From Spiroplasma apis B31 (GTDB taxonomy: Bacteria > Bacillota_I > Bacilli_A > Mycoplasmatales > Mycoplasmataceae), in contig NC_022998.1 in the NCBI RefSeq assembly GCF_000500935.1, positions 744,001 through 808,000 of the forward strand: a stretch of DNA of 64,000 nucleotides, in the 5' to 3' direction. Positions 1 through 64,000 of the stretch are shown in pieces. A program made the position numbers and the translations under genes. How positions within the stretch are numbered: position 1 is the stretch's first letter; the number at the start of each line of letters is the position of its first letter. A model generated the notes under the pieces. That model was not told the DNA's origin and made no database searches. It saw only the letters and a program-made list of their open reading frames with translations.

Positions 1-446
1 ATTCAAATATATCAAGTTGCATTAATCAGCATAGAGAAGTCAATTGGAAACATTGGTATAAATCTAGTTGTTATTGCAGCTAGACTTGCAGAAAAGACAA
101 TTGAAATAAAAGAAAAGATAATAGCATTGACAAAAAGAACAAGCATTATGTCTAATGACGATATTCCAGACCCTTTTATTTTTTTCAAGAAGTTAGTTGA
201 CTTTCATTCTGTAACAACAAGAGAAAGATAAAATCCAACCATTATGCTTCCTATTGATAAAAATCCAAATAACTGAGGTGTATAAATAACATTCACAATC
301 ATTTTTCCTCAAACTCAATAAAGTAAAAATGATAATACCATCGGGATCAAAATTGAAACAACATAAATTTTTGGGTCTTTGAAAAGAATCTTTGTTACTA
401 AGAAAAGTAACCTATTTAAATTTGTAAATTTAATTTTTGATTTCAT
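1..446 (-). CDS. ABC-2 type exporter permease, partial (runs off left edge)
   Basis: The frame read from an ATG at 446 gives MKSKIKFTNLNRLFFLVTK, a cytoplasmic start, followed by hydrophobic stretches and the segment TEWKSTNFLKKIKGSGISS. That segment resembles the conserved cytoplasmic loop after TM2 of ABC-2 permeases (E-R/K-..G-T...L...P). The gene overlaps the end of the ATPase gene upstream by 17 bases, so the two are probably translationally coupled and form one exporter. The substrate cannot be told from sequence. The C-terminal part lies outside the window. A second exporter of the same type is at 12915-14322. Confidence 0.75.
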
Positions 447-1134
447 TTTGTACCTTCGAATTTCTAAAATGATTTTCTAAAAAGTTTTTTACTGTTTTGT
501 GCTCGTCAATAACCTTATTTAATTTTATATCTTCGTAAATGCTCCCATCCTTCATAACAATCAATCTATCGCACAAGGTTTCAATTTCGTCAGGTATATG
601 AGAAACTATTAATAAAGTTTTCTCTTTACTTTCTTTCATCTTTTCAAAAAATGAAAGAAGTTTTAAATGTATTCTCAAATCAAGACCAGTTATAAGTTCA
701 TCTATAACAACCAATGATGGATCGTTAATAATTGCTAAAAAGCAATTTAACCTTTGTCTTTGACCTAGTGAAAGTTTATTAATATCGCGTTTATAGATTT
801 CTTCAATTTCAAAGATTTCAAAAATGTCTGCAACATACTTATCCTCTGATCATTTTTGCCCTTTAAAAAACTTTATTAAATCTAAAGGTCTTGTTTTTGT
901 CGGCCAGTTACCTTCCTGAAACTGTATACCGATTATGTCGTCTATATTTTTAGACATTTTTACACTACCGCTTGAAGGTTTTTGGATTCCGGAAATAATT
1001 TCTACAAGGGTTGACTTACCACTACCGTTTGCGCCAATTATCGCTACATTTTCACCTTTAGAAATATTTAATGATACATCATTCAAGGCAACCTTATTTC
1101 CGTATTTTTTTGTAATATTTTTAATTTCAATCAA
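430..1134 (-). CDS. ABC transporter ATP-binding protein
   Basis: A 234-residue ABC ATPase that powers the overlapping ABC-2 permease. Visible motifs in order are Walker A GANGSGKST (about residues 34-42), the signature LSLGQRQR (a variant of LSGGQ), Walker B LVVIDE, the D-loop GLD and the switch histidine in IVSHIPDE. The frame is interrupted only by a TGA (Trp) near 850. The start is a TTG at 1134, chosen because a strong ribosome site (AGGGAGG) lies about 7 bases upstream and no ATG fits. No nearby substrate gene says what is exported. Confidence 0.88.
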
Positions 1135-1335
1135 TTTTCTTATCCTCCCTGTTTGATTTAAAATTTTTATTTAAATCAATTTTCAAAAAAAACATGTGTT
1201 ATCTTTTTTATATGTATTTTTACAAAAATTATATTTATTTTATTATAACCTTAATATTTCTAGAAACTTTTAAATGTAATCAAAAATTATCAATTCACAA
1301 CTATATAAAAAGTTCATTAATTACTTTTCGTGTTA

Positions 1336-1378
1336 CAAAAAAATCGCCTTGAATTATAAAAATTCTGGCGATTTATCC
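1336..1378 (-). terminator. Rho-independent terminator
   Basis: Inverted repeat AAATCGCC...GGCGATTT with A-rich inner arms, followed on the minus strand by a run of T. It lies downstream of the membrane protein gene ending at 1448. The rest of 1135-1447 shows no gene. Confidence 0.8.
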
Positions 1379-1447
1379 CGACTATTATTATTAATATATT
1401 ATTTTATTAAAAAATTCATTAGCAATTAGAAATCACACTTGTAAATA

Positions 1448-2269
1448 TTAAATGTATCTTTCTAATGGTGGGGTTGTAGCCTTTTTAGTATCTCGAAGTA
1501 TTTTAACCTCACTAAAAATAACTTTATATAAAGTATATAAATAAGTTTCTATAAAAACAATTCTATTTTCAGCTTGTTTTTCAAGTAGGAATTTCTTAAA
1601 CTCTAATTTAGACTCTTTTTCTTTTTTATTAGATATTTTTGACATTCTATATACTTTTTCAATACTTTTAATAATTTTTCTTTGCATTCTTACTTCTGAG
1701 ACTTTGAAGCAAGTATAAGATATGATAATACCTGTTCCAAGAATAACAAAAAACAATGATGATGAAGACACCAATAGATAAATTATGTTTTTAACATAAT
1801 AATTATTAAAAATATTCATTATATCTGTGACAGAATTTAAAGCTCAATAATCACCTTGTTTGTAAATTAAACCGTTATTTCTTGAAAAATTCTCAGTAAA
1901 TTCACTTTTTTGTAAGAAGTTAATATAGTAAAAAGTTAATAAGATAAATATTGTTAAAATTAAACCTGTTTTTATAATATTATGAAACATTTTATTCTTA
2001 AAGAAGTAAAAGTAAGAAGTAATTTTTTTCTTTTCTTCATTATAACTTTTTACAAAATTTTTGAATTGAAATACAAAGATTTTTATAAAAATCAAAGAGA
2101 TTACAAAACTTATTGTTGACTTAGCAGTAAAATAAGCTTTTACTCCAAACTCATTTTTGAAAAGAATATCTAAGCAAGGAAGTATAGCAAAAATTGAACA
2201 TAAAATGACTAATGACAAACTAATTTTTGACTCTAAAAATGATTTTTTATTGCCTCTTGTGAAAACCAT
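1448..2269 (-). CDS. Polytopic membrane protein with C-terminal TPPL tail, unknown function
   Basis: I do not recognise the family. The 273-residue product is one frame across a TGA at 1844. It has about four hydrophobic segments: near residues 15-33 (ISLSLVILCSIFAILPCL), 50-68, 95-115 and 160-185 (LFFVILGTGIIISYTC), then a basic cytoplasmic-looking region. It ends in KKATTPPLERYI. The tail T-P-P-L/N recurs at the ends of two other membrane proteins in this window (5979-6653 and 21272-22054), both of which sit directly before a large lipoprotein gene. This copy has no lipoprotein partner and looks like an orphan of that cassette. Confidence 0.7.
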
Positions 2270-2415
2270 TGTTTATACTACCTTTCTTTTATGAATTTAA
2301 ATACATTATGTATATATTTTATAACTAAAATATGAAAAAATTTTTTTAAGTTTCATATTTGTTGTATAAAAAACTAAGGATTACTAACCAATAACCTCTT
2401 AAAAACGTAGCAAAA

Positions 2416-2440
2416 TAAAACTACTTAATAGTAGTTTTAT
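2416..2440 (-). terminator. Rho-independent terminator
   Basis: Perfect stem AAAACTAC/GTAGTTTT around a six-base loop, about 10 bases beyond the stop codon of the formate/nitrite transporter family gene. Confidence 0.75.
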
Positions 2441-2449
2441 ATTTCAAAG

Positions 2450-3481
2450 TTACTTGTTTTTTTTAGAGTTTAAATATTCTTCCTCTACTTTTTTTTGAAG
2501 TTTTAGAGATCTTGAAACATCATTGATTGCACCATTATAAGCTATATATCTATTGCTCATTCTTTTATTAATTAAATGTAGTAATCAACCTAGCAATATT
2601 GCAGAAATAAAGTTTCCAAGCAATGTTGGCAGTAAATTGAATATTAATAAGTAAATAAATACCATAATGGATGAGTGTTGATGAATACCATGCATTAAAA
2701 TATCGTTTTGACAGATTGCTTGAAACAAAATTAATATATATAAATATCAATTAGCAACACAGTGTTGATAACCAGAAATTGCAAATAAGAAAATCATAAC
2801 CGACATTAAAAATATAGTTGCACAAAGGTCGTTTGTACCTTTTACAGACTTAGATGCAGGTAATGCAGCAGTAACGCAAAATCCACACATCATAGCAGAA
2901 AAAAGACATTTAAGAATAGTAATAGCATAATCCTTAACAGAAATGTTTCCTGTATTAAATTCTGATAATGCTAATGCTGATTTACCAATATCAAATAATC
3001 TAGAGACACCAACATTATATAAATAAGTATTCATTTCTAAATCTTGTCCAAAACTACTAAATTGTCATAGAACAGCAAAAAATAGTTGACCTATGATATT
3101 TCCTAGATAAATAAAGCCAAAAGCTCTTAATAGGGTCATCACTTTATCCGATCCTTTTATGACACTAAAAGTAATAAAAAAATATGATGTTAAAAACTGA
3201 CCACCAACAAAAAAGATTGGAGAAAGGACGGTTGCAAAAACTACCCCCAATAGTATTTTTTGTGCAGATGGTGCTGATAGTGCATATGATGCATAAAATG
3301 CAGCAGTAAAAGCAACCCCAATTCAAATTCCAGCTAATATTCCTAATATAAAATGTTTCATATTTGAAAATTTTATTGTATCGCCAACAGCTTTTAACGC
3401 TTCAACATAACCAAGTTCAAATAAATAAAGTGGTTTTTCAACTTTTAAAAGTTCTTCTTTATCAATATTATTTAAATCCAT
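2450..3481 (-). CDS. Formate/nitrite transporter (FNT) family channel
   Basis: The 343-residue product is a predicted six-helix membrane protein. Around TM3-TM5 it has GVVFATVLSPIFFVGGQ, MMCGFCVTAALPASKSVKGTND and FAISGYQHCVANW; the last is the FNT-family hallmark (GF/Y-[EQ]-H-[SC]-[VI]-ANM/W). Family members conduct formate, nitrite, lactate or related small anions. In a fermentative Mollicute an organic-acid outlet is plausible, but that is inference. The start ATG at 3481 follows a strong GGAG ribosome site. The gene has its own terminator and an inverted repeat over its likely promoter, so it is probably monocistronic. Confidence 0.82.
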
Positions 3482-3530
3482 TTTATAACTCCTTTCAAAT
3501 TGTCTGAACTAAATTTAAAATAAATCTTTA

Positions 3531-3563
3531 TCCAAACTTAGAAAAATTTTATACTAATTTGGA
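3531..3563 (-). promoter_or_regulatory. Inverted repeat over likely promoter of the FNT gene
   Basis: TCCAAACTTAG and CTAATTTGGA form an imperfect inverted repeat about 50 bases upstream of the FNT start. The spacer contains a TATAAA-like -10 box on the minus strand (3547-3553). This placement suits an operator or a 5' stem-loop. No regulator can be assigned. Confidence 0.4.
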
Positions 3564-3593
3564 AAAAAATCTACTAAAAGTGGAGAAAATGAA

Positions 3594-3620
3594 AAAAACC
3601 GCCACTCTCGGCGGTTAATG
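3594..3620 (-). terminator. Rho-independent terminator
   Basis: GC-rich stem ACCGCC/GGCGGT with a short loop, followed on the minus strand by a T run. It lies just after the stop of the large lipoprotein gene 3638-5947. Confidence 0.85.
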
Positions 3621-3637
3621 TTATTTTTTACAACATT

Positions 3638-5947
3638 TTAGTAAATATTAAAGAATTCGTTACCTTCATTATTAAAAGATCTAAATGAGGTAATAACTCA
3701 ATGTGGTGAAGATGGGTCTATACTGATATTTTCCCAAACTATTTTATATTTATTTTCAACGGACTCATATTTATTATAGTCTCCTAAACCATCATAAGCT
3801 TTGAGATCATCTTTACTAATAACACCACTGTTAACGCCTAATACTTCCCCAGAAATTCTAGAAGTGTCTATTCTACTTCCTAACTTTTCAATAACATCTT
3901 TTTGATTATCTTTTATTGTTTGATAAGGATTGAAGTTTTCTGGAACATCTACTTCTTTTGTTTGTTTTGAAGCATTTGAAGTAGTATCGCCCTTTCCTTT
4001 ATATGTTAAATCAAACTCCATCTTTGCTCCAATACTTGTATTACTTGTTGAAGAAACATAAGTTACATTTTTATCTCAGAATTCATCATCAACTAAGTAT
4101 TTAAATACTTTATCATGTGGTTCTTTCATTTTATTTGATAATTTATTTTTAAAGCCTTTAAAAATATATTCCAGTTCCTTAGTTCCCCTAATATTTTTAT
4201 CTTTTAAACCTTCAAAAGCTCTTCCTAGAAAACTATCTTTAGTGAATTTTCCATTTTTATAACCAAGCATTTCTAAATAAACTTTTTTCTCTTTTAAATT
4301 CAAACTAGTAAATTTCTTTTTTTGAAGTTCTCTCATATAATCAGCAGCTTTATTCATTTCCTCTTTAATATCGTCATTAATTGCATCTTCGAATGGTCTT
4401 TTCATAAGCGACATAATATTGATTCCACCAATACCATTTTTTTGGATAGTATTTTCTCATAAACTTCCATCTGCGTCGATACTTTTTAATTGTTCTTCAA
4501 ATGCTTTTTTAAATGGTGAGTCATCCATGAACATCATTCTTGCGAACTCTTCTTGTTTTTTAGAGTCTTTTAAATTTGAATAAACTTTTTCTATATCATC
4601 AATCATATTTAAAATGTACTTGGCATTAGTTCCATTATTTTCTTTGTCATTTGGCATTAACCCATATAACTTATCAAATCCGATTTGATCTTCATTCCCT
4701 GCTATTGATGATCCTGGGTTTGGTGCTTTATCTAAATTAGAGTAAGCTTTTTTTGCAATATCTAGTCCAACTCCTTGTAAATATTTTTTGACATTTTCAT
4801 TGTCTATTATATTTTTTAACGCACTTCAAGTTGATGTCACCAATTTAAAACCTTCAACTTGAGATATTGCTTGCGCGTCAAAACCGTTTTTGCTAGACAT
4901 TGGAACTACTGGTAATAAATAACTCATCAATTCACCTAATATCATTGCTCCAGATTCTGTTTCAAAAATATTATCTAAAAAACTACCGATGTTATTAATA
5001 TGAGCATCAAAGTTTAATGCACCAGCAGTGTTAACAAGTAAAGAACCTGTATTATTAAATTCTACTTCGTCACTATTTTCTTGTAATATTGTTCCAAAGC
5101 TCTCTTTGTTCTCATTTTTTATTAGTTTGATTTTTTTGTTTTTTAACTTTTGATTAACATCTAATTGTTGTATACCGTTTGCGTTTTTGTTACCTTTTGT
5201 TGAACTTATCAAACTGTTATATCAAGCATAACCCCCACCATTGGTACCACCTAATTTGTCACTTGCTGGATTCATTGGTGAAATAGTACTATTTGCATCA
5301 CCTGGAAAACCACCATCTAATCCATTAACAAGTAAAAAATTAGTTAATGCTCCAGTATCTTGTATACCTCAACTTAATGATCTTCTTTCTTTTTCCTTTG
5401 CTAAGTTAATATCTCTATTTAAACCTGCAGCATAACCAGTTGCATTATTTTTGTTTTTATTGTTACCAGTGTTACCTTCTTTAGAAAATGTATCATTAAA
5501 ATAAACTGCTTTATCACTACCTTCAGTTATAAAATTTGAATAAAACTCATTATCATACATACCCATAACGTAACTTGCGTACATCCCTGTAAAATGATTG
5601 TCATCAAATAAGTCTAAATTTGGCTCTAAAAGTCTTTTGAATTTACTAATTTTTTCGGTTACATTGATTTCTTGATTGTTATATACATAACTTGTTGGAA
5701 CTTTCAAAACAGAGTTATTAGGTGTTAAATACATTGATAAAATTTCATTTAAATTGTAGTTTAAATTCTCATGTCTTGAGGCAACTACCAATCTTGAAAT
5801 GAAATCCGCCCCCTCTAGCATATCTTTTTGGTTATTTGTTTCCTTTTGTTTTTTAGATGTTACTTTTGGTTTGTTACAAGAAATAACTGATGATAAAGAA
5901 GTTGTCAATAAGCTTCCAGCCAACAAAAAATTAAGTAATTTTTTCAT
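3638..5947 (-). CDS. Large surface lipoprotein, paralogous family copy 1 (769 aa)
   Basis: The leader MKKLLNFLLAGSLLTTSLSS ends in lipobox VISC with Cys24, so this is a secreted lipid-anchored protein. The frame is continuous across several TGA codons. Copies 2 (7853-10174) and 3 (18901-21234) share most blocks: SRHENLNYNLNE, a MYASYVMGMYD segment, GN-GNNK, ERR-[SN]-LSWG, the ETESGA-LGE-L-Y-LP region and the tail [EQ]FxNIY at the stop. I do not recognise a catalytic motif or a named family. The upstream neighbour is a TPPN-tail membrane protein with a 31-base gap, the same order as in cassette 3. A surface adhesin or transporter-associated role is only inferred. Confidence 0.85.
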
Positions 5948-5978
5948 AAAATCTCTCCCTTTTCCTATTCATTTTTGT

Positions 5979-6653
5979 TTAGATAAGGATTAAATTTGGG
6001 GGAGTATTACCGTTTTTTAAATCAATAGTAATTTTAGTTTTAATAGTATTAACTTTGAGTAATACACTATTTTTTCGAATATTTAATAAATTCTTGGTAA
6101 TGTTATTAAATAATATTAATATGAAACTAAAATTTAAGTTGACCAATATAAACTTAGATTTTATATTTATTATTGAAGAATGATTGATATTTTTAACAAT
6201 GTATTTTTTTAATTTAATAATCAAAAAATCTATGAACAATACATATGTTATAAGTATGTTAAATCAAAGCAAACAAAAGAAGAAAAATGCCACCAAATAT
6301 AAAAGCGTCATGATAATTAGTTTTACAAAATTACCGTGAAAAAACAATAGCTTTAGTGTATACCCTAAATCAAAAATGGTGTCATAATCAAACATATTAA
6401 AATTAGTGACATAAATATAAATGGCAAATATAAATAAAATAGAAAAATGTAAAATATTTAAAGAATAAATAACTTTGTTTTTAATACTAACAAAGTTAAA
6501 TTTATTTAAAAAGAAAAATCTAGTTATTATAGAATAACCACTGATTATAGTCATAACTGATAATTTAAGATGACGTAATACAAATTTTGTTCATGACAAG
6601 CAAAAATAAAAGAAAAGATAACATCTTAAAGCAATTAAATTATTAAGTTTCAT
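5979..6653 (-). CDS. Membrane protein with C-terminal TPPN tail, unknown function
   Basis: The 224-residue product starts at an ATG at 6653 behind AAAGGTG. It has about four hydrophobic segments, including ILHFSILFIFAIYIYV and LIIMTLLYLVAFFFFCLLW, and is rich in Ile, Asn and Lys. The C-terminus is NGNTPPNLILI. It is followed 31 bases later by large lipoprotein copy 1, so co-transcription is likely. The longer relative at 21272-22054 occupies the equivalent place before copy 3. No known domain was recognised. Confidence 0.7.
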
Positions 6654-6779
6654 AGCTGTTCACCTTTTCTATACAAACTTAATCGTAGAGGAAATATCAA
6701 AAAAATCAATACATTACAACTTAATAATGAAATTTTTTTTCAGTTTCAAACATTTAAGTGGATATAAAAATGTTTGATA

Positions 6780-6785
6780 TATAAT
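6780..6785 (+). promoter_or_regulatory. -10 box (TATAAT) of repeat lipoprotein gene
   Basis: A consensus TATAAT lies 54 bases before the start codon of 6839-7702. The predicted transcript start, about 6-8 bases downstream, coincides with the left arm of the inverted repeat at 6791-6820. A clear -35 box was not found. Confidence 0.6.
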
Positions 6786-6790
6786 GTTAT

Positions 6791-6820
6791 AAATATTAAC
6801 TACATAAGTGGTTAATATTT
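6791..6820 (+). promoter_or_regulatory. Perfect 10-bp inverted repeat at predicted 5' end of lipoprotein mRNA
   Basis: AAATATTAAC and GTTAATATTT are perfect inverse complements around a 10-base loop. They lie between the -10 box and the ribosome site (GAAAGGA). As RNA this would form a stem-loop at the very 5' end. Comparable stem-loops precede two other lipoprotein genes in the window (31088-31115 and 39983-40000). Confidence 0.6.
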
Positions 6821-6838
6821 GAAAGGAAAAACAAATTT

Positions 6839-7702
6839 ATGAAAAAATTATTAGGATTATTAGGGGCAATGGGAATGGTAGCCTCAACAGGATCTGCTGT
6901 AGTTTCATGTGGTAATAAATCAAAAGATGAAGCTAAAGCAACTTTAGAAAGTATTGTAAAAGTAAAAGCATTAGGAGAAATAGAAATTGCAAGTGATGCA
7001 GAAGTTCCAACTCTTGATCAATTACTAGTAGCAATTAAAGCTAAAAACGCAAGTTCTACTTTAACTAAAAATGATGTTGAATTAGATGGAGCAGCAACAG
7101 CTACAAAAGCAAAAATAAAAGCTAAAGCTGATTCATCAAAATATACTGGAACTGTTGAAGTATCATACACAGTTAAAAAAGCAGCAGCAAAAGCAACTTT
7201 AGAAAGTGTTGTAACAAAAAACGGTTTAGATACAATCAAAATTGCAAGTGATAAAGAAGTTCCAACTGATGAACAATTAATAGAAGCAATTAAAGAAAAA
7301 AATTCAGGAATCGATTTAACTAATGAAGTTACTTTTGAAGGAAAAACTGCTACAGAAGCAACTGTAAAAGCTAAAGAAGAATCATTAAAGTACACTGGAA
7401 CAGTTAAAGTATCATACAAAGTTGAAAAAGCGGTTGAAAAACAAACTTTAGAAAGTGTTGTAAAAGAAAAAACATTGGGTCAAATTGATTTAGGTAAACT
7501 AGGAGACACTCCAAGTATTGAGCAATTAATATCAGCAATTAATGGTAAAAATGCAAGTCTAAATTTAACTAATAGTGATGTTGAAATAGATGGATCAGCT
7601 ACAGAAACAACAGCAAACTTAAAAGCTAAAACTACTTCATCAAAATATAGTGGAACAGTTACTGTAACATACACAGTCACAAACAAAAAAACACAAGCAT
7701 AA
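6839..7702 (+). CDS. Lipoprotein with three tandem spiralin-like repeats
   Basis: The 287-residue product has leader MKKLLGLLGAMGMVASTGSA and lipobox VVSC (Cys24). The mature part is three consecutive ~83-residue repeats beginning [AQ]TLES[IV]V (about residues 35, 118 and 201). Each has EQL-x-AI-x-x-KN, a central [LV]-D/E-G-x-AT stretch and ends in KY[TS]GTV-x-V-[ST]-Y-x-V. The repeat resembles, from memory, the C-terminal part of spiralin (AIKNK ... VKAKDES...SGEFKV), the major Spiroplasma surface lipoprotein. It is therefore probably an abundant surface antigen. It is transcribed alone, with its own promoter, 5' hairpin and terminator. Confidence 0.85.
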   Translation: MKKLLGLLGAMGMVASTGSAVVSCGNKSKDEAKATLESIVKVKALGEIEIASDAEVPTLDQLLVAIKAKNASSTLTKNDVELDGAATATKAKIKAKADSSKYTGTVEVSYTVKKAAAKATLESVVTKNGLDTIKIASDKEVPTDEQLIEAIKEKNSGIDLTNEVTFEGKTATEATVKAKEESLKYTGTVKVSYKVEKAVEKQTLESVVKEKTLGQIDLGKLGDTPSIEQLISAINGKNASLNLTNSDVEIDGSATETTANLKAKTTSSKYSGTVTVTYTVTNKKTQA

Positions 7703-7718
7703 TTAAATTTATTTATTA

Positions 7719-7755
7719 AAAAACATTGTATGACTAATTACAATGTTTTTTTTGT
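7719..7755 (+). terminator. Rho-independent terminator
   Basis: Stem AAAACATTGTA/TACAATGTTTT followed by a run of eight T, 17 bases after the stop of the repeat lipoprotein gene. Confidence 0.9.
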
Positions 7756-7816
7756 CTAAATTTATTTAAAATACTTCAAAACTCAAAGTTTTTTTAGTAT
7801 TATTAAGTATCAAATA

Positions 7817-7855
7817 CTAAAAAAATCTTTACTTAAAAAAGTAAAGATTTTTTTA
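7817..7855 (-). terminator. Rho-independent terminator overlapping lipoprotein stop codon
   Basis: AAAAAATCTTTACT and AGTAAAGATTTTTT form a long stem whose first arm on the minus strand overlaps the stop codon of large lipoprotein copy 2. Confidence 0.75.
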
Positions 7856-10174
7856 GTAAATATTGTAAAATTGTTTTCCATTTTCATTAAAACATTTGAT
7901 AGAAGTAACTACTCAATAAGGTGCTTGAGGGTCTTGACTAATATTTTCTCAAACGACTTTATATTTATTATTCACAGGTTTGTAGTTATTATAATTACCT
8001 AACCCGTCATATGCTATAAACTTATCGTCATCTCAATTTCAACCGAAACTTTTATTATTTACTAAAACTTCACCTGAAATTCTTGATTCATCTATTTTGC
8101 TTTTCAAAGAATTAGCGACACCTTGTTGATGTTTGATGTTAGTTTGATATGGATTAAAGTTTTCTGGAACATTTACTTCTTTTGTTTGTGTTGACGCATT
8201 GGAAGTTTTATCCCCGTTACCAGTGTATGTTAATTCAAACTCCATTTTGCCACCAATACTTGTACTGCTTGTGGTAGACAAAACAATATCATCTTGTTTT
8301 CAATATTTATCTTCATATAAATATTGAATGACGTTTTCATGTAATTCTTTCATTTCATTAGATGCAATGTTTTTGAATCCAGATAATAACCCAGCGATTT
8401 CAATAGATCCTGGTATTGAAGAATCTTTTAAACCTTCAAAACATCTTTGTAAGAAACTTCCTTTCTCATATTTACCATCAACATAACCTAACCTTTTTAG
8501 ATATTCTTTTTTATTCGCCAATGAATAAGTACTATAATTACTATTTCCAATATCTTCCATAAAATCTTTTGCATTTTCAACTTGTTCTTTTATTTTATCG
8601 TTAGTTGCATCTTGAAATACTCTTTTTATGATGTTCAAAAGTTTTATACCACCTGATCCATCTTTTTTAATAACTGATTCTCACAACGATCCGTCTTTAT
8701 CTATTATAGATAACTTAGATTTATAAGCATTATAAAAAGGGGAATCTGAGTTTAGGATAATTTTTTCAGCAAACTTATTTTTGTCATTATCCTTTAAATT
8801 ATTATAAAAAGTTTCAATATCTTCAATGAACTTAATTATATATTTTGCATTAGTTCCGTTTTTACCTTCTTCTTTATCATTATTTTGAGTTTTATAAAGT
8901 TGCTCGAAACCTATATTGTCTTTGAGACCAAATGATAAAGCATCATCCAAATTTAAATAATCTTTATTTTTTAATTTAAACCCTTGTTCTTCTAAAAATG
9001 TTTTTGCACCAGAATACTCGTCAGACTTAAGTAAATTATAAATTCCTTTTCATGCATCATTTATCATACCAAAACCATTATTTTGAGTTAATTGAGCAGT
9101 ATAACCTGATGTTATTCTTTTAATTGGTAAGATATAACTCAAAAGTTCCCCTAATATTAAGGCACCAGATTCTGTTTCTACAATATTATCTAACATACTT
9201 CCAATGGCATTTATATTTCCATTGACATTTAACTCACCAGCTTTATTAACAAAAAGAGAACCAGTATTATTAAATTCATAATCCTTATCATTATATTTAA
9301 TATTAGATCCAAAACTATTTGGACCTGACATCCCTGTTATATTTAAATTTGAATTTTTTAATTTTTTGTTTATGTCGTCATATTTATTGGGTCTAGTCTC
9401 TCTTGTATTAGTTTTAGAACCAGGGTTAGGATTACTAATTACACTATTGTATCATAAGTAACCACTAGCATTTGTTCCACCATCTTTATCCTCTGGGTCA
9501 GTATCTGTACCTTTTGTTCTATTCACCTCACCAGGAAAACCACCATCTAAACCGTTATTTAACAAGAAGTTTGTTAATGCACCAGTATCTTGAATACCTC
9601 AGCTTAGATTTCGTCTTTCTTGATTAGAAGATAAATTTATGTCTTTATTTAAACCAGCTAAGTACCCAAAAGCATTATCTTTCTTTTTATTATTTCCAAC
9701 ATTCCCTTTATCAGAAAAGGTATCTTCAAAATAAGGTTTATTGTTTTCAGGAGATATAATATTTTTATAAAAATCATCATCATACATACCCATTATGTAA
9801 CTAGCATAAACACCTAAATAACTATCATTATTGAATGCGTTTAATCCAGGAGCCAATACGTTTTTAAAACTATTTAGTTTTTTAGATAAATCTATATCTT
9901 TTCCGTTATAGGTATATGCTGTTGGTAACTTAAGTGCAGTATTAGATGGTGTAATAAAGCTTGAAAGGACTTCATTTAAATTGTAGTTTAAATTTTCGTG
10001 TCTACCACCAATAATAAGTCTAGTCATAAATTCAGCACCTTCTATCATTTCTTTTTGATTATTAGTTGCTGAACTACCTTCGTTTTTTATGTTCTTTTTA
10101 CTACATGAAACAACGGTTACAAGTGTTGATCCCACTAGCGTTATTGATGATAATAAGTTTAATATTTTCTTCAT
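7853..10174 (-). CDS. Large surface lipoprotein, paralogous family copy 2 (773 aa)
   Basis: The leader MKKILNLLSSITLVGSTLVT ends in lipobox VVSC with Cys24. It is collinear with copies 1 and 3: it keeps GRHENLNYNLNE, YASYIMGMYDDDFY, NVGNNKKKDNAFGY, the ETESGALILGELLSY region and the closing FYNIY. The mid-region TGA codons are Trp; one lies in the conserved NLSWG block. Unlike the other two copies there is no TPPN-tail membrane gene in front; the next gene upstream is divergent. It ends in a stem-loop terminator. No enzymatic motif was seen. Confidence 0.85.
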
Positions 10175-10300
10175 ATTTTTTACCTCTTATAAATAATACA
10201 ACATTTATAAATTAAGTAACTTAAAATGAAAGATAAATAAAAAATTTTCAAAAGAATATATTATTTTACAAATACTCATAACTGTCGCCTTTATTAACCT

Positions 10301-10338
10301 AATGAATAATATTTTTTACTCTGAAAAAATAATTCATT
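10301..10338. promoter_or_regulatory. Inverted repeat between divergent genes
   Basis: AATGAAT-AATATTTTTT and AAAAAAT-AATTCATT are inverse complements apart from a two-base insertion. They lie between the divergent lipoprotein (minus) and hydrolase (plus) genes, where a shared operator would sit. Only the symmetry supports this. Confidence 0.3.
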
Positions 10339-10385
10339 TTTTTAACTTTAAAATGTTATTGTGAAAACACTTAAAGTAGGTTTAT

Positions 10386-11423
10386 ATGACAAAAACAACT
10401 AAAAAATATAAGTACAATTTCAGTAGAGTATTTTCGACAATTATGTTATTTCCTATAGTCGCTATCATTTCCAAGAGAAGGTTCAATAACTTCAGAGACT
10501 TTTGTTTTACTTACCCGAGATTTGGTAGATATCAAGGTAATAATGAATATTATAAAAAAATACCCACAGAAACAAATACATTAGAATACCACTATTGAGA
10601 CTTAGAAAAAATGAACTTAAAATTTAAATCATTTGAAAAAGATGAACTCGAAGAATATCAAATTCAAACCGATAAAGGTAATATAAGTTGTTTAAAAGCA
10701 ATAGTAAATAATTCTAGCAAATGAGTTTTTGGTTTGCATGGCTGAACTGAAGATAAATACTTAGGATTAAGATTAGTTAGACACTTTTATGAAAAAGGAT
10801 ATAATATACTAACATTCGACTCATTTGCGCATGGAAAAAGTTATGGTGAAAACACAGATATCGGTTACTCTTCAATTGAAATGATGGATGCAATAATTGA
10901 AGATCTTAAAAAGACGCATAAAGTTACATCCATTGGTTTAATAGGAAATAGCATGGGAGCTTCGACATCTATTCTATACTCGCAAAAAGGTAATTATAAA
11001 GACCTAATAAGTTGAGTTGTTTCTGATTGTGGATTTAGTAGTATCAAATTGCAATATCGATACTACATACAAAATAACTTATTTAAGAAGCCTTGGTGAA
11101 TAGTTAGTTTTGGTTATACGAAGAAATTGAGTAAATTGACAAAGACTAATCAAAATAAATACAACTTATTGAAGTATATGAATTTAAACAAGAACATTCC
11201 TATATTTTTCGTACATGGAAAAGGAGACACTTTCATTGCATATGAAATGAGTTGAGATATGTATGAAAAAAAGGTTAAGAGCGAACCTAATCCCCCAATT
11301 AGTAAAATATGGACACCAGAAGGCTCAGAACACGTTTATATGATTAGTGATTATTACAGTGAATATATAACTAGAACACTAGAATTTGCAAAAGAAAGTG
11401 AGAAATTAATAAATGAAAAATAA
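10386..11423 (+). CDS. Alpha/beta hydrolase with N-terminal membrane anchor
   Basis: The 345-residue product has a hydrophobic N-terminal segment (VFSTIMLFPIVAII) and an alpha/beta-hydrolase core. Visible elements are the oxyanion-loop HGW, the nucleophile elbow GNSMGAS with Ser189, GKGD with acid Asp281, and GSEH with His316, in the expected order Ser-Asp-His. Family members cleave esters, peptides or lipids; the substrate here is unknown. Several Trp are TGA. The stop overlaps the start of the amino-acid permease gene by 11 bases, so translation is probably coupled. An aminopeptidase or esterase feeding the permease is speculative. Confidence 0.85.
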
Positions 11424-12792
11424 AAAGATGGGTTTTTGAACAGTACTAGCTATGACATTAACTGCAACCATTGGTACAAGTATAATACTTACTTATGGTA
11501 ATGTTTATTCTTTAAGTCAAAACAATCCTTTATTGATGATTTTTGCTTGAATTATTGGTGGAATAATAATTCTTCCTGAAACTTTCATAATGATCGAACC
11601 AGCAATATCATTTAAAGAAAATGGTACCGCTTATAGTTGACTAAGGAGAGCAAACTGAAAGATTGTTGCCTTTTGGTTTGGATGAGTACTAACACTGTTT
11701 GTTTCTGCAGTAGCAATTGCTACTGCCAGTCTAGCGATAACAAACATTTTACAAGAGTTTACAAATTATCAAAACGAGTATCTGTGAAAATTTACGTCAA
11801 TATTGATATTATTTTTCATTGGTGGTACACAAATATTTGTTAAAAATATGAGTACTAAAAGTCAAATTGTCTTTATGGTTTTAAAAACCTTTCCAATTTT
11901 ATTCATATTAATATTGGCACTAATTTATGGTACAAAAGATGACTTACTAAGTTCAAACGCTATGAAAAAAAATTTAACAGAAGCTTATATCGGTGGTGCT
12001 TTTATGATACCTGCAATTACTATGACTATGTTCTCGTATTCAGGTACAGAAATACCTACATATGTTACTTCTGATACTAAAGAACCCGAGAAAACAACAC
12101 CAAAAGTTATTTTAGTCGGTGTCCTAGTTGTTATGTTAGTCTATCTAATATATGCAGTTGCTATCTTATCAATTGGTTCAGTTGGTGAAAATAAATTTTT
12201 AAATGTTTTTGCATATACTCCATATTGAGCAAAAATAGTATTCAATGCCATTGCTATTATCTTATTTGTTGGTGGCCTTAATTCCTATTTAGTCTATCAA
12301 ACTAGTTTAGTTCAAAAAATGGCATTAGAAAAAGACTTATCTCACCACTTTTTAAAAGAGTCTAAATTCTCAGGAAAGCCATATAACTCAATGTTGTTGT
12401 TGATGATTGCTGCTTCATTTTACATAATATTCAATGAAATTAGAGATTTATTGGGTTACTTTTCCCTTGCAGTTAGTGCTTTGAAAATAATAATGACCAC
12501 AAACGTTGTTTATTTAAGATTGAAAGACAAAGATTATAAGAAAGTATATAAAAATTGATTGTTTTGGTTGTTTGTAATATTTTCATACATTACTTGCATA
12601 TTAACTTTGGTTGGTTCAGTCATGATTATGATAAGTGGAATATCAACTAAGGAACTTTGAAAACCGATTGTTATGATTATATTAGTTATTTTGATTCTAC
12701 CTATTGGGGCTTTAAAATATTATATACAAAATAAAATTGAAGCAAAAAAAAGTAACGACACTAACCCTTCTCCAAAAACACTTGAAAAATAA
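11413..12792 (+). CDS. APC-superfamily amino acid permease
   Basis: The 459-residue product has about twelve transmembrane segments and many in-frame TGA codons. Typical APC features are the N-terminal TM1 with T-A-T-I-G-T, PETFIMIEPAISFKENGTAY (TM2 loop), MTMFSYSGTEIPTYVTSDTKEPEKTTPKV in TM6 and its following loop, and a short charged C-terminus. It takes up amino acids across the cell membrane; which ones cannot be read from sequence. The ATG at 11413 lies inside the end of the hydrolase gene. A terminator follows at 12847. Confidence 0.85.
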
Positions 12793-12846
12793 ACATTATC
12801 AAACAAATATGTTTTAAATTACTATCAGCTTTTAATTAAGTGACTG

Positions 12847-12872
12847 AAAAAACACCTTTAAAGGTGTTTTTT
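12847..12872 (+). terminator. Rho-independent terminator
   Basis: Perfect stem AAAAAACACCTTT/AAAGGTGTTTTTT ending in T. It closes the hydrolase-permease operon and could also work for the convergent ABC genes. Confidence 0.88.
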
Positions 12873-12914
12873 CTATTTAATAAATACCAAAATACTTGTT
12901 TGTTTTATAAAATA

Positions 12915-13670
12915 TTACTCTCATTTAAAAGTTTTAACCGCTAGATAACTTAACAAACCAGTATAGCCTATCAATATTAAATATAATCATCAAACTTCCC
13001 CAGTATTTAAACCATTGCAAAGATATTGCATTAAAACTACTGAGCACCCAGTGGGAGAAAGATATTGCACATACTTGAATCAAATATCCTTTGGATCTAA
13101 AACGTATGTTGGCACTGTTGCTCCTGTAAGAAACATTAGAGCGTATAATGCAATAATGGTTACAAATGTATTATTTTTTAGAGTCGTTGTATTATTTGCA
13201 ATGATAATAGACAACATGAAATGTATATAGAAAATAAATAGTGGCAAAAATATTAAAGTTAAGATCATTCTGGCCGAGATTTCAAGATTAAAAAAGATTA
13301 GGCTAATTGCTAAATTTATAGTGAAAATAATAAGATATGAACAGTAATAAAATATAATTAAAGATAATAGATACTTCTTTCTTGACCCTTCAGCTAATGA
13401 TATATGTTTGATTCTCTTATCTAATCTATCAGAACCTAAAATAATAGGTACATTAGCTATCGTAAAAGATAAAATCAGAAAAATAACTATTGAAGGCATA
13501 ATAAAATTCATCATATTGATATCACTACCGTGAAACTTAATAGAATATTTTCCTCACAAAAGTGCTATTGTTACATTTCATACAATTGGAAAAATAACAG
13601 AAAAAATAATATTGAATGGATTCTTAAAAAACTTATAGATTTGGAGTTTTATCAACGGTTTCATAATCAT
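12915..13670 (-). CDS. ABC-2 type exporter permease
   Basis: A 251-residue membrane protein of about six helices beginning MIMKPLIKLQIYKFFKNPFN. It has the ABC-2 hallmark region ERR-like SDRLDKRIKHISLAEGSRKKYL after TM2, and the later loop LMFLTGATVPTYVLDPKDIW...LSPTGCS, resembling the conserved P-x-x-LP...SP region near the end of ABC-2 permeases. Its start lies inside the 3' end of the ATPase gene (overlap of 32-38 bases; ATG at 13670 or 13664), so the two are coupled. The exporter belongs to the same class as 1-1134. Confidence 0.82.
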
Positions 13671-14322
13671 TTTCCTTTTCTAATATTTCTAAGTTATTTT
13701 TATAATCTGAACCTAAAGCAATATCTTTAACAATGTTGCCCTTTTCTAAATAAACTACCCTTTTGCAAAGACTAGCAACTTCACTAACATCATGCGAAAC
13801 AAGGATTAATGTAACTTTGTTTTTGTTAAGATATTCTTTTATTAAATTTATAATTTTTTTTCTTCATTGATAATCGAGGGATGTTGTTAGTTCGTCTAAC
13901 AACAATAAATTAGGTTTGTTAATAAAAGATATTAGCAGCTTGAACTTTTGCTTCTGACCACCAGAAAGCTTTGCATATTTTGCCTTTTTAAAGTCATCTA
14001 ACTCAAAAATTTGGAATAATTCATCTATATTTGCACTAGCTTTAAATAATTCATTATAAAAATTTGCAATTTGTTTTAAATTGATCTCATTATCAAATGA
14101 TGTTTCTTGAAAAACAGCATTCTTTCTAAGATCTTTATTATCGATTTTCAAGGTTCCTTCTGTAGGTTTTTTAGTACCTAAAATAATTTCACCTAAGGTT
14201 GATTTACCACTACCATTAACACCCATTATCCCTAAATGTTCATAATCATCTACTGTCAAGTGTTTTATATTTAATACAGCTTTTTTTTGATATATTTTTT
14301 TAATGTTTTCTATTATGTACAT
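13633..14322 (-). CDS. ABC transporter ATP-binding protein
   Basis: A roughly 229-residue ATPase with Walker A GVNGSGKST, Q-loop AVFQETS, signature LSGGQKQK, Walker B LLLLDE and switch His in LVSHDVSE. The Q-loop and signature are intact, so it should be active. The ATG at 14322 is preferred over the one at 14331 because the AAAGAAAGA ribosome site abuts the latter with no spacer. It partners with the overlapping ABC-2 permease 12915-13670. A terminator at 14403 separates it from the giant permease upstream. Confidence 0.88.
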
Positions 14323-14402
14323 AAAAATCATCTTTCTTTAATTTGAAATATTAAGTTTTCTTTAAAACTTAATTAAATATTAGCATATAAATCATTATTA
14401 TT

Positions 14403-14442
14403 AAAAAAACCATTCTAAATACTTAAGATTTAGAATGGTTTT
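14403..14442 (-). terminator. Rho-independent terminator
   Basis: Stem AAAACCATTCTAAAT/ATTTAGAATGGTTTT around a seven-base loop, immediately after the stop of the giant FtsX-type permease gene. Confidence 0.9.
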
Positions 14443-14451
14443 AGAGAGTTT

Positions 14452-17400
14452 TTAAGAAACACCTATTAACGATGCTAATTTAGTTTTTGACATACTATAT
14501 ATTATTACAAAGTAAGCGATTGCAAATATCAATAAACCAGAAACCAATATTATCGGGAACACAGTTCAACTAAATGATAAAGGCACTGCAATATTTAAAG
14601 ATATTAAAATTTTAGGAATTGCTGTGTAAATAATTAAAGTTACCAATACTTCTGCTAAAACTATTCCTATCAGTGTTAAAGGTAGGAATATCCACATAAT
14701 TATGGAGTTAACTTCACGCATCGAGTATCCTTGTATTCTCATATAGTTCATAAATCTTTTATATTTACCTACAAATAAGTCGGTGATTAAGTATATAACG
14801 ATGATGGCACTAATAATTGAAATACTTACAAAGACAATTGATAAACTCGTTGCTGAGCTAATCAAGTTTGAAGTAGCTTCTTTTCGTACTTTCATATAAT
14901 CAGTTTTACCAATTGCGGTTGCCATATATTGTTTGAAACCATCTGTTGTTATATTTCCATCTTTTGATTGGAAAATGATTCTTTGTAATTGATCTGATAT
15001 CATATCATTTGAACTCATTTTCGCATTACTTCAGATGTTTATACTTGTTTGACCAACTTTTACTCTTTCTTTAGGATTTTTATATCCAAGTATTTCATTA
15101 GCCTTTTCTTGATCAACAAATATTTTTGGTTGATCATAAGTATCTACTATATCAACAACTCTATAATTAATTTTAGATTCATTTGATAATTTATTATTAA
15201 CGAATAGACCTTCTTTAAGAGCTATGTTTCATCAATTGTTAGTTCCACCAAGTAAGTTAGTAATCTGAAGAGGTTCTCATTTATCACCACGATACATTCT
15301 CACATCAAAAGGTTTTACAGTAATATTTTCATTAGTTGTGTCTACATCAAATCCAGAATACTCTTTATACTTACTATTAACTTCTTTCAATAGTTCTTGG
15401 TTAAATAGTTTTTTAGGGATTTTCAATTGGATATTTTGTAATTTGTTATAGTTACTTAGCTTATCATTATCTCTATAATTCCATTCAGACAACTTATCAT
15501 CATTTTGCTCATAAAAAGTTAGTTTACTTAAATCCATTGAGAAGACGTCTTTAGTATTTTTAGAATCAGAATAGCTTCATCAATCGTTATTTACGGGTGT
15601 AAATGAGTTATTTTCAGATTTTAACTCTATTATATTTTGTTCAGTTGCTAAATTAATTTTTGAACCGATATTGTATCCTTTTAATTTAAGTTTCCTATTT
15701 ATAATGATTGGTATTTCATCATCTCGCATACTTTCAAATAACTTGCTTCTATTTTTGAAACCTATACCTTTGAAATTAGACTCTTTATCCAAACCATATC
15801 CAAGAACATTTATACCGTCTTTTGATCCATCTAATATTCTAGCGTCGAATTTTGTAAATAGCTCATCTTCATTTGAGTTGAAAGGAATTGAACCAAATCC
15901 ATATGTAAAGTTCTTAAATTCTGAATCATCATTATCCCATAGTTGCTTAATAGATGATGGCAAGATGTTATTAGAAATTTCTTTTATACTTTCTTTATAT
16001 GACCTTTTTTTATTGTCACAACTTAGTGGTTTTTGATTGAATAGTTTAGGAATAACTTCACAAGTTAATTGATTTAGATACGTTAGAACAAGATTTTCTT
16101 CCCCTTTATTAAATAAACTTTCATAATGGTCTACCATTTTATCCATTATTCCAACTGATAATACATTTCCTTTAAATGTAAATAAATTATTTATCAACAT
16201 TTTTTCAAAGTAATTTTTATAATCTCCCGAGTTTTCCTTTCAATAATTTTTAGATGCTTTATCTTCACCAAATAAAGTCACTTCTTTTCCTTCTTTGGTT
16301 TTTATAATACCTGAAAAAGTTGAAGCATCCATAGTACTTTGAGTAATATTGTTATTCAAATTATAAAATGAATATCTAGACAAAGGGTTATTTGGCGTAT
16401 TGTAGGAGTATGTGTAGTCATTATTGTAACGAACATTTCGGTAATATTCATTGGACATTGTTGATAAAATGCTAGGTGTGGCTACAGAAACCATTAAAAT
16501 TATTGAAGAAATGAACATCACTGTCAAAAAGATGAAAATATCTTTTAAAGAGACAGAAACAATAACACCTCTTAATTTAGAAGTAAAATTGATATATTTA
16601 ATGAGCGAGAATATTCTAACTAAAAACAAATTAGGATGCGAGCTTTTTGAAGGTTGTAATAATGTTAAAGGACTTTGTCTAACAGTTAAATATGCTGTCA
16701 TATAGACCATAAAACCGACAACAAGGAAGAACCCTAATCACATTATTAATAAAAATTTTCAATCAATTGTTAACATTGAAGGAATATTAAAATAATATTC
16801 AAAAATGTTCATGATTGGAGTTTGCAAGAATACACTTATTGCTCAACCAATTGGAACTGTAATAATTATTGGTAACGTCATATACATTACATAATTCACT
16901 AATATTTTATTATTGGTGGTTCCTAATGATTTTAGGGTACCTATTTGAGATCTTTGAGATATTAAGATTTTTCGTACAATATTGTATACCACAAATAAAA
17001 TTATTAGTAAGAATATGACACAAAATACTACTGCTATTAATAAAAATAACTTTGTGACACTACCAAACAGTGTACTTCTTAAATTTATCAAATTAGTATC
17101 TTTATAACTTTGGACATTTATTCTTGACAAATCTGAGGTTTCACTTAAAGAACCTTTGCTAGCATAGGCTTCTTGTTGTTCTTTTACTTCATTTATATTA
17201 ACCAAATTATCTGCTGCATATAATTTAAACTTAGCAAGGTTGTCTTTTTTCTCATGTATCTTTCCGTGATAATACATATACCCTCTACTAACGTCTTGGT
17301 ATTTACTATCATCAACAATGTTATTTTTTTGATTGTTAGTTTCGTTAAACATTGTTCTAAAGGTATCATTTGATATATAAAATATCGCTTCATTTTGTTG

Positions 17401-18888
17401 ATTAGTTAATAAGTCTTCTTCGTAGATTGATGGATACACATTTTGAGAGTCAACACCAATTGCATCTAATCTAAGGGCTCCATTTTTACCCTGACCAGGA
17501 AAGATTTCATACTCATCTCCTAATTCCATATTATTATATTTAGCATAACCACTTGATACCATGAAACTTTTTTCAGTAAACAGAGATCCATCATCAACTT
17601 TTAAACTTTCGTAAATAGTGTAATTTTTTCTATTATAGAATTTTACAATATTTTCATTTTTTTCGTTTTTTTCATTATAGAATGCAGAAACATATCTAAA
17701 CTTTTTACCAGATGAGTCTCACATAACAACTTCACTTGTTAAATCAATATTAAAATCTGAGAGATCACCTAATAAAGAATAATAATTTTTAAATAAATCT
17801 CTAGAGATTAATGGATTAGACTTTATATTATATGGATTATTATTAGTACCTGGATTTATAAAAAGGTTATAAGCAGAAAAGTTTTTAATTAAATAACTTC
17901 CAAACTTTTTAAGTGTGTTATCTGGGTCCAAATCTTTACCATTCAGTTTAAAGTTTATATCTTCACAAATAAAATATGAATTTTGATCGTCTTTATCGCC
18001 CTTTACTATGTTACCAATTCTACCATTATAACCGTTTTTGATGATATCATCTTTGGTTTTATCACCATTTATACCATCACCATTTATGTATTTATTCATC
18101 TTTTGTACTTTATCATCTTTTAGTGTTTCATAGTAATTCACCATAGAAGACTTTATAACTGATGTGATTGAAGAGTTATTAACATAGAACATATAATCAA
18201 AAATATCAAGAGCAGTTTTTTCTGTTTTCTTAGATAATTTGCCTTGGAAATAATCATTTTTTTCATATAACTGACCAATTAATGATCTTTTGAATGCATT
18301 AGAGTTTTTATTAAATCTATAAAAACTTCCAAACTCCATACTTCTGACTTTTTCTATTTTTTGTTCCTTAGTAAAATTAAGTATGTAATCTTTTTCAGAT
18401 GTTGGCTTATAACTTAAGTCTTTTTCTGAAGATATTACGTTTGGTTCTACATCACCAAAGTGAAAGTTAATTCATTTTTTGCCACCATTACCTTTGTCAC
18501 CAATTATATATATGCTTGAATCATAGCTACTTTTGTTTTCTTTTAATCCATCTTTAAATGTATATGCTTTTAAAACACCGTCGTTTCCACCAATCGTAAG
18601 TGTTGGAAAGTAATTATCTTTATAATCTTTTACTAAATCTGAATCAAATGCAAATCACGGCGACAAAGTTTGTGTATCGTTAGATTTATATTTACTAGAA
18701 GTATATCTAAATGAGTAATCGTGGTGTTTACTATGACTAGATACCTGATTATTGGTTCTTAATAGATTGGAAGCCGATATACCAAAAGTTGCTGTAAAAA
18801 TTACAGCAATACTAATTAGTATAATATATATTGAAAATTGTATATAATCTTTCAAAAGGTTTTTCAAACCATTTTTAAATAATAGCAT
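14452..18888 (-). CDS. Giant FtsX-family ABC transporter permease (about 1478 aa)
   Basis: One frame across many TGA codons. Membrane plan: TM1 near residues 15-40 (FSIYIILISIAVIFTATF), a ~570-residue external domain, TM2-4 near 610-725 with the FtsX/MacB-type loop RSQIGTLKSLGTTNNKI, TM5 near 781-800, a second ~490-residue external domain, then TM6-8 near 1335-1465. This is the duplicated MacB/FtsX layout with enlarged ectodomains, as found in Mollicutes. The ATG at 18888 is preferred over 18897 because AAGGA is well spaced from it. The stop of lipoprotein copy 3 lies 12 bases upstream, so it is in the same operon. No dedicated ATPase is adjacent on this side of the terminator. Confidence 0.85.
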
Positions 18889-18900
18889 CGTCCACATTCC

Positions 18901-21234
18901 TTAATATATATTGAAAAACTCCAAATCTTTATCATTATAACATTTCAAAGAAGTTATAACTCACAAAGGTGTATCTGGGTCTTTACTAATATTTTCCCAT
19001 ATTATTTTATATTTGTTACGAACATTTTTATAATTATTGTAATTACCTAAACCATCATATTTTATTAGATCTTCATCATTGAAATTACCATTGAACATGC
19101 TGTTGTTTATTAAAACTTCACCTGAAATTCTTGATTTATCTATTTTGTTTTCTAAAGTTTTGGCAACCTCTTCTTGATGTTTGATTTTAGTTTGATAAGG
19201 ATTAAAGTTTTCTGGAACATCTATTTTTTTATATTGATTTGATGCATTTGAAGAGATATCACCGATTCCTTGATATTCTAAGTCAAATTCAAGTTTGGCA
19301 CCAATACTTGTATTACTAGTTGAAGAAATATTTACATTTTTAGAAACTCAGTAGTTATCATCTATCAAGTATTTGATTAATTTATTATGAACATCTTGCA
19401 TTTCATTTGAAACTGTATTTTTGAATCCTGCAAATAATTGTCTAAATTCTTTTGAACCGATTGCGTTGTCATTTTTTAATCCATCAAAAGATCTTTTTAA
19501 GAAACTACCATCTTTGAACTTACCATTATCATAGCCTAGAATTTTCAAATACTGTTTTTTAGAGGCGAGGTCGAATGAACTAAATTTAAAGTTTTCAAGT
19601 TTATCCATAAATTCACCAGCTTGTTTCACTTGCTCTTTTATATCATCATTGGTAGCATCTTCAAAAACCCTATTAAGCATATTTAAAAGATTTATTCCTC
19701 CTTGACCATCATTTTGAATAACGCTATTTCATAAGCTTCTATCTTTGTCAATTTGATTTAATTGAGACGAATAAGCTTTTTCAAATGGAGTGTTTTTACC
19801 GATCATTAAACGATTTGTGAACTCAACTTTTTGTTCTTTATTAAGATTTTTATAAATGCTAGTTAGATCCATAATAATATTTTTTAAGTACTTCATATTA
19901 GTTCCGTTTTCGTTTATGTCATTTGGCATTAACCCATATAACTTATCAAAACCGATATTTTCAGGTTTTGGGCTTGGAATTAAACCACTTCCACCGACAT
20001 CTGGTGCTTTATCTAATTTAAAGTAATCTTTATTATCATCAAAACCAACTGTTTTAAGGTAATCAACAACTTCTTTATTATTTAATAAATTGTAAAATCC
20101 TTCTCATCCAGAAGTTATTAATTTAAATCCCTGTTGTTGCATTAAAGTATGTGCATTTGGAGAGAATAATCCACCGGCCTCGGTAACTCTTGTAGGTAGC
20201 ACATAGTTAAGATATTCCCCTAATACCAATGCTCCAGACTCGGTTTCAAAAATATTATCTGGCATACCACCAAACATGTTAATATAACCATTAATATTCA
20301 TTTTTCCAGCAGTATTAGTTAGTAATGAACCTGTGTTATTAAATTCTAAATCTTTGCCCTTAAATTTAAGCTTTGAGCCATATTGGTCATCTGTATTATT
20401 TGCCTTTGAAATTTTTATTTCATTCTTCAATTTAGTATTAATATCTAATGGATTTATTTTGTTTGCATTATTTTTACCTTTTGTTGTGCTTATTAAACTG
20501 TTATATCATGCATAACCACCACCATTTGTTCCACCTTTTTTATCAGTTGCACTAGATTTAGGTCCACTTGTACTATTTGTATCTCCTGGAAAACCACCAT
20601 CAAGACCATTGTTTAATAAAAAGTTAGTTAAGGCACCTGTATCTTGAATACCTCAACTTAAGTTTCTTCTTTCTTGGTTATTTGATAATTTTAAATCTTT
20701 ATTAAGACCTGCAAGATAACCAGTTGCATTATCTTTAGGTTTATTGTTTCCAACATTACCACTTGCAGAAAAGGTATCTTCAAATGAATAGCCTCCATTA
20801 TTACCTTTGATAAAGTTTTGATAAAAGTCATCATCATACATACCCATAACATAACTTGCATACATACCTGCATAATTATCAACATCAAACTTATTAATGC
20901 TTGGAAACATAAGATTTTTGAATTTAATCACATCTTCCAAGGCGTTTATTTGTTTATTCTCGAATGAGTATGAAGTTGGTATTCTTAAAGCTGTATTAGT
21001 TGGTGTTAGATACATTGATAAAATTTCATTTAAATTATAATTTAAGTTTTCGTGTCTACTACCTATTATCATTTTAGTAATAGATTTAACACCATCGAAC
21101 ATATCTTTTTGTAAAGTTGTTAAATTTTCTGAATTATTATTGGACTCTTTATGTTTATTGCCACAAGCAAGTGTGGCTGAAGAAGAAGCCCCTACTATAG
21201 TTGTTATTGCTAAAATATTCAGCATTTTTCTCAT
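18901..21234 (-). CDS. Large surface lipoprotein, paralogous family copy 3 (777 aa)
   Basis: The leader MRKMLNILAITTIVGASSSA ends in lipobox TLAC with Cys24. It is collinear with copies 1 and 2 over its whole length, including SRHENLNYNLNEILSMYLTP, GMYASYVMGMYDDDFYQN, SGNVGNNKPKDNATGY, NIFETESGALVLGE and the closing EFFNIY. It is the middle gene of a compact set: TPPN-tail membrane protein, this lipoprotein, then the giant FtsX permease. This is the most complete of the three cassettes. The arrangement suggests that the lipoprotein works with the permease ectodomains, but that is inference. Confidence 0.87.
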
Positions 21235-21271
21235 TTTCTTTTTCTCCTTAAATTCAATTAATCTTGTTAAA

Positions 21272-22054
21272 TTAAATGAATTTAAGGTTTGGAGGTGTAG
21301 TTCCTTTTTTAAATATGAGTATAATATTAGAAAACTTTACTTTTATTATTAAAAAAACAGATTTTCTTACTAAATTTAGAAATAGTTTTATTTTTTCTAT
21401 AAAAAGTAAGATTATTGTAGCAATACTCAAACCAAGAATAGCTTTTTTATAAATAGAAATATTTTTGAGTATAATATAATTTCTAAAATCTATCATTTTC
21501 TTGAATATAATTGAAGCCAACTTGTAAAGTATCACCATTACAAATAGAAGTGTAGAAAAAAGTATCGGTAAAAAGGCAAAAGACATCATTAAAATTAATT
21601 CATAAATTAAGTATTGAATATTGAATATCTCTATGAAACCAAAAAGTGAAGAAGTTAATACGTTATCTTTATAATTTTGGTGAACCAAGCTTTCGATATT
21701 GCATTCTTTAACCATAACATTAATTATAAATAATCCAAGAAATGGTATCACTAAAAGAAAGAATCTATAACTGAAATAAATAAAAGTCTTAAATATTTCT
21801 TTAGTGGTTATTTTATTCTTCATTAATAAACTTAGTTTCTCACGTTTAGAATATTTGACAAGAACAGTTATGTATATGCAATTTATAAAAATAGCAAATG
21901 TTATATTAAGAACAACTTTAAATATTATAAAAATATTTATATTTTCAAAAGTGACAAAATAATTTTCTAATATAAAAGATGTAACAAATAATGACATCAA
22001 TGTCAAAAAGAGCAATACTTTTAAGCATATAAAATGTTGTTTACTTGCTCTCAT
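21272..22054 (-). CDS. Membrane protein with C-terminal TPPN tail, unknown function
   Basis: The 260-residue product has about five or six hydrophobic segments (for example LLFLTLMSLFVTSFI, FLLVIPFLGLFIINVMV, ILILKNISIYKK-AILGLSIATIILLF) and ends KKGTTPPNLKFI. The ATG at 22054 is chosen over a TTG at 22081 because AGAGGTG is correctly spaced before it. It is the first gene of the set that continues with large lipoprotein copy 3. Its tail matches those of 1448-2269 and 5979-6653, although overall sequence similarity is low by eye. No family was recognised. Confidence 0.72.
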   Translation of the reverse strand: MRASKQHFICLKVLLFLTLMSLFVTSFILENYFVTFENINIFIIFKVVLNITFAIFINCIYITVLVKYSKREKLSLLMKNKITTKEIFKTFIYFSYRFFLLVIPFLGLFIINVMVKECNIESLVHQNYKDNVLTSSLFGFIEIFNIQYLIYELILMMSFAFLPILFSTLLFVMVILYKLASIIFKKMIDFRNYIILKNISIYKKAILGLSIATIILLFIEKIKLFLNLVRKSVFLIIKVKFSNIILIFKKGTTPPNLKFI

Positions 22055-22177
22055 AAAAACACCTCTTTTGAGTTTTCTCAAACTTATTTAAAACTTACTT
22101 TATAATAAAGTAAAAAGCAAGTTATTTGACTTAAATATTTGAGTTGGGTAATCATTTTAAAATTTTTCTCAAGAATT

Positions 22178-22204
22178 AAAAAAACTCCTAAAAGTTTAGG
22201 AGTT
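22178..22204 (-). terminator. Rho-independent terminator
   Basis: Stem AACTCCTAAA/TTTAGGAGTT with an A run on the plus strand (U run on the minus transcript), downstream of the gene ending at 22228. Confidence 0.85.
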
Positions 22205-22227
22205 AAGTGTTTTCATATATCTAATGA

Positions 22228-23094
22228 TTAAATTTCAAAAAAGTCTAAAAATATGTGGTCGTATATTCTTTCCATTCAATACAGTTTGTGTGAAGCTGAT
22301 TTACTAAATTTGCTTTTCAAACGAGATTGAAGTAAATCGTAATAACTTGTTCATATTTTTGAGTAAGTTTTTAAAATTTCGTTATTTATTTCTTTAATAT
22401 CTTTTGCTTCTCTATTATTTAGATCATCTTGACTTAATAGTACAAATATTCCGTTTTTAGATTTTAAATTTGGTTTTACGCAAGTTAAGTTTAAATAATT
22501 GCTTTCAAATTCAACATCATCAAATAAACTTTCATTTGAATAATATTGATCTTTAATTAACTTGATGTAGTTAGAAGTTACTGATTGGTTTCCAGCTGCC
22601 ATAGTATTGAATGAATTAATAAATGTTGGTACTAATAGCATGTCCATAGAAACCATTGTAAAAGCTTTTACAACAGTTAATTTTGGGCTAGTTTCCAAAA
22701 ATGTTAGAATTTCATATTTTACCAAGACTGCTGTAAAGAAATTTGAAGCAACTGTTCAAAATAAAAATGTCAATGGTGAGAAATCAATATTTCTTTGAAC
22801 ATACACTTTAGTACGGTCAACATGTAATTGAATTTTAAATACACTTATTGATTTATAATAAGTATTTATTTTAAATCAATTTATCAAAACAAATTTAAAT
22901 AATAAATAACCTGCACCAATAAAAATCAAAATACTTAAGTAGCTTATGTTATAAAAAAAATTATATATAAATACAATAAGTACTGATAATAATATTGTTT
23001 GATCTAAAATGAAATATGAAAACGCACCCTTTTTAAGTCTCATTAAACCATTAATGAACTTCATCTGATCTTTTACAAGATTTGGTTTTTCCAT
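22228..23094 (-). CDS. Membrane protein of unknown function
   Basis: The 288-residue product begins MEKPNLVKDQMKFINGLMRL. It has two helices near residues 27-70 (ILLSVLIVFIYNFFYNISYLSILIFIGAGYLLF), another pair near 100-150, and a soluble C-terminal half rich in Asn, Asp and Lys ending HIFLDFFEI. The frame is one across TGA codons near 22876 and 22351. Neither a family nor a catalytic motif was recognised. It is flanked by unrelated membrane genes and has its own terminator. Confidence 0.65.
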
Positions 23095-23206
23095 AAATTT
23101 CTCCTTTTTATATATATTGATAATAAATTATTATATATAAAAAAAACAAATAGTCATTATTAAGTGTAATACTTTTATTTTTTAAAAAAAATTTTCTTTT
23201 TGAAAA

Positions 23207-24061
23207 TTATTTATTATTAGAAATACGTTCGGCTAAGTCATAGTCTTTAGAAATTTTTCAATTCAATAAAGCTCCCAATCCAATAATAAATCCAATAATC
23301 ACAGGGATTGTTAGGATTAACAATACTGGACCACTAATTGGAAGTCCTTTTAAGGGCGTTGGGTTATGTACTTCAAGAAAAAAATATGGGTAAGGTCTAT
23401 GTGGTTTTGCTAAATCCCAATTAGAATTATAGGCTCTAAATATCATTTCACCCCTTAATAGTGAATAAATTAGATATATAATTGGATAAATCATTGCATA
23501 CAACATATCTTTTTTTGCAAAATTTCTGAATGATTTAGCTACGAAAGTTCGATCATTAAATAGGAAGACATATAAAAACATCAATAACGGAATTATTAAA
23601 TGTAACATCATTTGTTGAAATCAAGCATGCGCATTAAATATTTTACCGCTCATTAATGAAGCTGGTAATATTACAGAATTATAGACTACACCAGTAATTA
23701 TTATGTAAATTGTTATTGAAATTGTGGCTTCTCTTGATAAAATTATTGATTTTTTTCAAGTTTTTTTGTCACTAGAATGCTTCAGTGCACTAACAAAAAA
23801 TCAAATAAGAACCATTATGTTTGATTGAATGGTAAAAAAACTCAAATATCTTATGGTAAAACCTTGATAATCATTTCCATAAGAAGTTTTTGAATCATCT
23901 AAAATTATTCTTCAATCAATACCATCAAAGTCGAAGCCGCTATTTGCAATACTTACGATGTTTGTTGTATAAGTGTCTATCAACACAGCAAAAACTAATA
24001 AAGCAGCTATAACCTTATATAAATATTTTCAATCTTTTCAAACTTTTGTTTTAATTTTCAT
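23207..24061 (-). CDS. DUF1600/Pr6Pr-like polytopic membrane protein
   Basis: The 284-residue product has about six or seven helices. It carries family-type blocks FTIQSNIMVLIWFF (first third), HLIIPLLMFLYVFLF (middle) and PYPYFFLEVHNPTP before the last helix. The same three blocks occur in 55377-56150 (TLLSNVLVHVW, HAIVPVAFVIYVLFF, LYPYFFLDVHHNGP) and, less strictly, in 56262-57113. I relate them to DUF1600 of Mollicutes and the Pr6Pr/FAR-17a-like group from memory. Function is unknown. The ATG at 24061 follows AAGGA. A weak hairpin overlaps the stop. Confidence 0.7.
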
Positions 24062-24107
24062 AACAAATCCTTAATTTGATAAAAGAATATTTTTTATCTC
24101 TAAAAAA

Positions 24108-24428
24108 TTATTTATCTAGTGCTGTTTCTATTTTACCTGATGATTTGAAGTAAAATATTCCAATATTAAGAGCTTTTCTTGCTTTTATCATATTTATATC
24201 AAAGGTTTTCCTATTAACTAACAAGAACGTTGTTCCACCAACAATTGAAAATAAACATAAGACACTCAATATTACAAATAAGCAAGCAAATATTATTTCC
24301 AATCTTCATCACCTAGGTCTTATAAAAATAAGAACTGATGCTATTATTGAAAATAGTATGAAGCTTATAATTGATATGATTAATACTTTTTTAATATTTT
24401 TCTTTATATTTTTAATTGTTTCATTCAT
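24108..24428 (-). CDS. Small two- or three-helix membrane protein
   Basis: The 106-residue product begins MNETIKNIKKNIKK, an amphipathic basic start. Helices lie near residues 15-36 (VLIISIISFILFSIIASVLIF) and 42-66 (LEIIFACLFVILSVLCLFSIVGG). A conserved-looking RPRWWR lies between them, with both Trp as TGA. The start has a good AGGAG site. It sits between the DUF1600-like gene and the P-type ATPase. No function can be assigned. Confidence 0.6.
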
Positions 24429-24595
24429 TAAAAACAACTCCTACTAAGAAATTATAACATACTTCAACATTACTAATAAAGGCATAATCTTATTACAAAT
24501 TATTCAATTATTATTATTTATATGTTGTTATCATTTATAGTACATTACCAAATTAGAAATTGATTTTATAATATTGCCGTTAATTGAAAAAAAAA

Positions 24596-24631
24596 AAAAA
24601 AATCTAGAGAGTGTTTGCTCTTTAGATTTCA
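24596..24631 (-). terminator. Rho-independent terminator
   Basis: AATCTA-GAGAG and CTCT-TTAGATT form a stem preceded on the plus strand by a run of about 16 A, giving a long U tract on the minus transcript. It ends the P-type ATPase gene. Confidence 0.85.
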
Positions 24632-24650
24632 AAAAGATTAATAATTGGTA

Positions 24651-27530
24651 TTAACTTTGTAATCTTTTTCTTTTTTTCTTTGTTTTTCTCTTATCGGTAG
24701 CTATCATTTTTTCTAATATCATTTTATTTCTTCTTCTTGGTTCTGGGAAATAATGATAACTGACAAAAATTATTCCATCCACCATTAAAATTAAAGTTCC
24801 TGGTATCATTGCGAATGCTATAAACATTGGAACAAAATATCAATTAGAACTATTATAACTATTTGTAGGAATTAAGTTAAGTACATTATCATTCATTCCT
24901 GGGGTGAAAACAACAATTACATTCAATGTGAAAGATAAAAACGAAGATAATCACAAAGGTTTGTTAATGATTATATTAAGTTTTTTTGAAGATTTTCAAT
25001 TTGATAACTTAATAAAGTTTGCGTATAAACAAGGAGCTACTGTAATTGTTAAAAATACAGCTGTTCTTCCATAATTACCTAACATGGTTTTTTTCTCGAT
25101 ATCCAAGTTAGGATCTCTTAATGCTTTTCATCAAGAACTATAATTATTTGATTCAGTTATGTTACATAGTTCTTCATTTGTTAAAAATGTCATCCCTAAG
25201 TAATAAGCAGCAACAGTTGTAGTTGATGTAAACAATATTATTTTAAACAAAGTGAAAATAATTCCTTTAAACAAAGAGTTTTTACCTTTAATTGGTTTTA
25301 TTTTCATTAAAGTATCATCGTTTGCTCCCATACCAATTGCTAAAGCTATCAGTGATTCAACAATCAGATTCATTCATAATATATCAGTTGCTTCTAATGG
25401 AGAAACTGTATTTATTGAAGAAAGGATGAATATAGATAATACGTTGGCAAGATTTACACCAATTACGAATGCAATAGCACGTTTAATTTTTTGATAAACA
25501 TTTCTACCTTCATGAACTCCCTTGATTATTGTTTCAAAATTATCGTCAGTTAAAATTATATCACTTGCCTGTTTTGCAACATCAGTACCTGTAATACCCA
25601 TTGCAACCCCGATATCTGCTTTCGCTAGTGAAGGTGCATCATTTACACCATCACCAGTCATACTTGTTATGTTATTTCTTTTTTGTAAAGCTTCCACAAT
25701 TCTAACCTTATGTTCGGGATTAACGCGAGCAAATACTTTTATTTGCTCAATAATATTGTAAAATTCTTCATCAGAGAGGTTGTTCAACCTTTCTGAACTC
25801 ATAACCTCATCCTCATTTTCTGTCAAATCTAGATCCCTAGCAATGGCTAATGCTGTGACTGCATGATCTCCAGTTATCATAACAACCTTTATTCCGGCAT
25901 CTCTAGCTTTTCTTACAGCCTCAATTGCAGATGGTCTAACTGGGTCAATCATTGCGACACCACCAAGAAATGTTAAATCATTTTCTAAATTTTCCTTATC
26001 TTCTAATAGATCATATTTATCATTATATGCAAACGAAAGAACTCTTAAAGCGTCATCACTTAGTTTACTTGCCATTTCAAGTAATGAATCCTTATCTTGT
26101 TGAGTAATTGGTCTTTCGACGTTGTCTACTAAAATTTTAGAACAATGTTTTAATAACTCATCTATTGCCCCTTTAGTAAAAATAGTATTGACACCGTTAA
26201 TATTGTTTACAGTAGTCATCATTTTTCTTTCACTGTCAAAAGGTATCTCATCTATTCTTTCAAACTCATCACGCGCATCTTGTTCATCGTAGCCCAAAGT
26301 TTCGGCATAATCAACAAGAGCTAATTCTGTAGGATCTCCAATTCTTTCATCATTCTCTGTAATTGAATCATTACACAAAACTAATGATTTGATAAATAAA
26401 TCCGTGTGCTTATTTATTTTATCTTTTGAGTAATCGCGAGATTCTATGATCTTATTATCTATAATTATTTTTTTAACAGTCATTTTATTTTGAGTAAGCG
26501 TACCTGTTTTATCTGTACATATAACATTTACACTCCCCAGTGTTTCAACAGCTTGTAATTTTTTTACAATAACATTTTCCTTAGCCATTTTTTTAGTGCT
26601 AATACTTAAAATAGTTGTTATGATTGCCGCCAAACATTCAGGTATAACACCTATTGACATAGTTATCGCAACCATCAGGTAGTTTGCTCATGCATTTTTA
26701 GTACCAGAAAAGAATAAAGTTATAAAAATTAATATACCAATTACAAAACTCATCAAAGCAACCAAAAGAGTAAATTTAGATAACTTTTTTTCTAATGGTG
26801 TACTTTCTTCTTCACTTGAGTTGATTGATGCAGCAATTTTTCCGATCTCTGTATTTTTACCAGTTTTTATAACCATACCAACAGCTCTACCCGAAGTAAC
26901 AAATGTTGACATAAATGCAATATTTTTCATTTCTGCTAAAATTGTTGTTTTTGAATCTAAAGATGTATGTACCTTTTCAACAGGGGTAGACTCACCAGTA
27001 AGCACTGATTCATCAAGATAAAGATCACTAGATTCGATTATTCTAAGTTCAGCAGGTACATATTTTCCAGCTTCCAATATAACTATATCCCCAGGAACCA
27101 GTTCTGAAGCATCTATTTCTTGTTGTTGATTATTTCTTAAAACTATTGTTTTTGGTTTTGATAAACTTTTTAAGGAATCCATAGATTTTCTGGCTTTAAC
27201 ACTTTGTACTGTTTCTAATATCGCATCTATCAAAACTATTGAGAAAATTACAATGCAATCTATAAACTCATCAAAGTTTATTTTTCATCCATTACTTATT
27301 AATGGTGCAATGATACTTATAAAACCAGCTGCAATAAGTATTAACTGAATTGGTTCAATTAAAGTTTTTATAAAGATTACATATCATGGAGTAATCTTTC
27401 CTTCTGGAAGTTCATTTTTACCTGATTCTAAGCGTTTTTTATCGACTTGACTTGTATTAAGTCCGTTTTTTATATTTGTATCTAAGTCCTTCTCTAAAAT
27501 ATTAATTTTTTTCGACAGATATTCTTCCAT
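24651..27530 (-). CDS. Cation-transporting P-type ATPase (Ca2+-ATPase-like, type II)
   Basis: A 959-residue P-type ATPase. Visible motifs are the actuator LTGES (about 178), a TM4 region TMSIGVIPECLAAIITT, phosphorylation site DKTGTLTQ with Asp340, the nucleotide-domain signature KGAIDELL, MITGDHAVTA, and hinge TGDGVNDAPSLAKADIG (about 630). TM4 with PECL resembles the PEGL of PMR1/SERCA-type Ca2+ pumps, so calcium export is the best guess; other divalent or monovalent ions cannot be excluded. The C-terminal tail is very basic. The start is uncertain between 27530 and 27545, since the AAAGGA site is too close to the latter. Confidence 0.88.
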
Positions 27531-27833
27531 TTTTTTACTTCACATTTCCTTTTATTTTTAAATTGATTTAAAAAAATTATAACAAAATCTCAAAAATTTG
27601 TAAACTTAATTTAATTTAACTTATTTTTTTTGGTAGTGAGATTTTGAAAGTTTATCAATCAAGTGCGTATTGCTTAAAGGGTTTTCAAAAACATATAATT
27701 ATAAATTCTTAGGAGTCTAATTAATTATAAAAGTCCTTACCCATGAAAAAAGATAGGCTATTATATGAGTAGAAGGATCGATAGCATAAAAACATGGATT
27801 GTTGTTTATTAAACTCACACAAATATATAAAAA
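27531..27833. other. Intergenic stretch without recognised gene
   Basis: AT-rich sequence between the P-type ATPase start and the lipoprotein terminator. Short frames such as one beginning ATGAGTAGAAGGATC near 27766 end within about 15 codons. I see no conserved gene or repeat. Confidence 0.5.
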
Positions 27834-27861
27834 AATAAATAACATAGAAGTTATTTATTTA
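27834..27861 (-). terminator. Stem-loop, probable terminator
   Basis: AAATAAATAAC and GTTATTTATTT are perfect inverse complements around a six-base loop. It lies about 60 bases after the lipoprotein stop, with an A run on the plus side. Confidence 0.65.
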
Positions 27862-27919
27862 TGTGTCAATTTTTAAACAATTGTTTTAAAAAATATTCAC
27901 ATTTTTCAAATATATGGTT

Positions 27920-28372
27920 TTAATTTTTTGAATCAGTTTGGCTTATCAATGGTTTGATTAATATTTCTTCATTAGAGATTATTGGAGATGTAATTACACC
28001 ATCAAACTCTAATTGTAAATATAATTTTTGTAGTTTTGTTGGATATTCAGCACCAACAAATGTAATTGCACCATTAAAAACCCTATTATTTTTTTTACTT
28101 TCTTTAAAATCAGATACTTTTAAATCACAATTGTTTATTATAATGTCTCTTGAGTCCCTAAAATATCCCGCAATTTTGTATTTTGGGTTCAAAAGTTCTG
28201 GTAAGATAACGAAAATATTTATTTTATCTTCCTTTGATGTGATTTCATTTTTGTCTAAAAAACCTAGCTTCTTATCAGTTGTAAATACAGGGAGACTTTC
28301 ACCACAAGAAGTAGCCATATAGCTGGTTGATACACTTAAAGTGAATGCACTTAACATAATCAATTTTTTCAT
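27920..28372 (-). CDS. Small lipoprotein
   Basis: A 150-residue product. The leader MKKLIMLSAFTLSVSTSYMA ends in the lipobox-like ATSC (Cys23). The mature part is predicted beta-rich with no recognised domain (KINIFVILPELLNPKYKIAGYF, NGAITFVGAEYPTKLQ). The start at 28372 is preferred over 28387 because the AAGGTG ribosome site lies inside the longer version. It is transcribed alone. The function is likely a surface protein and cannot be refined. Confidence 0.72.
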   Translation of the reverse strand: MKKLIMLSAFTLSVSTSYMATSCGESLPVFTTDKKLGFLDKNEITSKEDKINIFVILPELLNPKYKIAGYFRDSRDIIINNCDLKVSDFKESKKNNRVFNGAITFVGAEYPTKLQKLYLQLEFDGVITSPIISNEEILIKPLISQTDSKN

Positions 28373-28531
28373 TCGAAACACCTTCATTCAATAAATAAAT
28401 ATTAATAAAAATTTTCCTCTTACAATGTAAGTATATTATATAAGAAGAGAAAAGATTAATTAAAACGATAATTCTATAAAAATAAAATGACTTGTTTATT
28501 GATTATATGATATCTAGTATACTCTTGAAAT

Positions 28532-28690
28532 ATGATTATCTTAAAAAAGGAATCATATACAATTTTCTATAATTTGAGAAATTACATTGCTCTTCATTCT
28601 ATGATTTTCATAGCCAAAAAGCACCATTTCCAGATTCATTATAATAAATCTTGAGGAATAGATGCTTTAAGGTTAATGCTTGAAAAATAA
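28532..28690 (+). CDS. Possible small protein (52 aa), doubtful
   Basis: An open frame using one TGA as Trp: MIILKKESYTIFYNLRNYIA through GIDALRLMLEK. No clear ribosome site precedes it and no family is recognised. It lies next to the GH1 remnant and may itself be debris. Confidence 0.2.
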
Positions 28691-28786
28691 AGAATTTCAT
28701 TAAATATATAAATTAATTTTTATATGTAAAACCTAAAAATTAACATCAATTTTTCTAATCAATAATAAGAAATTGAAACATTATCT

Positions 28787-28858
28787 TTAACATTGGTAAT
28801 AGCCCCCGTCTACTTGATAAACACTTGTTGACGCTCCCCACAGGAAGCTTCAAGGCAT
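28787..28858 (-). pseudogene. Remnant of a GH1 6-phospho-beta-glucosidase N-terminus
   Basis: An ATG at 28858 behind an AAGGAA site opens MPWSFLWGASTSVYQVDGG and runs into a TAA after 23 codons. This matches the N-terminal signature of family 1 glycosidases (F-L-W-G-x-[AS]-T-[SA]-x-Y-Q-x-E-G). The following ~250 bases contain no continuation in any frame, so the gene is decayed to its first exon-like stub. It sits directly downstream of an RpiR regulator, a usual neighbour of beta-glucoside PTS genes, which supports loss of such an operon. Confidence 0.6.
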
Positions 28859-28921
28859 ATTATTAGTTTTATTATTCCTTATATATAATCCATTCTTTTT
28901 ATATTCAACATCAGAAATAAA

Positions 28922-28945
28922 AAAGCACATCTCAATTAGTGCTTT
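28922..28945 (-). terminator. Rho-independent terminator
   Basis: Stem AAAGCAC/GTGCTTT with a 10-base loop, downstream of the RpiR gene, with an A run on the plus side. Confidence 0.7.
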
Positions 28946-28973
28946 GGAAAATATTTTTTAATAAGAGTATATT

Positions 28974-29729
28974 TTACAGTATCTCGTATATATAGAAAAA
29001 TAATTGTGTTAAGGCTATATGTCTATAAAAAAAACCAGAGTTATCCCCTTCAAAAGTGATTATTTTATGACTTTTTTGAGGAAGATAATTTAGCTTCTCG
29101 ATTTGATTTAATGTAGAAATAATATAATTAATATTTTGACTGAAATAAAGATAATTTTTTTTGATAAACTTCAATAAAGTTTCGTTGTCTCTTCCAGTTA
29201 AAATAATCAGGTTTATTGAATTATCAAAGACATTAAGCTTCTTTATTAAATAGTTTTGTTTTGAAACATCAATTATTTGAGAGTAAATATTTGAGTTCAA
29301 AAGTACTTGTGCTAAAAAATTAGCGCTTTCCATCGATTGAAAACTAGGAACTATATTTACACTTTTAATATATTTCAAATCTTCTTTAAAAGATTTAACA
29401 AAATCAACGTCTTCATAGACTCATTTAATAATTGAATTGTTTATAAAATCTTTTCTGTCTTGTTCAACTGACTTTAATTTTTTTTTAGATGAAGTTTTTT
29501 GATACTCTACTTTCATTAATACTATCAACTCACGATAACCACTGCACTTTATAGATTGTGCAAATTTTGTAACTGTTGACTTTGCTACATAACAATCACG
29601 TGAGATTTCGTCTTGTGTTTTAAAAACTCCACTTGAGTACATTTCAATCAACTTAGTAGCTATTAATTTAAATGTAGTTTTCTTAGTTTGTCTTGATAAG
29701 TTTTCTAATTGTTCATAGATTGACAACAT
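28974..29729 (-). CDS. MurR/RpiR-family transcriptional regulator
   Basis: The 251-residue product has an N-terminal RpiR helix-turn-helix: KTQDEISRDCYVAKSTVTKF (about residues 38-57). It is followed by a divergent sugar-phosphate-binding-type (SIS-like) domain in which NIVPSFQSMESANFLAQVL and INLIILTGRDNETLLKF fit the expected beta-alpha pattern. The family senses phosphosugars. The ATG at 29729 has AAAGGG before it and is preferred over a TTG at 29750. It lies 24 bases after the aldo/keto reductase gene and before the GH1 remnant, so its original target operon may be partly lost. Confidence 0.75.
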
Positions 29730-29753
29730 AAACTTATACCCTTTCAACAAAAT

Positions 29754-30575
29754 TTAAAAATCAAAGTTATTTGGATCTGGTCCGTCACGGTACTCAGAAA
29801 TACTTGCTAATAATTCCATATCTTCGATAGTTAATTCAAAATCATCTATTTTAATGTTTTCTACAACCCTTTCTGGTTTAGAGGATTTTGGTATAATGAC
29901 ATACCCCTTTTGATATGCTCATCTTAAGCATATTTGAGGTTCACTTTTTTGATACTTCTTAGCTAATGTTTTGATTTGTTCTATATCAAAACATTTTCCT
30001 CTTATTAATGTACCCCATGACTCAACAACTATTCCATAATTTTGACAAGCTTTTACCAAAGAATTACATTGAAGTGCAGGGTGTAATTCAAACTGATTAA
30101 TAACAGGTTTAATTCTTGCAACTTTCATCAGTTCATCTAAATGTTCATTAAGGAAATTACTTACACCAATTGATTGAACTTTACCTTCATCAACCGCTTC
30201 TTCAAGAGCTTTTCAACATTCTAATCTATTTTCTGTTGGTCAATGAACTAATACCAAGTCTAAATATTCTAATTCAAGTTCTTCAAGCATAACTTGGATA
30301 GCTAACTTAGCTTTTTCATAATCGTGGCTACTATTCCATACTTTTGATGTTATGAATAATTCCCCTCTTGGTACACCTGAATCTTTTATTGCTTTAGCAA
30401 TAATCTTATGATTCCCATAAATTGTAGCAGTATCTATATGACGATAACCTGCTTTTAAGGCTGCTAGAACTGAAGAATATGTTTCGTGTTCATTAGTTAA
30501 TTTATAGGTACCAAGACCTACTTGCGGGATTTCTAATCCGTTATTAAATTTTAGATATTTTTTTAGAATACTCAT
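29754..30575 (-). CDS. Aldo/keto reductase
   Basis: The 273-residue product covers the whole aldo/keto reductase barrel. Visible elements are GLGTYKLT, HIDTATIYGN (catalytic Asp and Tyr), ITSKVWN (catalytic Lys), DLVLVHWP (catalytic His), IGVSNF, INQFELHPALQ and the NADPH-site VIIPKSSKPERVVEN. It reduces small aldehydes or ketones with NADPH, often methylglyoxal or sugars in bacteria of this size class. The start ATG follows AGAGGTAA. It is probably co-transcribed with the RpiR gene. Confidence 0.9.
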
Positions 30576-30612
30576 TATGATTACCTCTTTTTGTTATTTT
30601 ATAACAAAGATA

Positions 30613-30651
30613 AAAAAAATGTAATTAATACAACTATTAATTACATTTTTT
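30613..30651. terminator. Stem-loop terminator
   Basis: AAAAATGTAATTAATA and TATTAATTACATTTTT form a 16-bp stem around CAAC, with A and T runs on both sides. It closes the lipoprotein gene 30669-31064. Confidence 0.88.
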
Positions 30652-30668
30652 ATGATTTAAAATTTGTT

Positions 30669-31064
30669 TTATTCTGTAATTTTTACATTAAATGATTTTG
30701 TTTCTTCTTTGCTTGATCATATATATTTGTCTTTATCTTTTGAATCGCTGATTGAATATTTATATTTTACTTTAATTGTTTTTGTGACAACGCTAGCCTC
30801 AACAAATAAGATTTTACCATTAGCAGCAGGATCAGCATCATTGGCAGTTACATTATTAACAGAAGTTGCAGCATCTTTTACTGCTTTAATTGCTTCGTCG
30901 TTATTTTTGAATGTTTTATCTTTTACTGCTTCTTCGATTTTTGCTAACATATTTTTTTCTGTTTCACTAGTTTCTTTTGAAACTTTTGTTCCACAAGAGA
31001 TAACTGTCGCACCAGTTGTAGCAACCATTCCCATTGCTCCTAATATTCCAAGAATTTTTTTCAT
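30669..31064 (-). CDS. Spiralin-like single-domain lipoprotein
   Basis: The 131-residue product has leader MKKILGILGAMGMVATTGAT and lipobox VISC (Cys24). The leader is nearly the same as those of the repeat lipoproteins at 6839 and 39252. The mature part is one domain with ML-KIEEAVKDKTFKNNDEA, an AA-rich linker and a beta-rich end TIKVKYKYSIS...FNVKITE. It may correspond to one unit of the tandem-repeat lipoprotein. The start at 31064 follows AGAGGGAA. A 5' stem-loop lies at 31088-31115. Confidence 0.8.
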
Positions 31065-31087
31065 TTTATTCCCTCTTTCCATATGAT

Positions 31088-31115
31088 ATTGTATTCAAAT
31101 TTTTTCAAATACAAT
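31088..31115 (-). promoter_or_regulatory. Inverted repeat at predicted 5' end of lipoprotein mRNA
   Basis: ATTGTATT and AATACAAT are perfect inverse complements around a 12-base loop. On the minus strand a TATCAT -10-like box lies about five bases before the repeat, which puts the transcript start at its first arm. The ribosome site follows the repeat. Confidence 0.5.
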
Positions 31116-31154
31116 TTTTATGATAGAGAAAAAAAAGAAAAAACATAGGTTTTT

Positions 31155-32006
31155 TTAAATAAACTCTTCTATTAGTTCTGTAATTTTTTTACCAACACCG
31201 TCATTATCAATGGAATCGATGACCTCTTTAGATAGTTTTTTTATTCCATCAATGGCATTTCCCATCGCATAAGAGTTAGGAAAGACTTTAAACATTGGAT
31301 AATCATTAAACTCATCACCAAACACGTGAACATCTTCATCGGATAAGTTAAAATGTTTCAATAAAGCTCTGATACCCCAATCTTTACCAGCACCTTTTTT
31401 ATAAATTTCTATATTAGTTCTTTTATTATAATTGAAAGAAATTATTTCAATGTCTAAATTTTTTAATGCATTATAGACATCCTCTTTTTCTTGAGAAGTA
31501 AAACACTCTACATTGATTGAAGGGAAAGACTCTAATTTAATAATGTGCTTATATAATTCTTCATAATTATTGTAGACATTAAAAGCTTTATCTTTTTTAT
31601 GAGAAAAGTCTCATTTTATTTCTTTGAACTCCATAACATAACCAGCATCTTTAACCAAATGAACTTCAAAATCTCCTAATAAACTATATTTGAAGTTTTT
31701 TTTGTGTAATATATCAACTATACTTATCAATTCTTCATTAAAAAAGTGTAATTTATCAATGTAAGAATGTGTAAAGGGGTCAATTACACTGATACCATTT
31801 GTTGTTATGAGAGGTAGCTTTATGTCCAATGTTTTTGCATGATCTACGGTTAAAAAATAATTTCTACCAGTAACAAAAGTTAAAGCATGATTGGTTTTTT
31901 CCTTAAATTCTTTAATAAGATTTATAGTATTCATAGATATTTGATTGTTTCTGTTAACAATAGTCCCGTCTAAGTCTGTTGCCACTACTTTTTTGATTTT
32001 GTACAT
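31155..32006 (-). CDS. HAD-superfamily Cof-type phosphatase
   Basis: The 283-residue product has HAD motif I DLDGTIV (nucleophile Asp near residue 11), motif II FVTGRN, the KGAGKDWG lysine (motif III) and motif IV GDEFNDYPMF. The C2B cap between them is typical for Cof/YidA phosphatases of sugar or nucleotide phosphates. The exact substrate is not evident. It is the last gene of a run with EngB (32031-32618); the gap is 24 bases. Confidence 0.88.
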
Positions 32007-32030
32007 ATCGATTCCCCTTTTTCTCTAATA

Positions 32031-32618
32031 TTATGGGTTGATCATTTCAACTAGTACATCATAAACATTTTGCAAACTGTTTTTTTCCATAGAGGAAATT
32101 GACAAAAATTTATCCGTATCCACAACTTTTAAAGTTTCTTTTATGATTTTTTCATTTTTTTTGATATCGTTTTTTTTACATTTGTCTTTTTTTGTTGCAA
32201 CAATCAAAACAGGTATATTATGGTGTTTAAAAAAATTGTACATTTCTACATCATCGTTTGTTGGTTTATGTCTTAGGTCAACCAGCTGACATACAAATTT
32301 CAAATTATTTCTAGATGTTAAGTATTCATCCATCATTTTTGCAAACTCAAGTTTTTGTTCATGATTAACTCTCGCAAAACCATAACCAGGTGCATCGACA
32401 ATTCTAAACTCACCATTATTTATGTCAAAAAAATTCAATAATCTAGTTTTTCCAGGAGTTGAAGAGGTTTTCGCTAACTTATTTTGATTAGTTAAGGCAT
32501 TTATAAATGTTGATTTTCCAACGTTACTTCTTCCGATGAAACAAACTTCATTAACATTGTCTTGTATTCATCCACTTTTTTGAGCTGCTGATTTTATAAA
32601 TTTAGCTTGTTTTATCAT
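32031..32618 (-). CDS. engB: Ribosome biogenesis GTPase EngB/YihA (YsxC)
   Basis: The 195-residue GTPase fits the family length. G1 is GRSNVGKST, G2 has TPGKT, G3 is DAPGYG and G4 is ATKKDK, preceded by VCQLVDLRHKPT, all diagnostic for EngB. It acts in assembly of the large ribosomal subunit. The ATG at 32618 follows AGGAA. It is followed 24 bases later by the HAD phosphatase. Confidence 0.93.
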
Positions 32619-32638
32619 ATATTATTCCTGATCTATAA

Positions 32639-32965
32639 TTAATCCTTTTGTATTTTTTCAAAGGGTTTAATTAAATTTTTAAATTCCTTATCCAAGTTTT
32701 GGAAAGGATCTTTAGTTGACTTTTCACTAATTAATACTACTTCGTAGTAGTATTTATTCAAATCTGCTACATATTTTTCTTGCTTTTCTATTTGTTTTTC
32801 GGTTACTTCATTATCAACGTTATCACCGTAATAACTTTCTTTAAGGGATTTCAGGAAAGTTTCTTGCATTTCTAAGTATGAAAAAAAGTCTTCTTTTTTA
32901 ATTTTTTTAATATTCTTTTTTGAAAATAACTTTTTTTCCTCTTTATTTAAAAATGTTTTCATCAT
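32639..32965 (-). CDS. Small charged soluble protein, unknown
   Basis: The 108-residue product is rich in Lys and Glu and mostly helical, with heptad-like stretches (NEVTEKQIEKQEKYVADLNKYYYEV). No family was recognised. The start MMKTFLNKEE follows an AGGTCGGAAG site. It ends 20 bases before EngB and is probably in the same transcript. Whether it serves ribosome assembly is not known. Confidence 0.6.
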   Translation of the reverse strand: MMKTFLNKEEKKLFSKKNIKKIKKEDFFSYLEMQETFLKSLKESYYGDNVDNEVTEKQIEKQEKYVADLNKYYYEVVLISEKSTKDPFQNLDKEFKNLIKPFEKIQKD

Positions 32966-33044
32966 TTCGACTTCCGACCTTTCTTTAATATTATTATAAT
33001 TATAATTTAAAGAGTAAGAAAAATTGTATATTATTTTAATAAGT

Positions 33045-33581
33045 TTAGTTTACCTTAAATCAATCATATAATTCTCAATGATATTTGATAGTCATTGTTT
33101 CAATGTTTTCCTCTTCATTTTTGAATGTAATTATAAGTGATTTTCTTCTTAATGTTGGTTGAATCGATATTATAGATTCCTTAGAAATTAAATTATTTAT
33201 AAAAAAATAATTGCCTTGATATTCTGCAATATACATAGAATTAATTATTTTTTGACCAGTTAATATTATTAACAAAATAATCAAAATATAAAATAAGTAT
33301 AAGATATTAAAAACCAAACCAAGATGGTGCTTATCATTTTCCCCAAGAACCAAGGACATTGTTCCTAAAGTTATATTAACTGATAAAAAGAAAGGTACAA
33401 TAAAGCAAATTGTTCAATAAAACAGATGATAAACTGGTTTTCTTATATATACACGATCTTTATCTAGTTTTTGCAATTTCCTTAATCTAATAATAGTGAT
33501 TGTTAACATTGATAAGTAAACTAATGTACAAATTAAAATCATAATTAACCCAGTAATTATTTTGGTTTTTGATATTATCAT
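33045..33581 (-). CDS. Membrane protein with C-terminal PH-like domain, unknown
   Basis: The 178-residue product has about four hydrophobic segments in its first 120 residues (for example IITGLIMILICTLVYLSML and ILYLFYILIILLIILTG). A beta-rich tail follows: YQGNYFFINNLISKESIISI, RRKSLIITFKNEE, IKYHWELYDWF. The strand pattern resembles bacterial PH-like domains, but this is only an impression. Its ATG is preceded directly by the TAA of the next gene upstream (TAAATG) and by a strong AGGGAGG inside that gene, so translation of the pair is coupled. Confidence 0.65.
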
Positions 33582-34181
33582 TTAATTATTACCTCCCTCT
33601 ATAATTTTTTTGAATGTTGTAAGTAACTCGATATCCGAAATATTAATACGATATCTAACTTTCTCTAGAACAATTTCAATTCCATTATATCAAGTCTTAT
33701 CAATATTATAAGTTGCCCCATAAATATTTTTTATCTTTGTTATAGGGAACTGTATAAATTCATTTGGTGTTTCAAACAACACGCGATTATTAGTGACAAA
33801 AATACTAGTTACTAGACAACTTTTCTTATGTTTTATATATATTAAAGAAAAATTATTTTTTAAGGAGCGATAAAATTCAAATTTAGGATTTGCATCATTG
33901 ATAGACTTTTTCTTTTGTTTCTTAATTATTGGATAAACATATAAGGGTATATTTGAAGCAAAATAGTAACACTCTTCATCTTTTGGCATTTCATATTTTA
34001 CATCATATGTTTTTAAAGTAAAATCTGGATCAACATTCTTTAATATTTGAGTGTATTCTTTATTTAAAGACAAATAATTTTTATGTCTTACCTTATATAT
34101 TATCGCCAAGGAACCTGTAATTAATAAAGCAAATATTCATATAATTATTATTATTACTAGCATTTTTTCTTTATAACCCAT
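33582..34181 (-). CDS. Membrane-anchored protein with PH-like tail, unknown
   Basis: The 199-residue product has one or two N-terminal helices (MLVIIIIIWIFALLITGSLAII), then a soluble domain. Its end (FVTNNRVLFETPNEFIQF, ITKIKNIYGATYNI, GIEIVLEKVRYRINISD) has the same sequence of strands as the tail of the downstream gene 33045-33581. The two look like distant relatives. The ATG at 34181 follows GGAG. Its stop touches the start of the next gene. Confidence 0.6.
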
Positions 34182-34261
34182 AGTTTTACTCCACTATTAA
34201 CTTTCTTTTTCATTAAAAGAAACTATTTTTATTTTATAATTAATCTCATCATTTTAATATA

Positions 34262-34299
34262 AAATAAATCACTTGTAAAAAATAAACAAGTGATTTATC
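34262..34299 (-). terminator. Rho-independent terminator
   Basis: AAATAAATCACTTG and CAAGTGATTTAT form a long stem downstream of the ECF S-component gene. Confidence 0.85.
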
Positions 34300-34314
34300 G
34301 AAAACAATATAAAT

Positions 34315-34803
34315 TTAATACTGATATATACGCTTATTTTTGAACACTCTTAAAAACACACATGCAAACACTGTTGTACCAGTATATTGTATACATTCAT
34401 TTATTAGTGATTGAATTGCTCTACTACCATCATATGTAATTCATGCATAAGGTACATAAATGAACACTGGTAGGTAAGCTATGTAAACCACAATGTACAT
34501 AGTTATTTTTTTTTTAAGTAAAAAGACTATTAGAAAAATAAGTAACTTAACCACTATCGTGATTGGTATATATATTATACCTCCACTAGCTAAATCAATT
34601 AATATTCCCGAACAAACGGAGGCAAATACTAATATAAAAAAAGGAACTGTGTTAACTAATGATAAAGAAATAACTTCTGATAACTGAAGGATACCTTTAC
34701 CTGTTTGTTTTGTAAAGTAACTAGATAGCATTCCTAAAACAACCATAAGACTTGTTAAAAATGCAATCATAACCATATTTTTAGTATTTATTTTTTTATT
34801 CAA
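34315..34803 (-). CDS. ECF transporter S component (vitamin/substrate-binding)
   Basis: The 162-residue product has five or six helices and no soluble domain. MVMIAFLTSLMVVLGMLSSYF at the start, a KGILQLSEVISLSLVNTV loop and ASGGIIYIPITIVVKLL fit the substrate-binding S subunit of energy-coupling-factor importers, which share EcfA/EcfT encoded elsewhere. The vitamin is not evident. The start is a TTG at 34803: the preceding AGGGGTGATT is almost fully complementary to the 16S tail, and the GTG at 34812 lies inside it. Confidence 0.72.
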
Positions 34804-34911
34804 ACGAATCACCCCTATTAAAATAATTTATAATTCCTAATGTAATCAATACCTTAGATATTTATTTTAAAGGGATTTTTAAAAAATAGCATAAAATTTA
34901 TTTTTTTATTT

Positions 34912-34935
34912 AAAAAACCCACATTTTGTGGGTTT
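34912..34935 (-). terminator. Rho-independent terminator
   Basis: Perfect stem AAACCCACA/TGTGGGTTT with a short TTT-type loop and a U run on the minus transcript, just after the MOLPALP lipoprotein stop. Confidence 0.9.
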
Positions 34936-34940
34936 AAGAT

Positions 34941-36998
34941 TTATTTTATTAGATTTATTTCTGATACTTTTAATTTTTTATTAACCACTTTTAGTTTAAT
35001 TTCAAATTTGTTAGTTATTTTTCCATCTGAAACAGTGTATATAAAATCGTTTATATCTTTAATCTCAGTAGTCACTGTTAGTTTTTTGAATACTTCAAAC
35101 GCTTCGTTTGTAATTTCATCCATACTCTTGTTGTATGATTTTAAATAACCGTCGATAACTTTTATTAAAGGTTCTACAACTGGTTTTACTTCTTTCACGA
35201 TTTTAAATAGTTGTTCTAAAACAGAATCAGCTTTGATTTTAGCCTTACCATCACTAGTTTTTTCTAAACCTAGGATAAAGAACATGTTTTCTACATCCCT
35301 AAGTGCTCTTACTAAGGTGTCGTCTTTTCTCATTTTTACAATCAAATCTTTGAATGTGTCAAAATTTATTGTAAAACTATCTGAGTTCGTAACTTGCAAA
35401 GAACTATTAAGATCCTTAATAATATCTGCTAAACTTTTTTCTCCAAAAATAAGACTAAATGTACTCATTTGTTGGTTGAATTTTTTTGGCTTCTCAGTAT
35501 TTCCACCAATCCCTAGTAAACCACCACTTAAAATATTTTTAATTGGGTTATTTAGTAATCCTTTAATAGATAAATTTAATTTTGAATTATCGTTATTTCA
35601 TAAGTAACCTAATCAATCTTCGCTAAAGTTTTTTCAATCACCGTTATCCTTAATTGGTTTTAGTATTTTTTTTAACATTTCAGGTAGTTTGTCAATAAAA
35701 CCCTCAAATATCGGCATTAAACTCCCAACAGTATTTTTCTCTCCTAGACCATAATTAAACAACATTCTTACAAAACTACTAACATAAATTTCAAAAGTTC
35801 CAACTTTTAGGCTTTCCCCACCAGCTAGTTTTTCAACAACAGCAGTTATGATAGACATATATCCATCAGATGCAGTTGACTTATAAGGTTTATTAAACTC
35901 AATCTTTTCATTAGTACTTAAGAAAATGTTTACTAAGTTTTTAAAGACGACACCTTTTTCATCGTTGACCATTTTTTCTAAAATCTCTAATATTTTTTTA
36001 ACATCAAAAGAGTTTTTCTTTATGTCGATCTTTTGTGTTCTTTTTTCGTCAACATCATTAATAGTTAGTGGACTCTCTTTTACAAGTTCATCTTTAAATG
36101 AGTCAATATACAAAACCATAGTTCTTACGAATCTAATTACCTCAGCTATAGAGTCGATATTTTCTAAAATATCAAATTTAAAACTTTTTTCACCAGAGAA
36201 TAATCCTAAAACGTTTGTAGCAATAACATTTGTTGCTTCCTTAAAATTGGTTTTAATATCTTCATTAGATTTGTAAGCTAGTTTTTTTACATTTTTTCCG
36301 TTTATCAATTTATTTACGGCATTAGACAAACCAATAACACTTGAATTTAAAGCTTCTTGGTAACTCATATCTTTATAAATATCATTACTAAAAGCGTTTT
36401 CTAATGTTTCTAATGTTTCATCGTTTAAAACATTAGCCAATGTTTTTAAAACACTTGGAGAAATAATTGATGATATTTTATCAACATTACCTGCAAAACC
36501 TAATAAAAGTTGTCCAACCTTACTAGGATCACTTAGAAGGTTTAATATTGTTGGCACCATTCCAGTAATTGATGATAGAGTTGAAACAATAGAACTTTCT
36601 GGTGATAAAACTTCTCCTTGATAAATATCATCAGATAATTTTAGATCATCAGATAGTAAATTGCTATCTAGATATTTATTATAAATTTCACTATATCTAG
36701 TTGTGTCCATAACACCTTCATTTTCATTAAAATCTTTTAATCCTAAATCACTCAAATATGAGTTTTTTATTTTTTTAGCCATTAGATATTCTGAACTAAA
36801 GTGATACTTATTTTTCCCTAACTCATTTTGGTTTAAAAATAAACCCTTTGAGTAAGAAGACATGATTTTTGATATTGAATCTTGTTGACTTTTATTGTCA
36901 AAGTTTATCTGTTCACTTTCTGCTTGACAAGCAACAACAGTTGCGCCTGCAGAAACAGTTAAACCAAGAGCACCTAATAGTCCTAATAATTTTTTCAT
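34941..36998 (-). CDS. MOLPALP family lipoprotein, copy 1 (685 aa)
   Basis: The leader MKKLLGLLGALGLTVSAGAT ends in VVAC (Cys24). The mature part has the pattern I associate with the Mollicute MOLPALP lipoproteins: KGLFLNQNE near the start, DDIYQGEVLSPESS, IYKDMSYQEALNSSVIGLSN and a C-terminal beta-rich domain ending NKKLKVSEINLIK. Copy 2 at 41993-44065 shares each of these blocks. Function is unknown; it is a surface lipoprotein. It is the last gene after the membrane protein and SGNH lipoprotein; its AAAGGAG site overlaps the SGNH stop region. Confidence 0.85.
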
Positions 36999-37009
36999 AC
37001 TTTACTCCT

Positions 37010-38161
37010 TTAATTAGATTTTCATTTTTCTTTAACTATATCGATTAATATTTTTGAAACATATTCATGTCCTTTTTTTGTAGGGTGCACTTCATCTATA
37101 AAGAAGAAGTTATCTTCCTTACCTTTATTATTTTCATCTTTGATTTGTGCATTTAGTTCTATATTACTAAAGTCCATGTCACCAAGGTTGAAAGCGTTTG
37201 ATTTACATAACGCATCTGTTGTGTTTGCACCATTTCCGATTTCTTTTTTGAAACCATTAAGTATATTTTCTAGTTCTAAGTATAAGTTATATTCTAAAAT
37301 AACATCCCCAAAACTTTCGTTTATCTTTTTAACAATTTTAGAAATCTTTACATCAAACTCTTTATTAACTCTTTCAATATTTTTTTTGACTTCATCATTT
37401 TCCTTATTGAATCTAGGTATTATTGTCATTTTTGGGGGAGCTGCAAAAACTATTCTACGAGCACCATTATTTAATAAAGTGTAAAAAGCATTTTTGATGT
37501 TTTCTAACGCTTGGTTCATAACAGAAACTTGATGATTATAGTCATTAATATTTCCTAACATTTCAAATAAATCATTTCCACCGATTTCAATAAAAAATAA
37601 ATCTTTATCATTGATAACTTGTTGTTGAACAAGTGCTTGTGCTTGTTTATATATCCCTGTGTTTCCCATCAGTAATTTTCCAGCAACACCATCACTTACA
37701 AAAGCTGTTGCACCACCAATTGAGTAGTTTTTACCTCAAACTTTTGTATCTTTATATTTTTCGTTAGTTACATCTGCTTTATGAATAATATTTGATGTAA
37801 CAAATTCTTCAGAACTAAATCCTAGAGCCGAATTAACTAATCTAGCGGCTGTTGGTCCATTACTAAAACCTTCTTTATATTCCCCAGTCATTTTTGCATT
37901 TGCTCCAAGTTCATCTTTGATAATTGTTGTAAGTCCGTAGTTGTCACTTAGACTATCTCCAAGAGTAAAGAAGTTTGAGAATCCAAAATGTTTTTCTGGA
38001 TCACTACTAGTATCTTTGGCATTACTCTTGTCTAAATTTTTTCCAATTGTGTAATCTTTTTCAAAGCTAACGTTTGCTTGAATTGGAGTACAGGCTATAA
38101 CTGATGAGGCTGTACTCACTGTTAAAGATACTGAGCTTAAAAACCCTAATAATTTTTTCAT
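37010..38161 (-). CDS. Lipid-anchored SGNH/GDSL-family esterase
   Basis: The 383-residue product has leader MKKLLGFLSSVSLTVSTASS and lipobox VIAC (Cys24). SGNH blocks are present in order: FTLGDSLSDN (block I, Ser70), NYSIGGATA (block II-like Gly), IEIGGNDLF (block III) and IDEVHPTKKGHEY (block V, Asp356 and His359). All catalytic residues are present, so it should be an active extracellular esterase or lipase. For a wall-less parasite, host or self lipid is a plausible substrate, but this is inference. It overlaps the stop of the membrane gene upstream (TAATG). Confidence 0.9.
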
Positions 38162-39090
38162 TATTTACTTCCTTTCTTTAAGTTGATTGCTAGCATTGTA
38201 ATTGCATAAGCAGAGGTTGGTAATATAAATATTATGTAAATAAAGAACATTATAATTCCAGATCTCAATACTTCTAAATTATTAGTGAAAAATGGTGTAT
38301 ATAATTCATCTTTAGTAACAAATTTTTTAGGCATATTTGATTCGTTAAGTTCTTTGTTTTTGAAAATACTATGTCCAAATATACTAAAACCGTATTTTAT
38401 GTTTTCAATTTGTAGATTTAAGAACCATACTTTGTTATTAACTAATAAAGTTCCTATTGATTGATTAATTGTTATTCCCTCTGTTCCTGGAGGAGTGTTG
38501 TCCATATATGAATTATAAGTTTCTTGGTCTATACTTGTTTGATTTCTTTTTAAGTCATCAAATCTTTCTTTAGAGAAGATATCTTTGATCCCTCCATTTT
38601 GGAAAAATCATTGGATACCACTGTGAACGTAACCATAGCTCAGGAATTCTGTTGAAACAGCTTGATCGAATTGAACAAGGTCCATTCCTAAATCGTAAAG
38701 ATCAACATCTTGTTTTTTTTCAATGACACTTGATCATCTTTTATTGAATCAATCATCTGAAAACTTGATGTAAGCTTCTTTTTTTTGTTGATAATTTGTT
38801 TCTTGATAAGAATTTAGTGTTGAAACAGCATCGCTTGAGTATGCACTTTTTATAACAGAGTTCATGACTGCTTCGTATGTCGGGTCACTAGCTTCAATTA
38901 CATAAACTCCTTGTGGCATAACCTCCTTGATTTGTTTTTCAATACTGTCTATAAATCTTTTAGCTTCTAATCCAACACCTGGAACAGTCATCAAGATGCT
39001 TAATAAGAATACTAATGAAGATATAACTGAAAATATTATCAGTTTTAATTTTGATTTTATTGAGAAAAACTCTTTAAGTTTTGCTTTCAT
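38161..39090 (-). CDS. Two-helix membrane protein with large external domain, unknown
   Basis: The 309-residue product has an N-terminal helix (LIIFSVISSLVFLLSILMTV), an approximately 230-residue soluble region and a C-terminal helix (VLRSGIIMFFIYIIFILPTSAYAITML), so the middle probably faces outside. The motifs VYVIEASDPTY and SYGYVHSGIQWFFQN were not recognised. It is the first gene of a three-gene unit with the SGNH esterase and MOLPALP copy 1; the stop overlaps the esterase start by one base. Confidence 0.68.
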
Positions 39091-39208
39091 GTATTTTTTA
39101 CCTTTCTAATTGCTTTTTAATTTTACAACATAAAAAATACAACTAATAAAAGATTTAAAATGTAAAAATCTTTTTGTATTATAAAAAATTTATATTTTTG
39201 AAAATAAA

Positions 39209-39235
39209 AAAAATTTTGGTTTTACCCAAAATTTT
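39209..39235 (-). terminator. Rho-independent terminator
   Basis: AAATTTTGG and CCAAAATTT form a stem with an A run on the plus strand, 17 bases beyond the stop of the repeat lipoprotein at 39252. Confidence 0.75.
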
Positions 39236-39251
39236 CAAAAATATTTAATAA

Positions 39252-39962
39252 TTAAACTGTTTTAGCATTAATAGTAATTTCAACTGCTTTATCGATGGTT
39301 GTTTCACCAACTTTAACAGTTAATTTTTCTTTAGTCATAGTTGCTGGAAGATCAGCACCTTTAAGACTAACTTCTATAGTATATTTTGTTTTAGTGGTTC
39401 CATCTTGTACCGCACTACCAAATTTTAGAAGTGATGTTTTTGCATCAGAAGATGCAATAATTGTTTTAACATCCACTTCTTTATTTAATTCAATTGTCAA
39501 AATTATTTTAGTATCTTTTGTATCAATTGTATTTTTATCTGCTGACACTTTACCAGATAAAGCAACATCGGCTGCTTTTTTAATAGTAATTTCTATTTTT
39601 GAACCGACCATTTTATCACCAAGTGAAACATTAACTTCTTCTTTAACGTCTGCTTTTGGTAATTCATTAGCAATTAAAGATACTTCAATAGTGTATTCTT
39701 TTTTATTTTTTTCGTTAACTTTTGCTTCTCCAAATTTTAAAATACTAGAAGCAGCTTTTGATTTAGCTACTAATTTAACAGTATCTTTTTTCTCTTCATT
39801 TAAAGTTACTTTAATAGTAATTTTATCTTCAACTTTTTCGATAATTTTTTTGTCAACTTCAACTTTTCCTAAAGTGTCTTCTTTTTTGCTACAAGCAACA
39901 GCTGTTGCTCCAGTAGAGGCTACCATTCCCATAGCTCCTAATAATCCAAGTAATTTTTTCAT
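39252..39962 (-). CDS. Lipoprotein with two tandem ~100-residue beta repeats
   Basis: The 236-residue product has leader MKKLLGLLGAMGMVASTGAT and lipobox AVAC (Cys24). Two repeats follow. Each runs [GS]KV-x-[VA]DK, [KT]I[KL]-[VT]-x-[LI]-x-x-E, S-[KS]-A-[AK]-[ST]-S-[IL]-LKFG, [KT]-[EK]-YTIEVSL, [AG]-[AN]-[ED]-LP and ends with V-x-[LV]-G-[DE] ... EITI. The domain looks like an Ig- or cadherin-type sandwich, but no named family fits with certainty. The start at 39962 follows AAAGGAG; the upstream GTG-like extension contains that site and is rejected. Confidence 0.82.
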   Translation of the reverse strand: MKKLLGLLGAMGMVASTGATAVACSKKEDTLGKVEVDKKIIEKVEDKITIKVTLNEEKKDTVKLVAKSKAASSILKFGEAKVNEKNKKEYTIEVSLIANELPKADVKEEVNVSLGDKMVGSKIEITIKKAADVALSGKVSADKNTIDTKDTKIILTIELNKEVDVKTIIASSDAKTSLLKFGSAVQDGTTKTKYTIEVSLKGADLPATMTKEKLTVKVGETTIDKAVEITINAKTV

Positions 39963-39982
39963 TTTTTCTCCTTTTAAATATC

Positions 39983-40000
39983 GCATATGTTTACATATGC
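39983..40000 (-). promoter_or_regulatory. Perfect inverted repeat at predicted 5' end of lipoprotein mRNA
   Basis: GCATATG and CATATGC pair perfectly around TTTA, 20 bases upstream of the start codon and just before the ribosome site. A TTTATAAG -10-like box on the minus strand immediately precedes it. Confidence 0.55.
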
Positions 40001-40110
40001 TTATAAAAAGATTACATTTTGAAAAGAAAATAGCAAGTTTATGGAAATATTTTTTAAAATTTGTTAATTCTTTTCAAAAATTATTTTGAAAAAGAATATT
40101 TTTTAGCAAC

Positions 40111-41196
40111 TTAATAGTTCATTATATACTTTATGAATTTATTCGTTTTATTTTTTTGAGACTCTCCAACAAAAAGAACTACATAACTATATGTAAATAT
40201 TGCAAAGTTGAATAATACAATTACTATTGTTCCTATGATAGTTTCAATTAAGGCTCATATTTTAAAACTAATCACATAAATGTTATCAGCCCCTAAACTC
40301 ATGAATAAAAACTCACTCATTTTTATCATAGATATCATTCCGATAGCTAATGGAAATGTATAGCATCCTAACAAAGGAGAGAATTTTTCTCTTGAGACTT
40401 TAAATAAAGATAAGTAAACAATTAACGTAAACAAAATAGCCAATGCACATAATATATATACAAAAAAATATTTATGGTTATTAATATCTTGATTACTAAA
40501 GGTGGTTAAATAACCTGCTAATAAAAGATTTGGTGGCGCTGCCATAACACCAAAGGTTTGTAATTTCTTTTCTTTCAAATGATTTGTAAACAAATATTTA
40601 TACATCATTGGTGGTAACATAATCACATAAAAAGCAAGACCGATATATCAACAAGACTTTGATATTAAATTGATAACCGCAGCAAAATCACCACCTAAAA
40701 AACTTCCCAGATTATTTGACATAACACAAGCAACTACAATTCCAATCGGTGGTATAAATCATGAAGCCATATAGTTATTAAACTTAAAACGTACTAGGTG
40801 GTAGATCAAAAAAGAAACTATGTAAATTAAATGTAAAAAAACACAAACTAGTCAAATAACTATTTGTATTCAATTACAATTAACTACACCAAAAAAACCA
40901 GATATCACAAATAGAGCCATAAAGATCGTAGGAATAAAATTACTAGACACTGGACTTTTAAAATCGTTTATTAAATCAACTGGGTGTATTATGTATCTAA
41001 TTAACATTAATATTATCAACAAAAGAGAAATTGATATAGTAATATATTTCACAAAACTTCCATCAAATGCAAAACCTATAGGATTATTAAATAATCCTCA
41101 AGCATTACCCATAGTGGCTGTTCCAAGTGCTGTACCAGCTAATGATAATGGTAGTTTAGAGGAGTTTTTATAAAATTTAACAAATGGGTTATTCAT
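40111..41196 (-). CDS. TDT/TehA-family transporter
   Basis: The 361-residue product has about ten helices. The N-terminal LPLSLAGTALGTATMGNAW is the family signature seen in TehA/Mae1-type tellurite-resistance and C4-dicarboxylate transporters (P-x-x-x-[AG]-G-x-[AG]-L...G..W). Later APPNLLLAGYL and CYTFPLAIGMISMIKM also fit (x-[FP]-P..[AS]). In fermenters these export organic anions. The ATG at 41196 follows AAAAGGAG. The next upstream gene is a small membrane protein, possibly in the same transcript. Confidence 0.8.
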
Positions 41197-41215
41197 AGTT
41201 CTCCTTTTAAAATTA

Positions 41216-41704
41216 TTATTTATTGGTTTTTGCACAAATCATTCCTAAAATTGAACCGACTAAGATAATCAATCCTGCTATTCCAAAAAATATTAAACCC
41301 AAACCTGATAATAAAATTTTAGAGCCATCAGATGCACTTGTTGCCGTAGCTGAAAATATCGATAGAGATACTAAAAACAAGATCGCTGATCCAATAATTC
41401 CCAAAAGATATCCAACTCTTTGCGTAAGGGCTTTTTGTGAATTTACAAAAACTAAGAAAATTATTATAAAACTAAGTATGATTAAACATAAAACAAACAA
41501 TAAAGATCCTAACGTTTTTATGGAACTTAAAACTTCACCTGTTAGTTCTCTTAGAAACTGACCAAATTTATGTAATTGGTCATAACCACTTTCAATAAAA
41601 GATGTTGAACTTATCAATAATATTGAAAAAGTCATAACTAATGGCAAACAGCTCAACAGAAATATTGCTCCGATATTCACAAGTGTTTTAGATAACCTCG
41701 ACAT
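41216..41704 (-). CDS. Four-helix membrane protein, unknown
   Basis: The 162-residue product has helices near residues 8-32, 66-90, 96-118 and 130-156 (LSGLGLIFFGIAGLIILVGSILG). No conserved polar motif was recognised. The start has AAGGAG. It lies 19 bases before the TDT-type transporter, so the two probably share a transcript. Confidence 0.65.
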   Translation of the reverse strand: MSRLSKTLVNIGAIFLLSCLPLVMTFSILLISSTSFIESGYDQLHKFGQFLRELTGEVLSSIKTLGSLLFVLCLIILSFIIIFLVFVNSQKALTQRVGYLLGIIGSAILFLVSLSIFSATATSASDGSKILLSGLGLIFFGIAGLIILVGSILGMICAKTNK

Positions 41705-41942
41705 ACTTACTCCTTAATAATAAAAAGATTATAAATTGTTTCAAAGAAAATATCTATCTATAAAAAGTGTTCATAAATGAAAAAAACAAAAAATTGAAGC
41801 ACAAGTATAAATGCTTGAACATTTTGATAGTCGAATGAAATAACCATATATAAAACTAAAGACGAGATATTACAATTTATTAGGAAGTAATGGTGGATAA
41901 AAGCGACAAAATAAAATTAATAGTATTATGGTTCATAATTAC

Positions 41943-41967
41943 AAAAATCTTGCTAATATCTAGCAAG
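41943..41967 (-). terminator. Rho-independent terminator
   Basis: CTTGCTA and TAGCAAG pair around ATATC, followed on the minus strand by ATTTTTG. It lies about 25 bases after the MOLPALP copy 2 stop. The rest of 41705-41992 shows no gene. Confidence 0.75.
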
Positions 41968-41992
41968 CACAATTTTATTGTCTAAGGACTTG

Positions 41993-44065
41993 TTAGTCAA
42001 AAAGAGTTATTTCTGAAATTAAATATAAACCGTTTTTTTGAGTTATTTGAATTTCATACTTATTAACAATTTTGCCATTTGATACTTTGTATGTAAATTT
42101 ATTCTTTTGTATTTTAGATTTCGAGATTTTCAAGTTATTGAATTCTTCGGTTATTATTTTATTGTACTCTTCAAGTTCTTGTAAATAAGTTTTTATGTAA
42201 GATAGAACTTTAGTTAAAGCGTTCTTTATTCAATCAATGTTTTCTTTTAAAATTAACGCTAAATAATAAAGCGGAGACCCTTCTTTAAACTTTTTACTTG
42301 ATGAATCTAGTCCTAAAATATTAAAAATGTTTTTTGGATCTTTCAATGCATTTTGCAAAGTATTACCTTCGTATAAACTTTTGAACAATAACGCAACATC
42401 ATCGAAATTCAAAGTTGCATTAGAAGATTTTACAGATTCATATAAGTCATTTGCAATTTCAGAAATACTTTTTTGCATTAGAAAATCCATTGAGTTATTT
42501 TTTTCTTTATTGAAAGTTTTCGAAGGGTTTGAACTAAATAAAGAACTTTCCATAATACTTTTTAAAGGTTGGTTTAATAATTTCTTTATAGAGAAGTTTA
42601 AAGTTTGGTTATCGTTATTCCATATATAAGCTATTCAGTCTTCCTTGAATTTGTTTCACTCTTTATCATCAAAAGACTTGATTATATTTTTGAACATATC
42701 TGGTAAACTATCCCCTGCCTGTAATATTAATCCAGGAGTAATAAGACCTGACCTTAATAAATTAGAGACGAGATTTTTCTTATCGCCTAAACCTGTATCA
42801 ATAAAGCATCTCAATAAATAATCAACATTTATTTTTAAATTTACTGTTTTTATATCTATCTCTAAATAATCCTTATTTATTAATTTGCTTAATATCTTTG
42901 TTAAGACTTTGACATAACCACCGTTGCTGTCCCCTAAATAACTCATAGCACCGTTTTCATCTTTATTAACATTGCTATTTGCATCATTACCATCAACTAT
43001 ATTTCCAGTTCCTAATAAAATATTTATAATATTTTTTAAAATCACTCCATTTTCATCTTCAGTCATTTTTTTAAGTAATGTCACAAGTTTATTAATATTT
43101 ATTTTATTTGTTGTAACTTTACTTTTTCTTTTATCCAAAACATAATCGAGACTTAATGGTGATTTTGTTAGTTCATCGGAAGTAAATGAATCGATTGCAA
43201 GGAGCAAAGTTCTTACAAACCTTAAAATCTCAGCAATTGTACTCATATTCTTCTCAATATCAAATGCTAACTTTTTTTCACCTTTGATTAAAGAGATCAA
43301 ATTATCTCCTAACTGATCAATTGCTGGTAAAAAGTTTTTAGCAACGTCATCAGAATTATCATAACTAAATATTTTATTTGAGTTGACATTCAGTAATGTT
43401 TCAATCGCATTAGCGAGTCCAATAGCACTAGAATCCATTGCCTGTTGGTAACTCATGTCTTTATAAATATCTGGACTAAAAGCCTTTTCTAAAAGCATCA
43501 AGTTCTCATTGCTTACATAATTAGCAACCGAAGCTAATAAATCTGGTTTTAGAAACCCACCAACCATACTTCCGAGACTGGCTAACATTGATGGGTCTAT
43601 CAATCCATTCAAAATCATAGGTATTAAACTAGAGTATTCATTTATTGAACTTAATGTACTGTTTGATGGTGACAATACGGTTCCTTGATAAATATTATCA
43701 GATAATTTTATCTGCTCAGAAAACAAAGAGTTATCGAAAAACTCTTCGTAAACTTCATTGTATTTAGTATCACCAGATAACTCACTAGGTAATTTATCAA
43801 TACCTAGATCATTGAGAGCTTTGTCTTTTACGAAGTTATTCAAAATATAATTAGTACTGATATGTTCGTTATTTTTGATACTATTTTGATTAAAAAATAA
43901 TCCTTTTGTAACTTGGGAAAGAACAACAGATAAAGATTCACTATGTTCAAGTACATTTTCATCTTTAATTGTGGTTCTTGATATCTTAGGTCCACAACTA
44001 ACAACACTTGTTGAAGCTGATGACAATAAGGTAAACGTTCCAATTATCCCTAATAGTTTTTTCAC
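41993..44065 (-). CDS. MOLPALP family lipoprotein, copy 2 (690 aa)
   Basis: The leader MKKLLGIIGTFTLLSSASTS ends in VVSC (Cys24). It is collinear with copy 1 (34941-36998): KGLFFNQNSI, DNIYQGTVLSPSNS, IYKDMSYQQAMDSSAIGLAN, EILRFVRTLLLAIDSF and a C-terminal domain closing LYLISEITLFD. An insertion rich in Asn, Asp and Gly (GTGNIVDGNDANSNVNKDEN) lies at about residue 365 and is absent from copy 1. A surface protein of unknown role. It is monocistronic with its own terminator. Confidence 0.85.
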
Positions 44066-44186
44066 GAAGTTCTCTCTTTTCTAAACTTTTTTTGAAGTAC
44101 AAGTTAAATTTATAATAAACTAAAATATCCAATAATATAGAAATTCAAAACAAATTTAGATAAATAAAAAAATTTTACCTACATAT

Positions 44187-44211
44187 AAAAAAATCTTACA
44201 TAAGTAAGATT
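44187..44211 (-). terminator. Rho-independent terminator
   Basis: AATCTTAC and GTAAGATT pair around ATAA, with an A run on the plus strand, directly after the stop of the ecto-protease-like gene. Confidence 0.85.
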
Positions 44212-44216
44212 AATTA

Positions 44217-45848
44217 TTATTCACTTTTAGGTTTTTTGCTAACCAATGTTCTTATCAATTGAGCGATTAATAAAGACCCAACAACACAACCAACAGTGAT
44301 ACCAATAATCATAAATAAGTTTGATTTATTGTATGTTTGGTCCCCTTCATATCCTAAAATTCTCCCTTTATAAGTTACATTGTTTGGATTTTGCTTTATA
44401 TAATCAGAAAAATTTCTTTTATTCATTTCGGAATAAACTTTTAGAGATCCTAAATAACCGTCCATTACATGACCCATTTCGTGATTTAATGTACAAAAAA
44501 TGTTCGGACTACTTCATCAACCTTTTTGGTATTGATCATTCAAGCTTGATGACTCATACATATTCATTGATTTACTAGAAAAAATCAAAAAAGCACTGGA
44601 TGACGAAACTGCTAAACTTCTATTACTTTTATTAACTACAAACTTAGTTAAGGTGTAGGCCATTGTTGATTCTCCAGCATCTTTTAAAGGAAAATCTCGT
44701 GAAATTATAAAACCTCATAAATAATATAATAAATAATATTCATCACCGTACTTACTCAATTTTATTGATATATTGAATAAATCCAATGTTTGAGATTTGA
44801 GTTCATCTACTTTTTCAGTGCTTCAGTTATAAAATTTACCTAATCTTTCGATTGAATCACTTAATGCTATATTAGCGCCTGGATTTAATTTGTATTTGTT
44901 ATTTGAATAACTATCGTTATTTGTAACTTTTAAATAATAATCATTCATTTTATCGAAACTTTCAAACATGACATTTTCTTTTTTAAAAGTTTTAAATTCT
45001 TGGATAGATTTATCGCTAGCTTTTGTGAAAGAGTCATTCATAATTGTACCTAGTGAATTATAGGAAAAAATGCCAAAAAACTTTTTAACTTCATTATCAA
45101 TAAGATAAGATGAAGTGGCACCATAGTTGGTATCATTAGAACCATTACCAATATAATATTGAGCACTTGCTAATAATGCATTTTGACAATATTTGATTGA
45201 ATCATTTTCACCAATACTTCTTAAACCAAAATTTTCACTTTTATAAAGCAAATCCTTATATGATAAATCATTTTCACTCTTAGTTTTTTTTGTGTCATAT
45301 GAAATATTAGAACTAATTGTACTTTGATCAATTAATGCTTTTATATTATTTCAATTAGTATCATTTATTACACCAGAATACTCATTTTTAATATTATTAT
45401 AAATTTTTAAAAAATATTCATTCAATATTTCTCATGACTTATTTTTTGCAGTATCCTCAGTAGTTGTTCATTTAGAATAAGCCTCAGCAAAAAATTCTTG
45501 GTAAGATGACATACCATAAGCTGATATATTAATTACACTTGATATTAAAGACATATAAAAATAATCATCTTCATTATTTTTGTAAATATCGAATAATCTG
45601 CTTTTAAACTCTCTTAATAATTTATTTGCATCTTCATTTTCTTTAATATTTGAGTGCTTATAAATAAAATATTGTAGACTTTTTCCGCCCCACATGAAGT
45701 CATTAACATTCGAAGAACCTTCTTGTCCTTCTGCAAAGTTTTTGGTAACCACTTCATCTTCTTTATTTGAATTTAGCTTCGTTATAAAAATAATAATTGG
45801 AGATAATAAAATGAAAGATAATAGATATATCCAAAATTTTTTAAACAT
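44217..45848 (-). CDS. Membrane-anchored zincin-like metalloprotease candidate
   Basis: The 543-residue product has an N-terminal helix (FWIYLLSFILLSPIIIFIT), a ~470-residue external region and a C-terminal helix (LFMIIGITVGCVVGSLLIAQLI) before a basic tail. The external part holds SYQEFFAEAY at residues 116-124 and the zinc-binding HEMGH at 456-460 (NHEMGHVMDGYLG). In lethal-factor-like zincins the EFFAEA-type glutamate helix follows HExxH; here it precedes it by about 340 residues. The gene is the last of an ABC exporter operon. The ATG at 45848 is chosen; a TTG at 45881, just behind the stop of the upstream gene, is an alternative. Cleavage activity is inferred. Confidence 0.7.
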
Positions 45849-45882
45849 GTTTAAGCCAACTTTCTTTGGTTTTTTTATCAAA

Positions 45883-46815
45883 CTAATTGATTTTATTTAT
45901 AAACTCATCGAATTTTATAGTTTTGTAGTTTCAATTTGAGAAGTCGTATTCAGATTCTTTAGAATCGTCATCTTCATTTCTTTCAACTTTGTTTTCCACT
46001 ACTTCAACTTCTTTGTTATTATCATTAGTTTCTTCATTAAAATTACTATCATTTGCTTCGTTTGATAAAATAGTATCATTGTTTGTTGTCTCATTTAAAG
46101 TTGTCTCTTCATTTTCGTTTGAGACATTATCAAAGTTATCTACAGTTAATGTGTCAAAATCTGCACTTGATACATCGTCAAAGTCAACAACATCAATTTT
46201 AGAGTTTTCTAAAATCTTATTAGCAGTTTCGATAGTAGATGACAGATAATCTTCATTTTTTGATTTAACAACGTGTTTATTTTTAACAAATATACTTTCT
46301 AATGGATTAATAAAGCTATTATCTTTATTTTCTGATAAAAATGAATTTGTTTTATTTGAATAATCATTTGCTACTGTATTATAGTTTTGATTTATACTAT
46401 TTGGAAATGGTTGATTATTTTTATTCATATAATCTTGATTTGCTATGAAAGTAGCAGAACCTTGATTATGAGAAGCTAATTGAGCTCCAAAAAAATCATT
46501 TCTAGGCGAGTAACTAGAGTTTGTTGAGTGATTATTATTGAATGATAAACCATTATTTATATCATAATATGATTGATTAGAAAAATTACTATTAACTAAT
46601 CCCACATTTTGATAAACATTGTTTATTTGCGTAGAATAAAATAAACTTTTTAAATAATAATCGTTTTTCATTAATGTTTGATAAAAATTATTAGTATGTG
46701 CATTTAATGAATCACAAAAGTTTTTAGCTTGATTAAAATCATTAAATACATAATAAAAACAACCATTTGCATCTGTTATAAAGAACAATGAACTTGATCC
46801 CAATACATAATACAT
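45883..46815 (-). CDS. Asn/Asp/Glu-rich soluble protein, unknown
   Basis: The 310-residue product starts with a compact folded-looking ~60 residues (MYYVLGSSSLFFITDANGCF, YYVFNDFNQAKNFCDSLNA), continues with a low-complexity Asn/Ser/Tyr-rich stretch and ends in a strongly acidic tail (EETNDNNKEVEVVENKVERN). No signal peptide is present. The ATG at 46815 is preferred because AAGGATGG lies within the longer version starting at 46833. It sits between the ABC ATPase and the protease candidate; a cytosolic cofactor or a substrate of the exporter are options I cannot separate. Confidence 0.65.
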
Positions 46816-46854
46816 ATAAATTCCATCCTTCATTTCATTTCATTTTTATTTATT

Positions 46855-47811
46855 TTATACTAAATTTTTTATTATGTCGTTATTTTTTGCATTTGCTTCT
46901 AATGCTTTATAAATTGATTCAATATTAACTGGTAACTTTACCAAGTTTAAGATTGGTGCAGTTTCTTTAAGTGAGTATAAAAATACTCAATTGATTTCTT
47001 TTGAAGTATTTGTAGCAATAACAAGAGAGTTTTCAAACTCATCATATTTAAATGTTTTTAACCCTTTTTCTTTTAAGAATGCTTTCAATTTAGGTAAATT
47101 AATTTCATCAGAGAAGAAAACTTTATATTTAGAATACATATCAAGTTGTAGTTTTGATCCCGTAAAAAGTAATTTTCCTGCTTCAACAACTATATAATAA
47201 TCAATTAGGTCATTTACTTCATCAATGTTGTGTGAAGTCATAATGACAGTCTTGCCAGCGTTTTTGTAATCTATTAATAAATTTCTTACTTTATTTCTTC
47301 AAAACGAGTCTAGATTGGCTGCTGGTTCATCTAAAACTAAAACATCAGCTTCTTTTATCAAACAAAGAATCAAACTTAATCTATTTTGCATCCCTCAAGA
47401 GTATTCTTTAAGTTTTTTTGTTTTATCTTTTCATAAATCAAAATACTTCAATCAGTAATCAATTTTAGCTTTGATTTCTTTCTTAGGAATTCCCATTATT
47501 AAACACATTTGTTTTAAGTATGGAATTGCTGACATTTCGAAAAGTGAGAAATCAAGTTGAGTATAAAGACTAATATCTTTATTTCCGTAAAAGTGTTTAC
47601 CGCTTTTTTTTGAAAATCCATTAACCGTTACTTTTCCATGAAATGTTTTAATAGCTCCAATTATGGTGTTGATGATAACCGATTTACCACTTCCAGATGA
47701 TCCTAAAATAGCTGTAAATTGACCTTTTTTTATACCGAAACTTAATGGACCTATTTTGTGGTTTCTAAATTTTTTTACGTATTCATCAAAATGTATGATT
47801 AAGTCTTCCAT
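46855..47811 (-). CDS. ABC transporter ATP-binding protein
   Basis: The 318-residue ATPase has Walker A GSSGSGKS, signature region SWGMQNRLSL, Walker B VLVLDEPAANLD and switch His MTSHNIDEV. An 80-residue C-terminal extension (FFSDEINLPKLKAFLKEKG...) resembles the regulatory tails of ABC-2 exporter ATPases. It starts two bases after the stop of the permease gene (TAATATG), so they form one exporter. It is followed by the acidic protein and protease genes. Confidence 0.9.
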
Positions 47812-47812
47812 A

Positions 47813-49576
47813 TTATCTCAAGTCCCTTCTTGTAAATTTCAAACCAGTAATAAACATTAATGTTGCAGCAATACCTAATTGAACACCTATAAATATAATA
47901 GGATTCAAGAAATCATTATAAGTTTCTTTTTTTATAGCACCGTCATCATTTAAATTAAAGGTATATTGAACATAAGGTAAAAATAAGTTGTCTTGATTGT
48001 CTAAAATTATTTTTGAACTACTGTATGGACTAAATCAAAAGTCCTTAAATGAGTATCCAGAAAAATAAGTATATGTACTTCAAGTTCCAAAAAATGGACT
48101 TACATAAGAGAATATTTCAAGCGCATCTCTTCCAGATTTATAAGTTTTTCATTGACCTTGCTCTTGAATTACAGGGTTTTCTGTTGCTATTTGGTAGATA
48201 GTTGCATAATCAACCAAGTATTTTTCTACTATATTTGCAGCTAACATAAGTGGGAAATACATATTATTTTCCATAAAACTTGCTACTTCAGTACTTGATG
48301 AAACTGTTAAATCAGTTGGAGAAGCCGCACTTGTAAAGTAATATTTATAAATAGATTTTAAATATGAAGTTGTGAATGTAACTTTATCAAGTTTTTTATT
48401 TTTGTTTTTATTTTCCATAAAACTATTAGCTTCATCAACATAAATAAAGTCATTAAATAATTCAGCTTTTTGTTTTTGTAGATCTGGTAAAATTGCTTGT
48501 ATTGATTTTGAAAAATCATAAAAATCTTTTAAAACATTTTTTTTATTTTGATCTGTTTCATTTAAAATAACGTTCTCTAATTGATAATCGTTAATAAATA
48601 AATTCTTCATTTTCATATCTATTTCGATTGGATCGTTAAAATCCCAACCTTTAAGTTCATTTGGAGAATTCATTAAAGTTGCATTTAATTTTTTGAATTC
48701 TCTTGTTTTTTCATCTACAAGACCTAACTCTTTTCAATAATTATTTAGTCTTTTTTCAATAGTATCTTTACTTGAAAATGTTCCTTTTTCAAACTTATTT
48801 TCAAGTATAAAATCATTAAGAGATTTTGCCAAATAATTGTATTTAATATCTCCTGAGTTAATATATTTTTGCAAATTGAATGTTTCATATAAAGAAGAAA
48901 CCGTTAACTGTTGTGATCTATTTGTATTCTTCATGTTAAAAACTAATAATTCATTTTCTTCTTTAGTTTTTAAAAATTTTAAAGGTAGATTTGCTATAAA
49001 TGAGAATGATAATAATAATGTTGAAGCAATCATTGTTATTTGAGGTGTTGTTAATAATAACAAAAATAAAATGAAATTGATTAAGCAAACACTAACCACA
49101 AATGTATAAAGTAGGAAAACTGTTGTTTTTCTAAATAAAACATTATTAACCTCAAATTGATTCATAATTAAATAATTAAAATTTATAATAAAATAACCAA
49201 ATAATACATTTGCTCATGAAACTATAACTATCAATGATCATTGAGCTATAAAGAATTTTTTTCTTGACACTTGATTTGATATAACAATATACATTGTTTT
49301 ATCTTCAACTTTCCTATTAAAGAAAAACTGTAGTCCCCTTAGTATTATTATAAAAAGTAGACTTGATATGAAAATTAATGTGTAGTAATCAAAAGCAATA
49401 ACTATTTCTTTTCCAGATTTCAAAAATGATGTGTAAAAAGAAAACCCTATTGAGAATATTGAAACTACTAAATTTAATATTACAAATGATTTTTCTAAAA
49501 CTACAGATTTAAAAGAAAATTTCAATAGTAATCAAAACGATATATTTCAAACCTTCTTTTCATTTTTATTCAGCAC
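47813..49576 (-). CDS. ABC-2-like exporter permease with large external loop
   Basis: The 587-residue membrane protein has five or six helices: near residues 25-45, 55-75, 105-125, 150-200 and a last one near 565-580 (FIGVQLGIAATLMFITGL). About 330 polar residues lie between the last two, probably outside. The start is a GTG at 49576, fixed by AAGGAGG eight bases upstream; no in-frame ATG is nearby. First gene of an operon continuing with the ATPase, the acidic protein and the protease candidate. The long external domain hints at a large or processed substrate. Confidence 0.75.
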
Positions 49577-49702
49577 AGTTTTTTCCTCCTTGATACTCTT
49601 CTAAAATAAAAATTTAACATATTTTTTAAATTGACTTTATAATATTATTAATTTATCTTTAAATATATTAATTTATACTTTTTATCCCTTATATTATAAA
49701 TG

Positions 49703-49730
49703 AAAAACACTATATATCATAGTGTTATTT
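49703..49730. repeat. Stem-loop between convergently spaced operons
   Basis: AACACTAT and ATAGTGTT are perfect inverse complements around ATATC, flanked by A and T runs. It lies between the ABC operon and the sucrose operon; it may insulate or terminate transcription in either direction. Confidence 0.5.
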
Positions 49731-49800
49731 TTAATTACCTAAATTCCATATGTAAATAAATTACTAAGGTAAAAAATCTTTTTAAAAAATTTCTGAGCAT

Positions 49801-49838
49801 AAAAATATTCACTTATTAAACTAAGTGAATATTTTTTT
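49801..49838 (-). terminator. Rho-independent terminator
   Basis: AAATATTCACTTA and TAAGTGAATATTT form a 13-bp stem overlapping the end of the GH32 gene, with an A run on the plus strand. Confidence 0.88.
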
Positions 49839-51279
49839 AATTTATCACTTTGATTGATTTAATTTTTGATACTTGCATATTAGTTTTTTTAGAAAGTTCA
49901 ATTCTATTAAAGTTCTTTACAAAAAATCTTGAAGTAAATATTGTTTGATAATTATCTGCAAATAGTTCTATTGAAGAAGAATCAATAAATATTTCTACAA
50001 TTTGTTCTTTTAATTTTCTTTTAGCAAATCGAGGATTTTCGTAATCTCAATCTACAATTTCTGAACCACAATCTCGGTCAAGCATAATTTCTTTTTCTGA
50101 AAAACTTATAACAACATTTTCACCTTGGTCGTTTGAAATTTTAATTTCCAAAATGTCATCAAGTTCAAATTTAAGGTGGATGCTTTTGTTCACTTCTAAA
50201 TTATCATCAAAGATTGTTTCAGTTTCTGATAATGCATTCATTGTAAATCCAATATATGGTTTTTGTATAAGATTATCACCTTCAACCGATAGTTCTCTTG
50301 GTATTGTTAACATAGAATGTCAAGAATATTGATCTGTTGGGTATTGAACACCAACAGCTCCCATTCAACCAATCACTAACAACTTGTTATTTTCAAAATA
50401 TGTTTGAGGTGCATAAAAATCATGTCCATAGTCCATTGTTCTGGGTTCGAATAATTCATTTAACTTAGTATCATCAAAATCTAATTTTTCAATCAATGTA
50501 TAAACAACATTTCTGAAACCATTCAATTCATATTTATCATCTTCTTTGATTCAACCTTCTGATGACATTATAAATAAGTATTTATCTCCAACTTTATCTA
50601 AATTTGGACATTCTCACATATAACCATAATAATTGTTATTAGATTTTAATGTAGCTTTATATTCAAATTGATCTTCGTTTATCATTTTGTATATAGCCAA
50701 ACCACCATCCTTGTCATCACTAGATTGAACACCAAACAACATATATTTTTGTCCTTCGTATTCAAATATTTTCGGGTCTCTAGCATGAGGTGTAAATTTA
50801 GTTGCATCCCATTCAACAGCAATTTTTTTATTTGTTACAACACCGTTGATTAAATCTGCAGAGATTTGATGTTCTTTTGCAATATTATTTGATTCATCTT
50901 CAATATTTCCAGTATAGTATAATTTAATCTTATCTCCCAAGTCGATAGCACTTCCTGAAAATGCCCCATTCATTTCAAATTCTTCTTCTGGCACTATTGA
51001 TACGCCATGGTCTTCAAAATCTATAAAATTTTTAGTAGTTAAATATCGTCAGTGTTTTAAACCATGGTAAGGCTGGATTGGTGTTCATTGATAATGTATG
51101 TGGTGTACTCCATCTTTATAAACTAAACCATTGGGATCATTTAATAGTCCGTTTGGTGGTGCTATGTGATAAGTTGGTCGGTAATATATGTCACTTTCAA
51201 CAAGCTTATTAGCTTTTTTATATTCATCTTTTGGTATTTCGTTGTATTTTGTATTTAATAATTCATCATTTTTTTTCAT
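49837..51279 (-). CDS. scrB: Sucrose-6-phosphate hydrolase (GH32)
   Basis: The 480-residue product is full length for the family. The catalytic nucleophile sits in NDPNG (Asp48), the transition-state RDP motif in ARDPKIF and the acid/base glutamate in WECPNLD; the C-terminal beta-sandwich follows. It hydrolyses sucrose-6-phosphate in the cytoplasm to glucose-6-phosphate and fructose. Start: ATG behind AAGGAG, which overlaps the stop of the PTS gene, so the two form a sucrose operon. Several Trp are TGA. Confidence 0.93.
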
Positions 51280-51288
51280 ATTAACTCC

Positions 51289-52866
51289 TTACGATTCATT
51301 TCGTTTTTTGATAGGGATTGGTGCAAAATCTCTTTCTAGTACTTTTTTTGTTGAAATTTTGAAATAATTTAATCTAGAAAGTAAAATAGTTGCTAGAAAA
51401 GTAGTTATTATTGTTGCTCCAAGTGCTACAGCCATCCATAAAAATCCTGTTCCTGGTCATGTTTCAATACCAAATGATGGTGCAGCAGTCAATGCTTGAG
51501 GAATTGTTGATAAAAATATTAATAAAGAGGCCGCACCCATTGTGGTAATTACACCTGAAGCTGTAGTTATCAAGATACCAACAGTGGCACCAATACTTGT
51601 TGCTATAACAGGGAATAAAAATCTAAGTGAAATACCAAATAAAGCAGGTTCGGTTGTTCCACCAATATAAGCAATCAAATATGATGGAATTGCTTCTTTT
51701 TGTAATTCTTTATTACTTTTATGTAGTAAAGAAAAAGCAAAAACACTCGTTGCGACAGCAACATTTAGTTGTGTGAACATTGGCATAATAGAAGTAGCTT
51801 GATAAGTTGCAAATTGTTGAAGGTTTATAACAACAAATATTTGAATAAATCCAGTAACAACTAACCAAGGTAAAAGTAAACCAAATATTGGATTGAAAAT
51901 ATACTTTGCTATTTTATTGGTAGTTCCTCATAATACTCCGATATTCATTCCGTAAGTAATCATCATTCCGATTGGTGCTAATAACAATATTCCTACAAAG
52001 AAAGAGATTATTGTTACCATCGGAATACCTATAAGTTCCTTTATCACACCATATTTTATTTTTTTGACTAATCTTTCAATATAAACTGCTAAAAAACCAA
52101 TCATTACAAGAGGAATGATTTGACCTTCGTAAGAAATTTTTCAAGGATAACCACTGGCTAACTCCCCAAAAGACAATCCTTCTCCCCCTTTAGAGGTAAT
52201 TCAACTAAATAAAGGTTGATCGGATTCCATAAACTTTTGACTTACATATAGGTCTTTGGCACACAATGAAACTCCAATGCAAATACCAATTGCTTGACTA
52301 CCATTCATCATTTTAAAAATTGATCATGGTATTAGAATCGAAAACGCTAATGTTAAAGCATTCTGCAAAGTAACCAACATTTCACCAATTATTTTCAATG
52401 TCGAGCCTTGTCCAGAAAGCTTTTGACCATTTATTTCTATCACATTAAATATGTTAGAAATAGTCGAAACAATTGCTAAGGTTATTAAATATGGAATTAA
52501 TGGTGTTATCAAAACACCAATTCCGTCCATTGTCGCCTTGAAAAAGTTTTTCTTTGTAGTTAATTTAACATCAAAAATATTTGTCACTTTTCGCAGGGAA
52601 ATACCCAAACTTCTTAGATATTCTTTATTAATCGTGTTCAAATCACCTTCAACTATAAGTTGAATTATATTTTCTTTGATAATTGCACCTTTTACAAATG
52701 ATATATTTTCAACATCATTGATATTTATACCCTCGTTATTCTTAACAACAATTCTCATTCTTGTTGAGCAACGATTAATACTATCAATATTTTCAATTCC
52801 ACCTAACAGTTTTGTTAAAAGAATGTAATCATCGCTATGAAGACTTTTTTGTTTGAACAGTTTCAT
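51289..52866 (-). CDS. scrA: PTS system EIIBC component, sucrose type
   Basis: The 525-residue protein has an N-terminal EIIB domain with phosphorylated Cys33 in INRCSTRMRI. The membrane EIIC domain follows, with the conserved IGGTTEPALFGI loop. No EIIA domain is fused, so phosphate probably comes from a separate EIIA. Beta-glucoside or trehalose PTS are alternatives by family, but the GH32 gene directly behind it makes sucrose the best call. The promoter lies within 52867-52973; I found no operator there matching the one at 53769. Confidence 0.9.
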
Positions 52867-52972
52867 AAATTCAATCCTTGCTAAAGTAATTTATTAACAT
52901 AATTAAAACATAAAATTCATATATTTATGAAAAAAATAACTTTTTAGTGTTTTTTTTCAATGTTAAAAAATA

Positions 52973-53000
52973 AAAAAATGAGTTGTAAAAACTCATTTTT
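52973..53000 (-). terminator. Rho-independent terminator
   Basis: AAAAATGAGTT and AACTCATTTTT pair around GTAAA, after the stop of the gene at 53017. Confidence 0.85.
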
Positions 53001-53016
53001 AGGTACTTATTAGAAA

Positions 53017-53532
53017 TTAAACAAACAGCGGAAGAAAATCACGCATGAAATGTCCAAAAATATCAAAAAACATTATTTTAGTTATGCTACAAGTTTGTTT
53101 TATCATATTTGGATATTTTAATATTTCTACATAAATATTAATTTCGAACTCATTCAAAGTGTTTAAAAATCTTACTGGACTTGATTGCAATGAAAATTCC
53201 ATTTTTTCAAATCCTATATTATCATCTCTACCTGAATAAAGATTTAATATCTCATCAATATTATTCTTGTCATCATCAGATAACTCCATCAAATAAGAAA
53301 TAGTGTCCTCATTGCTAGCTCTATAAATGTATGAATTGGGATTAAATTTTAAAAATATATTTATATTTTGCATGTTTTTATTTTTAAAACTTATTTTAAA
53401 CAAATCTTTTATTACCCTATAATTTTCTTTTACCAAAAATCTTGCATCTTTTGGTGCATAAAAAAGAATATCTTGGCACCCCTGTTTATTTAAAAAAATG
53501 TTTATTTGTTTCATCATTTCTTTTTTATTCAT
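53017..53532 (-). CDS. Soluble protein of unknown function
   Basis: The 171-residue product begins MNKKEMMKQINIFLNKQGCQ behind AGGAG. It contains FYAPKDARFLVKENYRVIKD and DDDKNNIDEILNLYSGRDD, and ends in an aromatic-rich FFDIFGHFMRDFLPLFV. No family was recognised and no membrane helix or signal was seen. It is divergent from the RpiR regulator at 53968 and separated from the sucrose operon by a terminator. Confidence 0.6.
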   Translation of the reverse strand: MNKKEMMKQINIFLNKQGCQDILFYAPKDARFLVKENYRVIKDLFKISFKNKNMQNINIFLKFNPNSYIYRASNEDTISYLMELSDDDKNNIDEILNLYSGRDDNIGFEKMEFSLQSSPVRFLNTLNEFEINIYVEILKYPNMIKQTCSITKIMFFDIFGHFMRDFLPLFV

Positions 53533-53768
53533 AGCAATTCTCCTAAATATGTATAATTTTATCATTATTAGCACCAGTTTATAAAGTTTTATAATAACTA
53601 CAACAGGTAATAAATTGAAAAAATAAATTTATTTTAAAATTGAAAATTATTTTTAACTAGTGTACCTTAAAATGAAAAAAAACATTGTTCTTGGAAAATT
53701 ACGATTTTTAGGGGTTTTTTAACGTGTTTCACAGTAATGCCATTTATGAGTGGTGTAAAAGTAACATA

Positions 53769-53794
53769 GATAGTGTTATAATAGTGACACTATC
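53769..53794 (+). promoter_or_regulatory. Palindromic operator spanning a -10 box upstream of rpiR-type gene
   Basis: GATAGTGT and ACACTATC are a perfect 8-bp inverted repeat with a 10-base spacer that begins with TATAAT (53777-53782). A repressor bound here would cover the -10 box. RpiR regulators often control themselves, so autoregulation is the simple guess. A weaker repeat, TACTAT/ATAGTA, follows near 53856-53873. The remainder of 53533-53967 has no recognised gene. Confidence 0.55.
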
Positions 53795-53967
53795 TCGGTA
53801 GTACAATATAAAGTAGACAAAATGATAGTTTACATTATCAACTTTATAGAATTACTATCCAAGCATAGTATTTTATGACGACCTAATTAGTTATCTATAA
53901 ATGGCTTATAAATAATGTATCAATAATAATTTTAAAAAATTGATATGGAAGTTATAGGTGGAAAAAG

Positions 53968-54804
53968 ATGAAAAGTATCGAACTAGTTATACCAAAAGTT
54001 AAATTAAGTAACTCAGAAGCTTATTTAGCTCAATATATTAACCAAAATCCTGAAATATTTATTACAGAAAAAATAAATGATATCGCAAAAAAAGCAAATG
54101 TGTCAACTTCTACGATCACAAGATTGTCTAAGAAGCTTGGATATCAATCATTAAAGGATTTTCAATTAGAAATATCAAATAAACATAACTTTGCAAAACA
54201 AAATTATGATTTTATAGACGAAACAAATACAAACGCCATAATAAATAACTTAAAGCTTTATCATTCATATTCATTAAATGAAACTTTTGATGACTTAGAT
54301 TCAAAAGAGATTGATAAGTTGGTCGCAAAAATGAAAGTAGCAAACAAAATTTTATTGTATGGTGTCGGAACTAGTTACATGGCTTGCCGTGAACTAGCTA
54401 ATAATTTAGAAAAAATCGGTATGGATATAATCCTAAATACGAATTATCATCAGCAATTGTTACATTTTGCGAAGCTCGACCAAAATAGCATGGTGTTGCT
54501 AATTTCTAAAAGCGGAATGTCTAAAGAAATTCAATTTTTAATACAAAAGTCTAAAGAAAACAACATTCAATGCGGACTAATTACTTCTTCACTAAGTTTT
54601 AAAAATGTTGATAAAGTTGATTATCTCCTTAACTTTAAAACATACGAAGATAATCAAAAATTAACATCAATTTCGTGTAAATTATCTCAACTAGTTGTAG
54701 TGGACTTAATTTTTATGGAGTTATTTAAAACTAATATAGAACAAAATGCCAAAAATCTTGAAATTGGTTATGATTTGATTAAAGAATGAAATTCTACTAA
54801 ATAA
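53968..54804 (+). CDS. MurR/RpiR-family regulator with SIS domain
   Basis: The 278-residue product has an N-terminal helix-turn-helix (KINDIAKKANVSTSTITRLS, about residues 37-56) and a C-terminal SIS phosphosugar-binding domain (ILLYGVGTSYMACRELANNL and MVLLISKSGMSKEIQFLIQ). The GxGxS and SKSG loops that bind sugar phosphate are intact, unlike in the regulator at 28974. It is near the sucrose operon but in the opposite direction; control of that operon is possible but not shown. A palindrome covers its likely promoter. Confidence 0.9.
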
Positions 54805-54825
54805 TATTGCATACAATTTAAATAT

Positions 54826-54861
54826 AAAAACCCAGTTTAATTAGGATTAAACTGGGTTTTT
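54826..54861. terminator. Bidirectional Rho-independent terminator
   Basis: AAAAACCCAGTTTAAT and ATTAAACTGGGTTTTT form a 16-bp perfect stem around TAGG, between the convergent RpiR and phosphatase genes, with A and T runs on both ends. Confidence 0.93.
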
Positions 54862-54872
54862 ATATTTGATAG

Positions 54873-55316
54873 TTAAAATTTGTACGGATACATTTTTATC
54901 AAAAAGTCTTTTCAACCTGGGTTTGGACTATGTTTAGGATATATTTGATTAAACTTAGTTTGCGCTTCATAATAATCAGAACTTTTTATATGACCATTTC
55001 TAACTAAAAACATGAATACTATGGAAGCACTTCTGTTGACTCCTCATAAACAATGAACATAAATCTTTTTGTTATTTATATTTTGCTCAATAGTATTGAT
55101 TGCATCCTTAACTAGATTGATTTCCATTTCTTCAAAAATTGGATAATCTTCAAATTTATAGTAAATGCATTTATCTGCTTCATCATAGAAAGAATTTTTT
55201 TCTTTATCTGGTGCCATTTTTAAATATATTTCTTCAGCACAAGATATTCTTAATTCTGTGTCTTTTGGAGCGCTATTCATATCACCTAAGTATAAGTTTT
55301 CTATAATTTTTTTCAT
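54873..55316 (-). CDS. Dual-specificity (tyrosine-type) protein phosphatase
   Basis: The 147-residue product has the cysteine-phosphatase loop HCLWGVNRSAS (Cys89, Arg95) preceded by a DYPIFE region that could supply the general acid, and the N-terminal NLYLGDMNSA typical of dual-specificity phosphatases. It would remove phosphate from protein Tyr or Ser/Thr, or from another phosphoester. The Trp inside the loop is TGA, so standard-code reading would cut it there. The start at 55316 is preferred because GGGAG is well spaced from it. Confidence 0.85.
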
Positions 55317-55376
55317 AAAACTCATCTCCCAAGGTCATTATATTCTTTTATCGGAAAAAACTTTTATTTAATTCTT

Positions 55377-56150
55377 TTAATTTGTTTCAAAATTACGGTA
55401 ATAATTTTTCTTGATTAATGAGTTACTTAAAAAGTTGTATAAATATGAAAATCCAATCATGATTCCAATTATTCCTACAAAAGCGATCATAAATCATACA
55501 TATCCAGGTAGATTCATAGGACCATTATGGTGTACATCTAAGAAAAAGTATGGGTAAAGATGATTTTGAACTTTACCTGAACTATTTAAATAAGAATAAT
55601 ACGATTCGTTTGCATATCTTAATTCCCCACGAACCATTGCAAATATGCAATAACCTAGAACTAGTGTAAATTGAATTCAAAATTTTTTAAGGAAGAATTC
55701 ATTGTAGCCAACTCTTTGCTTACCAGTCATAAAAAATAATACGTATATTACAAATGCAACAGGTACTATTGCATGATCTACTAAAGTAGTAAATACTGAA
55801 AATGCAGATGACGGAAAACCGTTAACTGGAATTAGTACACAATTGTATACTAAGAATGTAATTGTTATCATAGTAGCTAATGCATTAGCTGTTGTATAAC
55901 TTAATAATTTTGTTTTACCTTCATTTTTGTGTTTGATACCTGAATAAATTAATCATACATGAACAAGTACATTTGATAATAAGGTAAATGTTGTAAAGTA
56001 ATCTATAGTGTATATCTCATAGTTGTTATAATATGTATCTTTGATTTCACTTCCATCAATTACATTATATAAATAATAACTATATAAAGTTAGAGCTGAT
56101 AAAATACCAAAAAATAATTTATAGCTCACTTGAAAATTTTTATATTTCAT
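55377..56150 (-). CDS. DUF1600/Pr6Pr-like polytopic membrane protein
   Basis: The 257-residue product has about six helices. It shares with 23207-24061 the blocks FTLLSNVLVHVWLIY, DHAIVPVAFVIYVLFF, GYCIFAMVRGELRY and LYPYFFLDVHHNGP. The order and spacing are the same, so the two are homologous. The function of the group is not known. It lies between the phosphatase gene and another member of the group. Confidence 0.72.
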
Positions 56151-56261
56151 TTTTTCTCTCCTATATTTACAAATTATATATTATATTGTTATTCGAAATA
56201 CAAGTTGTAAAAGGTTTTTAAAAGTCTAAAATATTTTTATTTTCTTGTAAAAGATAGACTC

Positions 56262-57113
56262 TTATTCTTTTTGTTTAGTATTCACTTTTTTAGATTTATT
56301 TACAACCCTATTTTTTAGATTTAAGTTCTCGTTTTGAGTTAAAGTATTTTTTAACGCTTTCTTGTTTGCCATTTTTTTGAAACTAAAGAAATATATTATA
56401 TTAACTGTAATAAATAAAATATGTACAGAGACAAAGAAAACAATAACAGACAATATCAAATTAATAATTTCACTCATAAAATCATTAAGACTTTTAGAAT
56501 TATTGTCAAAGAACGGTGAGTACGGATAAATTATTTCAATTGGTACATCTACGAACTTAAAATCTACAGTATACATTATTAATCTTCCTATCAAAAAAAT
56601 AGTATATGTCCAAGGATAAATTAAATATAAAAAGAAGCTTTTTGTAAAATATTGTTTTTTAGTAATATTAGATAAATCTATGTTTTTAACACAATAAAAA
56701 ATCATTAAAGGCGGTGATATCATATGAAAGAATGTTCCTCATACCATATCTAATGGATTGATTGGTTTTTTACTAAGAAGTATTGATGGGAATAGTATAA
56801 AAGTATAAGTGACACATGTTACTGTAATATACGAAGTAATTGACAATAGAACTGTTTGATTTTTACAAAATGCTAATTTCTTTTTATAAAATATTCCAGA
56901 AAGAAGCAAGAAAACCGCAACAATAAAGTTGCTTTGATAAGTGAAAAAACTAAAAAATTGCCCCTGAAATATTACTACTGAAAAAGGATATTTGATATTA
57001 CGTAGCCAGTATTGGTTAATCATATGGTCAAGATAAACATAAACTAATCCAAAAATGATCATAGAACCTAGTATTATTTCGAAATAAAATCATTTATCTT
57101 TGTATTTATTCAT
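56262..57113 (-). CDS. Divergent DUF1600/Pr6Pr-like membrane protein
   Basis: The 283-residue product has about six helices and a basic C-terminal tail (NKKALKNTLTQ...). Blocks parallel to its neighbours are FFSFFTYQSNFIVAVF, FHMISPPLMIFY, LIYPWTYTIFLIGRLI and IYPYSPFFD. The conservation is lower than between 23207-24061 and 55377-56150, so the assignment is tentative. The ATG at 57113 lacks a strong ribosome site. It is followed by the related gene at 56150. Confidence 0.6.
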
Positions 57114-57476
57114 TTATAGTTCCTCAATTAATTTCTTATATTAATGATAATAACATAACTATTTATAAGTAAAAATATTATAAATAAGTCTAGAGAGACG
57201 TTTCTATTATAAAAATTAGTTTTTGCAAATAATAATTTAAAGAAATATTAAATTTACAATTTCTAATTCCAATTTTTACTTCTTTTAGTCTTATTCATTT
57301 AATCATGATTTACAAATATTCGCACTCTATTAATGAGATACAAGTGCATCAAAATAAATTCCTTTGTTAGTGAGGTTAGCGAATAAACATTGCTTAGAAA
57401 CTTATTTGAAGTTTTTTACAAAATTATTCTTTGTATCTTCTTTATATAGCACTAATAAAGCATATTTTAAATTATG
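57114..57476. other. Intergenic stretch without recognised gene
   Basis: AT-rich sequence upstream of the 56262-57113 gene. It holds only short frames and no repeat or conserved motif that I can name. Confidence 0.5.
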
Positions 57477-57526
<50 letters not shown>

Positions 57527-57548
57527 TTTCCTTTAATAATTTTAAAAT

Positions 57549-57857
57549 TTATTCAGTCTTTTTCTCAACTTTATTTTTCTTTGATTTGTTTTTGATCTTC
57601 AACAAATTGACAATAATAAAAAATAAAATTATGACACTTGCTGCCATTGCACAGGCGTTCGCTATGTATAATTGCATGTTTTTTTCTATTAAACCATATG
57701 TAAATCACAGTAATGCATTAACAAAGGTTAATAAAAACATAACTAAAGATAATGATTTTGTATCTCTTGATCTTATAACTTTAATAACCTGAGGTAATAG
57801 CATAGAGAAACTAGTAGCAAATCCTAATCAGCCTATGACTTCTTTTGCTATGTCCAT
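57549..57857 (-). CDS. SemiSWEET sugar transporter
   Basis: The 102-residue three-helix protein matches the size of bacterial SemiSWEETs. It has the PQ-loop element MLLPQVIKVIRSRDTKSLSL in TM1 and its loop, and the TM2 LLWFTYGLIEKNM, followed by ANACAMAASVIILFFIIV. It dimerises to let mono- or disaccharides cross the membrane. The start ATG follows AAGGGGG. It carries a lysine-rich tail. Monocistronic. Confidence 0.85.
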
Positions 57858-58380
57858 ATAAATACCCCCTTATTTCTATACTACCAAATAGATGCTTTAT
57901 ATGCAAATTGCTAGTGTATAAGGCTACTTATAATGAATTACTATAAAGTTTTTTAAGTTAATAAATTCATTTTTATATCCATCAATGCGATGTTTTTTCT
58001 CCTTATTGATTATCACATACAAGAAAAGTTAGATAAAACTGCTAAATAAGAAAAGATACTTCTTTAATTTGAAATCATTTAACGACTAAATTATGATTTC
58101 TATAAAGTAAACTAAAAAATAACCTTTTATTTATCAAAGTATTTTAAAATATATAATCTAAATAAAACCGATTGTCTTTTAAAAAACAGTTTTAGTTCTT
58201 AAAAATAGAATTAAACATAAAATATATTAAGTTTTTTAATTGAGCTAACAAAAATAGTTTTAAAAAAACTTTTTTTGTTTTATTTATAATTGAAAGTGTT
58301 TTTTTTCCAAGAATGTTAATATTATAGCAAATAAATAATAAATTATTTTTTTCTATATAATATTTTATATGGAGAAAAAA
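57858..58380. other. Long AT-rich upstream region of glutamine synthetase
   Basis: About 520 bases without a credible gene. A TATAAT sits at 58356-58361, which would give a very short leader. The longer sequence contains runs of A and T but no clear T-box, glnA-type RNA motif or palindrome. Confidence 0.4.
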
Positions 58381-59715
58381 ATGACAAAAGAACTATTAAA
58401 AAAAATTATTATCTCAGAGAATATAAAATATATAAAATTACAATTTACTGATATGTTGGGGTTTCTTAAAAGTATTGAAATACCTGCTGAGAAAATTGAT
58501 AAAGCATTAGACAATGAAATAATATTTGATGGATCTTCGATAACAGGATTTTCTAAAATAAATGATGCAGATATGTATCTTTATCCCGATTTGAATACTT
58601 GATTAATTTTGGAGATGGAATCTAAAAAAGAATATAAAGTAGGAAGACTATTATGTGATGTTTACACTTCAAATAAAACACATTTTGAAAGTGATCCAAG
58701 AAGTATTTTAAAAAAATGCATACAAAAAATGAGAGATTTAAAAATAGGAGAATATTTTAATGTGGGTTTAGAACCAGAGTTTTTTTTATTCAAACTTGAC
58801 GAAAATAATACTCCAATTTTAGAACATACAGATGATAGCGGGTATTTTGGTACGCCTTCAATTGATACATCTTCTTTAGTCAGAAGAGAAATAATGTACG
58901 AACTACAAAAGTTAGGATTTAATATGGAAGTCTCTCACCATGAAGTTTCAAGATCTCAACACGAAGTTAATTTTGAATATTCAAATGCCTTGGAAACATG
59001 TGATAAATTACAAACTTTCAAAGTACTTGTAAAAGCTGTGGCAAAAAAATATAATATGCATGCAAGTTTTATGCCTAAGCCTCTAAAAGGTATGAATGGT
59101 AATGGGATGCACGTAAATTGCTCCATTGCTGACAAAAATAATAATAATTTATTTTATGATTCATCTAAGGAAAACGGTTTAAGTGAGTTGGCTATACATT
59201 TTATAAACGGTGTATTAAAACATGCAAAAGATATATCTTTATTAACAAACTCTACAATAAATTCATTTAAACGATTGGTTCCTGGATATGAAGCTCCATG
59301 TTATATAGCATGAAGTGATTCCAATAGGTCAACAATGATAAGAATACCAGCCGCCAATGATAAAGCAAAAAGAGTTGAGGTGCGTTCGGTAGATTCAACT
59401 TCCAATCCTTATCTAGCTTTAAGCGCAATACTTATGGCCGGAATAGATGGTATATTAACAAAAGAAACTACTCACCAATCAATCAAGAAAAACTTGTTTA
59501 GCCTTTCAGAAGAAGAAAGAAAAAATTTAAGTATAGAAAATTTGCCTACAGATTTAAAAGAAGCACTTAATTTTTTTAGAAACTCGGACTTAATTAAAAA
59601 AGTTTTTGGAAATGATATTATTGATAAATTCATAACTATCAAAGAAAAAGAATGAAAAGATTACGTTTCAGAAATAACAGACTGGGAAATTAAAAAGTAC
59701 TTTAACTACTATTAA
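58381..59715 (+). CDS. glnA: Glutamine synthetase, type I
   Basis: The 444-residue length and motifs fit the Gram-positive GSI-alpha type: FDGSSITGF near residue 52, GLEPEFFLF (metal/glutamate site), VEVRSVDSTSNPYLAL, the ATP site NGNGMHVNCS, and KRLVPGYEAPCYIAW with TGA as Trp. It makes glutamine from glutamate, ammonia and ATP in the cytoplasm. The GlnA adenylylation Tyr of type I-beta is not expected. The ATG at 58381 is preferred over 58369 because GGAG is spaced seven bases from it. It stands alone with its own terminator next to the restriction-like island. Confidence 0.93.
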
Positions 59716-59749
59716 AAAATGCTAATCATTTTATTGATTAGCATTTTTT
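59714..59749 (+). terminator. Rho-independent terminator
   Basis: AAAAATGCTAATCA and TGATTAGCATTTTT pair around TTTAT, directly after the glnA stop. It may also serve the convergent minus-strand gene. Confidence 0.92.
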
Positions 59750-59771
59750 ATTATTTTGATTTAAATATTTT

Positions 59772-60434
59772 TTAAAATTGTTTTTTAAACAAATTTATTA
59801 AAGTTAGATATATATCATCTAAATCATAACCCAGAATACCCGCATCATTTTTTATAAGATCATAACCACAATCTTTAGCCATTTTGTAAATTTGGTCACA
59901 AGTAACTTTCTTATTTTTGTCTTTACCATAAATGATTTCTAATGTATCATAATTATCTAAATAATCAATAGCAAGTCAAGAAACAACAGTGCTATAAAAA
60001 AGCTCTTTACCTTTTTTTGATAATTTATTAAAGTTTCTATAAAGAATTTCAAATAAGCGAGTAGAATCAAACTTTGTATCAAAATTTAAAAACTCCTCAT
60101 TTATAATTTTATATTCGTTTGATATTTTATCTGTTCGTTTTATTATTCGAAAAGTTTCTAGTACATCTAAGTATTGTCTAATTGCTGAAAGACTAACTAT
60201 TCGCATTTTCTTATCGGTTGGTGTAATTTTAATTCCATTACATACTAGACTATATTGATTGTCTATATACTTTTCTACTTTTATGAAAGGTATGCGTTTA
60301 CTTGATTCTATAGATGTAAAATTCAAATAAGTCTTATCTATTATTGTTGTTATCTTAGTTTTGACGTTTCAAAATTTATAATCCTCTTTATCTTTAAATA
60401 AGTTAAGAATTCTTTGTACTTTATTCAATTTCAT
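59772..60434 (-). CDS. Unknown protein, third gene of methyltransferase/nuclease module
   Basis: The 220-residue soluble protein begins MKLNKVQRILNLFKDKEDY. It has an N-terminal helical part, a beta-rich stretch (YLNFTSIESSKRIPFIKVEK, VCNGIKITPTDKKMRIVS), and a helical C-terminal half (LSAIRQYLDVLETFRIIKRTDK; LFEILYRNFNKLSKKGKELF). The AIRQYLDVL...IKRT stretch could be a winged helix, but I cannot confirm it. It overlaps the end of the nuclease gene by 14 bases in another frame, so it was gained or kept as a unit with it. Not recognised otherwise. Confidence 0.65.
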
Positions 60435-62889
60435 AAATATCATTAACCAATATCTTAGCTAACTTTGCACTTCGATCATCTATCATTTTAAAATCAAAGT
60501 GGTCAATATCAACTAAGCTTTCGTTTTTATTTGTGAAAGGTATTTTAGCTAACCTTGAATCACTTGCAATATAATTATTAACTTTTATTTTAAAGGGAGA
60601 GTTACTTAATTCTGAATTATTTTTAGAATCCAACAATAAAAGATTACCAATTCTATTTAAAAATGCAGCGTGCTTATCTTTTAATTCTTGTCTGTTAAGG
60701 TTTTCTTTTTCGTTTAACATTTCTCACCACTCCTGATTTGGAGTTTTAGGCATGATATGTTCTACTGTAGATACTTTAAATATAACTTCTTGACAAGCTT
60801 TTGTACTTAAATTTAATCAGTAATTTTCTAGTCTTTTTAAAAATATTACTTTCATGTAATTATTTTGTACATCCCTATTTTTTAATGAATCGATCGCAAC
60901 GTCTTTTGAAGGCAATTTATTTTCCAACGGTATTAGTAGATGTTCATTTTCTTTAGTTATTTTTGTTTTTCCTGCAAATCATTCTTGTAAATGTTGAGGT
61001 AAATCTTGCTTGAAGTTAGAATAATTTTCAAAAAGTTTTAAATATCTTACCAATTTTATCATAACAGCGCCTTTTAATGATTGACCTGTACCTTTAACTT
61101 GCAATAACATAATAAATCATCTTTCTATTTGGAATAAACATTTTTCAAGAAGTTGCTCATTAAATAGATGTAGTTTTCGTTCAGCAGAGCTTCAAGAATT
61201 GTCAGAAAAAACATCAAATAAATAGAATAAACATATTGAGAAGTCTTTTTCGTCTATGTTGGAAAGAGTTGTTCTAAACTTATAAAACTCACTTGTAATA
61301 TTTTCATAATCTTTAACTAATTTCACATTTTTATAAATATAAAAATAACGACCTATCTCACTGCAGATAGAGGCGTACTTATCAAAAGTAATATTTTTTT
61401 CATTGTAAAACTTTTTAAAAGCTTTTAATAAACTTTTTTTATTTTGTTTTAGATCAATGTTTGTTGTACCTTTAAGCGCAATCTTATAAGTCAAAAAGTT
61501 GAAAAAGAAAGCCTCATATTTTTTATTTTGTTCATCTTCTTTACCTTTGAATTTGGGAACTAAACTCAAATTAAAATACTTGTTGTACTCATCTACAACT
61601 CTTTTTGAATTTTCCTTAAATACTTTTTGATCGACCATATTATAAATATAATTTTTCAACATATCAAAAGTATCTAAATCTTTTCCTTTCGAGTTAAGAT
61701 TCTCGAATACTTCCATTTCGTTTATATCATCATCATTAAACCTTATACAAGAGACAATAAAATTATTTGCATAATAATTATATATATCCAAATTTTTTTC
61801 TATGGTATAGTTTTTAAACACACTGTAAAAATACTCATAATTTGTTATAACTTGACTTCGTGTGAGTAGCTTCAAATCATTTTTAAACTTGGATGCAATA
61901 TTATATCCTGTAAGAACCTTATATAAACTGTATATATTATTTTCTGATGTAGAAGTACTATTCTCATATTTAATTTTTATTAAGGCATCTGAATGTAAAT
62001 CATTTATTTTGTAATCAAATAAGTCTGTTAACTCTGTTGGAATGGATTCAGAAAAATCATCCAGTTCTTTTTGTTTATCTTTAATAACATCAAATATAGC
62101 TTTAAAAAGTATTAATGAGGTTGTTACACGTTGTTGACCATCCATTAATCTTACTTCTTTTGTAAAGTTACCAACTTGGCTAGGAAACATTCTACATGCC
62201 ATCGTTCCAAAATATATTTGTTCATTTGAATCTTTTTTATCAAATAACTGCTCAATTAGTTCTTCACACTCTTCTTTAGTTCATCGGTAGTCCCGTTGAT
62301 AAGTAGGTATGAAAAAACGTATCTTGTTATTTAAAACGAAATCTCCAATAGATAATTTCTCTGTAATTATTTGATTATTCTCATAATCAAAATCTTTTTT
62401 GTCTTTTAAATTCTTCGCCAGTTTGCAAGTATTATAATAAATATCATCATCACAATCCGGCAAGTTTATTTTTGTGTCTTCAAAACTATAAATAATAAAA
62501 TGTAAAATTTTACGTAAAGTTAAAATGAAATTTACCTTTGAGGTAAATGATAATTGATATTCAACATAAGATAAATCATTATGATGCACACCTACACTTC
62601 TTATAGAGTTTAATCATTTGAAAGACGCTAAAATATTTGAGGGTAAGGCATCACTTTTTTTGAGTTTATAAAATAAGTTAAAATTATTTATTAACTCTCC
62701 TAATGTTTTTTTTATTCTTTCTTCTTCATTCATCACTTGTTTTAAAAGTTTTTCTAACAACTTAGCTGAATCTACTTGTAAAGTATATTTGTCATCACTT
62801 AAAAGACTATCTTCGATAATAGATATTTTTTCATAAACTCATTTGTATTTATGATAGTCTTTCAAAAATTCAAAGTTTTTACTAATCAT
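60421..62889 (-). CDS. GmrSD-like nuclease: HEPN/DUF4145-like + DUF262 + DUF1524 (822 aa)
   Basis: N-terminal residues 1-190 are helical, with LLEKLLKQVMNEEE and SIRSVGVHHNDLSYVEYQ resembling DUF4145/HEPN domains. DUF262 (ParB-like, GmrS) then shows IPTYQRDYRW at 194-203, LMDGQQRVTTS with DGQQR at 250-254, and FENLNSKGKDLD near 394-405. DUF1524 (GmrD, HNH) shows VEHIMPK with His711 and RIGNLLLLDSKNNSELSN. The family cuts modified phage DNA in an NTP-dependent way. The ATG at 62889 follows AGGAG and lies inside the methyltransferase gene end (8-base overlap). Coupling with a C5-methyltransferase is unlike stand-alone type IV enzymes. Confidence 0.85.
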
Positions 62890-64000
62890 TTTTAGAATCT
62901 CCTCTTTTTTTAATTATTTTGTTAAAAATTGCTACTAAGACATTCACAACTATGGAATTTCCAGCCTGCCTATACAGAACTTCTTTTTTTAAAAAATCAT
63001 TTTGAAAAATTTTATCTACATCAGCTTCGTGAAAACCCATTAGCAGGTACGCCTCTCTTGGTGTTATAAATCTATACCGCGCTTTTTTTCCTCCACCTAA
63101 TTTTGTACTTTTCAGATCTATGTTTCCTGCATTAGGGTGCCGGTCTTGTTTAGTTGTTATTGTGCTACAATGAGTTAAATAATATTTATTATCCACTTCA
63201 TAATATTTATACTTAGCTTGTTGCTCGCGAGAGTTTTTTTTTGTTTTTCTAAGTGTAAATAATAATCTATTGTCATCATACATACGTTTTCTACTAACGG
63301 TCCTGTTTGGTATTGCTTTTAGAGCTTCATTTTTATCATTAACATTATCGTAATCAATATGTAAAAGCTCATTTAACTTACGTGAAATATTAATCTCACT
63401 TGATATATCTTTTGGTTTATTTTTTTCCGTTATGTATCCATTTTTTTTAAATGTATCATGAAAAACACCATCATCGGCATCCCTTACACTTAGAGCATAA
63501 ACTCTTTCCCGAGATTGGGGGACACCATACTCTAAGGAATTTAAAACGTAAGTTTGTGTTTTGTATCCAAGACTAGATAAAAACTCAAGTCATTCTTCAT
63601 AATCTTTTCTATGTCTTTTAGAAATCATATTTTTCACATTTTCTAGTAATAAATATTTTGGTAGTTTTTTTATATCATCAAGTTCAATTAATAATCTTTC
63701 TATTTCTCACAATAATCCACTTCGTGTATTTGAACCCTTGGCCATACCTTGGTTAAATCCGTGGAAACTACCAGCAACACTAAGATCTTGACACGGGAAG
63801 GAATAAGTTAACATTTGAAATTCATCAATGTTCTTTATCAAATCTTCGCCTTTAATTTTTGTAATGCTGCCTTGATTTTTAGAATTAACAATAGAACTAT
63901 AAAGAAGTTCTTTTACATTTCTTTGTAACCCAATAACGTTTTTTGGTGACATAGGTTTTTTAGAATCCCTTGAGTGTTCAAACTTCAGAAGAAACTCATC
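62882..64000 (-). CDS. DNA (cytosine-5) methyltransferase, N-terminal part beyond window
   Basis: The visible ~372 residues include motif IV TYSFPCQDLS (catalytic Cys), SNTRSGLLWEIER, motif VI LLLENVKN, motif VIII QSRERVYAL, the target region with STITTKQDRHPNAG, and motif IX/X RFITPREAYLLMGF and YRQAGNSIVVNV. The catalytic half recalls the Spiroplasma CpG enzyme M.SssI (PCQDLS..G..GM..GS.TRSGLLWEIER), but the target-recognition part differs, so the sequence methylated is unknown. Motif I and the start are outside. Its stop (TAG) overlaps the nuclease start, so the two are coupled. Confidence 0.92.

What the first reader, a model, noticed from the sequence alone, without database searches (positions are those of the whole stretch)
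59772..64000. Overlapping three-gene module: C5-methyltransferase, HEPN-like/DUF262/DUF1524 nuclease and an unknown protein
Seen: the methyltransferase stop overlaps the nuclease start by 8 bases, and the nuclease stop overlaps the unknown gene's start by 14 bases, all on one strand. Known: GmrSD-type DUF262-DUF1524 enzymes are usually stand-alone type IV systems that attack modified DNA. A tightly coupled C5-methyltransferase would instead suggest that methylation marks self, or that the nuclease reads the mark. Inference: this may be a restriction-modification or abortive-defence type not fitting type I-IV, with the small protein as specificity or regulatory subunit.
Basis: partly seen in the sequence, partly recalled or inferred. 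Interest (0 to 1): 0.78.

Follow-up and report, generated by a model that had tools for sequence, protein, structure and literature searches.

The report
Phase-variable GmrSD-type restriction-modification operon in Mollicutes
A set of overlapping genes in a wall-less bacterium looks like an undescribed kind of restriction-modification defence, in which a DNA-methylating enzyme is coupled to a nuclease normally known as a stand-alone attacker of modified phage DNA, and a slippery A-tract in its promoter probably switches the whole set on and off.

Summary
The module is not unique. In 35 of 37 loci across Mollicutes families, picked by the MT alone, the MT is linked to a nuclease or S-carrying gene. 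S occurs after NUC, between MT and NUC, fused to DUF262-DUF1524 nucleases lacking HEPN, or fused to small HNH or DUF3883-like nucleases. So S is the constant partner and the nuclease the exchangeable part, as expected if S reads the target site and MT protects it. NUC resembles DndI/SspE (Z 19-20) plus an HEPN domain. A SauUSI-like PLD-helicase just upstream, outside the window, is an optional fourth gene. Best reading: a phase-variable restriction-modification family with GmrSD-type effectors, known only in hints (M. hominis DCM5). Function, target sequence and the role of S are inferred.

The parts
62882..64000 (-). C5-cytosine DNA methyltransferase (MT), window part; the gene continues to window-equivalent 64204 (440 aa in all)
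   Evidence: PF00145 1.4e-51; M.MpeI 4dkj/8c56 best solved relatives, 5.8e-77 with the family profile; motifs FAGIG, PCQ, ENV, QSRER, GNSIVVNVL conserved in 13 relatives; TRD motif STITTKQDRHPNAG, not the CpG type
60421..62889 (-). NUC: HEPN - DUF262 (GmrSD_N) - DUF1524 (GmrSD_C/HNH) nuclease, 822 aa
   Evidence: structure model pLDDT 79, residues 175-822 match DndI 9jfl Z 19.9, SspE Z 19, BrxU Z 13.7
62470..62883 (-). HEPN domain of NUC (residues 3-140), motif RSVGVHH at 97-103
   Evidence: HEPN chains 3o10, 2hsb, 1ufb, 6m6w at Z 9-10; R-N-x3-H conserved in relatives, H102 invariant
61645..62343 (-). DUF262/GmrSD_N domain (residues 183-415) with PTYQRDYRW and DGQQR nucleotide-pocket motifs
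60451..60882 (-). DUF1524/GmrSD_C domain (residues 670-813) with EHIMP and GNLLLL HNH-type motifs
59772..60443 (-). S: small protein, 223 aa (or 220 aa from 60434), putative target-recognition subunit
   Evidence: homologues in relatives; homologous to N-terminal domains of S-nuclease fusions (control)
60066..60362 (-). winged-helix-like domain of S (residues 28-126); signature FWNVKT at its start and SLSAIRQYLDVL inside it
   Evidence: AlphaFold2 model pLDDT 88.8; many winged-helix chains at weak Z 4-5
59712..59746 (-). terminator-like hairpin after S (AAAAAATGCTAATCA ATAAA ATGATTAGCATTTTTT), shared with the convergent glutamine synthetase gene
   Evidence: read from the sequence

Best explanation
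It is a phase-variable restriction-modification operon of a family spread through the Mollicutes. MT methylates cytosine in a short sequence on self DNA. S, a winged-helix protein, docks with NUC (probably through the HEPN domain) and brings it to the same sequence. Where the site lacks 5mC, the DUF262 nucleotide switch licenses the DUF1524 HNH domain to cut. A homopolymer tract in the promoter spacer switches transcription on and off by slippage, and gene overlap (translational coupling) makes MT, NUC and S switch together, so that the nuclease is not made without its protection. Shown: the genes, domains, homology of S across partners, conserved linkage, tract. Inferred: S as site reader, protection by 5mC, NTP gating, switching.
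For: MT-first sample: 35 of 37 loci (L170-L204, L206, L208) have an S and/or nuclease partner next to the MT (counted by hand); about two thirds of partners overlap the MT stop. Order and form vary: MT-NUC-S, MT-S-NUC, S-NUC fusion, S-DUF3883 fusion, S-HNH_2 fusion. S domains are homologous across these (hhalign 88-99% for the window-type S against each other group, against at most 8.3% for 150 unrelated ORFs). With separate S, NUC has HEPN; with fused S, HEPN is absent. NUC is exchanged behind a kept MT and helicase: L028 vs L040, MT 77%, helicase 71%, NUC 24%. Nuclease decay with intact MT in L033 and L042 fits R-M logic. True CpG-type MTs do not carry this partner. Promoter tract: 36/59 vs 13/512, p about 1e-30. 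Closest solved relatives are DndI and SspE, both paired with a DNA-modifying system (PMC11662687).
Against: No biochemical or methylome data. S was swapped together with NUC while MT stayed similar (L028 vs L040), so S need not share the site with MT. MT can be split by a slippage tract or inversion while NUC stays open (L180, L038), which is dangerous for a plain R-M unless coupling shuts NUC off. L170 has MT and NUC but no S; L038 has S with a NUC lacking HEPN. The winged-helix call rests on weak Z. Most DUF262 proteins of the order lie away from such MTs. Loci L028-L047 were picked with NUC, so only the MT-first set is unbiased.
Confidence: 0.62

Rival explanations
1. Mark-reading defence like SspABCD-SspE: NUC is switched on by sensing the 5mC that MT lays on self DNA, then nicks foreign DNA; S is a regulator.
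For: NUC body matches DndI (Z 19.9) and SspE (Z 19) best. The mark-sensing tyrosine of DndI (Y25) and SspE (Y30) sits in a P-x-Y-Q motif (PMC11662687), which is P195-x-Y197-Q198 and invariant here. DGQQR is conserved.
Against: PxYQR and DGQQR are family-wide and do not prove sensing. The same MT clade is also linked to S-HNH and S-DUF3883 proteins without any DUF262 domain, so mark sensing by DUF262 cannot be the general rule.
Confidence: 0.16
2. Two independent defences side by side: an orphan C5-MTase and a type IV GmrSD-like nuclease that cuts modified phage DNA.
For: DUF262-DUF1524 proteins occur widely without MT, 68 of 102 hits here; the published GmrSD family is modification-dependent type IV (PMC4619093).
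Against: Overlapping order across distant families, S fusions, and exchange of nuclease type behind one MT clade.
Confidence: 0.09
3. Abortive or toxin-antitoxin-like unit: the HEPN domain is an RNase released when methylation fails or phage arrives.
For: HEPN fold and R-x4-H motif; HEPN domains commonly accompany R-M systems (PMC3710099).
Against: HEPN is missing from all S-NUC fusions of the same family, so it is not the core effector.
Confidence: 0.07

Closest known systems
DndBCDE-DndI and SspABCD-SspE (phosphorothioate modification plus DUF262-DUF1524 nuclease)
   Same: DNA-modification enzymes paired with a DUF262-DUF1524 nuclease; best structural matches of NUC; DndI is toxic without the mark (PMC11662687)
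   Different: Modification is by a single C5-MTase, not phosphorothioation; HEPN domain and S subunit have no counterpart; no dnd/ssp genes in the operon
GmrSD / BrxU type IV restriction enzymes
   Same: Same DUF262-DUF1524 body (BrxU Z 13.7)
   Different: Those act without a cognate methyltransferase on modified DNA; this one is tied to an MT and an S protein
Type II R-M systems with an HNH or PD-ExK nuclease
   Same: C5-MTase followed by a coupled nuclease gene; relatives here have S-HNH_2 or S-DUF3883 nucleases
   Different: Effector of the window module carries a conserved NTP pocket and a separate recognition-like subunit
CglI / NgoAVII and SauUSI (PLD nuclease and helicase enzymes)
   Same: The optional upstream gene is a PLD-helicase (SauUSI 7clg 5e-50; PF09565); CglI combines helicase, nuclease and MTase (PMC4267653)
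   Different: Only part of the loci have it; its C-terminal part does not align with SauUSI
M. hominis DCM5 locus
   Same: C5-MTase-like gene followed by a 979-aa DUF1524 protein, suggested to act in defence (PMC10305163)
   Different: There DCM5 was listed as orphan and possibly inactive; no family, S domain or promoter tract was described
M.SssI / M.MpeI CpG methyltransferases
   Same: Nearest MT relatives with a solved structure
   Different: CpG-type TRD (TLTASGANSRIKI) is absent, and CpG-type MTs here have other partners

Membership tests
Type II restriction-modification | Intact DNA methyltransferase | tested here: met
   all C5-MTase motifs present
Type II restriction-modification | Cognate nuclease gene linked to the MTase across species | tested here: met
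   35 of 37 MT-first loci
Type II restriction-modification | Nuclease cuts the MTase's site unless methylated | not testable with these tools
   needs biochemistry
Type II restriction-modification | Cleavage without nucleotide hydrolysis | tested here: inconclusive
   DUF262 DGQQR pocket conserved, which suggests NTP use
GmrSD type IV restriction | DUF262 and DUF1524 domains | tested here: met
GmrSD type IV restriction | Stand-alone, no cognate methyltransferase | tested here: not met
   HEPN- and S-bearing NUCs found here stand next to the MT
GmrSD type IV restriction | Cuts only modified DNA | not testable with these tools
   needs biochemistry
Dnd/Ssp phosphorothioate defence | DUF262-DUF1524 effector fold | tested here: met
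Dnd/Ssp phosphorothioate defence | dndBCDE or sspABCD genes in the locus | tested here: not met
   neighbouring ORFs are MT, PLD-helicase, small-molecule methyltransferase, nucleosidase, glutamine synthetase
HEPN superfamily | HEPN fold with R-x4-6-H motif | tested here: met
HEPN superfamily | RNase activity | not testable with these tools
   needs biochemistry
M.SssI-type CpG methyltransferase | CpG-type target-recognition motif | tested here: not met
   STITTKQDRHPNAG instead of PTLTASGANSRIKI
CglI/NgoAVII R-M | PLD nuclease, helicase and C5-MTase in one operon | tested here: inconclusive
   present but as one fused PLD-helicase, and optional

The most novel reading that the evidence does not exclude
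A methylation-guarded, nucleotide-gated restriction family in which a dedicated recognition subunit S serves interchangeable nucleases, and the DUF262 switch of the GmrSD-type effector checks the 5mC mark as DndI checks phosphorothioate; the whole unit is phase-variable in transcription.
Probability: 0.3. Interest if true: 0.8.

Novelty: new variant of a known kind. Interest (0 to 1): 0.62.

Why it matters
GmrSD-type enzymes are known as stand-alone attackers of modified phage DNA. A widespread family that pairs them with a protective C5-methyltransferase, shares one recognition-like subunit among three nuclease types, and sits behind a slippage promoter would link type II, type IV and phosphorothioate-type restriction, would explain what many 'orphan' C5-methyltransferases of Mollicutes do, and would bear on why these organisms are hard to transform.

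Tried and rejected
(1) That this is the missing restriction partner of CpG methyltransferases (M.SssI, M.MpeI): rejected, CpG-type MTs at L207, L044 and L201 have other neighbours. (2) S as a relative of a solved protein: sequence search gave nothing (best E 0.011) and Foldseek nothing significant; only weak winged-helix matches by VIA-align 2. (3) S or NUC of this type on plasmids: no S, only distant DUF262 proteins. (4) The module outside Mollicutes: the 80 best DUF262 loci in genome contigs gave MT neighbours only in Mollicutes, plus one unlinked case, L081; the S profile hit only genomes of the window's order among 295 genomes of the phylum. (5) Literature: no paper found with DUF262 and Spiroplasma or a DUF262/C5-MTase operon; nearest hint M. 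hominis DCM5.

Full report
WHAT IS THERE. The window is G000:C1:744001-808000 of a 1.16-Mb mollicute genome that must be read with code 4. On the minus strand MT, NUC and S follow each other with overlaps of 8 and 14 (or 23) bases. The finding is cut by the window edge: the MT is 440 aa, and about 100 bases upstream of it ends a further gene of the same strand, a 1000-aa PLD nuclease-helicase. S is followed by a hairpin with a T-run. All four genes are open from start to stop.

PROTEINS. MT is a C5-methyltransferase whose best solved relative is the CpG enzyme M.MpeI, but its target-recognition motif (STITTKQDRHPNAG) is of another type. NUC has GmrSD_N and GmrSD_C domains. Its predicted structure (pLDDT 79) matches DndI at Z 19.9 over residues 175-822, SspE at 19 and BrxU at 13.7; residues 3-140 match several HEPN chains at Z 8-10. 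PxYQR, DGQQR, EHIMP and the HEPN R97 and H102 are conserved, H102 in all ten relatives. S has no family; its model (pLDDT 88.8) contains a winged-helix-like part at residues 28-126, supported only by weak matches. The upstream gene is related to SauUSI and to NgoFVII-type PLD nucleases.

RECURRENCE. In 60 relatives, 20 genomes had a NUC relative, and nearly all stood next to an MT of this family. To avoid selecting on NUC, I then drew loci by MT alone from 298 genomes of the order and read the neighbours: 35 of 37 loci with an MT of this (non-CpG) kind have an S and/or nuclease partner adjacent. The two without are L174 (MT broken by an inversion) and L201. About two thirds of the partners overlap the MT stop, mostly by 8-32 bases. 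Named cases are Mycoplasmopsis gallopavonis NCTC10186 and M. cynos NCTC10142, where the record annotates dcm followed by 'DUF262 domain-containing protein', and Mesoplasma seiffertii (L048). Outside Mollicutes the pairing was not found in the loci looked at.

S IS THE CONSTANT PARTNER. S comes after NUC (window type), between MT and NUC, at the N-terminus of 860-1016-aa DUF262-DUF1524 proteins, or at the N-terminus of about 400-aa proteins that end in an HNH_2 domain (PF13391, 1e-8 and 2e-6) or a NOV_C/DUF3883-like PD-ExK domain (PF13020, 2e-8 and 7e-7). Profile comparison supports one S family: S_after against S_HNH 99.0% over 160 columns, against SNUC_B 97.6%, S_between against S_DUF3883 98.8% over 191 columns; 150 unrelated ORFs from the same loci reached at most 8.3% (single sequences against a profile, so not exactly the same test). 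Two of the other group pairs scored only 52-53%. NUCs with a separate S carry the HEPN motif (one exception, L038); NUCs with a fused S do not, as if HEPN were the docking part that fusion makes unnecessary. That last step is inference.

EXCHANGE. MTs are 44-92% identical while NUCs fall to 19-25% in many of the same pairs. L028 and L040 share MT (77%) and helicase (71%) but not NUC (24%). The nuclease is thus replaced behind a kept MT. In that exchange S changed too, which speaks against a strict one-to-one reading of S and MT specificity.

PHASE VARIATION. 36 of 59 MT genes have a slippage tract (A or T of 13 or more, G or C of 9 or more, or 8 or more dinucleotide units) within 170 bp upstream, against 13 of 512 other genes in the same loci and 12 of 255 with free upstream DNA (Fisher p 1e-30 and 1e-21). 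In the window's genome the sequence is TTGCAA-A16C-TATAAT, spacer 17, -10 box 6/6 (L003:13262-13279, window-equivalent 64261-64278). Relatives have spacers of 14-19 (one 21). This is the layout of the vlp (poly-A) and vmm (dinucleotide) switches of mycoplasmas (PMC10502178). Other MTs carry AG or G tracts inside or at the start of the gene (L177-L181, L052), and two have an inverted 3' end bordered by inverted repeats of 28 nt (L174) or 21 nt (L038) next to a tyrosine recombinase. Switching itself is not shown; no strain series was available.

HELICASE. Close relatives of the upstream gene (bits above 390) lie next to the MT in 13 of 17 cases in the family (one search compared); a more distant paralogue is present in most genomes without MT. 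I treat it as an optional second effector.

INTERPRETATION. The comparative evidence fits restriction-modification with a shared recognition-like subunit and interchangeable nucleases. Whether the DUF262 switch checks the methyl mark as in DndI (PMC11662687) is open. The GmrSD family study (PMC4619093) lists type I R-M genes among neighbours but no such MT pairing in the passages I read; the M. hominis DCM5 locus (PMC10305163) is the only earlier glimpse found. I rate it a new variant of a known kind.

LIMITS.

Noticed in passing
L038:5134-9232 and L174:6764-8151: MT 3' end lies inverted next door, between inverted repeats (28 nt perfect in L174, 21 nt at 90% in L038) beside a tyrosine recombinase: probable DNA-inversion phase switch of the methyltransferase.
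   Followed up: partly
L207:4842-5972, L044:10372-11496, L055:25-1146: A 373-376-aa protein (PIIRRNF..., weak HNH_2 match) sits next to CpG-type methyltransferases in L207 and L044: candidate restriction partner of M.SssI-like CpG enzymes, long called orphan.
   Followed up: partly
L052:1-60, L178, L179, L180:6782-6812, L177, L181: AG or G repeat tracts inside or at the start of the methyltransferase gene, likely translational phase variation.
   Followed up: partly
L194:367-6350: One MT followed by two tandem S-NUC pairs.
   Followed up: no
L182:5793-7028: A 411-aa protein with a membrane-like N-terminus and a GIY-YIG-looking stretch lies between MT and the S-NUC fusion.
   Followed up: no
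G000:C1:598447-599076 (outside the window): A second DUF262 protein in the same genome, far from the module.
   Followed up: no
L028:3778-5575, L040:2166-5473, L042:4925-5788: Poly-A/T tracts of 16-22 nt also precede small lipoprotein genes in relatives, a likely surface-antigen phase-variation set.
   Followed up: no
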